In this document: positions 1 to 64,000 of the stretch, piece after piece
How the letters are laid out: each line of letters starts with the position of its first letter
Numbering within the stretch: the first letter of the stretch is position 1
DNA from: Alphaproteobacteria bacterium
Lineage (GTDB): Bacteria > Pseudomonadota > Alphaproteobacteria > UBA2966 > CAIVPW01
Direction of reading: 5' to 3'
Assembly (NCBI GenBank): GCA_947481575.1
Contig: CANKGV010000010.1
Coordinates: 7,501 to 71,500, forward strand
DNA length: 64,000 nucleotides
Notes under the pieces: model-generated
What the model was told of the DNA's origin: nothing
Database searches by the model: none
What the model saw: the letters and a program-made list of their open reading frames with translations, nothing else
Position numbers and translations under genes: made by a program

Positions 1-236
1 CAGACTTCGGGGATGTCGGCGGATAGCCGGTACGAGCAATAGAAGTCGCGGCACACTTCGGGGCGCGATTGGTAAATCGTGCAGCCGGTGCCCTGTTTGC
101 AGTGGCCGCACCAGACGTTTTCCGGCTTGTGCAGCGCGGGGATGTTGAGGACCTTGCAGCACAGGGTGCAGGCACCGCACTGCCGGCCAGGCACGAGGGG
201 CAGGCCGGGGTCCGCGGCAGGGTTTGATTCCGTCAT
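1..236 (-). CDS. YkgJ-type cysteine-cluster protein, 5' part
   Basis: The ATG is at 236-234, and the frame runs off the window edge after 78 codons. The translation has a CGACTLCC motif near residue 20 (the CxxCxxCC signature of the YkgJ family), then WCGHC, GCTIY, RPEVCRDFYC and SYR. This spacing is typical of the zinc/iron-chelating cluster family, whose biochemical role is poorly defined. The product is cytoplasmic, with no signal peptide. It diverges from the DUF3089 gene at 374. The C-terminus is outside the window. Confidence 0.8.
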   Translation of the reverse strand, partial: MTESNPAADPGLPLVPGRQCGACTLCCKVLNIPALHKPENVWCGHCKQGTGCTIYQSRPEVCRDFYCSYRLSADIPEV

Positions 237-373
237 GGCGCGCATGATGGCGCAGGGCGGGCGGGCTCGAAAGAGGCGTGGGCGGCCCCCGCTCCCCTGC
301 CCTAGTTCACGCCCGGCCTTGCCGCTATGATCCGCCGCGTTTTGTCGGGCGGTTGGTATTCAGGTCGAGGTCC

Positions 374-1594
374 ATGATTAAGCAGATCATCCGGGTTGCT
401 ATCGGCGTGCTCGCGGTCGCGGTGATTGCCGCGCTGGGGTACGGCTGGTTCAAGCGCGACCAGTTGACCACCTATTGGATGTCGCCGAAGTACCACTTCG
501 CCGACCAGCAGCCGATCCGCAGCCCGGTGTACCTGATCCACGACGAATGGGCGGCGCGCCCGGACGAGAAGGACAACGCCGACCTGGTGCCGGCCGGTAC
601 GGACGCCAAAGACAATCAAACGCTGGCCAAGGTGGACGTGTTCTTTGTGCCGCCCACCACCTATTACGGGACCGACTGGAACGCCGACGCAAAGGACCCG
701 AACCCGAAGTCGATCTGGGACGGGCCGGTGGCGGCGTTTGAGGCCAGCGTGTTCAACGGCTGCTGCCGCGTGTTTATGCCCTACTACCGCCAAGCCCACG
801 CCGCTTCGATCAAGCGGTCTTCGGGCGACGGGCGCAACGCGTGGGACCTGGCGACCGTGGACGTAGTGCGCGCGTTCGACTCGTTCCTGAAGGAAGAGAA
901 CAAGGGCCGCCCGTTCATCATCGCCGGCGACGAGCAGGGCGCGGTGCTGGCTTCCCACTTGTTGGACCTGCGCGTGGAAGGCAACCCGGCGATCGAACGG
1001 TTTGTCGGCGCGTATCTGATCGGCGCGGGGTTCCCGACCAGCCGGTTCGGCACCAACCTGAAGGTGATCAAGGCGTGCGAAAGCGCGACGGACACCAAGT
1101 GCGTGGTGTCGTGGGAGACCTATGTGGAGGGCACCAACCCGCGCAACAGCTCGAATGTGCTGGAGGTGTTCTACGACCGGCGCTGGACGCAGCTTTCGGA
1201 GGCCGGGCGCAACTGCATCAACCCGCTGACGTGGGTGAACAACGGCCCGAAGGCCGACGCGGCGCTGAACAAGGGCGCACTGGTGACCGACTGGGGCTAC
1301 AGCCTGGGCATCAATCTGGCGATGGGCGCGCGGCCCAAGGTCGACCCGAAGAACTTCACCTCGTTGCCGAAGCCGACCCCGGGATACGTATCGGCGGAAT
1401 GCCGCGACGGGTTCCTGATGGTGAGCGCGCCCAAGGATGCGGCGATGCGCGAAGGGTTCCGCGGCGCGGGCAACCTGCACCTGGAGAACTTCACGCTGTT
1501 CTACATGAACCTGCGGCAGAACTTGATCGACCGCAGCGAGGCGTTCCTGGCGACGTGGAAGCCGGGCGTGCCGACGCTGGGGGATATGCGCTAG
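374..1594 (+). CDS. DUF3089 alpha/beta-hydrolase-like exported protein
   Basis: The start at ATG 374 places a hydrophobic N-terminal segment (IIRVAIGVLAVAVIAALGYGW) at residues 4-25, so the product is membrane-anchored or exported. VDVFFVPPTTYYG and FIIAGDEQGAVLASHLL match the DUF3089 layout; the latter is the nucleophile-elbow position, but here Asp-Glu-Gln replaces the usual His-Ser-Gln, so the canonical Ser is absent. At 406 aa it is near family length. The substrate is unknown. An upstream in-frame start at 278 would add 32 residues with no signal character. The next gene is convergent. Confidence 0.8.
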   Translation: MIKQIIRVAIGVLAVAVIAALGYGWFKRDQLTTYWMSPKYHFADQQPIRSPVYLIHDEWAARPDEKDNADLVPAGTDAKDNQTLAKVDVFFVPPTTYYGTDWNADAKDPNPKSIWDGPVAAFEASVFNGCCRVFMPYYRQAHAASIKRSSGDGRNAWDLATVDVVRAFDSFLKEENKGRPFIIAGDEQGAVLASHLLDLRVEGNPAIERFVGAYLIGAGFPTSRFGTNLKVIKACESATDTKCVVSWETYVEGTNPRNSSNVLEVFYDRRWTQLSEAGRNCINPLTWVNNGPKADAALNKGALVTDWGYSLGINLAMGARPKVDPKNFTSLPKPTPGYVSAECRDGFLMVSAPKDAAMREGFRGAGNLHLENFTLFYMNLRQNLIDRSEAFLATWKPGVPTLGDMR

Positions 1595-1611
1595 GACTGC
1601 TCGCGCCCGGC

Positions 1612-1737
1612 TTACTTGCCGAGGACGATCAGCGTGCCCAGGGTGCGGTTCAGTTCCTGAAGGGTTTGGGTGAGTTGCGGCGTGTTGGCGCACGCGCCGA
1701 GCGCGAGCACCAACACGACTGCCGCCAGCCGGCTCAC
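1612..1737 (-). CDS. Small putative lipoprotein
   Basis: This 41-aa product has a signal segment (RLAAVVLVLALGAC) ending in a lipobox-like LALGAC, followed by a short polar helix-forming tail (TPQLTQTLQELNRTLGTL). I chose the GTG at 1737, whose GTGA overlaps the TGA stop of the thermonuclease-like gene by four bases, implying translational coupling. An in-frame ATG at 1773 would lengthen the n-region by 12 residues and is also possible. Function unknown; probably a small outer-membrane-anchored lipoprotein made with the upstream gene. Confidence 0.55.
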   Translation of the reverse strand: MSRLAAVVLVLALGACANTPQLTQTLQELNRTLGTLIVLGK

Positions 1738-2240
1738 GGACCGTAGAGCGGCTTGCCGTCGTACTGACGCCATTCCCACGGAATGCTGAAGCGGATGCCG
1801 TCTTGCCAAATGCCGACCTTGGCGGCGCGGGCGGCCTTTTCGATGTCCAGGTACTTGTCGGTTTGCGGCTTGAACGCGAGGGCGTTGCCGGTGCGCACCA
1901 GTTCCTGGCCGATGTCTTTGCCGTTGACGACGCACACCATGTACGGGAAGCCGATGTAGTTCTTCTGGCCGCTGTCGGTGCAGGTGACGGGGCCTTCATC
2001 GAGCAGAATGTCGAGCGCGCGGCGGGCGTTGCTGGCGCAGCCGAAATAGGCGCGGCCCAAGATGCATTCACGGTCCTGGTCGGGATCCGGCGCGTCGATC
2101 CCGTAGAGCGGGATGCGCTTGTTGTCGATCGAGATCATATCGGCCATCACCGACTTGGCGCGGCCGGTGATGGTTTCTTGCGCCTCCGCGACGCTGACCA
2201 AGCCCGCCATCGCCAGTACGATCGCAACCACTAACCGCAT
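1734..2240 (-). CDS. Exported thermonuclease-fold protein, active site degenerate
   Basis: Residues 1-20 form a signal peptide ending AEA. The remainder matches the staphylococcal-nuclease-like family around LYGIDAPD, CASNARRAL, GFPYMVCVVNGKDIGQELVRTGNA and KVGIW. The three catalytic positions of active family members are changed: the Arg before LYGIDAP is Pro (RIPLYG), the Glu of the usual APE is Asp, and the Arg of the usual YGR is Phe (IGFPYM). Cys residues could form disulfides in the periplasm. The start is ATG 2240, with GGAGAG about 8 bases upstream; a GTG one codon earlier is an alternative. A nuclease role is doubtful. Confidence 0.75.
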   Translation of the reverse strand: MRLVVAIVLAMAGLVSVAEAQETITGRAKSVMADMISIDNKRIPLYGIDAPDPDQDRECILGRAYFGCASNARRALDILLDEGPVTCTDSGQKNYIGFPYMVCVVNGKDIGQELVRTGNALAFKPQTDKYLDIEKAARAAKVGIWQDGIRFSIPWEWRQYDGKPLYGP

Positions 2241-2565
2241 CACATACTCTCCAAAATTCTCAGGACTGCCCGGGGGCCCCGGCGATAAGGCGCGGGAGTG
2301 TACCTGCGGGCGCGGAAGACGGGCAAGTTCGGCCCGGTGCCGCAGACAATTCCCCGTGAGTCGGGAGGCTGGACGCCGAAGGGCCGGGGCGAATTGCGGA
2401 AGTTCAGCAGTTCCGCCACACTTGACGCACCATTGCGGGCCGCTGGGGAGCGGCCGCGAGGCACCGCCGGTGGGACGGAAATACTGCAGTTACATTCAGC
2501 ACCCAGATTGGGGTGGCGATGATTGCCCTTTATCCATTTGAAGACGGCTTGCGGACGGCGCAGCT
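2241..2565. other. Intergenic region before the ECF sigma gene
   Basis: This 325-base gap separates the divergent thermonuclease-like and sigma-factor genes, so it must hold both promoters. I see only a weak 6-bp hairpin (2396-2401 with 2411-2416) and a GGAAAT/TTACATT stretch near 2476-2495 that could be a self-activated ECF promoter. I cannot assign -35/-10 elements securely. No coding potential is evident. Confidence 0.4.
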
Positions 2566-3159
2566 ATGCCGGTGAACGGGATTCTGCGGGCGATCGCAGC
2601 GGATGCGGCGGAGCCGGAATCCGACGAGGCGCTGATGCTGCGCCTCCAAGGCGGCGACGAGACGGCATTCAACGAACTGCTCGACCGCCATCTGAAGCCG
2701 GTGGCGGGGTTCGCCTACCGGATGCTGGGCGATGCGTCGGAAGCCTATGACGTGGCGCAGGAGACGTTCCTGCGCCTGTGGCGCTTCCGGGCGGCATGGC
2801 AGCCGCGGGCCCAACTGCGGGCCTGGTTGTTGCGGGTGGCGCGCAATCTGTGCGTCGACCGGTTCCGCCGCCGCGAGGTGGTGACCGACCGCATGCCCGA
2901 GGAAATCGACCTGCGCGCCGGCCCATCGGGCGAACTGCAGCGCAAGGAGGCCGCCACACTGGTGGGCGACGCGCTGGCGGAACTGCCCGAGCGGCAGCGC
3001 GCCGCAATCGCCCTAGTTTACTACGAGGGCCACAGCAACACCGAGGCCGCCAAGGTCTTAGGCGTAAGCGTGGATGCCCTCGAATCGCTCTTGGCCCGGG
3101 CACGGCGCGGCATGCGCCGGCACCTGGGTTCGCTACGGCCCTACCTGGTTGGAGAGTAA
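2566..3159 (+). CDS. ECF-family RNA polymerase sigma factor
   Basis: The 197-aa product has sigma-70 region 2 at about residues 25-100 (AYRMLGDASEAYDVAQETFLRLWRF, ending in the RNLCVDRFRRR -10-recognition helix) and region 4 at about 140-190 (LPERQRAAIALVYYEGHSNTEAAKVLGVS, then ARARRGMRR). There is no region 1 or 3, as expected for an ECF sigma. It is followed within one base by a probable anti-sigma gene and then a periplasmic sensor, a CnrH/CnrY/CnrX-like arrangement. It likely drives its own operon, including the efflux genes to 9522, in response to an envelope signal. Confidence 0.93.
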   Translation: MPVNGILRAIAADAAEPESDEALMLRLQGGDETAFNELLDRHLKPVAGFAYRMLGDASEAYDVAQETFLRLWRFRAAWQPRAQLRAWLLRVARNLCVDRFRRREVVTDRMPEEIDLRAGPSGELQRKEAATLVGDALAELPERQRAAIALVYYEGHSNTEAAKVLGVSVDALESLLARARRGMRRHLGSLRPYLVGE

Positions 3160-3160
3160 C

Positions 3161-3649
3161 GTGACGCGACACAAGGACGGCCCCCACCGCCCCGACGACG
3201 CCCGTGCCGAACGGGTCATTCTCGCCTATGGCGCCAAGCCGGCCCGCTGGCCGGCCGGCGACCGCGCCCCGGTGCGCGCGGCGCTGGAAGCCGACCGCGC
3301 GCTGTTGGCGCAGCGGATCGCCGAGGGCGCGCTGGACAGCACCTTGGACGGCCTGCCCGACTTCGACGTGCCGCCCGATCTCGCGCGCAAGATTGCCGCC
3401 CGCGCCCGGCGCGAGCCGGTGTTGCCGGCGTGGCAGGCGTGGCTGGCGATGGACTTCCTTAAGCCTGTTTCGGCGATGGTGCCGGCATCCGCCTTTGCCG
3501 CCGCGGTCGCGCTGGGCGTGCTGGCCGGCGCCAACAATCACGCCAACCGGTCCGATTCGGCACAGGTGGCCGATGCGTTCGTGTCGCTGGCGTTCGGCCA
3601 GGTGGTGGAATCCGCCGAGTCCGGGGTCCATTCGGGAGTAGCGCAATGA
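3161..3649 (+). CDS. Putative membrane anti-sigma factor
   Basis: The start is GTG 3161, directly after the sigma gene, whose last codons (GGAGAG) form its ribosome-binding site, so the two are translationally coupled. The 162-aa product has a charged N-terminal cytoplasmic region of about 100 residues, one probable membrane helix (PASAFAAAVALGVLAGA, near residues 108-124) and a short periplasmic tail. It has no recognisable zinc-binding anti-sigma motif; the assignment rests on position and topology, as for CnrY-type proteins. Its stop overlaps the next start in ATGA. Confidence 0.6.
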   Translation: MTRHKDGPHRPDDARAERVILAYGAKPARWPAGDRAPVRAALEADRALLAQRIAEGALDSTLDGLPDFDVPPDLARKIAARARREPVLPAWQAWLAMDFLKPVSAMVPASAFAAAVALGVLAGANNHANRSDSAQVADAFVSLAFGQVVESAESGVHSGVAQ

Positions 3650-4110
3650 TGAACCTGTCGCGCGGCTGGGCCGTTCTGCTGCTCGGCTCCCTGGCGCTGA
3701 ACTTCTTCGGTGCGGGGTTCCTGGTTTCGAACGCCGTGTTCCACGTCGGCGCGGTCGCTAACCCGGTTGCCACCCTGGCGGTGCAGCCCGCCACGGTGAG
3801 CGCGCAGACCGCCCAGGCGCAGTCGCCGATGGTGCGCAAGATCGTCGATACCCACGGCGGCGTCATCGCCCCGCGGGTCAAGGACATGCGGGCGGCCAAC
3901 GAAGCGGTGACTGCGGCACTGACCGCCGACCCGTTCGACGCCGGCATCTTCCAGCGGGTGCTGTCGGACCTGCGCGGTCGCACGATCGAATCGCAGAAGG
4001 CGATGCACGACGCGCTGGTCACCGAAGCGGTGGGCATGTCGCGCGAGCAGCGCCACCAGCTCGCCGCGGTGAGCAAGTCGACGCCGGAACGATTGCTGCT
4101 GGGCTATTAG
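3646..4110 (+). CDS. Periplasmic heavy-metal-resistance/Spy-like sensor protein
   Basis: The 154-aa product has an N-terminal membrane anchor (WAVLLLGSLALNFFGAGFL) and a helical periplasmic domain: VRKIVDTHGGVIAPRVKDMR, then AMHDALVTEAVGMSREQRHQLAAV. MSREQR matches the LTxEQR-type motif of Spy/Metal_resist proteins such as CnrX. Several His and Met residues (DTH, AMH, RHQ) could bind a metal, but ligand identity is inferred. It is coupled to the anti-sigma gene by an ATGA overlap and precedes the efflux genes, so it probably tunes sigma release. The actual inducer is unknown. Confidence 0.75.
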   Translation: MMNLSRGWAVLLLGSLALNFFGAGFLVSNAVFHVGAVANPVATLAVQPATVSAQTAQAQSPMVRKIVDTHGGVIAPRVKDMRAANEAVTAALTADPFDAGIFQRVLSDLRGRTIESQKAMHDALVTEAVGMSREQRHQLAAVSKSTPERLLLGY

Positions 4111-4128
4111 AGGTCGCGAGTAACCGCC

Positions 4129-6081
4129 ATGGGTATCGAGAGTTTGAGTGTCGGCGCCCTACGGCGCAGTCCGCTGTGGCGCAAACGCTGGGTCCAAGGG
4201 GCGGTTGTGGTGCTCGCCATCGTCGGCGCCGGCACCTACTACATGGGCCACCGCAACGTGGCGAAGCCGGTGAACTACCGGTTCGGCACGGTGGAGCGCG
4301 GCACCATCACCACGGCGGTGTCGGCGTCCGGCACACTGGCCGCGGTGGGCGCGGTGAACATCAACAGCCCGCTGACCGGCCAGGTGGTGGAAGTGCTGGC
4401 GGACTACAACCAGACGGTTACCGCCGGCCAGATCCTCGCGCGCCTCGACCCTGAGAGCTTTGACGCCAAGCTGCGCCAGGCGAAGGCGGAGTTGGCGATC
4501 TCCAAGGCCAGCCTGCAGTCGGCCCAGGCGTCGGTGGAACGCGCGCAGTCGGACATCCGCAACGGCGAGGCCTCGCTGCAGTCGCTGAAGGCGCAGCAGG
4601 TGAATGCGCAGGCCGCGTATGACACGGCGCAGAAGGACTTTGAGCGCCAGAAGGATCTGTTCACGCGCAATGTCGTCACGGCAGTGGCGGTGCAGGACTC
4701 CCAGACCAAGCTGAACTCCGCCAAGTCGCAGATCGACCAGATCACCGCCAACATCTCGGCGCAGAGCGCAACGATGGACGGACGCAAGGCCGCGCTGTCG
4801 ATCGCGATGGCCGGCGTCACCACCGCCAGCGCGACCATCCAGCAAAAGGAAGCTGCGGTATCCGAAGCGCAGGTCGACCTCGACCGCACATCGATCCGCG
4901 CGCCCGGCAACGGCATGGTCATCGCCAAGAACGCCGAGGTCGGGCAGTCGGTGAACGCCAACCAAACCAACGCGCAGTCCGCGCTGTTCACGATCGCCCG
5001 CGACCTGCGCTCGATGGAAATCAACGTCAGCGTCGACGAAGCCGACATCGGCAAGGTGCAGGACGGCATGAATGTGTCGTTCACCGTGGACGGCTACCCC
5101 GGCCGCGAATTCACCGCGCGCGTGACCCAAGTGCGGCTGCAGCCCAAGACCGTGCAGAACGTGGTTACCTATACGGTGGTCGCATCGGCGGACAACGCCG
5201 ACTTGGCGCTGCTGCCGGGCATGACCGCGACGGCGAAGATCGTGATCGACCAGCGCAGCGCCGCGCTGCGCGTGCCGAACGGCGCGCTGCGCTATGCGCC
5301 GATTGGATTCACGGCGGCCCCGGCCACCGGCGGCGGTGCCCCCGCGGGCGGCGCTCCCCCAGGTGCCTTGGCGGCAGGCGGCGGGGCGGGCGGATTCCCA
5401 GGCGGCGGTGCCGGCGGCTTAGCCAGAGGGGGTAACGGCGGCAATGGTGGCCAACCGGCGGCAGGCGCGCCGGCCGCCGCGGCCCCGGCCCCGGCCCCAG
5501 CCCCAGCCCCAGCCCCAGCCGGCGCTGCGCCGCCGGGCGGCAATGCACAACAAACGGCGGCGCAGGCCAACGGCGGACGCGGCGCGGGTGGCGCCAACGC
5601 CCCAGCGGCGGCGAACGCCAATACGCCGGCCGGTGCGAATGCTCCGGCGGCGGCAACCGCTCCGGCGGCAACGCCGGGCGCGGCCGGCAACGGTCAGGCG
5701 GCGGCGGGCAACCCCAAGGGCGGGGCTGGCGGCAACGGCGGACGGGGCCAAGCGCTGGCCAACCTCACGCCAGAACAAGCGGCGCAGGTGCAACAGGCGC
5801 TGGCAGCGCGCGCGGGCGGCGGCGGGCAAGCCGCCGCTGCGGGCGGTGGCACCCCACGTCCGGTACAAGCGGTGCGGACCCGCAGCGCACGGGTGTTTGT
5901 GCTCAACGCCGCGGGGCAACCGGAACCGGTGACCGTAACCATCGGCATCACGGACGGCGGGTTCACCGAAGTGGTGGCCGGCCTCACGGAAGGTCAGAAG
6001 GTCATCATCGGCTCCGACCAGGTGGCCAACTCCGCCGCGAACCGGCCCGCGGGTGGTCCGGGAGGCTTCTTCGGCTTCTAG
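4129..6081 (+). CDS. MacA/HlyD-type efflux adaptor with long Ala/Gly/Pro insert
   Basis: This is the periplasmic adaptor of a tripartite ABC exporter. An inner-membrane anchor lies at about residues 24-42. It is followed by the first half of the lipoyl-like domain (INSPLTGQVVEVLADYNQTV), a long coiled coil at about 110-270, the second lipoyl half (IRAPGNGMVIAKNAEVGQSV) and a beta-barrel. At about residue 396 a roughly 180-residue Ala/Gly/Pro/Asn-rich tract interrupts the membrane-proximal domain, which resumes at RVFVLNAAGQPEPVTV. At 650 aa it is far longer than typical MacA (about 370). It lies in an operon with the ATPase, permease and TolC genes. Confidence 0.92.
   Translation: MGIESLSVGALRRSPLWRKRWVQGAVVVLAIVGAGTYYMGHRNVAKPVNYRFGTVERGTITTAVSASGTLAAVGAVNINSPLTGQVVEVLADYNQTVTAGQILARLDPESFDAKLRQAKAELAISKASLQSAQASVERAQSDIRNGEASLQSLKAQQVNAQAAYDTAQKDFERQKDLFTRNVVTAVAVQDSQTKLNSAKSQIDQITANISAQSATMDGRKAALSIAMAGVTTASATIQQKEAAVSEAQVDLDRTSIRAPGNGMVIAKNAEVGQSVNANQTNAQSALFTIARDLRSMEINVSVDEADIGKVQDGMNVSFTVDGYPGREFTARVTQVRLQPKTVQNVVTYTVVASADNADLALLPGMTATAKIVIDQRSAALRVPNGALRYAPIGFTAAPATGGGAPAGGAPPGALAAGGGAGGFPGGGAGGLARGGNGGNGGQPAAGAPAAAAPAPAPAPAPAPAGAAPPGGNAQQTAAQANGGRGAGGANAPAAANANTPAGANAPAAATAPAATPGAAGNGQAAAGNPKGGAGGNGGRGQALANLTPEQAAQVQQALAARAGGGGQAAAAGGGTPRPVQAVRTRSARVFVLNAAGQPEPVTVTIGITDGGFTEVVAGLTEGQKVIIGSDQVANSAANRPAGGPGGFFGF
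5482..5517 (+). repeat. Hexanucleotide (GCCCCR)6 tandem repeat inside the adaptor gene
   Basis: Six in-frame copies of GCCCCG/GCCCCA encode alternating Ala-Pro in the low-complexity insert of the MacA-like gene. A change in copy number would add or remove Ala-Pro pairs without shifting the frame. Confidence 0.9.
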
Positions 6082-6098
6082 GCCGCAGAAGCACCACC

Positions 6099-6857
6099 AT
6101 GGGCGAGCCGCTCATCCAGGTCATCGACCTGTGCAAGGACTACGTCATGGGCGACAACGTCGTTCATGCGCTGGCCGGGGTTTCGCTGCGCATCGACCAC
6201 GGCGAGTTCGTCGCGGTCATGGGCCCGAGCGGTTCGGGCAAGACCACGTTCATGAACATGATCGGGTGCCTAGATCGCCCGAGCGGCGGCCGCTACCTGT
6301 TCGACAGCGACGAGGTTTCGACGTTTAGCTCGGACCAACTGGCGGAGTTGCGCAACCGGCGCATCGGCTTCGTGTTCCAACAGTTCAACCTATTGCCACG
6401 CATCACGGCGCTGGAAAACGTCGCGCTGCCGCTCGCCTACGGCAACCGCCCGCGCGCCGAGCGCAAGAAGATGGCGCTGGAAGCACTGCGCGAGGTGGGC
6501 CTGGCGCAGCGCACCGACCATCGCCCGGTGCAGTTGTCCGGCGGCCAGCAGCAGCGCGTCGCCATTGCCCGCGCCCTGGTCGGAACGCCGTCGCTGATCT
6601 TGGCGGACGAGCCAACCGGCGCACTCGATTCGAAAACCGGCGTCGAGATCATGGCGCTGCTGCAGGACCTGAACGCCCGCGGGATCACCATCCTGCTGGT
6701 GACCCACGAGCCCGAAATTGCCGAGTTCGCCAACCGCGTGATCCTGTTCAAGGACGGCCGCGTGGTCAAAGACGTGCACCAAGCGAGCGCCAGCGCCCGC
6801 GACCGCATCGCAGGTGTCACGGCTGCGGCCATCGCCCATGGAGTGGCGGCCCAATGA
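6099..6857 (+). CDS. MacB/LolD-type ABC transporter ATP-binding protein
   Basis: The 252-aa cytoplasmic ATPase has Walker A GPSGSGKTT at residues 42-50, a Q-loop in FVFQQFNLLP, signature LSGGQQQR, Walker B LILADEPTGALD and the H-loop in LVTHEP. The ENVALPLAYG and GALDSKTG motifs are typical of the MacB/LolD group. Unlike E. coli MacB, the nucleotide-binding domain is not fused to the permease. It begins 17 bases after the adaptor gene and ends in an ATGA overlap with the permease, so the subunits are coupled. Confidence 0.95.
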   Translation: MGEPLIQVIDLCKDYVMGDNVVHALAGVSLRIDHGEFVAVMGPSGSGKTTFMNMIGCLDRPSGGRYLFDSDEVSTFSSDQLAELRNRRIGFVFQQFNLLPRITALENVALPLAYGNRPRAERKKMALEALREVGLAQRTDHRPVQLSGGQQQRVAIARALVGTPSLILADEPTGALDSKTGVEIMALLQDLNARGITILLVTHEPEIAEFANRVILFKDGRVVKDVHQASASARDRIAGVTAAAIAHGVAAQ

Positions 6858-8089
6858 ACACGGTCGACTTACTGTTGTCTGCGTTGCAATCGTTGCGGTC
6901 CAACATCCTGCGCAGCGTCCTCACCGCGCTCGGTATGATCATCGGCGTCGGCGCGGTCATTACCATGGTGGCGATCGGCTCCGGCGCCCAAGCCAACATC
7001 CAGAAGGTGATCGAAGGCATCGGCGCCAACATGCTGACGGTGCAGCCCGGTTCGGCACGGCCCGAAGGCGGCGTGCAACTTGGTGCCGGGACCCGGCAGA
7101 CGTTGACCTGGCAAGACGCCATTGCGATCCAGGAGATCCCGGAGGCCCTTGCGGTTGCGCCGTCGTCGCGCGGGCAGTTTCAGGTGATCTTCGGCAACAC
7201 CAATTGGCGCACATCCGCCTCGGGCATTACGAACGCGTTCATGACGGTGAACAACTGGAGCGTCGCCACCGGCCGCGGGTTCAGCGACGACGAGGTCGAG
7301 AACGGCGCCAAGATCGTTATCCTGGGCGCGACCGTTGCGAAGAACTTGTTCCCCGGCCAAGACCCGCTCGGTCAGGTGGTGCGCATCGACCGCGTTCCGT
7401 TCACGATCGTCGGAACCCTGAACCCCAAAGGCCAATCGAGCTTCGGCCAGGACCAGGACGACACGATGTTCGTGCCGCTAAAGGCGGCGCAGCAACGCCT
7501 CTTGGGCGGCCGCAACGGCGGTAACCCGGACTCGGTGATGCAGATCGCGGTGCTGGCGCGCTCCTCCGAAGTGGTTGACCTGCTGCAGAACGAGATCGGC
7601 GAGTTGCTGCGCGACCGCCACCGGATCCCGCTCGGCCGCGGCGACGACTTCACCATCCGCAACGTTTCGCAAATCTTCGAGGCGCGCGCCGAGTCTTCGC
7701 GCGTCATGACCCTGCTGTTGGCAGCGGTGGCCGGAGTGTCGCTCTTGGTAGGCGGCATCGGCATCATGAACATCATGCTGGTTTCGGTGACCGAGCGAAC
7801 CCGAGAGATCGGCGTGCGCATGGCGATCGGAGCCCGCCGCCGGGATGTGATGTCGCAGTTCCTGATCGAGGCCGTGGCGCTGTCCGCGGTCGGCGGGATT
7901 GTCGGCATCATTCTGGGTGCGGCCGGCTCGCGGATTACCGCGGCGGTGGCCGGCTGGCCGCTGCAGCTCAGCCCGACGGCGATTCTGGCGGCGTTTGGGT
8001 TTGCCGCCGGCGTAGGCATTTTCTTTGGCTTCTACCCCGCCCGCAAAGCATCGATGCTCGACCCCATCGAAGCGCTGCGGTACGACTGA
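6854..8089 (+). CDS. MacB-type ABC transporter permease (FtsX superfamily)
   Basis: The 411-aa product has a first membrane helix at about residues 20-40 (LRSVLTALGMIIGVGAVITM), a large periplasmic MacB core region to about residue 280, then three C-terminal helices with the FtsX-domain landmarks GGIGIMNIMLVSV, TERTREIGVRMAIGA and FGFYPARKAS. It forms the inner-membrane part of the mechanotransmission exporter with the ATPase, adaptor and TolC encoded alongside. It starts at the ATGA overlap with the ATPase gene. Confidence 0.95.
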   Translation: MNTVDLLLSALQSLRSNILRSVLTALGMIIGVGAVITMVAIGSGAQANIQKVIEGIGANMLTVQPGSARPEGGVQLGAGTRQTLTWQDAIAIQEIPEALAVAPSSRGQFQVIFGNTNWRTSASGITNAFMTVNNWSVATGRGFSDDEVENGAKIVILGATVAKNLFPGQDPLGQVVRIDRVPFTIVGTLNPKGQSSFGQDQDDTMFVPLKAAQQRLLGGRNGGNPDSVMQIAVLARSSEVVDLLQNEIGELLRDRHRIPLGRGDDFTIRNVSQIFEARAESSRVMTLLLAAVAGVSLLVGGIGIMNIMLVSVTERTREIGVRMAIGARRRDVMSQFLIEAVALSAVGGIVGIILGAAGSRITAAVAGWPLQLSPTAILAAFGFAAGVGIFFGFYPARKASMLDPIEALRYD

Positions 8090-8172
8090 CCCCGACCATT
8101 GTTTTGCGCGCGCGCCGCCCTAATCTAACGCGGGCGGCACGGCGGATGTTTGGCGCAACAGGAGACGCATTC

Positions 8173-9522
8173 ATGACCTCGAAACGCTGGCTTGCGGCAC
8201 GGAGCTTGGCAATCGGATTGCTGGCCGGTGGCATCGCAGCGGCCGCGCACGCCGAAACCCTGACCGATGCCTTTTCCTTGGCGTATTCGACCAATCCAAC
8301 CTTGCTGGCCCAGCGCGCCAGCCTGCGTGCCACCGATGAAACGGTGGCCCAGGCAAACGCCCAGTGGAAGCCGACCCTTTCGGCGACCGCTTCGGTGACC
8401 CGCAGCAACACCTCGGGCAACACCTCCAACAACACGACGCCGACATCGGTGGCGCTCGCGCTCAGCCAAACGCTGTACCGCGGCGGGCGGATCACCGAAG
8501 GCGTGCAACAAGCGGAGGCCCAAGTGCTCGCGGCGCGCGCGCGTCTGCGTACTTCGGAGCAGACCGTCCTGTCGTCCGCGGTCGCCGCGTTCATGGGCGT
8601 ACTGCAGAACCAGGCGTTGCTGCAGTTGAACCAGTCCAACGAGCAGGTGCTGACCAACCAACTGGAAGCCACCCGCAACCGCTTCCAAGTCGGCGATGCG
8701 ACTGTCACCGACGTGGCGCTGGCGCAAGCCGCCCTGTCGGCCGCAGCGGCTTCCCGCATTCAGGCGGAAGGCAACTTGCAGGCGGCGGTCTCCTCCTATG
8801 TTCAAGTCATGGGACAGGCGCCCGGCAACCTGGTCGCGCCGGACCCCATGAAGGGCCTGCCGCCGACGTTGCAGAACGTGGTGTCGATCGGCCTGGCCGA
8901 GAACCCTACCGTCATCGCCGCGCAGTACACGCTCGCCGCCTCGCAGCACGCGGTCGTCTCGGCGGAGGGGGCACTGCGCCCCACCGTCTCGGCCACCGCC
9001 CGCACGTCGCGGTCGGCCGACTGGGCGGAACTCGGCACGCCGGCCTACGCTAACTCCATCGGCATTTCGATCTCGGTGCCGCTATACCAAGGCGGCGGCG
9101 AGTATTCGACGATCCGCAGCGCCAAGGAATCCAGCGTTCAGTCCCAACTGTTGGCGGACGATGCCCGCCGCACCGTGACGCAGGCGGCGACGCAAGCATG
9201 GCAGCAGCTCGCCACCGCGCGGGCCAGCATCCTTTCGCGCAGCGATCAGGTGCGGGCCAGCGAGCAGGCGCTGGCGGGCGTGCAGCAGGAGCGCGAAGTC
9301 GGCGCCAAGACCTTGCTCGACGTGCTGACGGCGGAACAGAACCTGCTCAACGCACGTGTCGCCTTGGTGACGGCGCGGCGCGACGAAGTGGTGGCGAGCT
9401 ACAGCCTTCTGTCGGCCATGGGCCGGCTCACCGCGGAAGCGCTGACCCTGCCGGTGACCCCGTACAACGCGGTCGCGCACTACGACCGGGTACAGGACGC
9501 CTGGACCGGCACCAACCCGTAA
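8173..9522 (+). CDS. TolC-family outer membrane channel
   Basis: ATG 8173 has AGGAG 8 bases upstream and gives a signal peptide ending AHA (residues 1-29). The 449-aa product has two duplicated TolC halves (LTDAFSLAYSTNPTLLAQRASLRATDE and a second around LAENPTVIAAQYTLAASQHAVVSAE), SQTLYRGGR and SVPLYQGGGEYS beta-strand motifs, and the conserved VGAKTLLDVLTAEQNLLNARVALVTARRDEVVASYSLLSAMG region. It lies 83 bases after the permease and completes a tripartite pump. Confidence 0.95.
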   Translation: MTSKRWLAARSLAIGLLAGGIAAAAHAETLTDAFSLAYSTNPTLLAQRASLRATDETVAQANAQWKPTLSATASVTRSNTSGNTSNNTTPTSVALALSQTLYRGGRITEGVQQAEAQVLAARARLRTSEQTVLSSAVAAFMGVLQNQALLQLNQSNEQVLTNQLEATRNRFQVGDATVTDVALAQAALSAAAASRIQAEGNLQAAVSSYVQVMGQAPGNLVAPDPMKGLPPTLQNVVSIGLAENPTVIAAQYTLAASQHAVVSAEGALRPTVSATARTSRSADWAELGTPAYANSIGISISVPLYQGGGEYSTIRSAKESSVQSQLLADDARRTVTQAATQAWQQLATARASILSRSDQVRASEQALAGVQQEREVGAKTLLDVLTAEQNLLNARVALVTARRDEVVASYSLLSAMGRLTAEALTLPVTPYNAVAHYDRVQDAWTGTNP

Positions 9523-9824
9523 CCAGACACATCGTCGAGGCCGCGTTGCCGGCCTCGACGGACCGGCGCGTGTCGATGATGGCAGCGATAGGCAAAGGCC
9601 CAGTCACGCTGCGGTCCAGCGCGCCGCCCGGCACCATTAGCTAAGCTATTGATATTGCTGCATACCCAACAAGGCCGGCGGCCGCTTTAGGTCATCGATC
9701 ACGTTGCGCCACCGTGATCACGAGGTCTTGCAATCCGGTCGCCACACAGTACATAAACACTATAAGGCTGGCTGGTTTGGTCGGCCGAACCCAACGGGTC
9801 CAACAGGGAGTGAAAGACCGTCTC
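9523..9824. other. Intergenic region between tolC-like and cytochrome c genes
   Basis: A 9-bp perfect hairpin (9534-9542/9551-9559, 8-base loop) 11 bases after the tolC-like stop may end that operon, although no T-tract follows. A second inverted repeat (9697-9703/9713-9719) and a TATAAG hexamer at 9761-9766 precede the cytochrome c gene and may belong to its promoter. No convincing -35 was found at normal spacing. No coding potential is evident. Confidence 0.45.
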
Positions 9825-10265
9825 ATGGCTTTTAAGAAGGTTGCTGGCGCCGTAGCGCTGGTCGTTGGTGGCGCACTGTTCGGCATGGGCGTCCAGGCCG
9901 CCGAAATCGGCAAGCTGGTTGCCACACCCGCCACGGAAGAGATGCAGCTGGCGCAGGACGCCGCAGCCGGCAAGGTCGCGTTCATTGCCTGCGCCGCGTG
10001 CCACACCATCAACAAGGGCGACCCGAACCGTGTGGGCCCGAACTTGAACGGGATCATGGGCAAGAAGGCCGGCTCGGTCGCTGGCTTCGCGTACTCGGAC
10101 AATTTCAAGAAGGGTGCTGCCGCCATCACCTGGGACGAGAAGAAGATGGAAGAGTGGATCGAGGCCCCGGCGAAGGTGATCGCGGGCACGAAGATGACCT
10201 ATCCGGGTCAGGCCAACGAAACCACGCGCAAGAACATCGTCGCGTACATCAAGAGCATTCCGTAA
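9825..10265 (+). CDS. Class I c-type cytochrome
   Basis: The 146-aa product starts at ATG 9825 and has a signal peptide ending VQAA, followed by an N-terminal extension. The single heme motif is CAACH (near residue 52-56). VGPNLNGIMGKKAG and YSDNFKKG follow, and the likely axial Met is in GTKMTYPG. The C-terminal helix reads TTRKNIVAYIKSI. This matches cytochrome c2/c552-like periplasmic electron carriers. It is monocistronic: a strong terminator follows its stop by 25 bases. Confidence 0.93.
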   Translation: MAFKKVAGAVALVVGGALFGMGVQAAEIGKLVATPATEEMQLAQDAAAGKVAFIACAACHTINKGDPNRVGPNLNGIMGKKAGSVAGFAYSDNFKKGAAAITWDEKKMEEWIEAPAKVIAGTKMTYPGQANETTRKNIVAYIKSIP

Positions 10266-10290
10266 GGGATCTCCGCGCAACACCGTTACG

Positions 10291-10325
10291 GGCCCGCCGG
10301 GGCAACTCGGCGGGCCTTTTCTTTG
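10291..10325 (+). terminator. Rho-independent terminator after cytochrome c
   Basis: A perfect 9-bp GC stem (10291-10299 with 10308-10316, 8-base loop) is followed by TTTTCTTTG. It lies 25 bases downstream of the cytochrome stop and is a textbook intrinsic terminator. Confidence 0.9.
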
Positions 10326-10413
10326 GCTCCAGGCTAGGCACCCCAGCAGCAGCTGTTCGCCGGAGTTTCGCGGCCCGCCCGTTTAGCCTCCGTCCCCGCA
10401 CCGAGCATCCGAT

Positions 10414-10944
10414 TTGGAAACCCCGCAACTACCGCAATACGCCCCATTAATCGGCGCCGCCGTCGTCTTGGTGATCCTGGCGCTGCGCATGCGCGCGCTG
10501 AGCCGCCACCGCCGTCTGCGGATCGAGTGGCTGTGGGTGGTGCCGGCGATCCTATTGCTCGCCGCAGGTGTGCTGTTGTTCTACACGCCGCCAACCGTGG
10601 CCGACTGGGCGTGGATGACCGTGGCGCTTGGCCTGGGCGCCAGCATGGGCTGGTATCGCGGGCGCGGCATGCACATCAAGGTAAACCCGGAAACCCACGA
10701 GATCACCACCAAGGCCTCGCCCGGCGCGATGCTGTTCATCGGCGTACTGGTACTGATGAAGGTCGCACTGCGCACGGTGGCGCTGGACGAGGCCACCGGG
10801 TGGCACATCGATCCGGAACTGATCACCGACGCTTCGCTGGCGCTGGCACTCGGACTCATTGCCGTCAGCCGCCTGGAGATGTGGTTGCGGGCGCGGCGCT
10901 TGCTCGATGCGGCGCGCGCCAATTCACCGTTGGGCATGGGCTAG
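10414..10944 (+). CDS. DUF1453/CcdC-like membrane protein
   Basis: The 176-aa integral membrane protein begins at TTG 10414. Predicted helices are about residues 11-26, 41-58, 65-78, 104-119 and 138-152. The RLRIEWLWVVPAILL and GWYRGRGMHIKVNPETHEITTKASPGAMLF segments are typical of DUF1453 (CcdC-like) proteins. The family is annotated near cytochrome c biogenesis in Bacillus; here it merely follows a cytochrome c gene beyond a terminator. Function unproven. Its 3' end overlaps the convergent hydrolase gene by 21 bases. Confidence 0.75.
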   Translation: METPQLPQYAPLIGAAVVLVILALRMRALSRHRRLRIEWLWVVPAILLLAAGVLLFYTPPTVADWAWMTVALGLGASMGWYRGRGMHIKVNPETHEITTKASPGAMLFIGVLVLMKVALRTVALDEATGWHIDPELITDASLALALGLIAVSRLEMWLRARRLLDAARANSPLGMG

Positions 10945-12357
10945 CCCAAACCGCGCGACCTCGGCATTGAACATGCCGGGGTCTTCGACGAAGCCATTGT
11001 GGCCGGTGGCCGGAAATACGTGCAGCTCAGCGCCCGGGATGCCCGCGGCAATGATCGCCGACTGGTTCGGGGTGGTGATCAGGTCGTGGTCACCCACCAA
11101 AACCAAGGTGGGCACGCGGACCGACGGTAACGCGGCACGCACGTCGTAGGTGCGGAATTCGCGCCCACCGGTCAACTGGCGCCACGCCTCGCCGGAGCGG
11201 ATCATCGGATCCATGATGCGGTCGCCGATGCCGGGCTCCGGCGGATCGAAGTACAGCGGGAACAGCAGCCGCGCGCGCTCGTCGTCGGACAATCCGGGCG
11301 GCGGATTGCGTTGCTCCGGCGTGCCGAAGCGCTGGATGTTGGCGCTGGCCTCGGCGTTCCACGCAATGCTGGGAGCGGTATCGGCCAGAATCAGCGCGGC
11401 GAGGCGATCTTGGTGGGCGAGCGCATACAACTGCGCCACGAACCCGCCGTAGGAATGTCCGAGCAAGATGATGCGTTCAAACCCCAGCGCCGCACGCAGA
11501 CCGTCCAGGGCCGCCACCGCGCCCGCCATCGTATACGGACGCCCGGGCGGCAGGCGCTCCGACAGCCCCTGCCCCTGCTGGTCCACGTAGATCACCGTGA
11601 ACTGCGCGGCGAGCGCATCGAGGTAGGGACGGAAATAGCCGTGCTCCATGCCTGGGCCGCCGTGCACGACGAACAGCGGTGGGCCGCTGCCGAGCATCAC
11701 GTAGTGCATGGCGAGGCCGTCCACGGTGACGAACCCTTGAATATCGTCGTCCGGCCGCTGTCGGATATCGGTGACGCGCATGGACCATTGGCCGGCGACC
11801 GATAGCACCAGCGGATCGCCGGGGTCGTCGTGAATCCAAAGCTCGGTGCCGGCATCGGTGCGGGCCACCAAGGCGCCTACCTCGCCCGGCGCGCCGTCCA
11901 CCGTCAACACAAACCGGTCGCGCCGCACGAGGTGCAGATGGGTCGCCGCCATGGTTCGGCTGTCGTCGTTGAACGCGAGCGCGGTGACGCCAGCGCGGCC
12001 CAACTCGTCGACCACTTCGCGGCTCAGCCACAGGGCAGTCGCGTCACCGGCATCGCCCCACTCGCGGTTGGTGTAGCACTCGCAGTAGCGGTGGCTGCGA
12101 TCGAGCGCTGCTTGCGACTGGACGCGTACGCCTTCCGCCGCAACCGGCGACGTTGTGAACCATTCGAACTGCAGGGGAGCCGTGTTTAGCACCGCGGCGG
12201 TGAACCGGTAGCGGACGCCGGCGTCTTCGACCGCGACAGTGATCTTGGTGGCGAGCCGCCGCGCACCGCCTTCGCGCAGCGCGCCGTCGGCGCACGCGGG
12301 CCCTGCGACCAACGCCAGAGCAGCCGCAGCAAGGATTGCCGCGAGCCGCACACGCAT
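10924..12357 (-). CDS. Exported alpha/beta hydrolase with extra N-terminal domain
   Basis: The 477-aa product has a signal peptide (ending ACA, about residue 23), a roughly 180-residue N-terminal domain of unknown type, then an alpha/beta-hydrolase fold from about residue 208 (FVTVDGLAMHYVMLGSGPPLFVVHGGPGMEHGYF). The nucleophile Ser302 sits in GHSYGG, a likely acid is in VGDHDLIT and the His is in ATGHNGF. The closest flavour is proline-iminopeptidase-like hydrolases. It begins two bases after the TPR gene stop and so is the last gene of the Gld-type ABC operon. Substrate unknown. Confidence 0.85.
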   Translation of the reverse strand: MRVRLAAILAAAALALVAGPACADGALREGGARRLATKITVAVEDAGVRYRFTAAVLNTAPLQFEWFTTSPVAAEGVRVQSQAALDRSHRYCECYTNREWGDAGDATALWLSREVVDELGRAGVTALAFNDDSRTMAATHLHLVRRDRFVLTVDGAPGEVGALVARTDAGTELWIHDDPGDPLVLSVAGQWSMRVTDIRQRPDDDIQGFVTVDGLAMHYVMLGSGPPLFVVHGGPGMEHGYFRPYLDALAAQFTVIYVDQQGQGLSERLPPGRPYTMAGAVAALDGLRAALGFERIILLGHSYGGFVAQLYALAHQDRLAALILADTAPSIAWNAEASANIQRFGTPEQRNPPPGLSDDERARLLFPLYFDPPEPGIGDRIMDPMIRSGEAWRQLTGGREFRTYDVRAALPSVRVPTLVLVGDHDLITTPNQSAIIAAGIPGAELHVFPATGHNGFVEDPGMFNAEVARFGLAHAQR

Positions 12358-12359
12358 CG

Positions 12360-14153
12360 CTATTTCGCCGCCAACGGGTCGGTGACCGACTGCAGGAAGC
12401 GTTTTCCCTCGGCACCCGCATCCGGGTATTTGCGCGCCAGTTCGTCGGCAGGATCGGGCGCGTTGGGATCGACCGGGGTCGACTCTTCCTCGCCCGTCAC
12501 ATCGGTACCGCGGTAATCGGTGATGCGCGCGAAGTCGCCCACGCCGGTGGTGCGGTTGGCCTCGCGCAGCGGCTCCTTAAGGCCGCCGACGATGCGCCCC
12601 GCCTCGGCCTTCGCCGCAGCGGCCTCGGTCGCATTGCCGGCGCCAGTTTGCGCCGATGCGGTTCCGGCCAGCGCCGCGGCCTCGCCCAACGGCAGCTGGG
12701 CGTCCTTGAACAATGCACGGGCCTCGCCGAACGCGGCGACCGCGGCATCCACAGCGCCGGCGCCGAGTTCGGCACGGCCGAGTCCCAAGGAGGCCAGCGC
12801 CGAGGTGCGCTTGTCCGGCCCAAGTTTGCTCTTCGCTTCGCCGTAGGCGGTGCGGGCCGCAGCGTGATCTTTCAGGACCAGCGCTGCGTCGCCCAGGCCG
12901 AGCTGCGCCGCGCCGATCGCGGCGGCCTGGCCTGAGGCGGTCGCCGCAGCGACGGCCGCCTCGAATGCCTTGCGGGCGTCGGCGGCATTGCCCGCGGCGA
13001 GTTCGGTGATGCCAAGGCCGGTCAGCGCCTGGGCTGCGCCCGCCTTGTTACCCGCAGCGTCAGCGGTTGCCTTGGCCTTGCCGTATGCCTCGCGCGCCTC
13101 CGGGAACTCACCCATCAGGCGTTCCACCGCACCCAACGCCGCGTAGCCCGCAACAACGGTGACCTTGTCGTCGGTCGGCGTGGCCTTGTCGATGGCCGCG
13201 GTCAGCCCTTCCTTCGCCGGCTCGGGATAGCCGAGCGCGGCCTGGGCCAGACCCAGTTCAACGCCAATGCGGGCGTAGAGGTCAGGACGGCGCCCGGCGC
13301 CGTACTGGGTCTGCGCCTCGCTGAGCATCGCGAACGCCGCCATGGGACGGCCGAGCTTCGCTTCGAGTTGGGCCCGGATGTGGTTCACGCGGCCGATGCC
13401 GACCGGGTCGTCGATCTGCGCATACACCAGCTGGGCTTCGGCCAGGCGCTTGCGCGATGCCGCTTCGCTAACCGGCATCGTCGCCTCGACTTCGATGCCG
13501 AGCAGCACGTGCTTCACGGTGGCCGGGTTGCCGGCGCGTTCAAACGCGTTCTCGGCTTGGTCGAACGCCGCGCGCGCCTCGGCGTAGCGGAACGTCGCCT
13601 TTTCCAGATCGCCGAGCGCGGCCAGTACCACTGCCTCACCCGCAGGATTGCCGGCCTGGACGTAAAGATCGCGCGCCCGGGCAAATGCCGCGCGCGCAGG
13701 GGCCGACTGGCCCAGGTTGCCTTCCAGGTTGCCGCGGCCAAGTTCCACGGCCGCGAGCCCGCCCAGATCGCCGGCGCGGCGGTAGATCGCCTCGGCCTGC
13801 GCGTAGTCGTCGCGGGCCTCGGGCGTGCGGCCGAGATTGTTGGCGGCCACCGCATCGCTGAGCAGCTTCTTGGCGCGGTCGAGATCGGCGGGGTTGGCCG
13901 CCGCAGCTGCCTTGGGTGCGCCGGCCGGAGCGGACGCGGTGGGACGCGCAGGCGCGGCCCCGTCGGCGCGTGGCGCAGGTGTGGGCGCCAACAACGCCAG
14001 CGCCCCCAACGCCAAAAACGCGAACCCGCCCAGCGCGCCGACGATGAGCCGCACCGGCCCACGCGCAGCAACGAGCGCGCCAACGGCCACCACCAGCGCG
14101 ACGACGGCCGCGATGCCGGACGGGCTGGCCAGTGCGTTCGCGAACGATCCCAT
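12360..14153 (-). CDS. Membrane-anchored TPR-repeat protein
   Basis: ATG 14153 has GAGGA 5 bases upstream; an ATG at 14165 is the alternative. The 597-aa product has two N-terminal membrane helices (about residues 12-31 and 38-58), a Pro/Ala linker, then about ten TPR-like helical repeats rich in Ala (for example AVELGRGNLEGNLGQSAPARAAFARARDLY) up to about residue 530, and an acidic C-terminal tail. It probably scaffolds protein contacts at the membrane. It lies between the DUF4340 and hydrolase genes, 138 bases after DUF4340, suggesting one Gld-type operon. Confidence 0.8.
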   Translation of the reverse strand: MGSFANALASPSGIAAVVALVVAVGALVAARGPVRLIVGALGGFAFLALGALALLAPTPAPRADGAAPARPTASAPAGAPKAAAAANPADLDRAKKLLSDAVAANNLGRTPEARDDYAQAEAIYRRAGDLGGLAAVELGRGNLEGNLGQSAPARAAFARARDLYVQAGNPAGEAVVLAALGDLEKATFRYAEARAAFDQAENAFERAGNPATVKHVLLGIEVEATMPVSEAASRKRLAEAQLVYAQIDDPVGIGRVNHIRAQLEAKLGRPMAAFAMLSEAQTQYGAGRRPDLYARIGVELGLAQAALGYPEPAKEGLTAAIDKATPTDDKVTVVAGYAALGAVERLMGEFPEAREAYGKAKATADAAGNKAGAAQALTGLGITELAAGNAADARKAFEAAVAAATASGQAAAIGAAQLGLGDAALVLKDHAAARTAYGEAKSKLGPDKRTSALASLGLGRAELGAGAVDAAVAAFGEARALFKDAQLPLGEAAALAGTASAQTGAGNATEAAAAKAEAGRIVGGLKEPLREANRTTGVGDFARITDYRGTDVTGEEESTPVDPNAPDPADELARKYPDAGAEGKRFLQSVTDPLAAK

Positions 14154-14291
14154 GACGGTCCTCATACCGGCGCCGGAACCGGCGCCTATCTAGCGCGAAA
14201 ACTCTAGGTGCGGGTGGGGTTGCCGGTCAATCGCCCGGACCGGCGGCACGCGGTGCGCCAGCCTGCGACGAACGCAGGCTGGCGACCGGGA

Positions 14292-15479
14292 TTACGGGTT
14301 GGGACGCAGCCCTTGCAGGTTGACGCCCGGTACCGGCGGCGGCGCGGCCGGCGCGCCACCCTGCTGGCGCTGCAGTTGTTCCAGCAGGCCCGGCGGCAAT
14401 TGCGCGCCAGGCGGCAGGCCGGGGAACGCGCCCACGGCATTCGGATCGGGGATCGCTTCGCGCAGTTCCTCCAGCGGGCGCAGGAACGCGCCGGACTTGA
14501 AGCTCGGCAACGCAAACGCCCAACCGGCCGTGGATTCCCGCGCGGTCTTGGCGCGTTCAGTCTCGGCCTTACCGGCCGTCATGGTGATGTCGAACTTGGC
14601 CCAAACCAACGCATCGATGGTGGCCACGGTCGCCTTCAACACCATGCCGTCACCGGCAGTGAACGTGAGTTCGCGCGCATTGTCCGGGAACTTCACGGCC
14701 GAGGCTGGCTTCACGTCGTCGAAGTTGAGCGACACGATGCCCGACGCAACCTGCTTTACCGCGCTGTCCGCCGCCTGGATCTTGTCTTCCTTCGGGACCA
14801 ACTGGTAGCGGGCGACGCCGTTTTCGTCGATCGACTTCAGCGAGTCGAATACCACCTTGCCGCCTTCGCGGATCTGGATGGCGTTCACTTCGGGGCCGGG
14901 CACATGGATGATCTGGCGGTTCATCCAGTCGAGCGTGGTCGGCGGCAACGCCACCGTACCGCGCACGAGCCAACTCCGCGCCTCGCCGGGCACGCGCACG
15001 TAGGTGCCGCCGAGCGGGTCGAAAATCATGGTCGAACTGGCGCGGCCGACGACCACCGCGGCGAGCTTCTGGCCTGCCGCGTTCTCGAACGTCATCTGGC
15101 GCGAGCGCGCGTTGGTGCCGGCGGCGTCCTCCACCGACAGGCGGCTGTACTTGGCCGGATCGTCGGTCTTCGGCTCGAACCGGCGCAACGCCGCTACCGA
15201 GGCCACCAAGCTGCGCACATTGGACGTGGGCACCGGGTAGTCGAAGCGGTCGGCAAACACCCACTGGCCGTTCTTCAACTGGATGGTCGCGTGGTCGGTG
15301 GGCGTCGTGTAGACGATCTTGGCAACGTCGTTCGCGTGCGCAACCAGATCGGGGAACATCGGCTCGTCATAAAGCTGAACGTCCTGGGCGGAGCGGCTTT
15401 CGACGATGACCGCTGCACCGGCGGCAACGACGCCGACAGCGGTGATCCCTGCGAGGATCAGAAACGCGCGCGGGCTCAT
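14292..15479 (-). CDS. DUF4340 domain protein
   Basis: The ATG at 15479 overlaps the GldG-like stop as ATGA. The 395-aa product has one N-terminal membrane helix (FLILAGITAVGVVAAGAAVIV), then an extracytoplasmic beta-rich domain with DUF4340 features (DHATIQLKNGQWVFADRFDYPV, RASSTMIFDPLGGTYVRVPGEARSWLV, MNRQII) and a Pro/Gln-rich C-terminal tail. DUF4340 proteins commonly accompany GldG-type ABC auxiliary genes; their job is unknown. Co-transcription with the upstream ABC genes is strongly indicated. Confidence 0.85.
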   Translation of the reverse strand: MSPRAFLILAGITAVGVVAAGAAVIVESRSAQDVQLYDEPMFPDLVAHANDVAKIVYTTPTDHATIQLKNGQWVFADRFDYPVPTSNVRSLVASVAALRRFEPKTDDPAKYSRLSVEDAAGTNARSRQMTFENAAGQKLAAVVVGRASSTMIFDPLGGTYVRVPGEARSWLVRGTVALPPTTLDWMNRQIIHVPGPEVNAIQIREGGKVVFDSLKSIDENGVARYQLVPKEDKIQAADSAVKQVASGIVSLNFDDVKPASAVKFPDNARELTFTAGDGMVLKATVATIDALVWAKFDITMTAGKAETERAKTARESTAGWAFALPSFKSGAFLRPLEELREAIPDPNAVGAFPGLPPGAQLPPGLLEQLQRQQGGAPAAPPPVPGVNLQGLRPNP

Positions 15480-17425
15480 ACGGCGGCTCCCTGGCGTTGA
15501 CGTTGTGTACGGGCGGCCGCACGGGCCGCAGCCAGGCGGCCGCGGCGCCAAATCGCGATCAACACGCCGAACCCGATCAGCACCACCGGCACGGCGGCGA
15601 TGTTCAACAGCTGCAGATTGCGCCGCAGGGTATCGATGTCCTTGTTGAGGGCCGCGCGCACGTCGCGCAGCTGCTCGCGCAGCGTCAGCATCTTCTTGTT
15701 GAAGTCGATGATCTGCTGCTGCTGGTCCTGGGTGAGCAGCTCGAACTGCGCGTCGGCACCCTGCAACGCCTGCAGTTGCGCCAACTGGTTCTGGGTGTCC
15801 TGCAGTTCGTTCTGCAGGCGCTGCTCGGTCTCAAAGTACTTGGAGCGCGCCGCCGCCTCGATCTCGTCCACGGTGGTGAACGGACGGTGCGACAGCCCGC
15901 GGCCGCGCAGACCGATCAGGGCGCCACCGCCCGATAGGTTCTCGACCGCGTTGACGACGAAGTCGGCGTTGTTCGAAACCGGCTGGCCGGTCTGGAAGTT
16001 CGCCACGTGGGTGTCGTCGAGCATGTCTTCGTCGGCCACGACGATGATGTTCATCGGCGCAGTCGACACCTTCACCTGGGCCGGCTCCGGCGGCGGAACC
16101 TCGGGATCCGGGTTGTTCGGATCGTTCGACTTGTTCAGCGCCGGGGGACCGTCGGGGAACGCGGTCGTGGTCTTGCCGGTGACGCGCGCGGCCAGGATCT
16201 GGCGCACGCCCGACGGCACGAAGTTCTGCAGCAACGTGTTCGGATCGCCGCGGCGGCGCACCGAGGTGGCCTCCATCAGCATCGAGTCGCGCGTGGTCTG
16301 GATCAGCGGCGTCACCTTGATGCCGTCGATGCCAAGGTCCTTGAACGCGCCGGCGCTGGACATACGCATCAGCTGCAGGCGGTTGGTGATCGCGTCGTCG
16401 GCGTTGAACGCATCGCCGCGGATTTGCAGCCACGGGACATAGTCCGCCACCACGCGGGTCGGGCCACCGGCGCCGCTCACGCGCATCGCCATCTGGCGGT
16501 CGCCGACGATCTTGGTCTCGTCCATCGACAGGCCCCACTTGGGCAGCAACGCACCCAGGGTGGAGGTCGGGAACAGGTACGAGAGCGGGTTCTGCGGGTC
16601 CTTCGGCGAATTCTCGGCGAACGGGTCGACGAACACGATCAGCGAGCCGCCCTGCAACACGTACTGGTCGAGCGCGTACAGTGTGCGTTCCGAGATCAGC
16701 GCCGGATGGACGGCGATGATCACATCGGCATCGCCCGGCATGAAGTTCGCCTGGTAGTTCACCGCGCGGACGTCGTAGGTGGACTTCATCTGGCGGACAA
16801 ACGACCACGCCGGGGGGTTCCCCGAGTCGTCGCCCATCACGCGCATACCGTCGATCACGCCGACCACCGGCTTGCGCGGGCGGGCCAGGGCGCTGACCAT
16901 GCGGGTCAGGTCGTATTCGAGGAACTGCTCGCGGGTCGGATCGAGGAACGAGATCGCCTGCACGTCGTCGGTGCTGTTGTTGCCGACTAGGCCGAAATAG
17001 CCCTGCTCGCCCGTCTCATTCAGCTGGAAGCCGCGCAGCTGGAACGCGATGGCGCGGTCTTCGGCCGACGAGAACGGCACCGGATTCACGACTTCGACGC
17101 GCACCACGCCGCCAGTGAGGCTCTGGTAAGCGCGCAGCAATTCGTTTACCCGCGCCGCATAGACCGCGAGGGTCGGCGCCGCCGTCATCAAGCCCTGGCT
17201 CTGGAACAAGCGCAGGGTGATCGGCTCCTTCACCCCGGCCAGGATGCCACGGGTGGAATTGGTCAGCGTATAGAGCTTGTCTTGCGTCAAGTCGGTGCGC
17301 GCGGAGTTGAGCGCGACCGCAGCGAACAGGTTCACCGCCAAAAACAACACGATCGCCAGCACGATGCCGGTGATAGCCAGTACCGAACGGTCGAGTTTGC
17401 CGAGGCGGGCGAGCAGCGTATCCAT
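15476..17425 (-). CDS. GldG-type ABC transporter auxiliary (substrate-binding-like) protein
   Basis: The 649-aa product has an N-terminal membrane helix (ITGIVLAIVLFLAVNLFAAVAL), a large extracytoplasmic region with the GldG/ABC_transp_aux landmarks (DLTQDKLYTLTNSTRGIL, FLEYDLTRMV, VVGVIDGM, GGSLIVFVDPFAE), a coiled-coil segment at about 540-620 and a C-terminal helix (NIAAVPVVLIGFGVLIAIW). It begins two bases after the permease stop. In Bacteroidetes GldAFG is tied to gliding; here no gliding genes are visible, so the exported or extracted substrate is unknown. Confidence 0.9.
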   Translation of the reverse strand: MDTLLARLGKLDRSVLAITGIVLAIVLFLAVNLFAAVALNSARTDLTQDKLYTLTNSTRGILAGVKEPITLRLFQSQGLMTAAPTLAVYAARVNELLRAYQSLTGGVVRVEVVNPVPFSSAEDRAIAFQLRGFQLNETGEQGYFGLVGNNSTDDVQAISFLDPTREQFLEYDLTRMVSALARPRKPVVGVIDGMRVMGDDSGNPPAWSFVRQMKSTYDVRAVNYQANFMPGDADVIIAVHPALISERTLYALDQYVLQGGSLIVFVDPFAENSPKDPQNPLSYLFPTSTLGALLPKWGLSMDETKIVGDRQMAMRVSGAGGPTRVVADYVPWLQIRGDAFNADDAITNRLQLMRMSSAGAFKDLGIDGIKVTPLIQTTRDSMLMEATSVRRRGDPNTLLQNFVPSGVRQILAARVTGKTTTAFPDGPPALNKSNDPNNPDPEVPPPEPAQVKVSTAPMNIIVVADEDMLDDTHVANFQTGQPVSNNADFVVNAVENLSGGGALIGLRGRGLSHRPFTTVDEIEAAARSKYFETEQRLQNELQDTQNQLAQLQALQGADAQFELLTQDQQQQIIDFNKKMLTLREQLRDVRAALNKDIDTLRRNLQLLNIAAVPVVLIGFGVLIAIWRRGRLAAARAAARTQRQRQGAAV

Positions 17426-17427
17426 GA

Positions 17428-18162
17428 TCAGCCGGCCTTCTTGAGTTCAACGACTTGCACGTTGATGAACAGGCACACCGCCATCATCGACAGGAAGAAG
17501 ATGATCGCGGGCAACTGCAAGACGCCCTGCGAGATCGTGTCGAAGTGGGTGAGGAACGACATTGAGGCGATCATGCTGATCAGGTAGTCGGGGGCCCAGC
17601 CTTTGAACACGCCCAACACAAGATCCAGACCGCTCATCAGGAACATGAAGCACGCGGTAGCGCTGATGACGAACGCGATCACTTGGTTCTTGGTGAGCGC
17701 CGACAGGCACGAGGCCAACGCGAGCAGCGCGCCGGCCATCAAGAAGCTCGCGACGTAGCTCGCGAAGATCACACCGTTGTCCGGACTACCGAGGTAGTTG
17801 ACCGAAATCCAGATCGGGAACGTAAGCAGCAACGCGAGGCCGGTGAACAGCCACGCGGCCACGAACTTGCCCACCACCGCCTGGGTCGTAGTGACCGGCA
17901 GCGTCATCAGCAGTTCGATCGTGCCGGACTTGCGCTCTTCCGCCCACAGCCGCATGCCGACCGCCGGGATCAGCACCAGGAACAGCCACGGGTGGAAGCC
18001 GAAGAACGACTCCAGGTCTGCCTGCCGGCGAGTGAAGAAGTTGCCGAGGAAGAACGTCACCGCCCCGGACGCGCCGAGGAAGATGACCAGAAACACGTAC
18101 GCCAGCGGCGTCGCGAAGTACGCACCCAACTCACGCCGGGTGATGATGATCAGCTCTCTCAT
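17428..18162 (-). CDS. GldF-type ABC transporter permease
   Basis: The 244-aa product has six predicted membrane helices, beginning YFATPLAYVFLVIFLGASGAVTFFLG, and the WAEERKSGTIELLMTLPVTTTQAVVGKF segment characteristic of ABC-2 type permeases. It overlaps the ATPase stop by ATGA and precedes the GldG-like gene by two bases, so it is the membrane core of this ABC system. Confidence 0.92.
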   Translation of the reverse strand: MRELIIITRRELGAYFATPLAYVFLVIFLGASGAVTFFLGNFFTRRQADLESFFGFHPWLFLVLIPAVGMRLWAEERKSGTIELLMTLPVTTTQAVVGKFVAAWLFTGLALLLTFPIWISVNYLGSPDNGVIFASYVASFLMAGALLALASCLSALTKNQVIAFVISATACFMFLMSGLDLVLGVFKGWAPDYLISMIASMSFLTHFDTISQGVLQLPAIIFFLSMMAVCLFINVQVVELKKAG

Positions 18163-19121
18163 CGCAGCGCCGAACGCTCCTCGCCTACCGTGATCTGCCG
18201 GAACACCTCGTCAAGCTTCCCGGCTTCGGTGTGAATCTCATCCACCACAACGTTGTTCTGGCGGATCGCCGTCCCCACCGCGTCGGCGATGAAGCGGCCG
18301 TTGCGCGGCACCACGATCATCGAGACGTGACCGGCCGACGTGCCGGTCTGTTCGACGGCGGCGACATCGGGCAGCCCCTTGAGCAGCTTGGTCACCTGGG
18401 CCGCGGTGGCGGAAGTCACGCGCAGGGCGACGCCGTTGTGATGCTTCGACTTCGCGTGGAACTCGATCGGCGAGCCGTCGAACACGACGCGCCCGCGATC
18501 GATAATCACCGCGCGATCGCACACCGCGTCCACTTCTTCCAAGATGTGGGTCGAAATGATGATCGCCTTGTTGACGCCCAGTTCGCGGATCAGTTCGCGC
18601 ACGTGGTGCTTTTGGTTCGGATCAAGGCCATCGGTGGGCTCGTCCAGGATCAGCACGTCGGGGTCGTGCAGGATCGACTGGGCAAACCCGACGCGGCGCT
18701 TGAAGCCCTTCGAAAGCGTTTCCAGGCGCTGGTACAGCACTTCTTCGAGGCCCATGCGCGCCACCGAGTATTCGATGCGCAGCTTCTTCTGGGCGCCGTT
18801 GAGGTTGCGGATGCGGGCGATGAAGTCGAGGAACGCCAGCACCGTCATGTCGCCGTACAGCGGCGCACCTTCGGGCAAGAAGCCGATGCGGCGCTTGGCT
18901 TCGATCGGGTGGGTTTGAATGTCCTGGCCGCATACACGCGCCGTTCCGGCGGTCGGCGGCAGGTAGCCGGTGATGATGCGCATGGTCGTCGACTTGCCGG
19001 CGCCGTTCGGACCCAAGAATCCGAGCACCTCGCCCCGCTTGACCGCGAAGCTGACGTTGTCGACAGCGTGGATGCTGCCGAAGTGCTTCGACAACGATTC
19101 GACTTCGATGAGTTCGTTCAT
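18159..19121 (-). CDS. GldA-type ABC transporter ATP-binding protein
   Basis: The 320-aa product starts at ATG 19121. Walker A is GPNGAGKST (near residue 35-43), the signature region is LSKGFKRRVGFAQSI, Walker B is VLILDEPTDGLDP and the H-loop lies in ISTHILEEV. The LSKGFKQR-type signature and the HNGVALRVTS C-terminal extension match the GldA/CcmA-like group that pairs with ABC-2 permeases. It is the first gene of a six-gene minus-strand operon ending at 10924. Confidence 0.93.
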   Translation of the reverse strand: MNELIEVESLSKHFGSIHAVDNVSFAVKRGEVLGFLGPNGAGKSTTMRIITGYLPPTAGTARVCGQDIQTHPIEAKRRIGFLPEGAPLYGDMTVLAFLDFIARIRNLNGAQKKLRIEYSVARMGLEEVLYQRLETLSKGFKRRVGFAQSILHDPDVLILDEPTDGLDPNQKHHVRELIRELGVNKAIIISTHILEEVDAVCDRAVIIDRGRVVFDGSPIEFHAKSKHHNGVALRVTSATAAQVTKLLKGLPDVAAVEQTGTSAGHVSMIVVPRNGRFIADAVGTAIRQNNVVVDEIHTEAGKLDEVFRQITVGEERSALR

Positions 19122-19557
19122 CGTGTCTCGCTCATATGCCGCGGGGCTGGCTTCAGTCGCACGGAACAGCTCCCACAAGGTTCCGGCCGGGCTCTACCTA
19201 ACGTGAAAGGTGGCCCGATTCAAGGATGTCGGCGTAACAGGCCGATAGCAGAGGCGCTCATACGCGCCGTGGGGCGGGGGTACTCAAGCGGCAGCAGGCC
19301 CCTCCCGCCTGCCGCCGCCCGAGCTCCAGACCGTGGGCCATAACCCGTCGTCAGCGGCCCGTTCCGATCTGGTCAATCGTCGCGTCGAGTGCGTTACAGC
19401 AACCGATGCGCCCGGCATCGTAATCACAAGCCGCGCGACTCGGGAAGATCAGGACTAACCCGTACGACCCGCGCGCGCATCGCTTCCCAGGGGGAACGGC
19501 GCGCCGGGCCGGGTTGCGCGGCCCTTTCACATCTACGTGGGGAATGCGCCGGGCGGG
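19122..19557. other. Intergenic region upstream of the Gld-type operon
   Basis: This 436-base gap must hold the promoter of the minus-strand ABC operon and the 3' end of the lipoprotein gene. The only structure I see is a weak 6-bp hairpin (19506-19511/19519-19524) followed by TTT on the plus strand. No conserved coding frame or confident promoter was found. Confidence 0.4.
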
Positions 19558-19941
19558 CTAGTCCAGCCGGGTCCAGCCGTTTTCGACCAGACACGCATCG
19601 GCCACCACCTTGCGCTGCTCCGTATTCACGTCGACGGTTGCGTAGGTGGGCGGCACATATTGGCCGCCGGTCGTGACGCACCGCGTGGTGTTGCCGGTGG
19701 TCTTGCACTCGGTTACCCGCGGCTCGTAATAGCCCTCGAACATCTGCATGCGATCGTAGTGCGCCGGTACTTTGTCGAGGGCCCACTGGTCGCACAGCGC
19801 GTGGTCCCGGTCGAACAGCGCCTGGTCCCCGCCCGGCTTAGTCCAGCGCTCAACGCACCCTGCCAACAGGGCGGCGGCCAGCAAGCCAGCGATCGCGGAG
19901 CGGAAGGTGGGTGCAAGGGACATGGCCGATACCGGTTTCAT
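19558..19941 (-). CDS. Putative lipoprotein of unknown function
   Basis: The 127-aa product has a signal peptide with lipobox LLAGC (Cys near residue 29), then a small domain with further Cys residues (ALCDQW, ECKTT, RCVTTGG, ADACLVENGW) that could form disulfides. An ATG at 19923 is an alternative start. No known domain recognised. It lies between the tRNA gene and the ABC operon, same strand as both, with no sign of coupling. Confidence 0.6.
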   Translation of the reverse strand: MKPVSAMSLAPTFRSAIAGLLAAALLAGCVERWTKPGGDQALFDRDHALCDQWALDKVPAHYDRMQMFEGYYEPRVTECKTTGNTTRCVTTGGQYVPPTYATVDVNTEQRKVVADACLVENGWTRLD

Positions 19942-20002
19942 GATAGCGCCCGGCGCGCTTCACGAAAATCGTCGGCTGCTCGTGAGGCGGCAAAAGGGAC
20001 GA

Positions 20003-20077
20003 TGGTAGCGGGGGAGGGATTTGAACCCCCGACCAAAGGATTATGATTCCTCTGCTCTACCCCTGAGCTACCCCGCC
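20003..20077 (-). tRNA. tRNA-Met (anticodon CAT), elongator type
   Basis: On the minus strand a 75-base cloverleaf forms: acceptor GGCGGGG paired with CCCCGCT, a D arm around GCTCAGGGGTAGAGC, anticodon stem GAGGA/TCCTT with loop ATCATAA (anticodon CAT at 20043-20045), T arm GGGGG-TTCAAAT-CCCTC, discriminator A and encoded CCA. The G1-U72 wobble and AATCATAATCC arm resemble alphaproteobacterial elongator tRNA-Met. A tRNA-Ile2 with CAT is a less likely alternative. Confidence 0.93.
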
Positions 20078-20107
20078 AAACGGCGACCCGCCCATCGTCC
20101 GGGGCGG

Positions 20108-20137
20108 ATATAAGGGTCCGGCCAATTCCTAAGTCAA
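20108..20137 (-). promoter_or_regulatory. Sigma-70-type promoter for tRNA-Met
   Basis: On the minus strand TTGACT (20137-20132) and TTATAT (20113-20108) are separated by 18 bases. The predicted start is about 24 bases before the mature tRNA 5' end. It lies between the mnmA stop and the tRNA. Confidence 0.75.
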
Positions 20138-20157
20138 GAACGGCCGTCGATTTGGCG

Positions 20158-21285
20158 CTAGGCGAATGCCGGAATCGGCGTGGCGATCGCGCTGCCAACC
20201 GCCTCGGGCCGGGCAATCCAGCCCCCGCCCAGGACACGGCTGCCCTGGTAGACGACGCACGCCTGACCCGGCGCCACGCCCTCCTCGCTCAACGCCAACT
20301 CGACCCGCGCGCCATCGCCATCGGCGAACACCGTGGCGGGCACCGGCATCCGGGTGGAGCGCACCCGCACCTCGGCGCGCACGCCTTCTGAAGGAATGTT
20401 CGGGCCGAGCCAGTTGAGTTCGCGGACGGCAAACGCCCGTACCGCAAGCGCCGAACGCGGCCCCACCACGACGCGATTGGCCGCCGCATCCAAGCGCACG
20501 ACAAACAGCGGATCGCCGCCGCCCAATCCCAACCCGCGGCGCTGGCCGACGGTGAAATGGGTAATGCCCTCGTGACGGCCCAGCACGCGGCCGTCCACGT
20601 GCACGATATCGCCGCCATGCTCCAGACCGGGCCGCAGCTTGGCGATGGTGGTGGCGTAGTCGCCGCTCGGCACGAAGCAGATGTCTTGGCTGTCGGGCTT
20701 GGCGGCCACAGGCAGGCCGAGCCGCTCCGCCAGCGCACGCGTTTCGGCCTTGGGCATACCGCCCACCGGAAACCGCAAGCGCGCGAGTTGCTCGGGCGTG
20801 GTGGCAAACAGAAAATAGCTTTGATCGCGCGCCGGATCGGCGCCGCGGTGCAATTCGGGGCCCGCTGCCCCTTCGATGCGCTGTACGTAGTGGCCGGTGG
20901 CCAAGAAGTCGGCGCCCAAGCCGCGGGCGGCATCGAGCAAATCGAGGAACTTGATGCGCTGGTTGCAGCGCACGCACGGCACCGGCGTCTCGCCGGCCAA
21001 GTACGTATCGGCGAAGTCGTCGATGACCGCGGCGCGGAACCGCGCCTCGTAATCGAGCACATAGTGCGGAATGCCCAGGGTTTGGGCCACCCGGCGCGCA
21101 TCGGCGATATCCCGCCCGGCACAGCAGGTGCCGGACCGCCCAACGGCAGCGCCGTGATCGTAGAGCTGCAGCGTGACGCCGATGACCTCGTAGCCCTGCT
21201 CGACCAGCAAGGCTGCGGCCACGGCGGAGTCGACACCGCCGGACATCGCGGCCACGGCCCGGGGACGGGGAGAACGCGCGTTCAT
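20158..21285 (-). CDS. mnmA: tRNA-specific 2-thiouridylase MnmA
   Basis: This enzyme thiolates U34 of tRNA-Lys, -Glu and -Gln using ATP. The PP-loop is [14 protein letters not shown] near the N-terminus; [10 protein letters not shown] contains one catalytic Cys; [16 protein letters not shown] (second Cys region) and the C-terminal barrel ([35 protein letters not shown]) follow in normal order. ATG 21285 gives 375 aa; an in-frame TTG at 21303 is less likely. It sits directly upstream of the tRNA-Met gene on the same strand. Confidence 0.96.
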
Positions 21286-21316
21286 CGCGGGAATATAGCC
21301 CAACCGGCGCCGTGGG

Positions 21317-22054
21317 CTAGGCGTTCACCGGCGGCCGCAGCAGGCACAGCACGCCCGACCAGATCAACCAAACAGTGAGGACCAAAAACCCGACCAGCGC
21401 GGCCAAGCCGAATAGGCCAGGGTCGAACGGAATGACGGTCGCCAAACCTTCGACCAACCCCAGCAACAACACAACCCCGCCGACCAATCCGACGATGGGG
21501 AGCGCGCGCCCGAACCGCGGGTGCCCGTACTGGGCCATGGCGGCACCGATCAGCCAGAAGGCCGTGAGGGACTGCCCGATCGCCTCGCCGATCCCAACGC
21601 CGGCGAATTGGTGCAGCGTGGTGAACGTCGACTCAATCGCCGCGCGACCCGGTGAATTGGCCCCGCTGGCAGTCCAACTCGCCGCCAGGCCGGGTACGGC
21701 GTAGACCCAGCGCGAAAGTCCAATGGCTTGCGTCACCGCGGCCGCAATGCCCAGCGCCGCAACGGCTGAGGCGCCGTGGCCACTCCGGCGCGTGACCGCT
21801 GCCACACCGAGGGCAACCGGCGCGAACAGCAGCGCGGCCAGCGCAAACGCGCCCCAGGTCAGGATCAGCGGCGTGCCGCCGGCGGCGAACGCCGAAAGAA
21901 TCTCGCCTGGTGGACGCCGCAGGATGTCGGGGTATTCGAAGGTCGAGGCAAGCATGGAGTACGGAACGTTGAAGGCGATGGCGAAAGCGATCAGTGCCAT
22001 CCCGATCCGCGCAGTCGTCCGCGACTCGTTCGTATCCAACTCGCAAAACTCCAT
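21317..22054 (-). CDS. DUF4386-like membrane protein
   Basis: The 245-aa product (ATG 22054 chosen; ATG 22123 possible) has six predicted membrane helices. The [21 protein letters not shown] segment followed by [33 protein letters not shown] resembles DUF4386 proteins. No catalytic residues are evident and the function is unknown. It ends 31 bases before mnmA and could be co-transcribed with it. Confidence 0.65.
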
Positions 22055-22308
22055 TGCCGAGCCCGCGATTGCGGGCAGCCCGCCGCTCCCGATTGAGGCG
22101 GCGTAAGAAGGCAACGCTACCATCGGATTCCGGCGGTAACCATCGCGGCCGCACGGAACCGTGACACCGCAGCGCCACAAACCGGTGCGGTGCCCCTTGC
22201 CCGCCGTGACCGGTCCCGGCTACGGATTCATGAGCTGGGTTTTCCAAGGCCCCAGCACCGGCAAGATGTGGCCCCGGACCCCGGTCCGGCGCCCGGAAAG
22301 GCGGCACA

Positions 22309-23658
22309 GTGCGCTATTCTCTCCGCAGTTGGTTCGGCGCGATCGGCGTGGCTGCGTTGCTCGGAGGATCCGGCGCGGCAAGCGCCGCCGGCCTCCCCAT
22401 CGACGAGCAGCGCGGCGGTATCCCAACCCTTGCCCCGGTACTCCGCGAAATCACCGGCGGCGTTGTCTCGATCACCGCATCCGGTGCGCCCAACCAGACC
22501 GATAACCGGTTCTTTGGGCCCGGCCAGCAGCGCCAGGGGCAAGCAACCGGTTCCGGCGTGATTGTCGATGCCGCGAACGGTTACATCCTGACCAACCATC
22601 ATGTCATCGCCAATGCCACGCGCTTGTCGGTTCGCCTGAAGGACGGGCGGCAGATCGACGCAAAGCTGATCGGTTCCGATTCGGCGACCGATATCGCGGT
22701 GCTGCAGATCAAGGCCGACGCGCTGACGGCAGTCCCCATCGGCGATTCCAAGAGCTTGGAGGTTGGCGACTTTGTCGTCGCCATCGGCAATCCGTTCGGC
22801 GTGGGCCAGAGCGCGAGCCTGGGCATTGTCAGCGCGGTCGGCCGCGGCAACCTGAACATCGAGAACATCGAAGACTTCATCCAGACCGACGCGGCGATCA
22901 ACCCGGGGAATTCGGGCGGGGCGCTGGTGGATATGCGCGGGCAGGTGGTCGGCATCAGCACCGCGATCATCGCCCCCGGCGGCGCCACCGGCGGCAACGT
23001 CGGCATCGCCTTTGCGGTGCCGATGAGCATCGCCACGGCGGTGATGAAGCAGATCGTCGAACACGGCGATATCCAGCGCGGGCGCCTCGGCGTCGCCATG
23101 GCGGACGTGACACCACAGGTCGCCAAAGCGATCGGGCGCGAACTGGCGGGCGGCGTGGTGATTACCCGGGTTGAGGCTGCCTCGGCCGCGGCGCTGGCAG
23201 GACTTTCCCCCGGCGACGTAATCCTGAAGCTCAACGGCGACGACGTCCGCGACATCCGCGACCTGAACAACAAGGTCGCCCTGAAACGCGTTGGCGAGAC
23301 CGTCACCCTGTCGGCACTGCACGATCAGAAGCCCACCGAATTCCAGGTGGTCCTGGCGGTCACTCCCCCAACGGCTCCGGCGCGGGGGGCCGTGCCGGCG
23401 CTGGCCGGATCGGTGCTAGCGGATGTGGACCCGGCGCGGCCAATCCAGGGCGCGACCAAGGGCGTGGTGGTGCGGTCGGTCGACTCCAACAGCACCGCAT
23501 TCCGCAACGGGTTCCGCGAAGGCGACTTGATCCAGGCGGTCAACAACCTGCGGGTCGAGACGCTGGCGGACTTTGAATCGGTGGCGAAGTCGGCGGACGG
23601 CACCTTGGCGGTGGCCGTGGTGCGTGACGGGCAAACGCAGCTGTTGCTGATCCGCTAG
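22309..23658 (+). CDS. DegP/HtrA-type periplasmic serine protease
   Basis: The 449-aa product starts at GTG 22309 with GGAAAGG 8 bases upstream. A signal peptide covers about residues 1-26. The trypsin-like domain has catalytic His98 (TNHHVI), Asp128 (ATDIAVL) and Ser202 (NPGNSGGAL). Two PDZ domains follow: LGVAMADVTPQVAKAIG...VEAASAAALAGLSPGDVI and GVVVRSVDSNSTAFRNGFREGDLI. It is a complete envelope protein-quality-control protease, monocistronic, with a strong hairpin terminator after it. Confidence 0.95.
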   Translation: MRYSLRSWFGAIGVAALLGGSGAASAAGLPIDEQRGGIPTLAPVLREITGGVVSITASGAPNQTDNRFFGPGQQRQGQATGSGVIVDAANGYILTNHHVIANATRLSVRLKDGRQIDAKLIGSDSATDIAVLQIKADALTAVPIGDSKSLEVGDFVVAIGNPFGVGQSASLGIVSAVGRGNLNIENIEDFIQTDAAINPGNSGGALVDMRGQVVGISTAIIAPGGATGGNVGIAFAVPMSIATAVMKQIVEHGDIQRGRLGVAMADVTPQVAKAIGRELAGGVVITRVEAASAAALAGLSPGDVILKLNGDDVRDIRDLNNKVALKRVGETVTLSALHDQKPTEFQVVLAVTPPTAPARGAVPALAGSVLADVDPARPIQGATKGVVVRSVDSNSTAFRNGFREGDLIQAVNNLRVETLADFESVAKSADGTLAVAVVRDGQTQLLLIR

Positions 23659-23670
23659 CCCACGCTAGCG

Positions 23671-23703
23671 AAGGCCCTCCCCTCTGGAGAGAGGGAGGGC
23701 CTT
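23671..23703. terminator. Bidirectional hairpin terminator after degP-like gene
   Basis: An 11-bp perfect stem (23671-23681/23693-23703), extendable inwards with one bulge, lies 13 bases after the protease stop and 68 bases beyond the stop of the converging small gene. It is followed by only a short T-containing run. Confidence 0.7.
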
Positions 23704-23770
23704 GCCCGGAGCCGCGGACGGGAGGGGTCCCGGCGTCCGGCCACCGTAACTCGGGGGTACAGCGGAGCGA

Positions 23771-24010
23771 CTAGCGTCCGGTGACGGTCAGGCTCGTTTG
23801 GGGCGTGACGCGGCGCAGGACAAACCCATCCTTGGCGCTGGGATCGGCGGCAACCTGGACCCGGGGCGCCTTGCCCACCGGCGCCAGCCGCGATTGGGCG
23901 GCCGCGGACCGGGCGGCAACGTCTACCGGCGGCAACAGCAGCAGTGCCGCAGTCCCGGCGATGGCGAGCGCGGTTCCGGCGGCGGCGGCGCGTAACGACA
24001 GAAAGCGCAT
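23771..24010 (-). CDS. Small exported protein of unknown function
   Basis: The 79-aa product has a strong Shine-Dalgarno sequence (GGAGG, 7 bases before ATG 24010). Residues 1-34 look like a signal sequence (AAAAGTALAIAGTAALLLLPPV). The mature part is short and basic with VAADPSAKDGFVLRRVTPQTSLTV. No known family recognised. It sits alone between the convergent protease gene and the epimerase gene. Confidence 0.6.
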   Translation of the reverse strand: MRFLSLRAAAAGTALAIAGTAALLLLPPVDVAARSAAAQSRLAPVGKAPRVQVAADPSAKDGFVLRRVTPQTSLTVTGR

Positions 24011-24124
24011 GGGTCGATCCTCCGGTGGTTGGTCCCGGGGTTGTAGCGGCCCAATCTTCCAATCCGGTGTCGGGCGTGTTGCGGACTAGTGAATTCCGCG
24101 CGCGGCGGCTGCGGCGCTTCGCCG

Positions 24125-25126
24125 CTAGCGGTTGCCGAGGTACTTGAACCAGTCGGCGGTGGCATCCTTGATCTTGTCGGGCGTCCACACCGGCGCGTCG
24201 CGCCAGTAGTCGATGTGTGCAAGCATCTGCTTGACCCCATCTTCGATCGACACCTTGGGCTGCCAGCCCAACGCGGAGCGGATGCGGGTCATATCGGCGA
24301 ACGTGCAGTCGGGTTCGCCGGGCCGCTTGGGCAGGTGAACGGTTTCTTTGGCGCCGAGCAACTCGACCAGGCGATTGACGCTGACCGGCTTGCCCGACCC
24401 GACATTCAACACCGTGTTGCTCAGCGTGCTGGCGGCCGCGGTTGCCAGTGCGTCGACCACGTCGGACACATAGGTGAAGTCGCGGGTCTGGTTGCCGTCG
24501 CCGACAATGGTCAGCGGCTTACCGGCCAGGATCTGCGCGAGGAACACACCGAACACGGCGCCATAGGTTCCGGACGTGCGCGCGCGCGGCCCGTACACGT
24601 TGAAGAACCGCAGGCTCACCACGGGCAACTGGTACACGCGGCCCCAGTGCAGGACGAGTTCCTCGCCCATCCACTTGGTCAGCGCATAGGGGAACTGCGG
24701 GCGGATCTCCGCAGTCTCCGGGGTCGGGTAGGCGTCGGGAATGCCGTAGCAGGTCGACGACGCGACATAGACCACGCGCTGCAGCCCGTGCCGGCGCGCC
24801 GCCTGGAGCACATTGAACGTGCCGTCGACGTTGGTGGTGAAGTAGTCGTCCGGCTCGACGATCGACGGGACGATATCGGCACGGGCGGCCAGATGAAACA
24901 CCCGCTCGGCGCCCGCCAGCGCGGCATCCACCGCGGCGCGGTCGCGCACATCGCCGGTGGCGACCGTGAGTTTGGCGTTGTCTTTTTGGTGGACCAGATT
25001 GCGCGGATTGCCGACCGTGAAGTTGTCGAGCACGCGCACGGTGCGGCCATCGGCCAGCAGCCGGTCTACAAGGTGGCTGCCGATAAAGCCGCCGCCGCCG
25101 GTTACGACGTCCGTTCCTGCCGCCAT
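24125..25126 (-). CDS. NAD-dependent sugar-nucleotide epimerase/dehydratase
   Basis: The 333-aa extended SDR enzyme has the N-terminal NAD motif TGGGGFIGSHLVDRLL, GDVRDRAAVDAAL, FHLAA, catalytic Ser-Ser-Thr in VASSTCYG and the YxxxK pair in PYALTKWMGE, followed by RFFNVYGPRA and GDGNQTRDFTYVSDVVDA. It acts on a nucleotide sugar, most like UDP-glucose 4-epimerases, but specificity cannot be fixed by eye. It begins 38 bases after flgL on the same strand and may be co-transcribed with it. Confidence 0.93.
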   Translation of the reverse strand: MAAGTDVVTGGGGFIGSHLVDRLLADGRTVRVLDNFTVGNPRNLVHQKDNAKLTVATGDVRDRAAVDAALAGAERVFHLAARADIVPSIVEPDDYFTTNVDGTFNVLQAARRHGLQRVVYVASSTCYGIPDAYPTPETAEIRPQFPYALTKWMGEELVLHWGRVYQLPVVSLRFFNVYGPRARTSGTYGAVFGVFLAQILAGKPLTIVGDGNQTRDFTYVSDVVDALATAAASTLSNTVLNVGSGKPVSVNRLVELLGAKETVHLPKRPGEPDCTFADMTRIRSALGWQPKVSIEDGVKQMLAHIDYWRDAPVWTPDKIKDATADWFKYLGNR

Positions 25127-25164
25127 GCGTCACCCTCCGTTGGTACGGGGGTGAATCATAGTTC

Positions 25165-26130
25165 CTAGATGTAGTCCAGCAGCGAGGTTTTCGAGAGTTG
25201 GCCGACGGTACGGAACGATGCCTCCAGCGCCAACTGGTCCTGCTGCAGGTTCGACACCGCCACGCCCATGTCGGCGTCTTGCAGGTCGGCGATGAACTTG
25301 GTCACGAAGGTGACGTCGTTGCCGAGCCGCGCCTGGATATCTTCCAGGGTGCGCTGATGCACGCCGTTGGTGGCTTGGGCGTCGTTCACGTCCTCGATCG
25401 CCGCGTTGAGGCGGCCCAACTCGGCCGTCAGGAAGTTGCGCTGGTCGTCGGTCATCGGCTGCCCGATCGGCCCCGAGGTGGCGAAGCCGAAGTTCTGGGT
25501 GCCGTCGTCGAACCGCATCAGGCGCCGCAGCGTTTCCATGAACTCATCGCCGACGTCGCTGGCCAGCACGCCGAAGTTCAGCGTAAGCGCCTGGTCGATA
25601 CGCGCCGATTGGGTCAGATCGTTGTTCTGGAACAGATCCGTGGGCGTGGTGGTCAGGTCGTTGGTCAGCGCGGCCAGGCCGGCCGGCGTTTGGGCGCCGG
25701 CCACCAGCGGCGACACGTCGGTGCGGCTGCCCGAGAAGATGTAGCGGCCGTTATCGCGCGTGTTCAGGATGCTCGCGGCGGACTGAAAGTAGTCGTCGAT
25801 CTTTTGCCGCAACGCGACGCCGGTGTTGCCGTTGATGGCCGAAAGCACGTCGTCGCGGATCCCCTGGGCCAAGTCGCGCATCGAGCCCAAGTTGGCGTCG
25901 TACAGCTCAAGGCGGCGCGCCACTTCGGTGTTGTCGTGCTGGAAGGTCTCGGCGTTGGCCTTCAGCGTCTTGGCGCCGGACAGCGTGGTCACGTCGATGG
26001 CCATGCCTTTGTAGTCTTTGGACTTGTAGCCGCTGGTGATCTGCCGCTGCGATTCGAAGACCTTGTCCTCGTTGCGGAGAACGTCGCGCAGCAACATCTG
26101 CGATTGTCCGAGCGTGGCGATTCGGGTCAT
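25165..26130 (-). CDS. flgL: Flagellar hook-filament junction protein FlgL
   Basis: The 321-aa flagellin-related protein has a conserved N-terminal helix (ATLGQSQMLLRDVLRNEDKVFESQRQITSGYKSKDY) and a C-terminal helix (SNLQQDQLALEASFRTVGQLSKTSLLDYI). The middle contains the FlgL-like DNGRYIFSGSRTDVSPL. It is shorter than flagellins with a large D3 domain. AGAGG precedes ATG 26130 well, and flgK ends 16 bases upstream, so it is the second junction-protein gene of the operon. Confidence 0.9.
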   Translation of the reverse strand: MTRIATLGQSQMLLRDVLRNEDKVFESQRQITSGYKSKDYKGMAIDVTTLSGAKTLKANAETFQHDNTEVARRLELYDANLGSMRDLAQGIRDDVLSAINGNTGVALRQKIDDYFQSAASILNTRDNGRYIFSGSRTDVSPLVAGAQTPAGLAALTNDLTTTPTDLFQNNDLTQSARIDQALTLNFGVLASDVGDEFMETLRRLMRFDDGTQNFGFATSGPIGQPMTDDQRNFLTAELGRLNAAIEDVNDAQATNGVHQRTLEDIQARLGNDVTFVTKFIADLQDADMGVAVSNLQQDQLALEASFRTVGQLSKTSLLDYI

Positions 26131-26146
26131 AGCCTAAACCTCTGCG

Positions 26147-28312
26147 TTACACTGCTTGGAGCAGGTCGTCGAACATCTGCTGGACCGTGGTGATCAGACG
26201 CGCCGATGCCGAGAACGCGTTCTGATAGGTCAGCATGTTCGAGAGTTCTTCATCGAGATTGACGCCGGTGGCATCGGCGATCCGCGACTTCAGAGCATCG
26301 CGGAACGCGCCGCGGTCCTGCTGCAACTGATCGATCAACGAGCCGGCGTTGGCGAAATCGGACAGCACGCTGCCCGAGTACTCGGCGAGCGTTTGCGTAC
26401 CCGCGGCCATACGGCCGGCTGCGGCAAACGCAACGTTGGCGTTGGAAATCTGGTGGAACGCCACCGCGCCCCGGTTGTCGCCGGGCGCGAGCGCCGGAAC
26501 GGTGCCGGCGATCGCCGCCGCGGAGTCGTCTAGCTGCGCGGTTGCAAACAGCGCCGAGGAATTCTGGATTGCGGTAACGACGTGAATGTTGCGCGCGGCG
26601 TCCGCCGTGTAGGACGGCCCGATGCCGAACAATTCCGAGAGCGGCACCTGCGTTGTACCCCGCGCCGTCGTGTCCGAGGTAACGACGATCTTGTAGCCGG
26701 GGAACTGCGTGCTCGGCGTCGTCACCAGGGCGCCTGCGGCATTGAGCGAGAAGGTCGCCGCGGCACCAAAGCCGGTGTTCAGTTCGTCTACCACGTCCTG
26801 CATGGTCAAGCCGGCCAGTCCCGCGACCGTGAAGTTGAACGTGACCGGCGTTTGCCCGGCCGGGCCGCGGAGTTGGATATTCATCGTACCGCCGGCAACG
26901 AGTCCGTGGGCATCCGCCGCGGTCAGGCCCGTGTCGAAGTGCGATGGGGCGCTTGCGGTCAGCAGGTCGTTCAGGCCGAAAAAGTGCGAGAACCCGCGGC
27001 CGCCGCGATCGGACGGCGTGGTGGGGTCCTGCATCGTGGCAACGCCGGTGGCGCCGCCGGCGGCGATGATGCTGAGTACACCGGAGGTCAGCGACGCGGT
27101 CGCCGAACCGTTGAACCCGTTGGCGCCATTGAGGTCGTTGATCAAATCGGCGAGCGTCGTGCCGCTGAGGGCGACCGTACCGCCGCCGTTGTCGATGTTG
27201 CCATTGGTGAAATCGACGGTGACGCGATTCACGTAATTGTTGTTGGCGTCGAGGGACGCGAATACGGCAACCCCGGTGAAGCCGATCGCATCGGTGCCGG
27301 CCAAGCCGGTGTTGCGGCCGGTGAGCGTGGAGGGCGGCGGTACTGCCGAGTTCTCGTTGTGCACCGCATTGAACTGGTCGATGACGGCGCCGGCCATTTC
27401 GCCCAACTCGGCGGCGAAATCGGGCAGGTAGCTGTCACGCATGGTGAGCAGCGCATCGAGCTTGCCGGAGCCGCGGTTGGGATCGAATGCCAAGCCGTTG
27501 CCGAAGGTGAGCCCGGTGGCGAGGTCGACCTTGGAGACCTGAATCTGCTGGAACCGGGTCGCGGTGGAGACCGCGCCCGCCGGATTGTAGCTGAGCTGAC
27601 GATAGCCGCTGTCGACCAGCACCATGCCGCGCGCACCGGTGACGCCGAGGAACCCATTCCCCATGTCGTAGGTGCCGACGTCCATGTACTGCGACAGCTT
27701 CTTCAGCGCGTCGTCGCGTTGCTCTTCCAGTGTCGTGGCGTCGTGGCCCAAGTGTGTTTCCCGGGCCACCAGGCTGTTCAGTTCGTGAATCCGCTGCAGC
27801 TGGTTGTTGACGTCGTCGATCGCCGACTTGATCTGGCGGTCGGCGTCCTGGCGCAGTTGCTGGACCTTATCGGCGAGGCGCGAGACTTCATCGCCCCAAC
27901 CCTGAATGTCGGTCAACGTTGCGGTACGGCGCACCGCCGAGTCGGGTTCGATCGCGAGCGCGCTGACGCCGGAGAACATCTGATCGATGCGGCCGGTGAT
28001 GGTGGAATTCGCGCCGGGCTCGCCGAGCGTCGACTCGAACCGGTCGAAGAAGTCTTTCATCATCGTGTAGCGCTCGGCGTCGCCGTTCGCCGTCAGCAAC
28101 TGCTTCGACAGGAATTCGTCGGTGACCCGCCGCGTTTCCGCGACCGCAACCCCCGAACCTTGGCCCGCAACCAGCAGCGCTTCCTGGATCTGCTCGCGGC
28201 GCGTGTAGCCTTCGGTGTTGACGTTGGAGATGTTGTTGGAGGTCGTGCGCAATCCGGCCTGGGCCGTGTTCAGGCCCGATAGCGCGATGTTGGCGATCGA
28301 AGAAAGGGTCAT
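26147..28312 (-). CDS. flgK: Flagellar hook-associated protein FlgK
   Basis: The 721-aa product has the typical N-terminus (SSIANIALSGLNTAQAGLRTTSNNISNVNTEGYTRRE), the conserved INDVNNQL-like rod segment, a variable middle and the C-terminal domain GVNLDEELSNMLTYQNAFSASARLITTVQQMFDDLLQAV. Secreted by the flagellar export apparatus, it caps the hook before filament growth. Its SD (GGAGG) lies within the last codons of the preceding 73-aa gene, indicating coupling. Confidence 0.97.
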   Translation of the reverse strand: MTLSSIANIALSGLNTAQAGLRTTSNNISNVNTEGYTRREQIQEALLVAGQGSGVAVAETRRVTDEFLSKQLLTANGDAERYTMMKDFFDRFESTLGEPGANSTITGRIDQMFSGVSALAIEPDSAVRRTATLTDIQGWGDEVSRLADKVQQLRQDADRQIKSAIDDVNNQLQRIHELNSLVARETHLGHDATTLEEQRDDALKKLSQYMDVGTYDMGNGFLGVTGARGMVLVDSGYRQLSYNPAGAVSTATRFQQIQVSKVDLATGLTFGNGLAFDPNRGSGKLDALLTMRDSYLPDFAAELGEMAGAVIDQFNAVHNENSAVPPPSTLTGRNTGLAGTDAIGFTGVAVFASLDANNNYVNRVTVDFTNGNIDNGGGTVALSGTTLADLINDLNGANGFNGSATASLTSGVLSIIAAGGATGVATMQDPTTPSDRGGRGFSHFFGLNDLLTASAPSHFDTGLTAADAHGLVAGGTMNIQLRGPAGQTPVTFNFTVAGLAGLTMQDVVDELNTGFGAAATFSLNAAGALVTTPSTQFPGYKIVVTSDTTARGTTQVPLSELFGIGPSYTADAARNIHVVTAIQNSSALFATAQLDDSAAAIAGTVPALAPGDNRGAVAFHQISNANVAFAAAGRMAAGTQTLAEYSGSVLSDFANAGSLIDQLQQDRGAFRDALKSRIADATGVNLDEELSNMLTYQNAFSASARLITTVQQMFDDLLQAV

Positions 28313-28316
28313 GGGG

Positions 28317-28538
28317 CTAGGCCTCCACCCGTGGTACCAGCGTCAGCCGCGGCGCAGCCTTGCGTGCCCGCGGCAACGCGGCAGGATTGGCCGTCGTCGG
28401 TGCGTGGGTGAACCGCACTGGGAAAGAACTGCCCACCAAAGCCGACCACCGGCGGCGCGCCTGGAACGGCACCACGGTGCCATCGCGCGTGCCGGAATCA
28501 GCGCCAGACTGGGCTCCGCTCCTGTATCTCGCTGCCAT
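28317..28538 (-). CDS. Small basic protein directly upstream of flgK
   Basis: The 73-aa product has a strong SD (GGAGGT, about 9 bases before ATG 28538) and ends 4 bases before flgK. It is Arg/Ala-rich and basic, with no signal peptide, membrane segment or cysteine. No family recognised. A sigma-54 promoter lies 40 bases upstream, so it is the first gene of the late flagellar operon. It may be a chaperone, regulator or structural accessory; function is inferred only from position. Confidence 0.65.
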   Translation of the reverse strand: MAARYRSGAQSGADSGTRDGTVVPFQARRRWSALVGSSFPVRFTHAPTTANPAALPRARKAAPRLTLVPRVEA

Positions 28539-28578
28539 GGGGTGGTACCTCCGTTGAACCGATCGTGCCGCAGTAAGT

Positions 28579-28593
28579 GCAAGCGGCAGGCCA
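28579..28593 (-). promoter_or_regulatory. Sigma-54 promoter of the flgK operon
   Basis: The minus strand reads TGGCCT-GCCGC-TTGC, matching the -24/-12 consensus TGGC(C/A)C-N5-TTGC except at the last base of the first element. GG and GC are 10 bases apart as required. The predicted start is near 28567, giving a leader of about 29 bases to the 73-aa gene. FlbD, encoded at 38546, is the likely activator. Confidence 0.75.
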
Positions 28594-28618
28594 GTACCGG
28601 GGTGCCCTGAAACGCGCC

Positions 28619-28646
28619 GAGGCGGCTCCCGGGGAGGAGCCGCCTC
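28619..28646. terminator. Hairpin between Sel1 gene and flgK promoter
   Basis: An 11-bp perfect stem (28619-28629/28636-28646, 6-base loop) lies about 80 bases after the Sel1-gene stop and just upstream of the sigma-54 promoter. It would insulate the flgK operon from Sel1 transcription. The T-tract is weak. Confidence 0.55.
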
Positions 28647-28700
28647 ATGTGCGCAACGAAAGACGGCTGAACGCTTGGGGAAGCGCTTGGGCCGGAGGGA

Positions 28701-28721
28701 CCGGCCGCGAACCGCGGCCGG
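28701..28721. terminator. Hairpin just after the Sel1-repeat gene
   Basis: A 9-bp perfect GC stem (28701-28709/28713-28721, 3-base loop) lies 6 bases after the stop of the minus-strand Sel1 gene. There is no T-tract, so termination may be Rho-assisted or shared with the next hairpin. Confidence 0.5.
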
Positions 28722-28727
28722 CAGGCG

Positions 28728-29522
28728 CTATTTCTGCTTCTTCGGAGCGCCCTTGGCCGAAGTGGGTTTGCGAGCGGCGGGGGACAGGCCGCCACTCTCA
28801 ACAGTCGCCGTCGGCTTGGTAAGCTTGGGCGCCGCGCCGTCATCGGCCTCGGCGGCGTCCATACGCTTGAGGTTTTCCTTGGCCAGCGGATGGTCTTGGG
28901 CCGCAGCCCGGTCGAACAGGCGCCGCGCGATGGCGAGGTCGCGCTTCACGCCCCGCCCTTCTGCGTACAGAACGCCGAGGTTGTATTGCGCGGCAGCGAG
29001 GCCGGCGTTGGCCGCCGCTTCATAAAGCTGGGCCGCCTTGGCGACGTCGGCCGACATGCCAACGCCGTTTTCGCACATCACGCCAAGATTGAAGACGGCG
29101 ACCGAATACCCCTGGGCCGCAGACTTCTGATAGAGGTCGACCGCCTTTACGTAGTCGCGGGTGACACCCTGGCCGGTCTCATACAAGCCGGCGAGGTTGC
29201 ACTGCGCCTGGGCGTGGCCCTTTTCGGCGGCCTTTTGGTACCAATAGGCGCCTTCCGCGGGGTTTTCTTCAGTGCCAAGACCCACGTGATGCAGCACGCC
29301 AATGCTGTACTGGGCATCGGTGTGGTTCTTTTCGGCGGCGGGCCCGAACAATTCGAGGGCTTTCGTGAAGTCCTGGGCGGTTCCCAGACCGTTCGCATAC
29401 AAGAGGCCCGCTTGGTACTGGGACTCGAGGTCCCCCGCTTTGGCAGCTTCCCGCCATTCCTTCATGGCAGTCGCGAAGTCCTTGCGATCATACGCGGCCG
29501 CTCCGGCTTCGTAGGAACCCAT
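28728..29522 (-). CDS. Sel1-like repeat protein
   Basis: ATG 29522 has GGGGGAAA well placed. The 264-aa product has a partial N-terminal repeat and five full 36-residue Sel1 units (for example AQYNLGVLYAEGRGVKRDLAIARRLFDRAAAQD) to about residue 215, then a Lys/Pro/Ala-rich basic tail. It lacks a signal peptide, so is probably a cytoplasmic scaffold. It diverges from fliK in the flagellar cluster. A motility role is possible but not shown. Confidence 0.85.
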   Translation of the reverse strand: MGSYEAGAAAYDRKDFATAMKEWREAAKAGDLESQYQAGLLYANGLGTAQDFTKALELFGPAAEKNHTDAQYSIGVLHHVGLGTEENPAEGAYWYQKAAEKGHAQAQCNLAGLYETGQGVTRDYVKAVDLYQKSAAQGYSVAVFNLGVMCENGVGMSADVAKAAQLYEAAANAGLAAAQYNLGVLYAEGRGVKRDLAIARRLFDRAAAQDHPLAKENLKRMDAAEADDGAAPKLTKPTATVESGGLSPAARKPTSAKGAPKKQK

Positions 29523-29631
29523 GGCTTTCCCCCAGCTGCAGCGCTCCGATAACACTCTATCTTGTAGTCCACATTTTTCGCAACGCAAGCCCCTGTGTCG
29601 CCGTCACAAACGGTGTCGACAACATTTTTCG

Positions 29632-29646
29632 GCAAGTTTGTCTCCA
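29632..29646 (-). promoter_or_regulatory. Weak sigma-54-like element upstream of the Sel1 gene
   Basis: The minus strand reads TGGAGA-CAAAC-TTGC: GG and GC are 10 bases apart and the -12 element is perfect, but the -24 element deviates from TGGCAC. It is about 110 bases upstream of the Sel1 start. Confidence 0.3.
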
Positions 29647-29679
29647 ATTGGGCTGCCCGCCCGGTCAAGATTGCCCGGC

Positions 29680-29695
29680 GTAAATCGTCGTTAAC
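29680..29695 (+). promoter_or_regulatory. CtrA-box-like sequence (GTAA-N7-TTAAC)
   Basis: GTAA, seven bases, TTAAC matches the CtrA consensus TTAA-N7-TTAAC with one mismatch. It lies about 95 bases upstream of fliK and could also serve the divergent Sel1 gene. Related TTAACC half-sites recur before other flagellar genes. Confidence 0.5.
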
Positions 29696-29762
29696 GCCGC
29701 CGCGGCCCCCGCAGCTTCCCGCGAAATGGCGGATTTCCGCGGTTTAGTACGCCCGCTAGCCA

Positions 29763-29777
29763 TGGCCCGCCGTTTGC
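29763..29777 (+). promoter_or_regulatory. Sigma-54 promoter of the fliK-flgD-flgE operon
   Basis: TGGCCC-GCCGT-TTGC is an exact match to the -24/-12 consensus with correct spacing. The expected transcription start (about 12 bases past the GC) falls at about 29789, essentially on the first base of the fliK ATG at 29790. The message would then be leaderless, or fliK starts further in. Confidence 0.8.
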
Positions 29778-29789
29778 TTCTTGGCGTGC

Positions 29790-31433
29790 ATGGAAATCAC
29801 GGACCTCATTGGCGTCGCGGCAGCGCAATCGCCGGGCACCAGGCCGGCGCCCACAGGCGACGACCGCTTCGACCGCCACCTCGAGGTCGCGTTCGCAGAC
29901 CCGTCCCGGCGCGCCGAGCGCGCCGAGTACAAGGCGCGCGTGACCGTGTCGGCCGAGGCCGTCACCCCGGCCGGCGAATCTGAGGCCGCCGACCCCGCGT
30001 CCGACGCGGCGGCCGAACCCGAAGCCGCGCCGAAGCGCGCCGAGATGGTCGCCCAGGATTCCGGCGACGTGGCGCCCGCCGAGACTGCCACCCCCGGCAA
30101 CGAGGCCCAAGCGGCCGAAGCCGTGGCGCGTCCACACCACGCCAACAAGCCCGATCACGCACGCGCGGCCCACAAGGCTGCCGCTGCCGCCGAATCGACC
30201 ACGGCACCTGCCGCCACCCTAACCGCTGCCACGCCGGCGCCGGCCGTAGCGGTTACCGACGGCACCGTTGTCGCTACTCCGGCGGCCCTGGACGAGACCG
30301 CAGCCGCCGCCACTCCGGCCGCACCCGCAGCGGTCATCGAACAACTGCTGGTCGAGGGCGCGCCGGTACCCGTCGCGCCGGCCGCAACGGCGCCGGAAGC
30401 CCCGGTCCCCGCAACTCCGCACAAGGGCCACGGCGCGCACGGAAAGGTCGCCAAGGCGCCGGGCGTTCCGGAACTCCCGGGCCTGAAGGCCGCCGAAGCC
30501 GAACCCGCCGACCCTGCGCTGGTGCTGGCCGCCGTCACGGCCGCTGCACCGTCCGTCACCCAAACCGCCGCCGCACCAACGGGCGGGCATGTGGCGCCGC
30601 AAGGCGACCGCACCGCGCCGTTGCACGGAATTCCGCCTACCGCCGGTGATGTGCCGCGCGGCACCACGGCTCCCGTTGCGCCGACCGCGGGGCAACCCCA
30701 GGCAGCGGGACCGCAAGCTCCGGTGCCGGGCGCGCAGAACCAAGCCGGCCAGAATTCCACCGGCCAGAACCCCGGCGGACAAAACGGGGGCGCTGCCGCC
30801 CAGACCATCAACCAGCTTGCCGCCGCCGCCTCCGGCGAAACCGGCGGCCGCGCCGAATTCCGCCTGCCCGACGTTCAATCCGCTGCGCCGCAAAACACGG
30901 CCGCGCGTCCCGATCTCGGCACCATGGGCGGATCCCCGCTGACCCAGGCCACCTCCGGCACCACCGGCGCGCCCGCCGCTGCGGCGATGATGCGCCCGGC
31001 GCCCGCCATGCCGCAGCCGGCCTTCCAGCCGCCGGCGATTCAGGTGGCGATGAACATCGCCGATGCCATCGAAGATGGCTCAAGCCGCATCGGCATCCGT
31101 CTGCATCCGGAAGAACTGGGCCGTGTCGACGTGCGCCTGAGCATCGGCCGCGACGGCCGCGTGTCCGCCATGGTGCTGGCCGATCGCCCCGACACCCTGA
31201 CGCTGCTGCGCAACGACTCGCACGCGCTGGAACGCGCGCTGGCCGACGCCGGCCTGCACGCCGAAACCGGCGGTCTGAGCTTTGGACTGCGCGAGCGCGG
31301 CGAAGGCGGCTTCGGCCGCGACCAATACCCGAATGGCAAGCAGCCCGGTTCGCTGCTGAACGAAGCGACGGTGACGGCAGCGGCCGGCCCCGCCGGCGGC
31401 CTCAACAGCCGCGCACTCGACATCAGCGTCTAG
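29790..31433 (+). CDS. fliK: Flagellar hook-length control protein FliK
   Basis: The 547-aa product has an Ala/Pro-rich low-complexity N-terminal and central region (residues about 50-400), as usual for molecular rulers, and a C-terminal Flg_hook domain (IRLHPEELGRVDVRLSIGRDGRVSAMVLADRPDTLTLLRNDSHALERALADAGL). It controls hook length and the export-specificity switch. No SD is present before ATG 29790; the predicted sigma-54 start site almost coincides with it. flgD follows 18 bases later. Confidence 0.9.
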   Translation: MEITDLIGVAAAQSPGTRPAPTGDDRFDRHLEVAFADPSRRAERAEYKARVTVSAEAVTPAGESEAADPASDAAAEPEAAPKRAEMVAQDSGDVAPAETATPGNEAQAAEAVARPHHANKPDHARAAHKAAAAAESTTAPAATLTAATPAPAVAVTDGTVVATPAALDETAAAATPAAPAAVIEQLLVEGAPVPVAPAATAPEAPVPATPHKGHGAHGKVAKAPGVPELPGLKAAEAEPADPALVLAAVTAAAPSVTQTAAAPTGGHVAPQGDRTAPLHGIPPTAGDVPRGTTAPVAPTAGQPQAAGPQAPVPGAQNQAGQNSTGQNPGGQNGGAAAQTINQLAAAASGETGGRAEFRLPDVQSAAPQNTAARPDLGTMGGSPLTQATSGTTGAPAAAAMMRPAPAMPQPAFQPPAIQVAMNIADAIEDGSSRIGIRLHPEELGRVDVRLSIGRDGRVSAMVLADRPDTLTLLRNDSHALERALADAGLHAETGGLSFGLRERGEGGFGRDQYPNGKQPGSLLNEATVTAAAGPAGGLNSRALDISV

Positions 31434-31451
31434 GGCGCTAGGAGCACGACC

Positions 31452-32117
31452 ATGACCACTGTCAGCCCTACTTCGTCGCAGCCGGTAACGCCGGCGGAAA
31501 CGAACAACATCGCGCAGAAGAGCTTGGCGCAGAACTTCGACAACTTCCTGCACCTGCTCACCATGCAGCTGACCCATCAGGATCCGACCCAGCCGATGGA
31601 CACCAACCAGTTCACGCAGCAGCTGGTGCAGTTCGCCAACATCGAGCAGGCGATCAACCAGAACAAGAAGCTGGACTCGCTGGTGAGCCTGCTCCAGGGC
31701 GACCAACGCGTTGCCGGCGTCGCCTACATCGGCCGGGTGGTCGAAGCGGAAGGCAGCAAGACCGATCTGGTCGACGGCAACGCCGCCTGGACCTACACGC
31801 TGCCGGAGAAGTCGGCCAAGACCGTGATCCTGGTCCGCAACTCGGCCGGCAATTCGGTCGCCGCGTTCCCAGGCGAGACCGGCGTCGGCAAGCACCGCTT
31901 CGTCTGGGACGGCAAGGACTCGGACGGCAAGACCATGCCCGACGGCACCTACCAGATGACGGTCACGGCACTTGATTCAAAGGGCAGCAGCATGGTGGCG
32001 CCGACGGCGATCCTCGGCCGCGTGAGCGGCGTCGAGATGGCCGACGGCAAGCTCCAACTCGCCATCGGCAAGACCAAGATCCCGTTCGACAGCGTTCAAG
32101 CAGTAACCAACGACTGA
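31452..32117 (+). CDS. flgD: Flagellar hook-capping protein FlgD
   Basis: The 221-aa product has the FlgD N-terminal motif (QNFDNFLHLLTMQLTHQDPTQPMDTNQFTQQLVQFANIEQ), then a Tudor/FnIII-like scaffold including DGTYQMTVTALD. It is secreted and caps the growing hook. AGGAG precedes ATG 31452. It lies between fliK and flgE in the usual order. Confidence 0.96.
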   Translation: MTTVSPTSSQPVTPAETNNIAQKSLAQNFDNFLHLLTMQLTHQDPTQPMDTNQFTQQLVQFANIEQAINQNKKLDSLVSLLQGDQRVAGVAYIGRVVEAEGSKTDLVDGNAAWTYTLPEKSAKTVILVRNSAGNSVAAFPGETGVGKHRFVWDGKDSDGKTMPDGTYQMTVTALDSKGSSMVAPTAILGRVSGVEMADGKLQLAIGKTKIPFDSVQAVTND

Positions 32118-32192
32118 GCCCGCCGGACCGGCAAGAACCCGGCGGCACACGATACCCAGAAGCCCCTGCAAAGGGTTTGAAGGAGACTACCA

Positions 32193-33890
32193 ATGAGCAT
32201 TTACGGCGCCCTGTTTTCCGGTGTGTCCGGCCTGGCCGCGCAGTCCCAGGCCATGGGAATGATCTCGGACAACATCACCAACGTGAACACCGTGGGGTAC
32301 AAGGAATCCACTGCCCGGTTCTCGACGCTGGTGATGGCCCAAGCGACGGCCGCGGCGTATGCCCCCGGCGGCGTGAAATCTACGCCGCAGCAGCTCATCG
32401 ATAAGCAGGGCCTGCTGCAGGCCTCGGTCTCCCCCACCGACCTCGCCATCAACGGTGCCGGCTTCATGATCGTGACCGACGTCGCCAGCCCGGCCGCAGA
32501 CGCCCGTGAGTACCTCACCCGCGCCGGTTCGTTTACCGCCGACGTGAGCGGCTACCTCAAGAACGCAGGCGGATACTTCCTGCGCGCGTTCGCGATCGAC
32601 AGCGCCGGCACGGTCGGGACCACGCTCAGCACCGTCAACATCGCGAACTTCCCGCCGACCTTGCGCGTGACAGAAAACGTCGGGCTGCAAGCGAACCTGA
32701 AGGCGTCTCAGACGATCTCGACCGAGGGCGCGGGCGCACATTCGACCGCCGAGTTCGCAGTCACCAACGCTGCCGCGAACGGCGCGGGCGGCGCGGGCGC
32801 CGGCATCGTCGATACGTTCTCGATCACGATCGGCTCCATCACCGAGACCAACTTCTCGGTCGCGGCAGCCACGGACGGGTCCACGCTGGCCTCGATCCTG
32901 CAAACCCAACTGCGTGCGGATGACGGCGGCGCTACCGACATTTCCGTGACCTGGGCGACCAACACATTGACCGTGTCGGACACCGCGGGCCGCACCATCG
33001 CCGGCGCGTCGCTGGTCGACAACACACTCACCGAAATCGACGCCGCTTTGGTCACGACCCAGTCGACCTACTCAGGCGCCGACTCGCTCAAGAACATGGC
33101 ATCCGGTGTGGTGGTCCCCGACTTCTCGCGCAGCGTCCAGATCTATGACTCGCTCGGCACGCCGCGCACCTTGACGTACTCGTTCCTCGCCGGCCCGACC
33201 GCCAACCAGTGGTACACCGAGGTTTATGTCGACCCGGCGTCCGACACCACCGGCGTCGTCGACGGCCAAGTGATGCGCGGCACCATCGCGTTCAACACCG
33301 ACGGTACCTACGACGCCGGCAACACGACGTTCACCGATGGTGCGGCGATCGGCACCGCGATCACGCCCGCGGCGGGCAACTTCACCACCTCCATCCCGTT
33401 CGACACGGCCACCCTCGGCATCGCGGCGCAATCGATCACCTTCACGTTCGGCACCGACGGCGAAGCCGACGGCATGACCCAGTACGACGGCGAGTCGACC
33501 CTGGTCAGCACGTCGGTCGATGGTGCCCAAGTGGGCCAACTCTCGGCCATCTCGGTAAACGAAGAGGGCATGATTACCGCCATCTTTGAAAACGGCATCA
33601 CCGAGGACAAATTCCAGATCCCGGTCGGCACGGTGCCGAACCCGAACGGACTCGGCGCCCACTCGGGCAACGTGTTCACGCAGACCGCCCAGTCCGGCGA
33701 CCTGACCCGGCGCGTGCCCGGCACCAACGGCGCCGGCCTGTTCGCACCATCGTCGCTCGAAGCCTCGACGGTCGATCTGGCGAACGAATTCTCCAAGATG
33801 ATCCTGGCCCAGCGCGCGTTCTCCGCCTCGGCCAAGGTGATTACGACGTCCGACGAAATGCTGGACGAACTGATCCGCACCAAGCGGTAG
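32193..33890 (+). CDS. flgE: Flagellar hook protein FlgE
   Basis: The 565-aa product has the rod/hook N-terminus (YGALFSGVSGLAAQSQAMGMISDNITNVNTVGYKES), an expanded D1/D2 region (longer than the roughly 400 aa of enterobacterial FlgE, as often seen in alphaproteobacteria) and C-terminal SSLEASTVDLANEFSKMILAQRAFSASAKVITTSDEMLDELI. GGAG lies 7 bases before ATG 32193. An imperfect GG-N10-GC element (32130-32143) upstream could be an additional sigma-54 site. Confidence 0.96.
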   Translation: MSIYGALFSGVSGLAAQSQAMGMISDNITNVNTVGYKESTARFSTLVMAQATAAAYAPGGVKSTPQQLIDKQGLLQASVSPTDLAINGAGFMIVTDVASPAADAREYLTRAGSFTADVSGYLKNAGGYFLRAFAIDSAGTVGTTLSTVNIANFPPTLRVTENVGLQANLKASQTISTEGAGAHSTAEFAVTNAAANGAGGAGAGIVDTFSITIGSITETNFSVAAATDGSTLASILQTQLRADDGGATDISVTWATNTLTVSDTAGRTIAGASLVDNTLTEIDAALVTTQSTYSGADSLKNMASGVVVPDFSRSVQIYDSLGTPRTLTYSFLAGPTANQWYTEVYVDPASDTTGVVDGQVMRGTIAFNTDGTYDAGNTTFTDGAAIGTAITPAAGNFTTSIPFDTATLGIAAQSITFTFGTDGEADGMTQYDGESTLVSTSVDGAQVGQLSAISVNEEGMITAIFENGITEDKFQIPVGTVPNPNGLGAHSGNVFTQTAQSGDLTRRVPGTNGAGLFAPSSLEASTVDLANEFSKMILAQRAFSASAKVITTSDEMLDELIRTKR

Positions 33891-33904
33891 CCGTAACCGC
33901 TGAT

Positions 33905-33928
33905 CCCGCCGCCGCAGCCGGCGGCGGG
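33905..33928. terminator. Hairpin after flgE
   Basis: A 10-bp perfect GC stem (33905-33914/33919-33928, loop CAGC) lies 14 bases past the flgE stop. There is no clear T-run, but position supports transcription termination before sciP. Confidence 0.65.
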
Positions 33929-33992
33929 GTTCAGCCCTTGTTAATCGGCGGGCCCCACACTGATGGGATACCCGCCCGCACTGAGGCAGGCG

Positions 33993-34325
33993 ATGACCAA
34001 CGCAATGACCGACTCCGAATACCACACCATCGACACCGTATCGGCCGACCACGAGCCCAGCCCCGTCACCGCGGTGCTGGCCAGCCTGCCGCCCGCCGGC
34101 ACGCACCGCTGGGTAGCGCGCCGCAAGGCACAGGTGGTCAACGCCGTGCGCACCGGCGCTCTGTCGCTGGAAGAAGCACTGGGGCGCTACTCGCTCAGCG
34201 TCGAAGAATTCCTCTCGTGGCAGCGGGATTTGTCGCACCACGGTTTGTCCGGACTGCGCGCCACGCGCATTCAGGACTACCGCCGCCGCCCGCTCGCCGC
34301 CGAACGTCCCAGCCGCGCTGCATAG
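33993..34325 (+). CDS. sciP: SciP-like CtrA-inhibiting transcription regulator (DUF1153)
   Basis: ATG 33993 has GAGG six bases upstream; ATG 33963 and 34005 are alternatives. The 110-aa product has the DUF1153 helix-turn-helix domain RWVARRKAQVVNAVRTGALSLEEALGRYSLSVEEFLSWQ and ends GLSGLRATRIQDYR. In Caulobacter SciP represses CtrA-activated genes, including flagellar genes. Its position between flgE and fliF is, as I recall, the same as in Caulobacter. Confidence 0.88.
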   Translation: MTNAMTDSEYHTIDTVSADHEPSPVTAVLASLPPAGTHRWVARRKAQVVNAVRTGALSLEEALGRYSLSVEEFLSWQRDLSHHGLSGLRATRIQDYRRRPLAAERPSRAA

Positions 34326-34330
34326 TCTTT

Positions 34331-34357
34331 GAGCGGCCGCCGCATCGGCGGCCGCTC
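34331..34357. terminator. Hairpin after sciP
   Basis: A 12-bp perfect stem (34331-34342/34346-34357, loop CAT) lies 5 bases past the sciP stop. It separates sciP from the fliF promoter region. Confidence 0.7.
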
Positions 34358-34382
34358 CTACGCCCTTCCACACCGCGGTTGC

Positions 34383-34399
34383 CCGGCAAGATTTGCCGG
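34383..34399. promoter_or_regulatory. ftr-like palindrome upstream of fliF
   Basis: CCGGCAA-GAT-TTGCCGG is a perfect 7-bp inverted repeat with a 3-base spacer, about 104 bases before fliF and touching the TTAACC motif. It resembles the FlbD-binding ftr elements of Caulobacter as I recall them; binding is inferred. Confidence 0.45.
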
Positions 34400-34405
34400 T
34401 TAACC
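34400..34405 (+). promoter_or_regulatory. CtrA half-site-like TTAACC before fliF
   Basis: TTAACC sits inside the 10-bp palindrome 34397-34406, about 98 bases upstream of the chosen fliF start. The same hexamer precedes flbD (38494-38499), flhA (52646-52651) and fliI (minus strand, 60150-60145). Confidence 0.4.
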
Positions 34406-34502
34406 GAATTTTCACAGCGCGCCCCCTACCTTGTCGCCAGTACCGAAGGTTCCGGCAACGGAGCTTCTCGGTACCGGCTCCACTTCGGTTGGGGGAACGG
34501 CA

Positions 34503-36143
34503 GTGAACTCGTTGATGGAAATGCTCCGCGGAATGGGGACCAATCGCCTGGTGGCGATGGGGGTCGTTGCCGCGGGTCTAATCGGCATCTTCCTGTACCT
34601 CGCCACCCAGGTCGGCCAGCCGACCATGGCCCTCCTCTACGGCAGCCTCGACCTGCGCGATGCGGGCGAGATCACCAAGCGCCTCGACACCATGGGCGTG
34701 AAGTACGAGCTGCGCAGCGACGGCACCCAGGTCTATGTGCCCGACGATCGCGTGCTGCAATTGCGCGTCGCGCTAGCCCAAGAGGGCGTCCCCGCCGGCG
34801 GTTCCATCGGCTACGAGATTTTCGATACCACCAGCGCGCTCGGCACGACCTCGTTCATCCAGGACGTGAACCTGCAGCGTGCGTTGGAAGGCGAACTGGC
34901 CCGCACCATCCGCGCCATCGACTCGGTCAACCAGGCGCGCGTGCACTTGGTGCTGCCCAAGCGCGAACTGTTCAGCCGCGACACCCGCAAGGCCTCGGCG
35001 TCGATCGTCATTCAAACGCGCGGCAGCCGGCGTCTCGATTCCGGCCAGATCGCCGCGATCCAGAACTTGGTGGCAGCGGCGGTGCCGGACCTTTCGCCCA
35101 CCCATATTTCGATCGTCGACGACAAAGGCAATCTGCTCGCCCGCGGCACCGACGAAGCTGCCGGTCCTGGCGCTCTCGCCGCCACCCGCATGGAAGAAGT
35201 CCGCACTGCGTTCGAGACCCGGCTGAAGGGGTCGATCGAGCAGATGCTCGAGCGCTCCCTCGGCGCCGGTAAGGTGTGGGCCGAGATTTCCGCGGAACTG
35301 GACCGGAACTCAGTCACCACGCACGAAGAGATCTTCAATCCCGACGGCCAGGTCGTGCGTTCGACGCAGACTATCGGCGACACCAACAACACCCGCGACA
35401 ACACCGGCCCCACGCCGGTGACCGTGGCCACCAACCTGCCGGAGGCGGCCGCCGCCGGCCAAGTCGGCGCCGCCAACACCACGGCCGCCGTGCACAACGA
35501 GGAAACGGTCAACTACGAAATCACCAAGAAGATGACGCAGACCGTGACCGAGGCAGGTGCGTTGACGCGCCTGTCGGTCGCGGTCCTGGTCGACGGCACC
35601 TATACCGGCGCGGCGCCGAATGAAACGTACCAGCCGCGCTCCCAGGCCGACCTGGACCAGATCGCCGCTCTGGTGCGCTCCGCGGTCGGCTACGACCAGA
35701 AGCGCGGCGACCAGGTTTCCGTGCAGAACATGCAGTTCGCGCGCACGGTCGAGCTGTTTACCCCTACGCCAACGGCGTTCCTCGGCTTGGGCAAGGACGA
35801 CTACTTCCGCGTCGGCGAGCTATTCATTTTCGCAATCGTGGCCCTGCTCGTCGTGCTCCTCGTACTGAAGCCGCTGGTTACCCGCGCGCTGTCGATCGCG
35901 CAGGCGCAAGCCCAGGCCGCAGCCGCCGAGCAAGCCGCCGAAGCCGGGTTGATCGCCGCGCAGCAGGCCGCGCTCAGCGCACCCGAAGAGTCGGTGCCGG
36001 TCAGCGAGATGGAGCAGATGATCGACATGGCCCAGGTCGAAGGCCGCGTGCGCTCCAGCTCGCTCAAGAAGATCGGCGAACTGGTCGACAAGCACCCCGA
36101 GGAGGCTCTCGCGATCCTCCGCAACTGGCTCTATCAGGGCTAA
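34503..36143 (+). CDS. fliF: Flagellar MS-ring protein FliF
   Basis: GTG 34503 has GGGGGA six bases upstream; an in-frame TTG at 34431 would add 24 residues. The 546-aa product has a membrane helix (LVAMGVVAAGLIGIFLYLAT), the YscJ/FliF ring-building motifs (DLRDAGEITKRLDTMGVKYEL, VALAQEGVPAGGSIGYEIFD, RVHLVLPKRELFSR), a periplasmic insert, a C-terminal helix (LFIFAIVALLVVLLVLKPLV) and the cytoplasmic FliG-binding tail. It heads the fliF-fliG-fliH-fliN-flbD operon. Confidence 0.96.
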   Translation: MNSLMEMLRGMGTNRLVAMGVVAAGLIGIFLYLATQVGQPTMALLYGSLDLRDAGEITKRLDTMGVKYELRSDGTQVYVPDDRVLQLRVALAQEGVPAGGSIGYEIFDTTSALGTTSFIQDVNLQRALEGELARTIRAIDSVNQARVHLVLPKRELFSRDTRKASASIVIQTRGSRRLDSGQIAAIQNLVAAAVPDLSPTHISIVDDKGNLLARGTDEAAGPGALAATRMEEVRTAFETRLKGSIEQMLERSLGAGKVWAEISAELDRNSVTTHEEIFNPDGQVVRSTQTIGDTNNTRDNTGPTPVTVATNLPEAAAAGQVGAANTTAAVHNEETVNYEITKKMTQTVTEAGALTRLSVAVLVDGTYTGAAPNETYQPRSQADLDQIAALVRSAVGYDQKRGDQVSVQNMQFARTVELFTPTPTAFLGLGKDDYFRVGELFIFAIVALLVVLLVLKPLVTRALSIAQAQAQAAAAEQAAEAGLIAAQQAALSAPEESVPVSEMEQMIDMAQVEGRVRSSSLKKIGELVDKHPEEALAILRNWLYQG

Positions 36144-36170
36144 GCTGGACGTACCGGCCGGATACGCATC

Positions 36171-37223
36171 ATGGCATCTGAATCGCCATTCCAAGCTGAG
36201 ATCGAAGCCCAGCGGGACGCCGCGCTCGAGGATCTGACCGGCCCGCAGAAAGCCGCGATCGTCATGTTCGCGCTTGGCGAGGAACGTTCTGCGCGCCTGT
36301 TCGGCATGATGGACGACGAGGAGATCAAGGAACTCTCCCAGACCATGGCGAACCTGGGCATGATCGACGCCAAGTCGGTGGAATCCCTGTTCTTCATGTT
36401 CGCCAAGCTGATGTCGGGAACCGGCTCCCTGATCGGCAGCTTCGAAAGCACCGAGCGGTTGCTGACCAAGAGTTTGGGCGCCGACCGCGTCGCCCAGATC
36501 ATGGAAGACATCCGCGGCCCGGCCGGGCGTACCATGTGGGACAAGCTCGGCAACGTGAACGAGGCGACCCTCGCCACCTACTTGAAGAACGAGTACCCGC
36601 AAACTGTCGCGGTGGTGTTGTCCAAACTGAAGCCGGACCACGCCAGCCGCGTGCTGGGCGAACTGCCCGAAGAATTCGCGATGGAAGTGATTACCCGTAT
36701 GTTGTCCATGGAGTCGGTACGCAAGGAGATCCTCGACGGTGTCGAACAGACTCTCCGCACCGAGTTCATGAGCAACCTCGCCCGCACCGCACGGCGCGAC
36801 AGCCACGAGTTGATCGCGGACATCTTCAACAACTTCGACCGCTCGACGGAGAGCCGGTTCATGACGGCGCTGGAAGAGCGCAGCCGCGATTCGGCCGAGC
36901 GCATCAAGGCGCTGATGTTCACGTTCGAAGATTTGTCCAAGCTCGATCCGGGCTCGGTGCAAACCCTCCTCCGCGGCGTCGAAAAGTCGCGCCTCGCCGT
37001 TGCCCTCAAGGGCGCGTCGGAAACGATCCGCGACCTGTTCTTCAGCAACATGTCGGAACGCGCCGGCAAGATTCTGCGCGAAGACATGGAAGCAATGGGC
37101 CCGGTGCGCCTCAAGGAAGTCGACGAGGCGCAGATGGAAATCGTCACCAAGGCCAAGGAATTGGCCGCCTCAGGCGAGATCGTTATCGCCGAGGGTGGTG
37201 GCGACGACGAATTGATCTACTAA
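36171..37223 (+). CDS. fliG: Flagellar motor switch protein FliG
   Basis: The 350-aa product shows the N-terminal domain ([42 protein letters not shown]), the middle EHPQTVA-like helix ([29 protein letters not shown]) and the C-terminal torque helix region ([36 protein letters not shown]). It forms the cytoplasmic rotor face that engages the stators. It lies 27 bases after fliF. Confidence 0.97.
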
Positions 37224-37232
37224 GGCGGCGGG

Positions 37233-38093
37233 ATGGCCAACAAGTTCACCTTCGACACGGTCTTCGACGCCGAGACCATCGCGCGCGAAAACCGCCGCCG
37301 CCAGCCCGTGGGGCCGCCGCTCATCTACACAGAGCAGGATTTCACCGTAGCGGTTGAGCGCGCCCGCCGCGAGGGACGCGCCACCGGCTTCGCGGAGGGC
37401 CGCGCCGCCGGCATCGGCGAAATCCGTGAAGTGATCGACGTACACGCCGCCAAAGCATTGGAAGCGATCGCCCGCACGTTACCGAAGCTGGAAGAAACGC
37501 ACCGGCGCTTGGCGCTCGATTTGCGCAAGGAAGCCACCGGCTTGGCATTGGTGATCGCCCGCGCGCTGTCCCACGAGTTGCTCAAGCGGCAACCTGAGGT
37601 CGAAGTGGCAGCAATGGCGATGGGTGCGTTGGCGACGCTTTCCGAACTGGCCGAACAACCCCGTACGGTCATCAAGGTGGCGCCGGCGGTGCTGGACGCG
37701 GTGCGGACGCTATTGGCGAAGGAAATCGCCGGGCGCCCCGGCATGAAAGTGCAACTGGCGAGCGATCCGGCGTTGAGCGGCACCGCGTGCCGTGTCGAAT
37801 GGCCGGAAGGCGGCGCCGAGCGCGACCCCGCCCAGATCGAGCGCCAAGCGGCGCAAGCCGTTGAGCGCTATCTGGCCGTGCTCAACGATCTGCCCGAGTT
37901 TCACGGACCCGCCGGCGCGACGGATGAGGGCCCCGGTCAGGGCCCCGACGTGCAGGCGGCGATCAACCAAGTCGCGCTCGCGGCCGCCGATCAGGCCGCC
38001 GCGGTAGCGGATGCAAACCGGCCGGAAGCGGCCAAGGCCCCGGCCGCGGCGCCGAAAGCCGCCGCCCCGGCAAATGCCGCCCCGAAAGGCTGA
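37233..38093 (+). CDS. fliH: Flagellar assembly protein FliH (FlbE-like)
   Basis: The 286-aa product has AAGGCGG before ATG 37233, an N-terminal peptide, the ARREGRATGFAEGRAAGIGE GxxxG-type segment of FliH, a helical middle and a C-terminal beta-rich domain (VQLASDPALSGTACRVEWPEGGAERD), with an Ala/Pro tail. It anchors the FliI ATPase to the rotor and export gate. In Caulobacter the equivalent gene is flbE. It is tightly packed with fliG and fliN. Confidence 0.88.
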   Translation: MANKFTFDTVFDAETIARENRRRQPVGPPLIYTEQDFTVAVERARREGRATGFAEGRAAGIGEIREVIDVHAAKALEAIARTLPKLEETHRRLALDLRKEATGLALVIARALSHELLKRQPEVEVAAMAMGALATLSELAEQPRTVIKVAPAVLDAVRTLLAKEIAGRPGMKVQLASDPALSGTACRVEWPEGGAERDPAQIERQAAQAVERYLAVLNDLPEFHGPAGATDEGPGQGPDVQAAINQVALAAADQAAAVADANRPEAAKAPAAAPKAAAPANAAPKG

Positions 38094-38104
38094 CAGGAGC
38101 GACC

Positions 38105-38458
38105 ATGGCAACCAACGACGATCTCGACCTTCCCGACCTCGAGAAGGAAATGGACGCGCAGAACGAAGCGGCTGCGCCCGCCGACGGTGACAAGCAAGAA
38201 CCGCAGGATCACGCGGCCACCGAACTGGAAGCGGTGTTCGACGTTCCGGTTCAGGTCTCGGCGGTGCTGGGCAAAGCCTCGATGGAGGTCAGCAATCTCC
38301 TCAAGCTCAACTCCGGCGCGGTGGTCGAGCTCGACCGCAAGGTCGGCGAAGCCATCGACATCTACGTCAACAACCGCTTGGTGGCGCGTGGCGAGGTCGT
38401 CGTGATCGACGACCGGCTGGGCGTGACCATGACGGAAATCATCAAAGTCGAACGTTAG
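38105..38458 (+). CDS. fliN: Flagellar motor switch protein FliN
   Basis: The 117-aa product has an acidic N-terminal extension, then the SpoA domain: VFDVPVQVSAVLGKASMEVSNLLKLNSGAVVELDRKVGEAIDIYVNNRLVARGEVVVIDDRLGVTMTEII. It forms the lower C-ring with FliM (FliM is not in this window). AGGAG precedes ATG 38105. Confidence 0.97.
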   Translation: MATNDDLDLPDLEKEMDAQNEAAAPADGDKQEPQDHAATELEAVFDVPVQVSAVLGKASMEVSNLLKLNSGAVVELDRKVGEAIDIYVNNRLVARGEVVVIDDRLGVTMTEIIKVER

Positions 38459-38493
38459 GACCCTGGGCGCAGATGGTGCCCGTAGTAGTTTTG

Positions 38494-38499
38494 TTAACC
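38494..38499 (+). promoter_or_regulatory. CtrA half-site-like TTAACC before flbD
   Basis: TTAACC is 46 bases upstream of the flbD ATG in the 87-base fliN-flbD gap, suggesting flbD has its own promoter in addition to read-through from fliF. Confidence 0.35.
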
Positions 38500-38545
38500 T
38501 TACACGCGTAAACCGCAGTAGCGGCACGACGCAGGAGAACCAGTT

Positions 38546-39961
38546 ATGCGGCTGTTGATCATCGGTGGCATGCACGGCCAGATCGGCGCGGCGAGCAAAA
38601 TGGCCATGGCGCGGGGTGCGAAAGTCGCGCACGTGCCGGACGTCCTCGCAGCGTTGAACGCACTGCGGGCAGGCCAAGGCGCCGATCTCGTCATGATCGA
38701 CGTTGGGCTGGACATCAAAGGCTTCATCGCCTCGCTGCAGGCCGAGCGCTTCAGCGCGACGGTCGTGGCGTGCGGCGTGGGCACCGATGCGGAGGCCGCG
38801 GTCAACGCGATCCGCGCCGGCGCCAAGGAATACGTGCCGCTGCCGCCGGAACCGGATCTGATCGCCGCGGTTCTGGAAGCGGTCACCGAGGAGGCCAAGA
38901 CCCTCCTCTATGCCGACCCGCTGATGAAGAACGTGGTCAAGCTCGCCGACCAGGTAGCGGACTCCAACGCGAGCATCCTGGTCACCGGCGAGTCCGGCAC
39001 CGGTAAGGAAGTGCTCGCCAACTACGTGCACTCCAAGTCGCGCCGCGCCGACCGCCCGTTCATCTCGCTGAACTGCGCCGCGATCCCCGAGAACCTGCTC
39101 GAATCGGAATTGTTCGGCCACGAAAAGGGCGCGTTTACCGGCGCCGTCGCGCGCCGCATCGGCAAGTTCGAAGAAGCCAACGGCGGCACCCTGCTGCTCG
39201 ACGAAATTTCCGAAATGCACCCGCGCCTGCAAGCCAAACTGCTGCGCGCGATTCAGGAACGCGAGATCGACCGCGTCGGCGGCACCAAGCCGGTCAAGGT
39301 CGACATCCGCATTATCGCGACGTCGAACCGGGACCTCACCGCCGAGGTCGCCAATGGCAACTTCCGTGAAGACCTGTTCTTCCGCCTGAACGTGATCAAC
39401 ATCAACGTGCCGGCGCTGCGCGACCGCAAGGGCGACATTCCCCTCCTCGCCGACTACTTCGCGAAGAAGTACGCCGAGGTGAACGGGGTCCCCTACCGCT
39501 CGATTTCGGAGGGCGCGTTGGAAGCCCTGCGCCGCCACCGCTGGCCGGGCAACGTCCGCGAACTGGAAAACGCCATTCACCGCGCCGTGCTGCTGGCTGT
39601 CGGCGACGACATCGGCGCCGATGCGATCGTACTGCCGGAATCCACGGCGAGCGTTGCCGCCGGCGGCGCCGCCGGGAGTTCGGCCACTGCCCTCGCCCAA
39701 GCCGGGCGCGCCACCACCAATTTGGTCGGGCGCACGGTAGCTGACGTCGAGCGCGACCTGATCATCGACACGCTCAAGCACTGCCTCGGCAACCGCACCC
39801 ACGCGGCCAACATCCTCGGCATCTCGATCCGCACCCTGCGCAACAAGCTCAAGCAGTACACCGACGAAGGCACCCCGGTTCCCGAACCCGGTACGGGCGG
39901 CGGCGGCGGCGTGGGGATTGGCAGCGGTGGCGCCATGGCGAGCGCAGTCGCAGGCCTGTAG
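38546..39961 (+). CDS. flbD: Sigma-54-dependent flagellar regulator FlbD
   Basis: The 471-aa product has an N-terminal receiver-like domain (residues 1-115) lacking the acidic pair (LLIIGGMHG instead of VVDDD) but keeping an Asp at 52 (VMIDVG). The AAA+ domain has Walker A GESGTGKE, the sigma-54-contacting GAFTGA loop, Walker B GGTLLLDEIS and the arginine-finger region. The C-terminal Fis-type HTH includes NRTHAANILGISIRTLRNKLKQY. It activates late and represses early flagellar promoters. A Gly-rich tail follows. Confidence 0.95.
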   Translation: MRLLIIGGMHGQIGAASKMAMARGAKVAHVPDVLAALNALRAGQGADLVMIDVGLDIKGFIASLQAERFSATVVACGVGTDAEAAVNAIRAGAKEYVPLPPEPDLIAAVLEAVTEEAKTLLYADPLMKNVVKLADQVADSNASILVTGESGTGKEVLANYVHSKSRRADRPFISLNCAAIPENLLESELFGHEKGAFTGAVARRIGKFEEANGGTLLLDEISEMHPRLQAKLLRAIQEREIDRVGGTKPVKVDIRIIATSNRDLTAEVANGNFREDLFFRLNVININVPALRDRKGDIPLLADYFAKKYAEVNGVPYRSISEGALEALRRHRWPGNVRELENAIHRAVLLAVGDDIGADAIVLPESTASVAAGGAAGSSATALAQAGRATTNLVGRTVADVERDLIIDTLKHCLGNRTHAANILGISIRTLRNKLKQYTDEGTPVPEPGTGGGGGVGIGSGGAMASAVAGL

Positions 39962-40363
39962 CCGGTTTGCGGCCGGCACCGCCGGAGCATTCCACCGCGA
40001 TCCGCACACCCGGAGCGTAGCCGGCACCGAGCAGGGGCCGCGCGGGCCTCTCTGCACGCTTTTTGCGCAGGCCAATCCAGGCGCTGCAACAGCCTGTTAC
40101 CAATTCCCCCCTTTGCGGACCCGTGCGGACCACGTAGCAGAATCCACGCTGTGCGCTGCGCTTCTGCACGAGGTGGTGAACGGGGTCGCCCGCGGCCCGC
40201 TCCCTCTTGCGGGGCGGTGCAGCCAATGGCAAAGCTGAGCCGGTTTGACATTCCGATGCGTTAACCGGGCCAATGCGCTAACCGGGCGAAGCGACACGGT
40301 GGCGTTGAGGTTTTCGAAGCCCAACTCGGGCAAGCAATTTCAGTCTGATTGGATCGATTGGTT
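39962..40363. other. Intergenic region between flbD and the RND adaptor gene
   Basis: This 402-base gap contains a TTGACA (40245-40250) with no good -10 at normal spacing and a near-perfect 15-base direct repeat (40256-40270 and 40273-40287, ATGCGYTAACCGGGC, one mismatch, 17-base period) about 80-110 bases before the adaptor gene. The repeat is a candidate operator. No gene or terminator is evident. Confidence 0.5.
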
Positions 40364-41962
40364 ATGAAAGCTGCCCGTGTGATCTCGCTTACCGTGCTCG
40401 CCCTGGCGATTGCGGGCGGTGCCTACCTCTATCGCGAAAAGGACGCCGTGATGGCGTTTGCCGGCGGTACGGCCGCCGCGCCTGCGGCCGGCACTCCCGG
40501 CGCTGCGGCCGCTCCGGGCGCCGCCGGTGCTCCGGGTGCGCGCCCTGGCGGACCGGGCCGTCCCGGCGGCGGCCGCGCCGCAGCGAACGTGATCACTACG
40601 GTGGCCGAGGCAAAGGACATCCCGATCAGCGTCACCGCGGTTGGCTGGGTCGAGGCCTCGGCGTCCGTGGCCGTGCGCTCGCGCATCGATGGCTACGTCA
40701 CCAAGCTCGCCGTAACCGACGGCCAAATGGTCAAGGCCGGCGACCTGCTGGTGCAGCTCGACGATCAGGCAATCCAAGCGACCATGGCCAAGGACCGCGC
40801 TACCATGGCCCGCGACCAAGCCACCGTGGACCAGCTCACCGCCGACCTAGCGCGCATCACGACCCTCGCCGGAACCAACAACGCGACCCGCACCCAGGTC
40901 GATCAAGCCAAGACCAATCTCGCCGTGGCTACGGCCAACCTCGCCGGCGACAAGGCCTTGCTGCAGACCGACCAGCTCCAGCTTGGCTTCACCACCATCA
41001 CCGCGCCGATCGCAGGCCGCGTGGGCGTGGTCAGCACCACGACCGGCGCGCTGGTTCGTGCGTCCGATCAGACGCCGCTGGTGACGGTCACCCGTATGGC
41101 CCCGGTGCGCATCACGTTTACCATCCCGCAGCGCAACCTCGACGGCTTCCGCCAGGCGCTCGCCAGTGCCGAGACGACCCCCGTCCGCGCCTACGACCCG
41201 ACCAACGGCACGCTGTTGTCGACCGGCAAGCTCACGTTCGTCGATTCCACGGTCGATACCACGTCCGGCACCGTGCTGATCAAGGCCGAGTTCGCCAATG
41301 CCGACGGCAGTCTGTGGCCGGGCGAATATATCCGCGTCGAAACCCAGCTCGGCCTGCGCGCCGCCGCCACGGTGGTTCCGATCGCCGCGGTGCAGGTCAA
41401 CGCCAACGGCCCTTACGTCTACCTGGTGCGCAACGACCGCGCGGTAGTGACGCCGGTGACCGTATCCGACACCTACCAACAACTGTCGATCATTTCGGCC
41501 GGCGTCCGCCCCGGCGATCACCTGATCGTCGAAGGCATGCTGCGCTTGGTCGACGGCCAAGCGGTGACCGAAACCTTGGACACTGCCGCCGCCGCTGCCG
41601 CGCAAGCCGCGGTCCGGGCCGCGGCACGGCCGATTGCCGCCGCCACGCCGCCCGGCCAAACGCCCGCTGGGGCAGCGCCAGGCCAGGGGCAACCCGGCCA
41701 GGCCCGCCCGGCCGGCGCGCCGCAGAACGCCGCCGCCACTCCTGCCGCTGCGCCCGCCGGCGCCCCGGGCGTTGCCGGCCAAGGCCAGTTCCAAGGACGC
41801 AACCCGAACGGTGGCGCCCCGGGCGCCGCTCCGCAGAACGCCGCCGCGGCCGGCGGCGCGCCCGCCGACGGCGCGCGCCCGCGCCCACAAGGCACCCTTA
41901 CCGAAGTCGCCCCCGGCACGCCGCCGGCGGCGCAGCCCGCTGCCAGGACGCCCGCACCATGA
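40364..41962 (+). CDS. RND efflux periplasmic adaptor subunit
   Basis: The 532-aa product has an N-terminal signal/anchor (LTVLALAIAGGAYLY), a Pro/Gly/Ala linker (about 28-70), lipoyl halves (VRSRIDGYVTKLAVTDGQMVKAGDLLVQLDD and ITAPIAGRVGVVSTTTGAL), a short coiled coil, beta-barrel and membrane-proximal domains (YVYLVRNDRAVVTPVTVSD). Residues from about 406 form an Ala/Pro/Gly/Gln-rich tail not typical of MdtA-type adaptors. It overlaps the RND gene by ATGA. No outer-membrane channel gene is adjacent. Confidence 0.93.
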   Translation: MKAARVISLTVLALAIAGGAYLYREKDAVMAFAGGTAAAPAAGTPGAAAAPGAAGAPGARPGGPGRPGGGRAAANVITTVAEAKDIPISVTAVGWVEASASVAVRSRIDGYVTKLAVTDGQMVKAGDLLVQLDDQAIQATMAKDRATMARDQATVDQLTADLARITTLAGTNNATRTQVDQAKTNLAVATANLAGDKALLQTDQLQLGFTTITAPIAGRVGVVSTTTGALVRASDQTPLVTVTRMAPVRITFTIPQRNLDGFRQALASAETTPVRAYDPTNGTLLSTGKLTFVDSTVDTTSGTVLIKAEFANADGSLWPGEYIRVETQLGLRAAATVVPIAAVQVNANGPYVYLVRNDRAVVTPVTVSDTYQQLSIISAGVRPGDHLIVEGMLRLVDGQAVTETLDTAAAAAAQAAVRAAARPIAAATPPGQTPAGAAPGQGQPGQARPAGAPQNAAATPAAAPAGAPGVAGQGQFQGRNPNGGAPGAAPQNAAAAGGAPADGARPRPQGTLTEVAPGTPPAAQPAARTPAP

Positions 41963-44900
41963 ACATCTCCGCCCCATTCATTCACCGGCCGGTCGCCACC
42001 ATCCTGCTGGCGGTCGCGCTCTGCGCGGTCGGCATCTTCGCCTACGGGTACCTGCCCGTTGCCGCCCTGCCAAACGTCGAGTACCCGACCATTACGGTCT
42101 CGGCGGGTCTGTCGGGCGCCACGCCGGAAACCATGGCGACCTCGGTCGCGACGCCGCTGATCAAGAACTTCTCGACCATCCCGTCGATCACGTCCATGAC
42201 CGCGCGCAGCTCGCAGGGCAATACCAATATTGTCATGCAGTTCGACCTGAACCGCGACATCGACCAGGCCGCGGCCGACGTGGAAGCGGCGATCTCGCGC
42301 ACCACCCGGCAGCTTCCGGCCAACACCACCGCGCCCAGCTTCCGCAAGGTCAACCCGGCGGATTCGCCGATCATCCAGCTCAGCGTGCAAAGCACGTCGA
42401 TGACGCTGACCCAGCTCAACGATTACGCCGAAGACGTTATTTCGCCGGCCTTGGCCGCACTGGGCGGCGTCGGCGAGGTCACGGTGGCGGGCGCCAAGAA
42501 GTTTGCGTTGCGCGTCGAGGTCAACCCGCTCGCCCTCACCGGCCTCGGCATCGGCATCGACCAGATCATCACCGCGATCGGCGCCGCCAATTCGGTCACC
42601 CCGGCCGGCGCGGTCAACGGCGCCGACCAGACGCTGGCGATCAACGCCACCAACCAGATGACCACCGCCGAGCAGTTCCGCAACGTGATCATCTCCACGC
42701 CCAACAACCGCGCCGTGCGGGTGGGCGACGTGGCGCGGGTCGTCGACTCGGTCGCCAACACCAAGAATTCCAGCAGCTACGACGGCAAGCCGGCGCTGCT
42801 GCTGTCGGTGTTCCGCCAGCCCGAAGCCAACACGGTGGACGTGGTGCGGCGCGTCAAGGAACTGCTGCCGTCGTTCGTCTCCGACCTGGGCCCCAACGGC
42901 GCGATCAGCGTGCTGAACGACCGCGCTATTTCGGTCGTCCACTCGGTGGACGAAGTGAAGCGCACGCTCGCCATCACCATCGGGCTGGTGATCCTGGTGG
43001 TGTTCCTGTTCCTGCGCCGCATTTCGGCAACTCTGATCCCGACGCTGGCGGTGCCGATCTCGCTGCTGGCCACGGTGGGCGCGATGTACGCGCTCGGCTA
43101 CTCGATCGACAACGTGTCGCTGCTCGGCATCACGCTGGCCGTGGGCCTGGTTGTCGATGACGCGATCGTTATGCTGGAAAACATCGTCCGGCATATCGAA
43201 GAAGGTATGGAGCCGTTCCAAGCCGCGCTCCAAGGCAGCCGCGAGGTCGGCTTCACCATCGTTTCGATTACCTTGTCGCTGGTCGCGGTGTTCCTGCCGA
43301 TCCTGCTGATGGGCGGCGTCATCGGCCGCATCTTCCACGAGTTCGCCGTGGTGGTGACGATCGCCATCGCCGCCTCGCTGGTGGTTTCGCTGACGCTCAC
43401 GCCCATGCTGTGCGCGCGCCTGCCCGCCCACGTGCCGGGCGCCAAGCGCGGCATTTTCGACCGCGGCTTCGACCTGGTGCTGGCCGGCTACCGGGTGCTG
43501 CTCGACTTCGCGCTGCGCTGGAAGCCGCTGATGCTGATCGTGTTCATCGGCACGGTCGCCGCCAGCGGCTACCTGCTCAACGTGCTGCCCAAGAGCTTCC
43601 TGCCCCAAGAAGACCTGGGCCAGCTCTCGGTGTTCACCCAGGCGCGGCAAGACATCTCGTATGCCGACCTGATGGTGCTACAGACGCGCGTCGAAAGCCT
43701 CCTGCGCGCCAAACCGTACGTCGAACACGTCGCGTCCAATGTCGGCGGCGGCAACGGCGGCAACCTCTTCGTCGACCTGAAGGACAAGACCGAGCGCCCG
43801 CCGCTCAACGACATCCTGGCCGACCTGCGCCGCACCCTTGTGGTCCCGGGCATCACCGCCACGGTCAACCCGGTGCAAAACCTGCGCATCGGCGGCGGCG
43901 GCAATTCCAGCACGTACCAGTACGTGATGCGCGGCGTCGACCGGAACGAGCTGCTCGGCTGGAGCAAGACGATGATGGAGGCGATGAGCGCCAACCCGTT
44001 CTTTGCCGACGTGAACACCGACGTGCAAAACAACGCACAGCAGGTATCGCTCTCGGTCGATGCGGAAAAGGCCCGCCTGCTCGGCATCACCAGCGCGCAA
44101 ATGCTGAGCTACCTGAACCAGGGCTTCGGCAGCACCACCGCGTCCACCATCTTCAAGACCGGCGACAGCTACTCGGTGATCGTCGAATTCGATCCCGAGA
44201 TTCCGTGGACCCCGGCGCTGCTCGACCAGGTGCAGATCCGCGTCGCCGCCACCGGCAAGATGATCCCGCTGTCGGCGTTCGCCACCGTCAAGCGCTCGGT
44301 CGGCACGCTGTCGGTGAGCCAGATCGGCCAGCTGCCGTCGGTGACCCTGTCGTTCAACCTGCCGCCGGGCGTTTCGCTGTCCGAAGCCACCGCGGAAACC
44401 GAACTGGTGAAGCAGGACATCGGCCTGCCGCCCACCATCTCCACCGGCTTCTCGGGCAACGCCGGCGTGTTCCAGCAGTCGATGCAGAGCCAGACGATGC
44501 TCATCCTCGGCGCGATCGTCACGATCTACCTGGTGCTCGGCATCCTGTACGAAAACTTCATCCACCCGCTGACCATTCTCACCGGGTTGCCGTCGGCGGC
44601 CGTCGGCGCGCTGGCCTCGCTGTACTGGTTCAAGTTCGACCTCAGCGTGATCGCGGTGATCGGCGTGCTGATGCTGATCGGCATCGTCAAGAAGAACGCG
44701 ATCATGATGATCGACTTCGCCCTGGCCAGGCAGACCGCCGGCGCCAAGCCCTATGACGCGATCCGCGAAGCGTGCCTGATCCGGTTCCGCCCGATCATGA
44801 TGACGACGCTCGCCACCATCATGGGCGCGCTGCCCATCGCATTGGGCGCCGGCGCCGGCTCCGAGATGCGCCAGCCCTTGGGCGTGGCGGTGGTCGGCGG

Positions 44901-45057
44901 CCTGATCGTCTCGCAGGTGCTGACCCTGTTCATCACGCCGGCCATCTACCTGTACATGGAGAATCTCTCCAACGGCACGAAGTGGCTGTACCGCACCCTC
45001 ACCGGCGCCGAGCCGGTGCCGGCGCGGCGCGCCGCCACCACCGAAGCGGCCGAGTAG
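41959..45057 (+). CDS. RND multidrug efflux inner-membrane transporter (MdtB/C-like)
   Basis: The 1032-aa proton-driven pump has twelve predicted membrane helices. The N-terminus [43 protein letters not shown] is characteristic of the HAE1/MdtB-MdtC group. [21 protein letters not shown] holds the proton-relay Asp pair in helix 4; [15 protein letters not shown] marks helix 10. The ATG lies in the ATGA overlap with the adaptor stop. The frame stays open for 645 bases upstream, but that is GC-driven overlap with the adaptor gene. Substrates unknown. Confidence 0.97.
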   Translation: [1032 protein letters not shown]

Positions 45058-45072
45058 CCGCCGCCCCCTGGC

Positions 45073-45765
45073 CTATCGTTCCGTCCCTGGGGTGGAGCCC
45101 ACCCGGCCGATCAGGGCAATGTGGACGCCGCCACGAATCCAGTCGAAGGCGAGCCCGAGGGTGGCCGTGCGCAGGCCGGGTTCGCCCCGTGGCCCAAACA
45201 CGACCTCCACCACACACGATTGCTGCGCCGCCAAAATGGCTCCCGCACGGCAGTCGCTGACCGAAATGGCGAATTCCCCGACCGCAGAGCCAGTCACTTC
45301 CGGCTCGCCCAGCAGCCGCAGGGGCAGCGCGCCGGTGTTGGTCAGGCGGACTTGGCTGGCGGCAGGCATTGAGCCCGCAGGCGCCGCGGCAAACTCCAGC
45401 CGCTCGGCCGAATAGGGCGATGCCGCCGGCCCGCTGGTGGTCACCCGCGGCTCCGGGCTCGCGACCGAAGGCAGCGCAACAAAGGCGGCGATGTCTGCCA
45501 TGTCCTGCGCCGTAACGCGCCCCCGGAGCGGTTCCATCGCACCGACTGCGCCGATGGCATAGGCGATTGCCGCCGGGTTGTTGGCAACCCGTCCCAGGCC
45601 GTGCAGCGCGCCCGGCACACCGCCGTGGCAGTCCACACAACTAACTCCGGCACCGTTCAAGCGGCCGCCATCATTGTAGAGCAGCTTGCCGCGTAGCGCG
45701 TCCTGCCCCACGGCGGGACGCGCTACGCACGCAAACACGAGCAGGGCGAAGGGGACGACCCGCAC
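45073..45765 (-). CDS. Exported c-type cytochrome fused to an Ig-like domain
   Basis: GTG 45765 has GGGGAGG close upstream. The 230-aa product has a signal peptide (ending VGQ), a small cytochrome domain with heme motif CVDCH (residues about 43-47) and AQDMADIAAFVAL, then a C-terminal beta-sandwich region (EFAAAPAGSMPAASQVRLTNTGALPLRLLGEPEV, GEFAISVSDCRAGAILAAQQSCVVEVVFGP) resembling choice-of-anchor/ASH Ig-like domains. It begins 23 bases after phoX-like and is probably co-transcribed. Function unknown. Confidence 0.8.
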   Translation of the reverse strand: MRVVPFALLVFACVARPAVGQDALRGKLLYNDGGRLNGAGVSCVDCHGGVPGALHGLGRVANNPAAIAYAIGAVGAMEPLRGRVTAQDMADIAAFVALPSVASPEPRVTTSGPAASPYSAERLEFAAAPAGSMPAASQVRLTNTGALPLRLLGEPEVTGSAVGEFAISVSDCRAGAILAAQQSCVVEVVFGPRGEPGLRTATLGLAFDWIRGGVHIALIGRVGSTPGTER

Positions 45766-45788
45766 GGCCCTCCCCTTCGCTGTTGGTC

Positions 45789-47987
45789 TTAGACGCCGAT
45801 CATCCCGCCATCATTCTTGGTGATGGCGACGGTGGCCGAGCGCGGACGGGCAGTACCGCCTTCTGGCCAGTGGCTCGGCCACGCTGCGGGATTGCCGATA
45901 TCGGCGACCGGGGTTTCTTCGCCCGGGTGCTGGATGTTGACGAAGATGGTGCGGCCATCCGGCGTCTCGGTGATGCCGGTGATTTCGCACTGCGCCGGCC
46001 CAACCAGGAAGCGGCGCAGCTTGTCGCCCGGCGGGGCGCCCACCTGAGTTGTCACCTCACGCACGGCGCCGGCGGCGTCAGTGCTGGTGATGGCGCGCTT
46101 ATCGCCATCGCCAACCGTGCCCGGCAGGGCGGCCAGCAGCATGCAGTTGGTGACGTCGGTGTAAGCGCCGTCGTCGGTTTCGATCCAGCACAGGTTGGTG
46201 GCGCGTGAGAACCACAAACCATCCGGGCTCGACAGGTCGTTGTCGGCGGTCAAGCCGGACAGGTTGACGTTGCGCGGATCGGTGCCGGCCCGCGCCGCGA
46301 ACAGATAGATGTCCCAGCGCAGGGTGGTCGCCGCCGCGTCGTTGCCGGCCTCTTGCCAACGGATGATGTGGCCGTTGGGGTTGCCGTATTGCGCCGTGCC
46401 GTTGGCGCGCTTGTCGTTGTAGTGGCGCGGGTTGGCGGCATCGAGCGCCGCCAGCGGCCGCACGGTGGCGTTGTTGTTGGTGAGCGTCATATAGACTGCG
46501 CCGTTGACCGGATCGACGGCGCCCCATTCCGGACGGTCCATCTTGGTCGCGCCCACCGCGTCTGCGGCGATACGTGCATTGATCAGCACGTCCGCCTGGT
46601 CGGTGAAGGCATAGCCCGGCGTGTTGGCGTTGATCTTGTCACTGCCAAAGCGCAGTTCGAGCCATTCGCCGGTGCCGTCGGCGTTGAACTTGGCGACGTA
46701 CAGCTTGCCCGAATCGAGGTACTTGTCCCCTGCGGCAAGGCCGCGGGTCGCGTCGGCTGCATCCCAGTTGGCGGCCGAAACGTACTTGTAAATATATTCG
46801 CCGCGCGAATCGTCGCCGCTGTACCAAACCAGCGGCTTGCCGGCGGTCACCGGTCCCAGCCAGCAGCCCTCGTGGGCAAAGCGGCCAAGCGCCGTGCGCT
46901 TGCGCGGCATCGAATTCGGATCGAACGGATCGACTTCCACCACCCAGCCGAACGTGTTGGGGCCGTTGCGGTAGTCGTCGGCCGGCGTCGCGCCGGTGGC
47001 TTCGGCGTTCCAGCGGCCATACAGGTTGTCGGGGGTGTCCGGGGTGACGGTCGCCCACAATTCGCGGCCGGTGCCGGCAATGCCGTTGCGGCGCAGCGAA
47101 GCGACTTCCTTGGCGCTGCGCTTGGCGTCGTCGGTCGCCGCCGTGCGGCGGAAGTAGCCGGCGTAGTTTTCCTCGCAGGTGAGGTAGCTGTTCCACGGCG
47201 TGTAGCCGTTGGCGCAGTTGTTGACCGTGCCGCGCGTGTGCGAACCGGTCGGGGAGTACCGCGTGACCATCGCGGGCGAACGGGCTGCAGGGCCCGAAAG
47301 GGCGATCTCGGTCAGCGTGTGAATGCGGCGGTTGAGCCGCGAATCCTGCTTGTAGCTCCACGCCCCGTCACCGGCGCGCGCGATCTCAACGATGCTCACG
47401 CCGTGCGCGTAGTATTCGCGCAGGACCTCGTCGGGCGCGGTGCGCAATTGGTCGGCGCCGGTGCCGGTGGAGGTGACGCCGTTCTTGTGCAGGAACGACG
47501 GCGTAATCGCTTCGTGGTTCATGACCAGCAGCCCGCGCGTGCTGGCAGCAGGTGCGTACCGGCCCGCATCGTCAAGGCCGTAATAGTTGATAGCGTCGTG
47601 ATGGTCGCCCGAGCGGAACGCAAACGACGCCGCCGGATCGGTGCCGTCGTTCTTATACGCGGGAACGTTCGCGGCGATCGGATCGCCCAACCGGAACAAC
47701 ACGCGCGCCGTATAGCCCTGGGGTACCGAAACCGTATCGGCTAGGCTCTTCGGCACGGCCTGGAAGCCCAGCGCCGCCGGCCTGCGAGCGGCCGCAGCCG
47801 CTTGGGCCGCCGCCGTCTTGGGCATCGCCGAAGTGCCGATGAAGGCCAGCGCCGCCGCAGCGGCCGCGCCCTGGAACAGCCCGCGGCGTTCCGGGTTCGC
47901 GAGGCGCTCGGCGACTACATCGTCGAGGCTCGCGTTCGTGCTTGGATTCATGCCGGTGTCTTCGTCGTAAGCAATGTCGTCAGTCAC
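45789..47987 (-). CDS. PhoX-family alkaline phosphatase, Tat-exported
   Basis: GTG 47987 has GGAGG 10 bases upstream. The 732-aa product begins with an acidic leader and a twin-arginine signal (ERRGLFQGAAAAAALAFIG). The DUF839/PhoX body includes YGLDDAGRYAPAASTRGLLVMNHEAI, TPWNSYLTCEENYAGYF, RFAHEGCWLGPVTAGKPLVWYSGDDSRGEYIYKYVS, PEWGAVDPVNGAVYMTLTNN, SSPDGLWFS and CEITGITETPDGRTIFVNIQHPGE. Family members are Ca/Fe-dependent periplasmic phosphomonoesterases; metal residues were not individually verified. Confidence 0.93.
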   Translation of the reverse strand: MTDDIAYDEDTGMNPSTNASLDDVVAERLANPERRGLFQGAAAAAALAFIGTSAMPKTAAAQAAAAARRPAALGFQAVPKSLADTVSVPQGYTARVLFRLGDPIAANVPAYKNDGTDPAASFAFRSGDHHDAINYYGLDDAGRYAPAASTRGLLVMNHEAITPSFLHKNGVTSTGTGADQLRTAPDEVLREYYAHGVSIVEIARAGDGAWSYKQDSRLNRRIHTLTEIALSGPAARSPAMVTRYSPTGSHTRGTVNNCANGYTPWNSYLTCEENYAGYFRRTAATDDAKRSAKEVASLRRNGIAGTGRELWATVTPDTPDNLYGRWNAEATGATPADDYRNGPNTFGWVVEVDPFDPNSMPRKRTALGRFAHEGCWLGPVTAGKPLVWYSGDDSRGEYIYKYVSAANWDAADATRGLAAGDKYLDSGKLYVAKFNADGTGEWLELRFGSDKINANTPGYAFTDQADVLINARIAADAVGATKMDRPEWGAVDPVNGAVYMTLTNNNATVRPLAALDAANPRHYNDKRANGTAQYGNPNGHIIRWQEAGNDAAATTLRWDIYLFAARAGTDPRNVNLSGLTADNDLSSPDGLWFSRATNLCWIETDDGAYTDVTNCMLLAALPGTVGDGDKRAITSTDAAGAVREVTTQVGAPPGDKLRRFLVGPAQCEITGITETPDGRTIFVNIQHPGEETPVADIGNPAAWPSHWPEGGTARPRSATVAITKNDGGMIGV

Positions 47988-48334
47988 GGTTAACGTGCCT
48001 CCGGTTGGGGAGGCCGCAACCTAGCCAGGATCAATGGCGTTCGGGTTACAGCTTCGTTGCGGCTATGTTGCGGTCCCGCCCCGGTCTGCGTCGACCGCAC
48101 GGATCGTCAGCTTTGCCGAATCGCCAGCCCCGGGGCCGCCCCCGCCCTGTATTGAAACAGTCACTGTTCCTTCATATCCCGGCCATGTTGCGCGGATACC
48201 TAGTGGCGCAGACTGCGTACCCACCCTCCGGGGAGACCGCTGTGGCATCTGCCCGCGTTTCTCCTTAAGGGGTCCGTAAGAAGACCCCAGCCTCCCGGCC
48301 CGCCAGTGTATCCACTGGCGGGCCGATGCTTTTG
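47988..48334. other. Intergenic region upstream of the PhoX gene
   Basis: The 347 bases contain a perfect 13-base palindrome AACAGTCACTGTT (48156-48168), which could be an operator, and the hairpin described at 48296-48325. I looked for Pho-box repeats (CTGTCAT with 11-base period) and found none convincing. No coding potential is evident. Confidence 0.45.
48296..48325. terminator. Hairpin downstream of the 209-aa duplicated-domain gene
   Basis: A 13-bp perfect GC stem (48296-48308/48313-48325, loop TATC) lies 9 bases past the stop of the minus-strand gene. The TTTT run is on the plus-strand side, so polarity is unclear. Confidence 0.6.
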
Positions 48335-48964
48335 TTACGCCGCGGGGCGGTGTTTCGTGTGCTCGTCGTGGCTGGCGCCGCTGTGCTTCGGGTGCGCCGC
48401 CGGTTCCACCTGGTGCAACGCGAACAGCGAACTGCCGACCCAGCGCGCCGTGAGCACTGCGCCCACCGCATTGGTCATGCACTCGCCGCGCGCCGCGAGC
48501 TTGTTGCCCACCGCCAGATGGCCGTGCATCGCCGCCACTTCACCGGGCGGCAGCCGCACGATCGTGCTGTCTTCCAGGATCGCGCCGCACGTCTCGCCGT
48601 GCGGCCCGTGCAGGATCATCTTCACCACGCCCTCGATATCCTTGAGTTCGCGCGTCTCGGCCTTATGGCCGGGCTTGGCCGGCGCGTCGGCGTCCGGCGG
48701 GCCTTGATCGACGATCGGCTCCGCGTCGCCCACCTGGATCGAAACCGCGGCGATCATATTGGCCGCCCGCGGGCGCACGCCGCGCACCGCCACGCCGGCG
48801 CCCGGCTTCACCGCCGCCAGAACGTGGCGGGACATGTGCGGCGGGAAATGAATTTCGGTGCCGTCGGTCAACAGCATGCCGTCGGCTTCGCCGTGCGGGT
48901 TCTGCAGAAAGCGGTCAACCATGCCCTTCGTTTCCGGAAGCGAGGCTGGGTCGATCCAATGCAT
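48335..48964 (-). CDS. Uncharacterised protein with two homologous ~60-residue domains
   Basis: ATG 48964 gives 209 aa without a signal peptide. Two internal repeats are visible: residues ~14-80 (MVDRFLQNPHGEADGMLLTDGTEIHFPPHMSRHVLAAVKPGAGVAVRG) and ~104-170 (VVKMILHGPHGETCGAILEDSTIVRLPPGEVAAMHGHLAVGNKLAARG), sharing NPHGE/GPHGE, L-DGT/L-DST and PP. Each looks like a small beta-barrel (OB-like). The C-terminal tail is His-rich (HPKHSGASHDEHTKH), suggesting metal affinity. Function unknown. Confidence 0.7.
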   Translation of the reverse strand: MHWIDPASLPETKGMVDRFLQNPHGEADGMLLTDGTEIHFPPHMSRHVLAAVKPGAGVAVRGVRPRAANMIAAVSIQVGDAEPIVDQGPPDADAPAKPGHKAETRELKDIEGVVKMILHGPHGETCGAILEDSTIVRLPPGEVAAMHGHLAVGNKLAARGECMTNAVGAVLTARWVGSSLFALHQVEPAAHPKHSGASHDEHTKHRPAA

Positions 48965-49205
48965 GGGGGGGCGTCCTTGGGTGAAGGGTTCAGATCCGGC
49001 GCCGCGCCCCGCCGCACCGGATGGGTAGCGGGGTCCGTCGCAGCCGATGGGAATGGACACTCTGCCCGGCGCGCACCCGCCCCGGTGTTTCAAACAGGAC
49101 ATCTCGCCCGAAGTTCACCGGCGCCGCCGGACGACCCGCGCACTCATGTCACGGGCGGGGCACAATCCCTGGCGACGCACCCACCCATTGCGCGTAGAAT
49201 CACGG

Positions 49206-49231
49206 TGGAGCGGGTGCCTGGAGCGGGTGCC
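49206..49231 (+). repeat. 13-bp tandem duplication
   Basis: TGGAGCGGGTGCC occurs twice in tandem (49206-49218 and 49219-49231), just upstream of the small gene at 49252. It is possibly a recent slippage event altering its leader. Confidence 0.85.
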
Positions 49232-49251
49232 TGGACGTGCCGGATACGACG

Positions 49252-49437
49252 ATGGAATTCCGCGCCCGTGCGGTCGATGCGCGGGCTAAGGCCGCCGCCA
49301 CGAATAGTGCCGAGATCCGGGCCGCCCTGCTGGAAGTTGCCGCAATCTGGGAGGTGCTGGCGAGCGATCGCGAGGATGCCCTCCTGGCGCATTGGCAAGG
49401 TGGGTCCGCGGGGCCGCCGGCGGACGATCCCGCCTAG
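49252..49437 (+). CDS. Small helical protein of unknown function
   Basis: The 61-aa product reads EFRARAVDARAKAAATNSAEIRAALLEVAAIWEVLASDRED in its core, similar to a common alphaproteobacterial small-protein type of the pattern YRxRAxEx...xxRAxLLxxAxxWxxLA. A GTG at 49237 is an alternative start. The SD is weak. A single amphipathic helical hairpin is likely. Function unknown. Confidence 0.5.
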   Translation: MEFRARAVDARAKAAATNSAEIRAALLEVAAIWEVLASDREDALLAHWQGGSAGPPADDPA

Positions 49438-49536
49438 GACCGGCCCTCTCCCTCCCTGCGCATAGCCCTGCGGCACAGCGCCGGGCCACGTTCCACAATC
49501 CTTGACCGCACCGGGACCACACCGCACGGTCCGCCC

Positions 49537-50568
49537 ATGATTGCCGAAACCCCTGCCCCGGCGGCGCCGCTTGCGGTGCACCACCCCCTGCGCGGCGCGC
49601 TGCTGCTTACCCTGGCGGTGCTCGTGCTGGCGTGCATGGACGCCGCCACCAAGCAACTCACCGCCCACTACAACGTGCCCCTGGTGGTCGCCGTCCGCTA
49701 CGTGGTGCACGCGCTCATCATGGTGATCGCCCTCACCCCGCGGCAGGGCAGGCAGCTCGTGCGCACCCGGCGCACCGGCCTGGTGCTGGCCCGCGCCGCA
49801 TCGCTCACCGTCGCTTCGCTGTTCATGGGCCTGGCGCTGCAGCGCATGCCGGTGGCCGAAACCACCGCCATCAATTTCCTGTCGCCGATGGTGGTGGTGC
49901 TGCTCGCCGGCCCGTTCCTGGGCGAACGGGTCGGCTGGCTCAGTTGGACCGCCGGGCTCACCGGCTTCGCCGGCGTTGTGCTGATCGCCCGCCCCGGCGG
50001 CGGGCTGGACGCCAGCGGCATCGCCTTCGCGCTATGCGCCGCCGCCGCCAACACCGCCTATCAAATCCTCTCGCGCCTGCTGGCCGGCACCGAACGCGCC
50101 GCGACCCTGATGTTCTACACCGCGCTGGTCGGCGCCATCGTCTTCGGCGCGCTGCTGCCGTGGTTTTGGTACGGGGAAGCACCGGGGATCGGCACGCTGC
50201 TGGTGTTCGCCAGCGTCGGCGCCACCGCCGCCCTCGGGCACTACCTGTTCACCCTCAGTTACCGCGACGCGCCCGCCTCGACGCTGGCGCCGCTCAACTA
50301 CCTGCAACTGCTGTGGGCGGGCATGCTTGGCTGGCTGGTGTTCGGGCACGTGCCGGATGCGGTGAGCTTTGTCGGGCTCGGTGTGGTGGCGGCGTCGGGG
50401 GCGTTGATCGCGGTGGCCGCGCGGGCGCGGCGTTCCGGCGCGCCGCAGGTGTCAGGCATCGGCAAGCAGCCCATGGTCGTTCTGCAAGACGAGGGCCGTG
50501 ACCACGGTCACGGACGACGAGGAGCGGCCCTGCTGCGGCTACTTGAGCGCCTTCTCAAGGGCGCCTAG
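49537..50568 (+). CDS. EamA/DMT-superfamily transporter
   Basis: The 343-aa inner-membrane protein has ten predicted helices in two EamA repeats: LLLTLAVLVLACMDAATKQL...FLSPMVVVLLAGPFLGERVGW and IAFALCAAAANTAYQILSRLL...LAPLNYLQLLWAGMLGWLVFGHVPD. It is likely a metabolite/drug exporter. The last 40 residues (from about 304, after ARARRSGAP) are polar and unlike the family, and the stop lies 30 bases inside the converging AbiEii-like gene. The native end may have been altered by insertion of the neighbouring module. Confidence 0.88.
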   Translation: MIAETPAPAAPLAVHHPLRGALLLTLAVLVLACMDAATKQLTAHYNVPLVVAVRYVVHALIMVIALTPRQGRQLVRTRRTGLVLARAASLTVASLFMGLALQRMPVAETTAINFLSPMVVVLLAGPFLGERVGWLSWTAGLTGFAGVVLIARPGGGLDASGIAFALCAAAANTAYQILSRLLAGTERAATLMFYTALVGAIVFGALLPWFWYGEAPGIGTLLVFASVGATAALGHYLFTLSYRDAPASTLAPLNYLQLLWAGMLGWLVFGHVPDAVSFVGLGVVAASGALIAVAARARRSGAPQVSGIGKQPMVVLQDEGRDHGHGRRGAALLRLLERLLKGA

Positions 50569-51441
50569 CAGGCGCTGAACCAAGGCACTTGCATTGCGCT
50601 GCCTTAGGATTCGGGCCTCCCTTGCGTCCGGCCCATCGCCTTCAACCTCGAATCTCGCAACTGCGACTGGACCGTCTTTGACGTGGCCTTGGTGCTCCTC
50701 ATCGCCACAGAAGCGCTTCCGCAAGATTTGGAGCGCGGCGGTGATAGTCTGGCGATGCTTGCCGGCCAACGCGATGCGGAAGGCCTCGACCGCCGAGTCG
50801 ATTCCCCCGCTTGCGTACTCGAGGCAATAAGTCAGATCGTGTGCGTCTTTGGGCTCATTGCGATCATCGAAGGCGAAGGCCTTTAGACACGTGAAGCAAA
50901 CCAAGTCAGCGTGGGCGACAGTTTCGGTTGTGATGCCGCCGCCACCGAGAAGCTCAGCAGTCACATCTCTCTTGGTATGCAGTTCGAAGACCAGGGAAGC
51001 ATGAGGGATGTTTACCGCCGAAACATTTCCCTTGGTTGGCAGCTCCTCGACCCGTTTGCCCCAAGTAGGGTCATCCGCCAGAAATTCGAGGATGATTGAA
51101 GTGCCGGCCTCAGTCTGATGCCTCCACCGCCAGTTGACCGTCTTTCCCATGTCGTTTTGCGCGCGTTCGAAACCCATTCGCTTCAGGTTCTGCTCGAGCG
51201 ACTCATATGCCTTCGTGTCTACGAGTACCGCTAAGTCCACGACGACGTCGACGTCACCAGTACCGGCATGCGGAGGGACTGCGGGCGGGCGGGCACTAAC
51301 TAGATATCGCGGCACAAGTCCGCCCACTAGAAACACCGACGTCTTCCATGGGCCAAGGCCGCGCAACAACGTCACCAGAACTCGCTCACAGTCGTGAGTG
51401 ACAAAGTCGCTATAGAGCGAAAGTGTGTTGGGCTTGCTCAC
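50539..51441 (-). CDS. AbiEii-like nucleotidyltransferase (type IV toxin candidate)
   Basis: The 300-aa product starts at GTG 51441, sharing its G with the upstream TAG stop. Nucleotidyltransferase landmarks: VFLVGGLVPRYL (GG, Arg), then GTGDVDVVVDL (catalytic Asp pair) and an AbiEii-type motif KAFAFDDRNEPKDAHDLTYCLEY. It is cytoplasmic. AbiEii toxins transfer nucleotides to cellular targets, tRNA in some cases. The antitoxin-like gene precedes it in one operon. Local sequence looks more AT-rich than the surroundings, consistent with acquisition. Confidence 0.75.
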   Translation of the reverse strand: MSKPNTLSLYSDFVTHDCERVLVTLLRGLGPWKTSVFLVGGLVPRYLVSARPPAVPPHAGTGDVDVVVDLAVLVDTKAYESLEQNLKRMGFERAQNDMGKTVNWRWRHQTEAGTSIILEFLADDPTWGKRVEELPTKGNVSAVNIPHASLVFELHTKRDVTAELLGGGGITTETVAHADLVCFTCLKAFAFDDRNEPKDAHDLTYCLEYASGGIDSAVEAFRIALAGKHRQTITAALQILRKRFCGDEEHQGHVKDGPVAVARFEVEGDGPDAREARILRQRNASALVQRLLGALEKALK

Positions 51442-52511
51442 TACGCGCCTAGAATCTCACGTCGTAGATGCTGTGCCATTTCGCTTGCTCGGCCACCAGC
51501 CTGCAGCAGATCCAAATAGGTCTGCAGGGGGTCCGCATACCACGCGTCGCCGAGCCGTCGCCGGAAAGAAAACGTTCCCATTTTGGTATCGACCACACCA
51601 AGGTTCCAGCCATCTACAACGTTACGTGCATCAAGCGACCGCAGGAGCGCCTCAAGATCTGAGCCTGTCGGCAAACGACAACGCAGCTGCGAGACAGTGG
51701 ACAGGTAGGGCGCGTAGGCCTGTGCCGCCGCCTCTCCGGTGATTGCATATGGAATCTCGTTTTCCTCGCATGCATGACTCAATTTGCGAATGAGGTCTTC
51801 GATTCGTGCCGCTGGGATGAAGTAGCGCCCGAAAGGCGAAGGTCGGGACGCAATTTGGTAATCGGTCCAAGTGTCCAGGAGTCCCCGACGATCAACTAGT
51901 CGGCGTTCCTTGTTGGGACCCACGCCCCGGTGAGAGACCCAGTCCCACTGTTCCATCGCCATGAGCGTCGCCGAGACCGTTCCCGGGGACACCCCAGATC
52001 GTCTCGCAATGTCATCGACCCCAAACCACGCGTCCTCCTGATCCCAAACCGCGTGCAAGATCTGTGCGCGCCGATCCGTGAACAACGAGCGTACTGCGCG
52101 GTTGCCCATCTTTGGGAGCGGCTTGTCTACAAAGATGAATGCGCCACGTACGGGAACGTAGAGACTCCCGCCGCTGTCGTAATACGCGACGTGCTCCTGG
52201 CGAAGAAACTCTCTAGCGCCGGGCGAGATCGATTCGGCAATCAGCATTGGGACAAATTTGCGTTCGTCGTGGGTCGTTTGGTGAGACGACAAATTCCGCA
52301 GCTGCCACACCGCCTCTCGGGCGTCACGAGGGAATGCGGAGCGCTTTACCTCAACGACGAACGTGATGGGCCGACCCCCGATTTGCGCACTAACCATCGC
52401 GTCGGCCCGCCATCCACTGACGCCAGGTTTGGCTGCATCGAGATGCGCCTCCGTTTCTGGCGCCTCTTTCAGTGCTGAAAGGAGCCGTTCGATTAGCTCA
52501 CCCGCGGTCAT
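51441..52511 (-). CDS. AbiEi-like antitoxin with PD-(D/E)XK-type N-terminal domain
   Basis: ATG 52511 gives 356 aa and leaves the inverted-repeat operator non-coding; an in-frame ATG at 52595 would run through it. Residues ~15-110 show a restriction-endonuclease-like pattern (RADAMVSAQIGGRPITFVVEVK; Asp ... Glu-x-Lys). A winged-helix region follows (RRAQILHAVWDQEDAWFGVDDIARRSGVSPGTVSATLMAMEQW), then a C-terminal AbiEi-type domain (YAITGEAAAQAYAPYLS). It probably neutralises the downstream nucleotidyltransferase and represses its own promoter. Confidence 0.72.
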   Translation of the reverse strand: MTAGELIERLLSALKEAPETEAHLDAAKPGVSGWRADAMVSAQIGGRPITFVVEVKRSAFPRDAREAVWQLRNLSSHQTTHDERKFVPMLIAESISPGAREFLRQEHVAYYDSGGSLYVPVRGAFIFVDKPLPKMGNRAVRSLFTDRRAQILHAVWDQEDAWFGVDDIARRSGVSPGTVSATLMAMEQWDWVSHRGVGPNKERRLVDRRGLLDTWTDYQIASRPSPFGRYFIPAARIEDLIRKLSHACEENEIPYAITGEAAAQAYAPYLSTVSQLRCRLPTGSDLEALLRSLDARNVVDGWNLGVVDTKMGTFSFRRRLGDAWYADPLQTYLDLLQAGGRASEMAQHLRREILGA

Positions 52512-52527
52512 TGGTTCAACCCCACAT

Positions 52528-52600
52528 ATTCCATGCCCAGCAAATATGCGGATTTGGCAGCAATATGCAACTATGTTCAGTAATTTGCTGCGCATGGAAT
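52528..52600. promoter_or_regulatory. Inverted-repeat operator/promoter of the AbiE-like operon
   Basis: 18-base arms 52528-52545 and 52583-52600 are inverted repeats with 17 of 18 positions matching. Inside, CAGCAAATATGC (52538-52549) is directly repeated as CAGCAATATGC (52558-52568). A candidate minus-strand promoter, TTGCAT (52570-52565) - 18 bases - TATTTG (52546-52541), lies under these repeats. The site starts 17 bases upstream of the antitoxin ATG, as expected for AbiEi autorepression. Confidence 0.65.
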
Positions 52601-52645
52601 TCTATCGTTCGCGACCGGTTGTCGGCACCGCCTCTTAGCCCCTCG

Positions 52646-52651
52646 TTAACC
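52646..52651 (+). promoter_or_regulatory. CtrA half-site-like TTAACC before flhA
   Basis: TTAACC is 53 bases upstream of the flhA ATG, between the AbiE operator and flhA. Confidence 0.35.
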
Positions 52652-52704
52652 ACTTCCCCTCACACTCGGCCGACCTAGGATCAGAAGGCCGAAATCCCTA
52701 TCCA

Positions 52705-54795
52705 ATGACCGATACCCCCGTCGCCGCTGCCGGCCCCGGACCGTTCCGCTTCAGTATGCGGAATGCCGACCTTGTGTTGGCGGTGGTCATCCTTGGGATC
52801 ATCGGGGCGCTGTTCCTGCCCATTCCGCCGTGGCTGCTGGATGTGTTGCTGGCCACCTCCATCACCTTCTCGGTGCTGGTGTTGATGACCGGCTTGTTCA
52901 TTTCCAAGCCGCTGGAATTCAGCGTGTTCCCCATGGTGCTGTTGCTCGCCACCATGCTGCGGCTATCGCTGAACGTGGCGAGCACGCGCCTGATTCTGAC
53001 GCACGGCAATACCGGCACCGCGGCCGCCGGCCGCGTCATCCAGGCGTTCGGCAATTTCGTCATGGGCGGCAATTTCGTCATCGGCTTGGTGGTGTTCGCC
53101 ATCCTGGTGATCGTCAATTTCGTGGTTATCACCCGCGGCGCCCAGCGCATCGCCGAAGTGGCGGCGCGCTTCAGCTTGGACGGAATGCCCGGCAAACAAA
53201 TGGCGATCGACGCCGATCTGTCTTCCGGCCTGATCGACGAAAACCAGGCGCGCAAGCGGCGCGAAGAGCTGGAGCAGGAAAGCTCGTTCTTCGGCGCCAT
53301 GGACGGCGCATCCAAGTTCGTGCGCGGCGATGCCGTGGCGGGCTTGATGATCACCTTCATCAATATCATCGGCGGCATCATCATCGGCATCGTCCAGCAG
53401 GGCATGTCGTTTTCTTCCGCCACGACGACGTACACGCTGCTCACGGTCGGCGACGGCCTGGTCACGCAAATCCCGGCGCTGATCGTCTCCATCGCCGCCG
53501 GCTTGCTGGTGTCCAAGGCCGGCACCAACGGCAAGAGCGAAGCGCTGCTGCTTAAGCAGTTCACCAATTATCCGCGCGCGCTCGGCGTGTCGTCCGTGCT
53601 GCTCGGCCTGATCGCCGTTGTGCCGGGCTTCCCGTGGCAGCCGTTCGCGCTGCTCTCGCTTGTTTCGGCCGGCGCGTGCTGGGCCGTGGTGGCGCGCAAT
53701 TCTTCCGCCAAGGCCGAAGCCGAAGAGGCGGAGGCCGAAAAGGCCGAAGCGGACGTGCCGGAAGAGCCGATCAGCGCGGTCCTCGCGGTCGATGAAGTGC
53801 GCTTGGAGCTGGGCTACGGCCTGCTGGCGTTGATCAACGAGCGCGCCGGTATCCGCGTCACCGACCAGATCAAGGCCCTGCGCCGCCAGATCGCGTCCGA
53901 CATGGGGTTTGTCATGCCGTCGGTGCGAATCTTGGACAACATGACGCTGGGCGCCAACACCTACGTGATCCGCATCCGCGAAGTGGAGGCCGGCCACGGC
54001 GACCTGCGCCCGGGCATGCTGCTGGCCATGGACCCGCGCGGCGAACGCATCACCCTGCCGGGCGAAGAAACCGTCGAACCCACATTCGGCCTGCCCGCCA
54101 TGTGGCTCGACAACGCCCACCGCGAGGAAGCGTCGTTCCGCGGCTACACGGTCGTGGACCCGGCCACCGTGATCACCACCCATTTGACCGAGGTGATCAA
54201 GGAGAACATGGCCGATCTGCTGTCGTATTCGGAAACGCAGAAGTTGCTCGACGATCTGCCCAAGGAGCAGCAAAAGCTCATCGCCGACGTGGTGCCTTCC
54301 CAGCTATCGATCAGTGCGGTCCAGCGCATTCTCCAGGGCCTGCTGCAGGAGCGCATTTCGATCCGCAACCTCACCCGTATTCTGGAAGCGATCGCCGAAG
54401 CGGTGGGCTACACGCATTCCGTGGCTGCCATCATCGAACACGTGCGCGCGCGCCTGTCGCGCCAGATTTCCGATGCCAACGCCGACGACAACGGCGTCGT
54501 CCCGCTGGTCACCATGACGCCGGAGTGGGAACAGGTGTTCGCCGAATCGATCGTCGGCCAGGGCGAGGAAAAGCAGCTTTCCATGGCGCCCTCCAAGCTC
54601 CAGGAATTCATCGCCCGCGTGCGCCAGGTGTTCGACCGCCTGGCCGGCGATGGCGAAGCCCCGGTATTGCTCACCAGCCCCGGCGCGCGGCCGTTTGTGC
54701 GCTCAATCATTGAGCGTTTCCGCCCCGCAACCGTGGTACTCTCGCAGAACGAAATTCATCCGAAGGCCAAGATCCGCACCCTCGGGCAGGTGTAG
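52705..54795 (+). CDS. flhA: Flagellar export gate protein FlhA
   Basis: The 696-aa product has eight predicted membrane helices in the first ~330 residues, the conserved FHIPEP-region motifs (MLRLSLNVASTRLIL, FVVITRGAQRIAEVAARFSLDGMPGKQMAIDADLSSGLIDENQARKRR) and a cytoplasmic domain (LELGYGLLALINE, LTEVIKENMADLLSYSETQKLLDDL, ERISIRNLTRILEAIAEA). It is the main proton-driven export gate component. In Caulobacter flhA lies close to flbD; here 12.7 kb separates them. Confidence 0.97.
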   Translation: MTDTPVAAAGPGPFRFSMRNADLVLAVVILGIIGALFLPIPPWLLDVLLATSITFSVLVLMTGLFISKPLEFSVFPMVLLLATMLRLSLNVASTRLILTHGNTGTAAAGRVIQAFGNFVMGGNFVIGLVVFAILVIVNFVVITRGAQRIAEVAARFSLDGMPGKQMAIDADLSSGLIDENQARKRREELEQESSFFGAMDGASKFVRGDAVAGLMITFINIIGGIIIGIVQQGMSFSSATTTYTLLTVGDGLVTQIPALIVSIAAGLLVSKAGTNGKSEALLLKQFTNYPRALGVSSVLLGLIAVVPGFPWQPFALLSLVSAGACWAVVARNSSAKAEAEEAEAEKAEADVPEEPISAVLAVDEVRLELGYGLLALINERAGIRVTDQIKALRRQIASDMGFVMPSVRILDNMTLGANTYVIRIREVEAGHGDLRPGMLLAMDPRGERITLPGEETVEPTFGLPAMWLDNAHREEASFRGYTVVDPATVITTHLTEVIKENMADLLSYSETQKLLDDLPKEQQKLIADVVPSQLSISAVQRILQGLLQERISIRNLTRILEAIAEAVGYTHSVAAIIEHVRARLSRQISDANADDNGVVPLVTMTPEWEQVFAESIVGQGEEKQLSMAPSKLQEFIARVRQVFDRLAGDGEAPVLLTSPGARPFVRSIIERFRPATVVLSQNEIHPKAKIRTLGQV

Positions 54796-54892
54796 GCGCA
54801 CAGACCGCGGGATCATGGATTTGGGGGACCACATGCTCATGCGCGCCCGCGCTTCGATGCCCAAGCAAAGCCGCTAAGGACCGCACGGGGGC

Positions 54893-55879
54893 ATGCGGCT
54901 CAAATCGTTCAGCGGGGCGACGGTCGAAGACGCCATGCGGCAGGTCCGCGAGGCGCTCGGCGATGAAGCCGTCATTATCTCGACCTATGAAGGCAAGCGC
55001 GGCCGCGGCGCCGTCGTGGTCGCCGCACGCGACAACCCGGCCGGCGACAAGATTCTGGCCGATGCCATCGCCGCACCGCAGCCGTCCTCGGACGCGCTGT
55101 CGGCGGCGCTGGAATTCCACGGCGTGCCCGCCGCCCTGGCCAAGCAGATTCGCGATGCCGCGCCGGCCGCCACCGGCGACGATCCGGTGCTCACCTTGGC
55201 CGCGGCATTCAATGCCGGCTTTGCCTTCGAACAAGTTGCGGAAATCCCCACCCGGCCGCTGATGCTGGTGGGCGCGCCGGGCGCGGGCAAAACCGTGGTC
55301 GCCGCCAAGATCGCCGCCCGCGCCGTGCTGGCCGGGGCAAAGGTCCACGTATTCACCACCGATACCGTTCGTGCCGGGGGCATTGCCCAGCTTTCCGCGT
55401 TCACCGATATCCTGAAGACGCCCCTAAAGCGCATCGGCACGCCCACGGAACTGAGCGACGCATTGGCGGAAATCCAAGGCCGCGCCGTCGCCGTGATCGA
55501 CAGCCCGGGCACCGGCGCCTTCCAGGGGCCGGAAATGGCCGATCTCAAACGCTTCCTAATGTGCGCCGATATCGAGCCGATCCTGGTGCTGTCCGCCGCC
55601 GGTCAGCCCGAAGAAGCGGCCGAGGCGGCAAAGGAATTCGCCGCCCTTGGCGTGAAACGCACTATCGTGACGCAGGTCGACGTCGTACGCCGGATGGGCG
55701 GAACGCTGGCCGCCGCCGCTGCCGGCGGGTTTGCCTTTGGCGCCGTCAGCGTCAGCCCGTTTATCGCCCAGGGTCTTGGCACCCTGAATCCGGTTTCGCT
55801 GGCGCGCTTGATCCTGCGCGATGTTCCGCCCGCTACCGCCGTCGCCGCCAAGGCCTCTGGCGTGGAGAGAGCCGCCTGA
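54893..55879 (+). CDS. flhF: Flagellar biosynthesis GTPase FlhF
   Basis: The 328-aa SRP-type GTPase starts MRLKSFSGATVEDAMRQVREALGDEAVIIST, has P-loop GAPGAGKT (near residue 126-133), TTDTVRAGGIAQLSAF and a G3-like VIDSPG. The G4 region reads TQVDVVRRMGG where SRP GTPases usually have TKxD. It is shorter than many FlhF proteins because the N-terminal linker is reduced. It directs polar flagellar placement with FlhG. Its TGA overlaps the next ATG by one base (TGATG). Confidence 0.92.
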   Translation: MRLKSFSGATVEDAMRQVREALGDEAVIISTYEGKRGRGAVVVAARDNPAGDKILADAIAAPQPSSDALSAALEFHGVPAALAKQIRDAAPAATGDDPVLTLAAAFNAGFAFEQVAEIPTRPLMLVGAPGAGKTVVAAKIAARAVLAGAKVHVFTTDTVRAGGIAQLSAFTDILKTPLKRIGTPTELSDALAEIQGRAVAVIDSPGTGAFQGPEMADLKRFLMCADIEPILVLSAAGQPEEAAEAAKEFAALGVKRTIVTQVDVVRRMGGTLAAAAAGGFAFGAVSVSPFIAQGLGTLNPVSLARLILRDVPPATAVAAKASGVERAA

Positions 55880-56694
55880 TGCCCAATACAGCAACGATGA
55901 CCAAACCGGCCCCCGCCGCCCCCGCAGTCGCCCCGCTCCATCCCAACCTGCGGATCCCCAACGTCATCACCATCGCTTCCGGCAAGGGCGGCGTGGGCAA
56001 GACCTGGGTGGCGGTGACGCTGGTCCACACCCTCGCCAAAAAGGGCTACAAAAGCCTGCTGTTCGACGGCGACCTTGGCCTCGCCAACGTCGACATCCAG
56101 CTCGGCCTGCTGCCCAAGCACGATCTGGGCAGCGTGCTCGCCGGCACCGTTTCGATGGCCGATGCGGTGGCGCGCTACACCGACGGCGGGTTCGACATTC
56201 TGGCCGGTAAATCCGGCTCCGGCGCATTGGCGCTGCTCTCGGGCGACCGCCTAAACATGGTGCGCGACGGCCTCGCCGCGCTGGCCCGCCGCTACGACCG
56301 CGTGGTGGTCGATCTCGGCGCCGGTATCGAAACCCACGTGCGTACGCTGGCCGCCACGGCGGGCATCGTGCTGGTGGTCGCGACCGACGAGCCGACTTCG
56401 CTCACCGACGCCTACGCCTTCATCAAGGTGACGGCGATGCAGCACCCGGGCACCGACATCCGCATCGTCATCAACCAGGCCGACAACGCCCGCGAAGGCC
56501 GCCGCACCTATGAAACCCTGCGCAAGGCGTGCGAGCAGTTCCTCAGCATTTCGCCGCCGCTGGCCGGTGTGATCCGCACCGATTCCAAGGTGAAGGATTC
56601 GATCCGCGCCCAGGTGCCGCTGCTGATCCGCTACCCCACCTGCAACGCCGCCGCCGACGTCGAAGCCATCGCGAGTTCGCTGCTCGTCCGGTAG
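55879..56694 (+). CDS. flhG: MinD-like ATPase FlhG (FleN)
   Basis: The 271-aa ParA/MinD-family product has a deviant Walker A GKGGVGKT (residues ~36-43), DGDLGLANVDIQLGL, a Walker B equivalent VVVDLGAG and VINQADNAREGRRTYE. These match FlhG/FleN, which restrains flagellar number and stimulates FlhF GTPase. The start is shared in TGATG with the flhF stop. Confidence 0.92.
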   Translation: MPNTATMTKPAPAAPAVAPLHPNLRIPNVITIASGKGGVGKTWVAVTLVHTLAKKGYKSLLFDGDLGLANVDIQLGLLPKHDLGSVLAGTVSMADAVARYTDGGFDILAGKSGSGALALLSGDRLNMVRDGLAALARRYDRVVVDLGAGIETHVRTLAATAGIVLVVATDEPTSLTDAYAFIKVTAMQHPGTDIRIVINQADNAREGRRTYETLRKACEQFLSISPPLAGVIRTDSKVKDSIRAQVPLLIRYPTCNAAADVEAIASSLLVR

Positions 56695-56700
56695 CCGCCC

Positions 56701-58320
56701 GTGGGCATCCCGCCCGTCGCAGGTACTCCGCCGGTAACGGCCATCCAGCCGGTTGGGCAAGGCGGCCCGGCGCCGCTCCGCCCCGTCCCCCACGCCACCG
56801 CCGCACCCGTTGATGCCGCTGCCGCGCGCCCCACGGTGGCCGCCACCACGCTCGCCGCATCGCTCACCGGCATCCTGGCCGGCGATCTCGTGCCCGCCAC
56901 CGTCGTCGGCACCGATGCTGCCGGCCGCCCGCTGCTCCGCACGCCCGACGCGATCTTCGCCGCCTTCACCGCCGCCGATCTGCCGCGCGACGCTGCGCTG
57001 CTGCTCAGCGTCACCGCCATCGGCGCCACCGTGCACGCCGCCGTGGTCGAAACCGGCGGGCATGCCGTAACCCCCGCCGTGCCCGCCGAACTGACCCTGC
57101 TCAGCCTGCTCGCGCCCACGGCCGCCGCGGCACCGGCGGAAGTCGGCGCCATCCTCCACGCCACGCTGCTGAGCCCGGCGCCCGCCGAAGCCGCCCTGGA
57201 GCTGCCCACCCACTTCGATGCCCGCGTGATCGCGGTGCAGGCGCCTACCTTGGCGCTGTCCGCTCCCCCGCCCGCCACCGGCGCCGCGATGGCGTTCGCC
57301 GCTCCCGCGGCGGCTGGCGCCCAGTCGTCCGAGGCGCAGACCCTGATCGCCGCCACTTCGTCGCTGATCGCGTCCCTGCAGGTGGCCGCGCCCGCCGCCA
57401 CGCTGCCGCCCGAGCTGCTGCGCGGCACGGTCCTATCGGCCCAGCCCGGCACGGCAGTGGTTCAAACCGCCCTCGGCCCCCTCACCGTGCCCTCGGAAGG
57501 CGTGTTGCCGATCGGCGCCCGCGTCATTCTGGAAGCCTGGCCCGGCACTCAGCAGCCTTCCCGCATCGCGTCCGTCACCGTTCCGGAACCATCCGGCACC
57601 GGTGGGCGCACGCGCCTGACCGCCATCGTCGCGGGCCCCTCCCCGGCCGGCGGCGCGCTCGCCACCAGCGAAATCGGCCTCCTCCGGCTTGAGGGCGCGG
57701 TTCCAGTCGCTGGAACCCACCTGATCCTGGAAGTGACTCCTGCGGCGCCGCTAACTCCAGTGCTGGCAACGATTCTTTCGTCCCGCCTGCAACTCTCGTC
57801 GCCCCAGTTCCTCAGTAACTTCCTGTCATTCCTATCCGCCCTGAAAACCGATCTCCCAAGCTGGCTCGGCCCCGATTTCGTCAAGACTCTGAAGCGTGAA
57901 TCCCTCGACCGCCTCCGCTCCGAATTCGCCGACCTGCAAAAGACCCACGCCAACCCGCAGAACGATTGGGTTTCCGTGCCCCTGCCGTTCTACGACGGCA
58001 CTGCGCTGCAGCAACTATGGATGTTCACCCGCAAGCAGAAGCATCCCGATGATCCGTCCCAGCCGGAATCGACCCGGTTCGTCATCGACATGGACCTGAC
58101 CCTGACCGGCCCCCTGCAGTTGGACGGCCTGATCCGCGGTAGACGCTTTGATTTGATCCTGCGCAGCGAGCGCGTGCTGCCCCAAACCATGCGCGCCGAT
58201 CTGACGCGGATCATGGACGACGCCCTGGGCGCTACGGGCAGCGTGGGGAGTTTGGTGTTCGACGTCGCGAAGTTCGTAACGTTGCCGCGCATCCGCGCAG
58301 CCCGGGACCTGAGCGCCTAG
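56701..58320 (+). CDS. FliK-like flagellar protein of uncertain role
   Basis: GTG 56701 lies 6 bases after flhG. The 539-aa product has an Ala/Pro-rich first half, beta-rich segments (VLSAQPGTAVVQTALGPLTVPSEGVLPIGARVILEAWPG) and a conserved C-terminus (WVSVPLPFYDGTALQQLWMFTR, FVIDMDLTLTGPLQLDGLIRGRRFDLILRSERVLPQTMRADLTRIMDDAL) whose layout resembles the Flg_hook domain of FliK. A true FliK is at 29790, so this may be a second ruler-like or export protein. Confidence 0.6.
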   Translation: MGIPPVAGTPPVTAIQPVGQGGPAPLRPVPHATAAPVDAAAARPTVAATTLAASLTGILAGDLVPATVVGTDAAGRPLLRTPDAIFAAFTAADLPRDAALLLSVTAIGATVHAAVVETGGHAVTPAVPAELTLLSLLAPTAAAAPAEVGAILHATLLSPAPAEAALELPTHFDARVIAVQAPTLALSAPPPATGAAMAFAAPAAAGAQSSEAQTLIAATSSLIASLQVAAPAATLPPELLRGTVLSAQPGTAVVQTALGPLTVPSEGVLPIGARVILEAWPGTQQPSRIASVTVPEPSGTGGRTRLTAIVAGPSPAGGALATSEIGLLRLEGAVPVAGTHLILEVTPAAPLTPVLATILSSRLQLSSPQFLSNFLSFLSALKTDLPSWLGPDFVKTLKRESLDRLRSEFADLQKTHANPQNDWVSVPLPFYDGTALQQLWMFTRKQKHPDDPSQPESTRFVIDMDLTLTGPLQLDGLIRGRRFDLILRSERVLPQTMRADLTRIMDDALGATGSVGSLVFDVAKFVTLPRIRAARDLSA

Positions 58321-58748
58321 TCGACGTTCAGTTCCAGCTTGCGCGCGCGGTCTTGGTTGAGCGCGATCTCGTCCAATTCCGACTGCTCGCGGCGCGCCTC
58401 TTGCTGCGCGACGCGCAGGCGCGAGTTTTCCTCGGCGATCTCGTACTTGCGCAACTCACGGTGGGCCGCTTCCACTTCGCGGCGCGCCGCCTCGATCCGC
58501 TCGTCGATGCCTTTGATCGAGCGCTGGATGTTGGCGCGGCGGCGGATGACGTTGAGGGCGTACATGCCGTAGGTCCAATTGGCCTCGGCGTCTTGCGCGG
58601 CGTTGGCCTGTTCGCGGCGCAACTCAACTTCGAGGTCGGCGGCTTGTTTGACCAGGTCCGCCCGCAGGCCGTTGAGGAGGCCGAGGTCGCGGCGCTTTTC
58701 CTCAAGCTGCCACTTGTGCAGGCGGATGACCGGCTTCAGCGTCTTCAT
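58317..58748 (-). CDS. fliJ: Flagellar export chaperone FliJ
   Basis: The 143-aa product is almost entirely coiled coil: MKTLKPVIRLHKWQLEEKRRDLG at the N-terminus, then long heptads (IQRSIKGIDERIEAARREVEAAHRELRKYEIAEENSRLRVAQQEARREQSELDEIALNQDRARK). It forms the central stalk of the FliI ring. It follows fliI by 12 bases. Its TAG stop overlaps the opposing gene's TAG in the tetranucleotide CTAG (58317-58320). Confidence 0.9.
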   Translation of the reverse strand: MKTLKPVIRLHKWQLEEKRRDLGLLNGLRADLVKQAADLEVELRREQANAAQDAEANWTYGMYALNVIRRRANIQRSIKGIDERIEAARREVEAAHRELRKYEIAEENSRLRVAQQEARREQSELDEIALNQDRARKLELNVD

Positions 58749-58760
58749 GGCAACGCGCGG

Positions 58761-60107
58761 TTATGCCTTCGCTTTGACCGGCGCGGGTTTGGGTGCGCCG
58801 GTGGTGATGAGCTTGGACAGCGCGGCGTACCCGGGCGCCAACTGGGCCCGCTCGTTCTTGTCCTGGCCGAGGAACTTTTCCAGGCCGTCGTGGAGCCGGA
58901 TGGCTTCGTCGACGGACGGATCGGTACCCGCACGATACGCGCCGAGGCGGATCATGTCGGCCATGTCTTCGTAGGTGGCGATCAGCGTGCGCGCGCGGGC
59001 GACCAGCTCCTGCTCTTCCTTGGTGTTGCAGTCCGGCATCGAGCGCGAAACGCTGCGTAGAATGTTGATCGGCGGATAGCGGCCTTTTTCGGCGATGGAC
59101 CGGTCGAGCACGATGTGGCCGTCCAAGATGCCGCGCACGGCATCGGCGACCGGTTCGTTGTGGTCGTCGCCTTCCACCAGCACGGTGAACAGGCCGGTGA
59201 TGGTGCCCTCGCCGGTGCCGGTGCCGGCGCGCTCCAACAGCCGCGGCAGCTCGGCGAACACGGTGGGGGTGTAGCCTTTGCTGGCGGGGGGCTCGCCGCC
59301 GGACAGGCCGATCTCGCGCTGCGACATGGCGAAGCGCGTGACCGAATCGATCATGCACAGCACGCTTTTGCCCTGGTCGCGGAAGTATTCGGCGATGGTG
59401 AGCGTTAGGTACGCCGCTTGGCGGCGCATCAGCGCGGACTCATCGGAGGTCGCGACCACGACGATGCTGCGCTTCATGCCTTCGGGGCCGAGATAATCCT
59501 CGATGAATTCCTTGACCTCGCGGCCGCGTTCGCCGACCAGGCCGATGACGTTTACGTCCGACGTCGCGTAGCGCGCCATCATGGACAGCAGCACCGACTT
59601 GCCGATGCCGGAGCCGGCGAAGATGCCCATGCGCTGGCCGCGGCACACGGTGGTGAAGGTATTGATGCTGCGGATGCCGAGGTCGAGCTTGGGGCCTAAG
59701 CGCTTGCGCATGCTGGCGGGCGGCGCCTTGGTACGCAGCGGATAGGCGAGCGGACCTTGCGGCAGCGGCGGACCGCCGTCGATGGGCTCGCCGAGGCCAT
59801 TCAGAACGCGGCCGCACCATGTGGTGTGGGGGTGCGCCACCGCTTCCTGTTCGGCGACGATCGCTTTCGCGCCGAGGCCGACGCCGTCCAGCGAGCTGAA
59901 CGGCATGAGCAATGCGTTGTTGTGGCGGAAGCCGACGACCTCGCCCGGGATCACATTGCCGCCGCGCCCATTGATATTGCAGCGCGAGCCGATGCTGACG
60001 TTGCCGAACAGCCCGGAGACCTCGACCATCAACCCCTGGATGCCCGCGACCCGCCCAAACGTGCGGAACGTCGGTACCCGCTCAAGCTCGGCGATCAGCG
60101 ATTCCAC
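58761..60107 (-). CDS. fliI: Flagellum-specific ATP synthase FliI
   Basis: GTG 60107 has AGGAG six bases upstream. The 448-aa product shows the F1-like ATPase landmarks: GEPIDGGPPLP, FTTVCRGQRMGIFAGSGIGKS (Walker A), GLVGERGREVKEFIEDYLG, SVLCMIDSVTRFAMSQREIGL (Walker B), EPPASKGYTPTVFAELPRLLERAG and VEGDDHNEPVADAVRGILDGHIVLDRSIAEKGRYP. It unfolds export substrates for the gate. It heads a two-gene operon with fliJ. Confidence 0.97.
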   Translation of the reverse strand: MESLIAELERVPTFRTFGRVAGIQGLMVEVSGLFGNVSIGSRCNINGRGGNVIPGEVVGFRHNNALLMPFSSLDGVGLGAKAIVAEQEAVAHPHTTWCGRVLNGLGEPIDGGPPLPQGPLAYPLRTKAPPASMRKRLGPKLDLGIRSINTFTTVCRGQRMGIFAGSGIGKSVLLSMMARYATSDVNVIGLVGERGREVKEFIEDYLGPEGMKRSIVVVATSDESALMRRQAAYLTLTIAEYFRDQGKSVLCMIDSVTRFAMSQREIGLSGGEPPASKGYTPTVFAELPRLLERAGTGTGEGTITGLFTVLVEGDDHNEPVADAVRGILDGHIVLDRSIAEKGRYPPINILRSVSRSMPDCNTKEEQELVARARTLIATYEDMADMIRLGAYRAGTDPSVDEAIRLHDGLEKFLGQDKNERAQLAPGYAALSKLITTGAPKPAPVKAKA

Positions 60108-60144
60108 CTGGTACTCCTGTTGGTGACGGAGCGTGGCAGACCGT

Positions 60145-60150
60145 GGTTAA
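60145..60150 (-). promoter_or_regulatory. CtrA half-site-like TTAACC before fliI
   Basis: On the minus strand TTAACC lies 38 bases upstream of the fliI GTG, continuing the pattern seen before fliF, flbD and flhA. Confidence 0.35.
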
Positions 60151-60201
60151 GGGCGGGTAAAGGCGTTCGGCCGCACCAACTCAATATATCGGCCCAACGA
60201 A

Positions 60202-60234
60202 ACGGGCGCAGCCCTGTGCTGGGGCTGCGCCCGT
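60202..60234. repeat. 13-bp perfect inverted repeat
   Basis: The 13-base arms 60202-60214 and 60222-60234 are perfect complements around a 7-base loop. It sits about 95 bases upstream of fliI between divergent genes, where a terminator is not expected. No T-tract follows. Confidence 0.8.
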
Positions 60235-60355
60235 AGGACTCGCGGGGAGAGCGCGAGTTTTGGTCCGTTGCGCAGGCGGGCTCGTCATGGCGCCCGCCTT
60301 GGTGTCACCGGGGAGATGACGACTCTCTTCTAGCGCGTCGCGTGCGGTGGATCGC

Positions 60356-60390
60356 TGTGAGTCATCCCACCTAGTGTGGGATGACTCACA
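60356..60390. repeat. 15-bp perfect inverted repeat upstream of the SnoaL-like gene
   Basis: The 15-base arms TGTGAGTCATCCCAC (60356-60370) and their exact complement (60376-60390) surround CTAGT. It is 63 bases before the SnoaL-like start: a large dyad-type operator or RNA hairpin in its leader. Confidence 0.85.
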
Positions 60391-60453
60391 TTGTCGGCAT
60401 GCGTGGCGACGGCCAACCATCGTGGTCCACACATCACATGGAAGGGGATCACG

Positions 60454-60942
60454 ATGTTTCGACGTCTGATGTTCGCCGCGGTATGCCTCGCGGTCGTTCC
60501 GTTCGCCGCCTATGCCGGCCCAAAAGAGGATGCGGAGGCGGTGTTCAACAAGTTCCTGACCGAGTTCACGGCGGCCAACGTAGACGGCGTTGTGGGCCTG
60601 TTCTGGCCGGATGCCTTGTTCTGGGGCACCACGATGACGGACCTTGCCACCAAGCCGGACGCGGTACGGGCGTACTTCGCGCCGGGGATGGGCACCCGCA
60701 AGCCGAACGAGCGCAAGGCTACATCCGCCGGGGTTTCGTCGGTCGTGATCTCGGACACGGTCGTTCTGGTTTCGGGACTGTGGCAGACCGAGCAACTGGT
60801 GGATGGCAAGCCGACGATCGGCGCGCCGCTGCGGGTCAGTGTTGCGGTCACCAAGCGCGGCGACCGTTGGCTGATGTCACAGTTCCACAACTCGACGATG
60901 CCGGTGCCAGCGACGCCAGCCGCAACTCCGGCGGCGCGCTAA
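60454..60942 (+). CDS. Exported SnoaL/NTF2-like protein
   Basis: ATG 60454 has GGAAGGGG in good position. The 162-aa product has a signal peptide ending AYA, then an NTF2-like domain (EDAEAVFNKFLTEFTAANVDGVVGLFWPDALFWGTTM...YFAPGMG...VSGLWQTEQ...DRWLMSQFHNSTMP). Such cone-shaped folds serve as enzymes or binding proteins; the active role is not deducible. It is a single gene bounded by the long upstream palindrome and a strong hairpin downstream. Confidence 0.82.
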   Translation: MFRRLMFAAVCLAVVPFAAYAGPKEDAEAVFNKFLTEFTAANVDGVVGLFWPDALFWGTTMTDLATKPDAVRAYFAPGMGTRKPNERKATSAGVSSVVISDTVVLVSGLWQTEQLVDGKPTIGAPLRVSVAVTKRGDRWLMSQFHNSTMPVPATPAATPAAR

Positions 60943-60949
60943 GCGCCGG

Positions 60950-60988
60950 CTAGGGCCTTGGCCGTGCGCCGCACGGCCGAGGCCCTAG
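60950..60988. terminator. Bidirectional hairpin between convergent genes
   Basis: A 19-bp stem (60950-60968/60970-60988) with one T-G mismatch lies between the SnoaL-like stop (60942) and the cyclic-nucleotide-domain stop (60985-60987), which it overlaps. It probably ends transcription from both sides. Confidence 0.75.
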
Positions 60989-61401
60989 CGCGCGCCGTGG
61001 GCGACCGCGGCCGACTGCTTTGCCGACGGTGGCGGCAGACCGCTGCTTCGGAGCGTCGTGTCGCTCTTGCGGAGCCGCTTGGTGATCACTTTCAGCATCG
61101 CCCGCACGAACGGATCGGAGCGCTCCAGGCGGCGCTGGAATTCGATGGCGGTGAGCACGACACAGGTGGCCGCGTGCTTGGCGACAGCGGTGGCGACGCG
61201 CGGTTGCTCGTCGATCAACGCCATTTCGCCCACCATGTCGCCGGCCTCCAGCGTAGAAACGCACACTTCCTGGCCGTCGCGCTCGATCACGATGTCCACC
61301 TGGCCGGACTGAATCAGGTAGGCGCACACCGGTGGATCGCCGGCCTTGAACAGGCGCTGGCCCTGCGCGAATAGGGAACGCTTGAGAATCTCGGTCGTCA
61401 T
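60985..61401 (-). CDS. Cyclic-nucleotide-binding-domain protein
   Basis: ATG 61401 has GGGGG four bases upstream. The 138-aa product is one CNB domain: LFAQGQRLFKAGDPPVCAYLIQSGQVDIVI, then the phosphate-binding cassette GEMALIDEQPRVATAVA. No DNA-binding HTH follows, so it is not a full CRP. It may sense cAMP/cGMP or act as a partner subunit. Confidence 0.88.
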   Translation of the reverse strand: MTTEILKRSLFAQGQRLFKAGDPPVCAYLIQSGQVDIVIERDGQEVCVSTLEAGDMVGEMALIDEQPRVATAVAKHAATCVVLTAIEFQRRLERSDPFVRAMLKVITKRLRKSDTTLRSSGLPPPSAKQSAAVAHGAR

Positions 61402-61534
61402 GATGCCCCCGAATTTGCCCGCTACCACTACTACGCCGGCCCGCTGTCCCCGGCGGTGACCGGCTTATCCACAGATGATGCGGACGGTTCGGGGCCGGGC
61501 GGCACCTGTCAAAACCCGCAGGGCGCGGCGCTCG

Positions 61535-62374
61535 TTACCCCGGTGTGCAGGCCAGGGGCCAGATCACCCTGGTGCCTGACGGATACGACGCGCCGCCGGC
61601 AATGAGGTAGTGGATCGGCACCTGCTTTTGCGCCGGCGGCAGCGCCAAGAGTGCCGCGCTCGCCACCGGCATGCCGCGGAAGAACGCCAACGGATCCATC
61701 CATTGGCCACCCGCGGGCACGAACGCCCGGTCGGCTTCGTACCCAGGCTGAGCACTGAAATAGGCGCTGAGGTGCAGGTGGGCGAACCCCTCGGCGCCGT
61801 AGTAGCCGCCTTCGGTGCCGGTCTTGCCCGACACAGCGATCGGCTGGCCCATTGCGACACGTGTTCCCAGGGCAAGCGCAGGCACTTCGCGCAGGTGCTT
61901 GTATTCGGTGTAGGTCCATACGGCGAGGCCGGTCTCGGCCGGCGCGTGCTGCAGGATCAGTCCGATGCCACCGATGGACCCGCCTTCGCCCTTATAGATC
62001 ACGGTGCCCGCAGCGACGGCCAGCACGGGAGTGCCCTCCGGCACGGGGATGTCCATGCCGCCGTGAAAGCCTTGGAAGAAGACCGCCTGGCGCTGGCTGC
62101 GGTCGCTACGGGTTTGCGCGGCGAATAAGGATTCGGCCGCGGGGCACAGGGCAGCGGCGGGATAGACCGGCTCGACGCCGGTAGGAAAGAACCCCGCGTC
62201 GCGCATCGCCGCCAGAGTTGCCTGCTGCGGCAGGAACGCAAGCCGGCTGGGCCCCTGAAGCTGTGGCCCGCCTTTGGGCAAGCCCTGCGCCACGACGGTG
62301 GGTGCCGCGAGCGCCGCGGCGAGCGCAGCGGCATACAAGAACATTGTGACCGGGTTGAACCGCGGGTACCGCAT
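61535..62374 (-). CDS. M23-family (LytM-like) peptidase, exported
   Basis: ATG 62374 has GGGAG nine bases upstream. The 279-aa product has a signal segment (MFLYAAALAAALAAPTVVAQ), then an M23 domain with metal ligands in HGGMDIPVPEGTPVLAVAAGTVIYKG (HxxxD) and AHLHLSAYF (HxH), and GTRVAMGQPIAVSGKTGT between them. It probably cleaves peptidoglycan peptides. A short C-terminal region follows. Single gene. Confidence 0.85.
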   Translation of the reverse strand: MRYPRFNPVTMFLYAAALAAALAAPTVVAQGLPKGGPQLQGPSRLAFLPQQATLAAMRDAGFFPTGVEPVYPAAALCPAAESLFAAQTRSDRSQRQAVFFQGFHGGMDIPVPEGTPVLAVAAGTVIYKGEGGSIGGIGLILQHAPAETGLAVWTYTEYKHLREVPALALGTRVAMGQPIAVSGKTGTEGGYYGAEGFAHLHLSAYFSAQPGYEADRAFVPAGGQWMDPLAFFRGMPVASAALLALPPAQKQVPIHYLIAGGASYPSGTRVIWPLACTPG

Positions 62375-62491
62375 GGCGAAGCGCTCCCTGCCCGCGACGG
62401 TGGGGTGCCCACCGGGCGCTGTCAATACGCGCACTGCCGCACTGGCGTGGCCGGACGCCGATCACCATCTCCAAGAGCGGAGGTGAACATC

Positions 62492-62773
62492 ATGAAGTTG
62501 ACGTTGATTGCGGCAATGTTTGCGTCTTCGCTGGCCGTGGCAGGCGCCTCTGTAGCAGAGGACGTCCAGCCAACGCTTTCGCTCCACGGCGTCGTCGAAA
62601 CGGTGGATGCTTCGGCCGGAACCGTACGCATCGCGGGGCACGATTTGACCGGACCGTTCAGCATCGTGTCGTACCTGTTCCCCGGGCTGGAGGTCGACGC
62701 GCTGTACGTCGAGACCGCCGGCCAGAAGCGCCTGACCTGGGTGACCGAGGAAGAGACGCTGTTCGGATCGTAA
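62492..62773 (+). CDS. Small exported DUF1344-like protein
   Basis: A strong SD GGAGG lies 8 bases before ATG 62492. The 93-aa product has a signal peptide ending SVAE, then a small beta-rich domain (LHGVVETVDASAGTVRIAGHDLTGPF...PGLEVDALYVETAGQKRLTWVTEEETL) resembling DUF1344 periplasmic proteins. Function unknown. It is convergent with the DUF2277 gene, 7 bases apart. Confidence 0.65.
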   Translation: MKLTLIAAMFASSLAVAGASVAEDVQPTLSLHGVVETVDASAGTVRIAGHDLTGPFSIVSYLFPGLEVDALYVETAGQKRLTWVTEEETLFGS

Positions 62774-62780
62774 TGCGCGC

Positions 62781-63050
62781 CTAGGCGCCGAACCGCACGC
62801 GCGCCCGCTCCTTCGCCTTCACCGCTTCGACGGCGCGGTCGCGCGGGGCGGCGTTGGTGTGGAGCGAACGGAGCAACGCGCGGGCGACCGCCGCGGTGTC
62901 GTCGACCGCCTTGGCGAACGCCGCCTGATTTGGGATCGACGGATGGGTGAAGCCGCTCAACTTGCGCACGAACTGGAGTGAGGCGGCGTGAATCTCGTCG
63001 TCGGTGGCGGGCGGGTCGAAGTTGAACAGGGTCTTGATGCTGCGGCACAT
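62781..63050 (-). CDS. DUF2277 protein
   Basis: AGGAG lies 7 bases before ATG 63050. The 89-aa product starts MCRSIKTLFNFDPPATDDEI and continues AASLQFVRKLSGFTHPS, which is diagnostic of DUF2277. It is cytoplasmic, helical and of unknown role. Full length for the family. Confidence 0.93.
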   Translation of the reverse strand: MCRSIKTLFNFDPPATDDEIHAASLQFVRKLSGFTHPSIPNQAAFAKAVDDTAAVARALLRSLHTNAAPRDRAVEAVKAKERARVRFGA

Positions 63051-63168
63051 GGAGCGCTCCTGGTGAGACGCGCAGAATCGGACCGCGGTGCGGCGGGGTC
63101 AACCGGCAGGGGTTGCGGCGCCAACAGGGGCCACGCAGAATCGCCGCACCGACCCTGGGGAGGCTGCT

Positions 63169-63702
63169 GTGCTGTCGACAATCCTGATCGTGGTGTGCGT
63201 TGTGGTGGTGCTGGTGCTGGGCGTGATCGCGCTGCGCCCGCCGGTGTTTCACCTGGAGCGGTCGATGGTGACCAAGGCGCCGCCGGAGCGGGTGTTTGCG
63301 CTGATCAACGACTTCCGGCTGTGGCCGGCATGGTCGCCGTGGGAGAACATCGACCCCGCGATGAAGAAGACCTTTGCCGGACCCGCGACCGGCACCGGTG
63401 CCGTCTATAGCTGGGATGGCAACAAGAAGGTCGGCGCCGGGCGAATGACCATCGCCAATACCGAGCCGCCGGGCCGCATCGACATCAAGCTCGATTTCTT
63501 CCGGCCGTTCCCGGCCAACAACACCACGACCTTCACCATGGTGCATGACCAGTTCGGCACCACCAAGGTGACTTGGGCAATGGACGGACGAAACAACTTT
63601 GCCGCCAAAGCGTTCCAGTTGGTGATGAGCATGGATGCGGTGGTGGGTAAGGACTTCGCCAAGGGGCTGGCGGCGCTGAAGGCGGCGGCAGAGCGCGGAT
63701 GA
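63169..63702 (+). CDS. SRPBCC-fold protein with N-terminal membrane helix
   Basis: GTG 63169 has GGGGAGG five bases upstream. The 177-aa product has a membrane helix (ILIVVCVVVVLVLGVIAL), then an SRPBCC/polyketide-cyclase-like domain: SMVTKAPPERVFALINDFRLWPAWSPWENIDPAMKKTF, GTGAVYSWDGNKKVGAGRMTI, and C-terminal helix DAVVGKDFAKGLAALKAAAE. The fold binds hydrophobic ligands; the ligand is unknown. Its stop overlaps the next start (ATGA). Confidence 0.9.
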   Translation: MLSTILIVVCVVVVLVLGVIALRPPVFHLERSMVTKAPPERVFALINDFRLWPAWSPWENIDPAMKKTFAGPATGTGAVYSWDGNKKVGAGRMTIANTEPPGRIDIKLDFFRPFPANNTTTFTMVHDQFGTTKVTWAMDGRNNFAAKAFQLVMSMDAVVGKDFAKGLAALKAAAERG

Positions 63703-64000
63703 TCGTCCACCTAGTGGACGGTACCTACGAGCTGTTCCGGCACTTCTTCGGGCTGCGGCGGTTCAAGAGCGAGGATCCGCCGCTGGGCGCGGTGGGCGGC
63801 GTGCTGGGCACCGTGGTCGACATGATCGAGGACGGGGCGACCCACATTGGGGTGGCGACCGACCACGTGATCGAGTCGTTCCGCAACGAACTGTGGCCCG
63901 GCTACAAGACCGGCGCCGGGATCGAGCCCGCCCTGTGGAACCAGTTCCACCCGCTGGAGACGGCGCTGGCGGCGCTCGGCGTGGCGGTGTGGCCGATGGT
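63699..64000 (+). CDS. 5'-3' exonuclease-like protein, N-terminal part
   Basis: The ATG at 63699 overlaps the SRPBCC stop as ATGA; 100 codons are present and the frame runs off the window. The translation MIVHLVDGTYELFRHFFG...AVGGVLGTVVDMIEDGATHIGVATDHVIESFRNELWPGYKTG matches the PIN-like N-terminal domain of 5'-3' exonucleases/flap endonucleases, with acidic residues at VDGTY and VATDHV in metal-binding positions. It is probably a stand-alone exonuclease rather than PolA, but the C-terminus is not visible. Confidence 0.85.
   Translation, partial: MIVHLVDGTYELFRHFFGLRRFKSEDPPLGAVGGVLGTVVDMIEDGATHIGVATDHVIESFRNELWPGYKTGAGIEPALWNQFHPLETALAALGVAVWPM

Follow-up and report, generated by a model that had tools for sequence, protein, structure and literature searches.

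An AbiE-like operon with a nuclease-like domain in its antitoxin

The locus lies within a window (the whole 64,000-nucleotide stretch of alphaproteobacterial DNA analyzed here) and comprises a two-gene, AbiE-like operon on the reverse strand, preceded by a long inverted repeat at 52528-52600 and, on the opposite strand, by flhA. The antitoxin/repressor gene comes first (51441..52511, 356 aa), and the GTG start of the toxin gene (50539..51441, reverse strand, 300 aa) overlaps its stop codon by 1 nt. We place the antitoxin start at 52511 because homologs begin 0 to 20 nt after O2, the operator nearest the gene (see below), and a longer open reading frame from 52595 is disfavored on the same grounds. 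A GGGG at 52520..52523 on the reverse strand, 8 nt before the ATG, is a possible weak ribosome-binding site judging from its sequence. An identical 10-base context, CCAATGACCG, surrounds the start codon of the antitoxin (52505-52514) and, on the opposite strand, that of flhA (52702-52711), which is probably due to chance.

Three domains can be distinguished in the antitoxin, all encoded on the reverse strand. The N-terminal domain (residues 1-118, 52158..52511) is PD-(D/E)XK-like and carries D37, E54, and K56, each at least 90% conserved in a 50-sequence alignment; these residues fall on or immediately beside the predicted strands 38-44 and 47-59. It therefore has the D...[D/E]xK arrangement on a beta core that defines this nuclease fold, with putative activity, and its fold matches NucS/EndoMS (probability 1.00, E about 3e-3). 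Next is a winged helix of the ArsR/MarR/IclR type (residues 139-205, 51897..52097). The C-terminal domain (51444..51896) is weakly AbiEi_2-like. The antitoxin itself scores 14.7 bits against PF09952 (AbiEi_2), below the cut-off of 21, but a distant relationship to AbiEi_2 is likely because 40 of 50 antitoxin homologs match this profile at E<=0.01. The structure model has a pLDDT of 86.7 and a pTM of 0.63, and the placement of the domains is uncertain because of the latter value.

A preliminary description had named this protein an AbiEi antitoxin. AbiEi proteins of COG5340 have only two domains, an N-terminal winged helix and a C-terminal domain, whereas here a NucS-like domain precedes a mid-protein winged helix. 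The antitoxin is therefore not a canonical COG5340 AbiEi. Likewise, the 50 top fold matches listed for it contain neither an AbiEi structure nor that of Rv2827c, and single-protein sequence searches of the PDB returned nothing useful.

The toxin is assigned to the AbiEii/MenT nucleotidyltransferase superfamily, as it carries all four motifs as defined previously (PMC3985639). Motifs I and II (hG[G/S]-x-DhD) correspond to G40 G41 ... D63 x D65, which are invariant in 40 homologs, with a spacing (x=21) longer than the published 9-15 (PMC3985639). Motif III (KLxAaxxR) is represented by K187-x-x-A190-F191-x-x-R194, with A for L, and motif IV (+DxxD) by K198-D199-A-H-D202; nearly all of these residues are invariant. 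The PF08843 score of 16 bits is below the cut-off of 22.5, and 4 of 40 homologs match this profile at E<=0.01. A structural lead is MenT1 (8an4; probability 1.00, TM(target) 0.61, E 4e-3); all fold matches of both proteins have E >0.001 and are regarded as leads. Residue T61, two positions before D63, is also invariant. MenT toxins have a phosphorylated serine or threonine (PMC11375011), and T61 may be its counterpart.

Distribution of related operons

Dozens of plasmids carry the same two-gene operon, as do many genomes of proteobacteria. Antitoxin matches occur on 77 plasmid records (each <60% identity) and toxin matches on 60 (the best at 60-64% identity), and none of the phage records has an antitoxin match. 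Whole-genome searches detected the antitoxin in 10 of the 385 class genomes and in 5 of the 398 phylum genomes, counting the source genome and including several weak matches. The seven other genomes available for the source's family gave no match. A scan of genome contigs with the antitoxin alone returned no relatives, and the same scan with a toxin alignment returned 219, of which 80 were kept. These are mostly from alpha-, beta-, and gammaproteobacteria; the few named as a planctomycete, cyanobacterium, Obscuribacter, or actinomycete are metagenome records for which misbinning is possible.

Some of these loci have unusual content. Loci L005, L006, and L012 comprise antitoxin homologs with a degenerate O2, for which no matching toxin was found downstream (L005 and L006 in particular), and a separate C-terminal antitoxin fragment. 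Related operons at L014, L015, L016, and L024 adjoin genes linked to defense or stability, including those for a TrlF-like ATPase, QatA, ABC-three-component systems, and RelE/ParE and VapC pairs.

A conserved block of probable operators precedes the antitoxin gene

The inverted repeat consists of 18-base arms at 52528-52545 (ATTCCATGCCCAGCAAAT) and 52583-52600 (ATTTGCTGCGCATGGAAT) that are complementary at 17 of 18 positions and separated by 37 nt. A repeat of this quality with a spacer of up to 100 nt was not recovered from any of 1,000 dinucleotide-preserving shuffles of 52500-52640 or from any of 300 such shuffles of 52300-52800. The DNA around the arms is AT-rich, with a GC content of 43% across 52517-52604 versus 66.7% for the whole window. 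A direct repeat, CAGCAAATATGC (52539-52550) and CAGCAATATGC (52558-52568), is present as initially described, and its second copy coincides with the central element termed Om below.

We surveyed 103 loci with an antitoxin match and scored the best two operator sites at each. In 91 of the 103 loci, the two sites are exactly 54 bp apart. From the loci with this spacing (those without it were left out), we built a family alignment of 65 sequences with <85% identity, and this revealed a conserved block of about 74 bp that immediately precedes the antitoxin start. The block averages 1.04 bits of information per column, compared to 0.04 bits for the 46 columns upstream. The block reads, in order, ATATTYRCTGYRCAGYRAATAT (O1), TTGcCA (-35), CGAATATTCG (Om), TAtAAT (-10), and ATATTYRCTGNRCAGYRAAT (O2). 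The promoter hexamers, which have a 17-bp spacer, thus interleave with the operators, and Om is centered 27 bp from both O1 and O2, at their midpoint. Information content is 1.36 bits for O1, 1.33 for Om, and 1.30 for O2; the O1 and O2 values are biased because the search consensus was taken from the first ~20 relatives, whereas Om, the hexamers, and the spacing lie outside that consensus.

In the window, O1 (52581..52602, reverse strand, GAATTCCATGCGCAGCAAATTA) aligns with the O1 sites of the 65 non-redundant operons, and O2 (52526..52547, reverse strand, ATATTTGCTGGGCATGGAATAT) is located at the expected transcription start. When matrices were made without the window sequence, the top sites in the 64 kb were 52526-52547 and 52581-52602. 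The O2 matrix placed both operators above every other site, and the O1 matrix scored an unrelated site (45216-45237, 7.9) slightly above O1 itself (7.2). Because the family matrix ranks both arms best in the 64 kb, neither arm is a half-site; both are complete operators of the dimer type. The proposal that three half-sites lie here was thus right that there are multiple sites, but the arrangement is one of four half-sites plus a central element.

The operator pair is a single occurrence in the source genome, as no sequence other than these two sites comes within three mismatches (exclusive) of the sequence they share. With the family consensus and one mismatch, three sites were found elsewhere in this genome versus one for a reversed control.

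Two further patterns were apparent among the relatives. Covariation links the inner half-sites of O1 to those of O2 (column pairs 14/57 and 13/58, with shuffle-based values of 0.001 and 0.02 that ignore shared ancestry), whereas shuffle tests of the outer half-sites gave no covariation across the family. In addition, loci L087 and L108, from the records named as cyanobacterium and Obscuribacter, carry a second GAATATA element right after O2 and before the start codon. Other palindromes occur in more distant relatives: L030 (21% identity) has a 17-bp palindrome in two identical copies, 70 bp apart, upstream of the gene, and L007 (24% identity) has a perfect 8+8 palindrome in that location. Therefore, strong palindromes of other sequence may be a wider habit among distant relatives.

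Conserved palindromes overlap the family operon promoter, as is characteristic of an operon autorepressed by its antitoxin. Because the repeat occupies the same place with near-constant spacing in about 100 related operons, it is very probably the site through which the antitoxin shuts off its own two-gene operon. The conserved block and the matrix made without the window agree with the original suggestion that an AbiE-like operon has its operator region in this repeat, where the antitoxin probably binds at more than one site.

The window copy has diverged from the family

Several elements of the block are poorly preserved in the window. The spacing between O1 and O2 is 55 bp rather than 54. 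The -35-like TGAACA (52574..52579, reverse strand) occupies the position conserved in relatives, between O1 and Om, but is weak (score 1.5 versus a family mean of 4.5). Om (TGCATATTGC, 52560..52569, reverse strand) is degenerate, with a score of 1.1 compared to a family mean of 13.5 and minimum of 1.0. Between Om and O2, the -10 position reads CCAAAT (52552..52557, reverse strand), a poor match to the family hexamer, scoring -2.0 (-0.3 for the alternative CAAATC) versus a mean of 5.4. A promoter overlapping the repeat had been considered plausible, and its position is indeed conserved in relatives, but these hexamers are weak and a sigma-70 consensus scan of the site gave no -35/-10 match. The low Om and -10 scores make it probable that the promoter is weak or shifted, and together with the 55-bp spacing they may point to displacement or decay.

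The operators themselves have changed in a distinctive manner. In O1, the inner half CAGCAAAT fits the family and the outer half ATTCCATG is altered; both operators retain the same inner half and have outer halves reading CATGGAAT. The divergence is therefore mirrored, which could reflect either distinct roles of the operator halves or templated mutation of the inverted repeat in which one arm was copied. The pattern ATTCCATG-NN-CAGCAAAT, with one mismatch allowed, matches in 46 of the 385 class genomes, where the sites are mostly single and scattered.

These differences bear on whether the site is a relic, with palindromes that persist by recent descent, a promoter that has decayed, and an operon that is little expressed from it. 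The -10 and Om elements are among the poorest of the family and the spacing is atypical, as would be expected of such a remnant. Both reading frames are nevertheless intact with their conserved nucleotidyltransferase and winged-helix residues, and identical outer-half changes in both operators would hardly arise by independent random decay. We therefore consider a relic rather unlikely.

Locus history and the neighboring flhA gene

The flhA gene starts about 104 bp from the end of O1 on the other strand, and the preliminary description had raised the prospect that repression could spill over to motility. It is very unlikely, for several reasons, that the site doubles as a divergent control region for flhA. 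The family shows no conservation upstream of O1, and homologous operons adjoin unrelated genes. Homology with relatives ends at 50411, in an EamA gene, and is regained at 52798, within flhA; in the only relative with a comparable flhA (G002), that gene is instead preceded by a 467-aa gene that is response-regulator-like from its sequence. The pairing of operator and flhA is therefore recent and arose through a lineage-specific rearrangement. Control of motility by the operator is thus unsupported. Within flhA, a 15-base tandem repeat (53705-53762) encodes an acidic, Ala/Glu/Lys-rich linker.

The same breakpoint, along with a GC content of 58.7% in this region versus 66.7% for the window, might suggest that the operon came in with a mobile element, of which the repeat would be an end or a remnant, or by insertion at an integration site represented by the repeat. 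This origin is highly improbable given that the repeat of relatives is always located just upstream of the antitoxin start, where it flanks the promoter, and that it is single-copy in the genome. At 50412-50568, the 3′ end of the EamA gene extends about 45 residues beyond the homology limit and overlaps convergently with the 3′ end of the toxin gene, which is consistent with arrival of the operon at a breakpoint.

An RNA hairpin or attenuator is the least probable alternative, since O2 would fall within the 5′ leader but the promoter does not transcribe O1, which is located upstream of it. In addition, base pairs within the O1 and O2 palindromes show no significant covariation, and no Rfam match was found.

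A proposed mechanism for autorepression

We return to the operator as a site for autorepression by the antitoxin. O1 would lie just upstream of the -35 position, Om between the two promoter hexamers, and O2 just downstream of the -10 position over the expected transcription start. The antitoxin, probably as a dimer, would bind each palindrome via its winged helix. A dimer per operator is likelier than one monomer per repeat because each arm is a full palindromic operator. Since about five helical turns separate the two sites, dimers bound there would share one face of the DNA and block access of RNA polymerase, and transcription of both toxin and antitoxin would be kept low until the antitoxin level drops. 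Cooperative binding, which had also been proposed, is suggested by the conserved spacing and the inner-half covariation. We infer binding, dimerization, repression, and cooperativity, as well as the toxin and antitoxin activities.

The nuclease-like domain invites a more elaborate scheme, in which the PD-(D/E)XK domain is functional, the repressor-antitoxin assembles a three-site complex (O1, Om, and O2) around the promoter, and foreign or damaged DNA pulls the repressor off its operator. We regard this version as quite unlikely, but if true, it would link invasion to release of the toxin.

Comparison with known systems

The closest characterized precedent is AbiE of Streptococcus agalactiae, a type IV toxin-antitoxin system (AbiEi COG5340/AbiEii COG2253). 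In systems of this type, the toxin blocks growth and is neutralized by an antitoxin that does not bind it. AbiE shares with the present operon a bicistron with the antitoxin gene first, a winged-helix antitoxin, a toxin of the DUF1814 nucleotidyltransferase superfamily, and inverted repeats over the -35, -10, and +1 positions, to which AbiEi binds (PMC3985639). In that system, there is one pair of 23-bp repeats 3 bp apart (11-bp perfect arms, N27; arm TGTTGCTTTTA), and one AbiEi monomer per repeat has been proposed (PMC3985639). In contrast, the family described here has two full palindromes of about 22 bp that are 54 bp apart with a third element between them, and its antitoxin, in which the winged helix is in mid-protein, additionally carries a PD-(D/E)XK-like domain at the N terminus. 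The protein in the paper on Mesorhizobium huakuii AbiEi has 221 aa, and that paper makes no mention of an inverted repeat.

Rv2827c of the Mycobacterium tuberculosis Rv2827c-Rv2826c pair likewise binds repeats overlapping its own promoter (PMC7319586), and the two systems share autorepression by the antitoxin, which is inferred in our case. The M. tuberculosis system differs in having four 23-bp repeats, negative cooperativity, another operator sequence, and another antitoxin architecture (PMC7319586).

A candidate likeness is to the COG4861-COG4849 pairs, in which a putative regulator is encoded next to a DUF1814 nucleotidyltransferase, based on gene order, the pattern of toxin motifs III and IV, and the AbiEi_2 (PF09952)-like region. 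These were described as predicted pairs, and the papers that we found contain no description of an operator for them. Operators of ArsR/SmtB and MarR proteins are palindromes of about 20 bp that overlap the promoter and are bound by a winged-helix repressor. The winged helix of the antitoxin resembles those of dimeric ArsR/MarR repressors, but they are small single-domain regulators, whereas nuclease-like and antitoxin-like domains are added here.

The papers that we found do not describe how this AbiE-like family is regulated. The conserved block gives this widespread proteobacterial family a sequence-defined and testable operator, in which two palindromes with a spacing of 54 bp flank a central element located between the promoter hexamers, and draws attention to the nuclease-like domain fused to the antitoxin repressor. 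An autorepression operator is known in kind, but this architecture differs from those of characterized COG5340 AbiE systems, and its three-element arrangement is new relative to the literature that we found.
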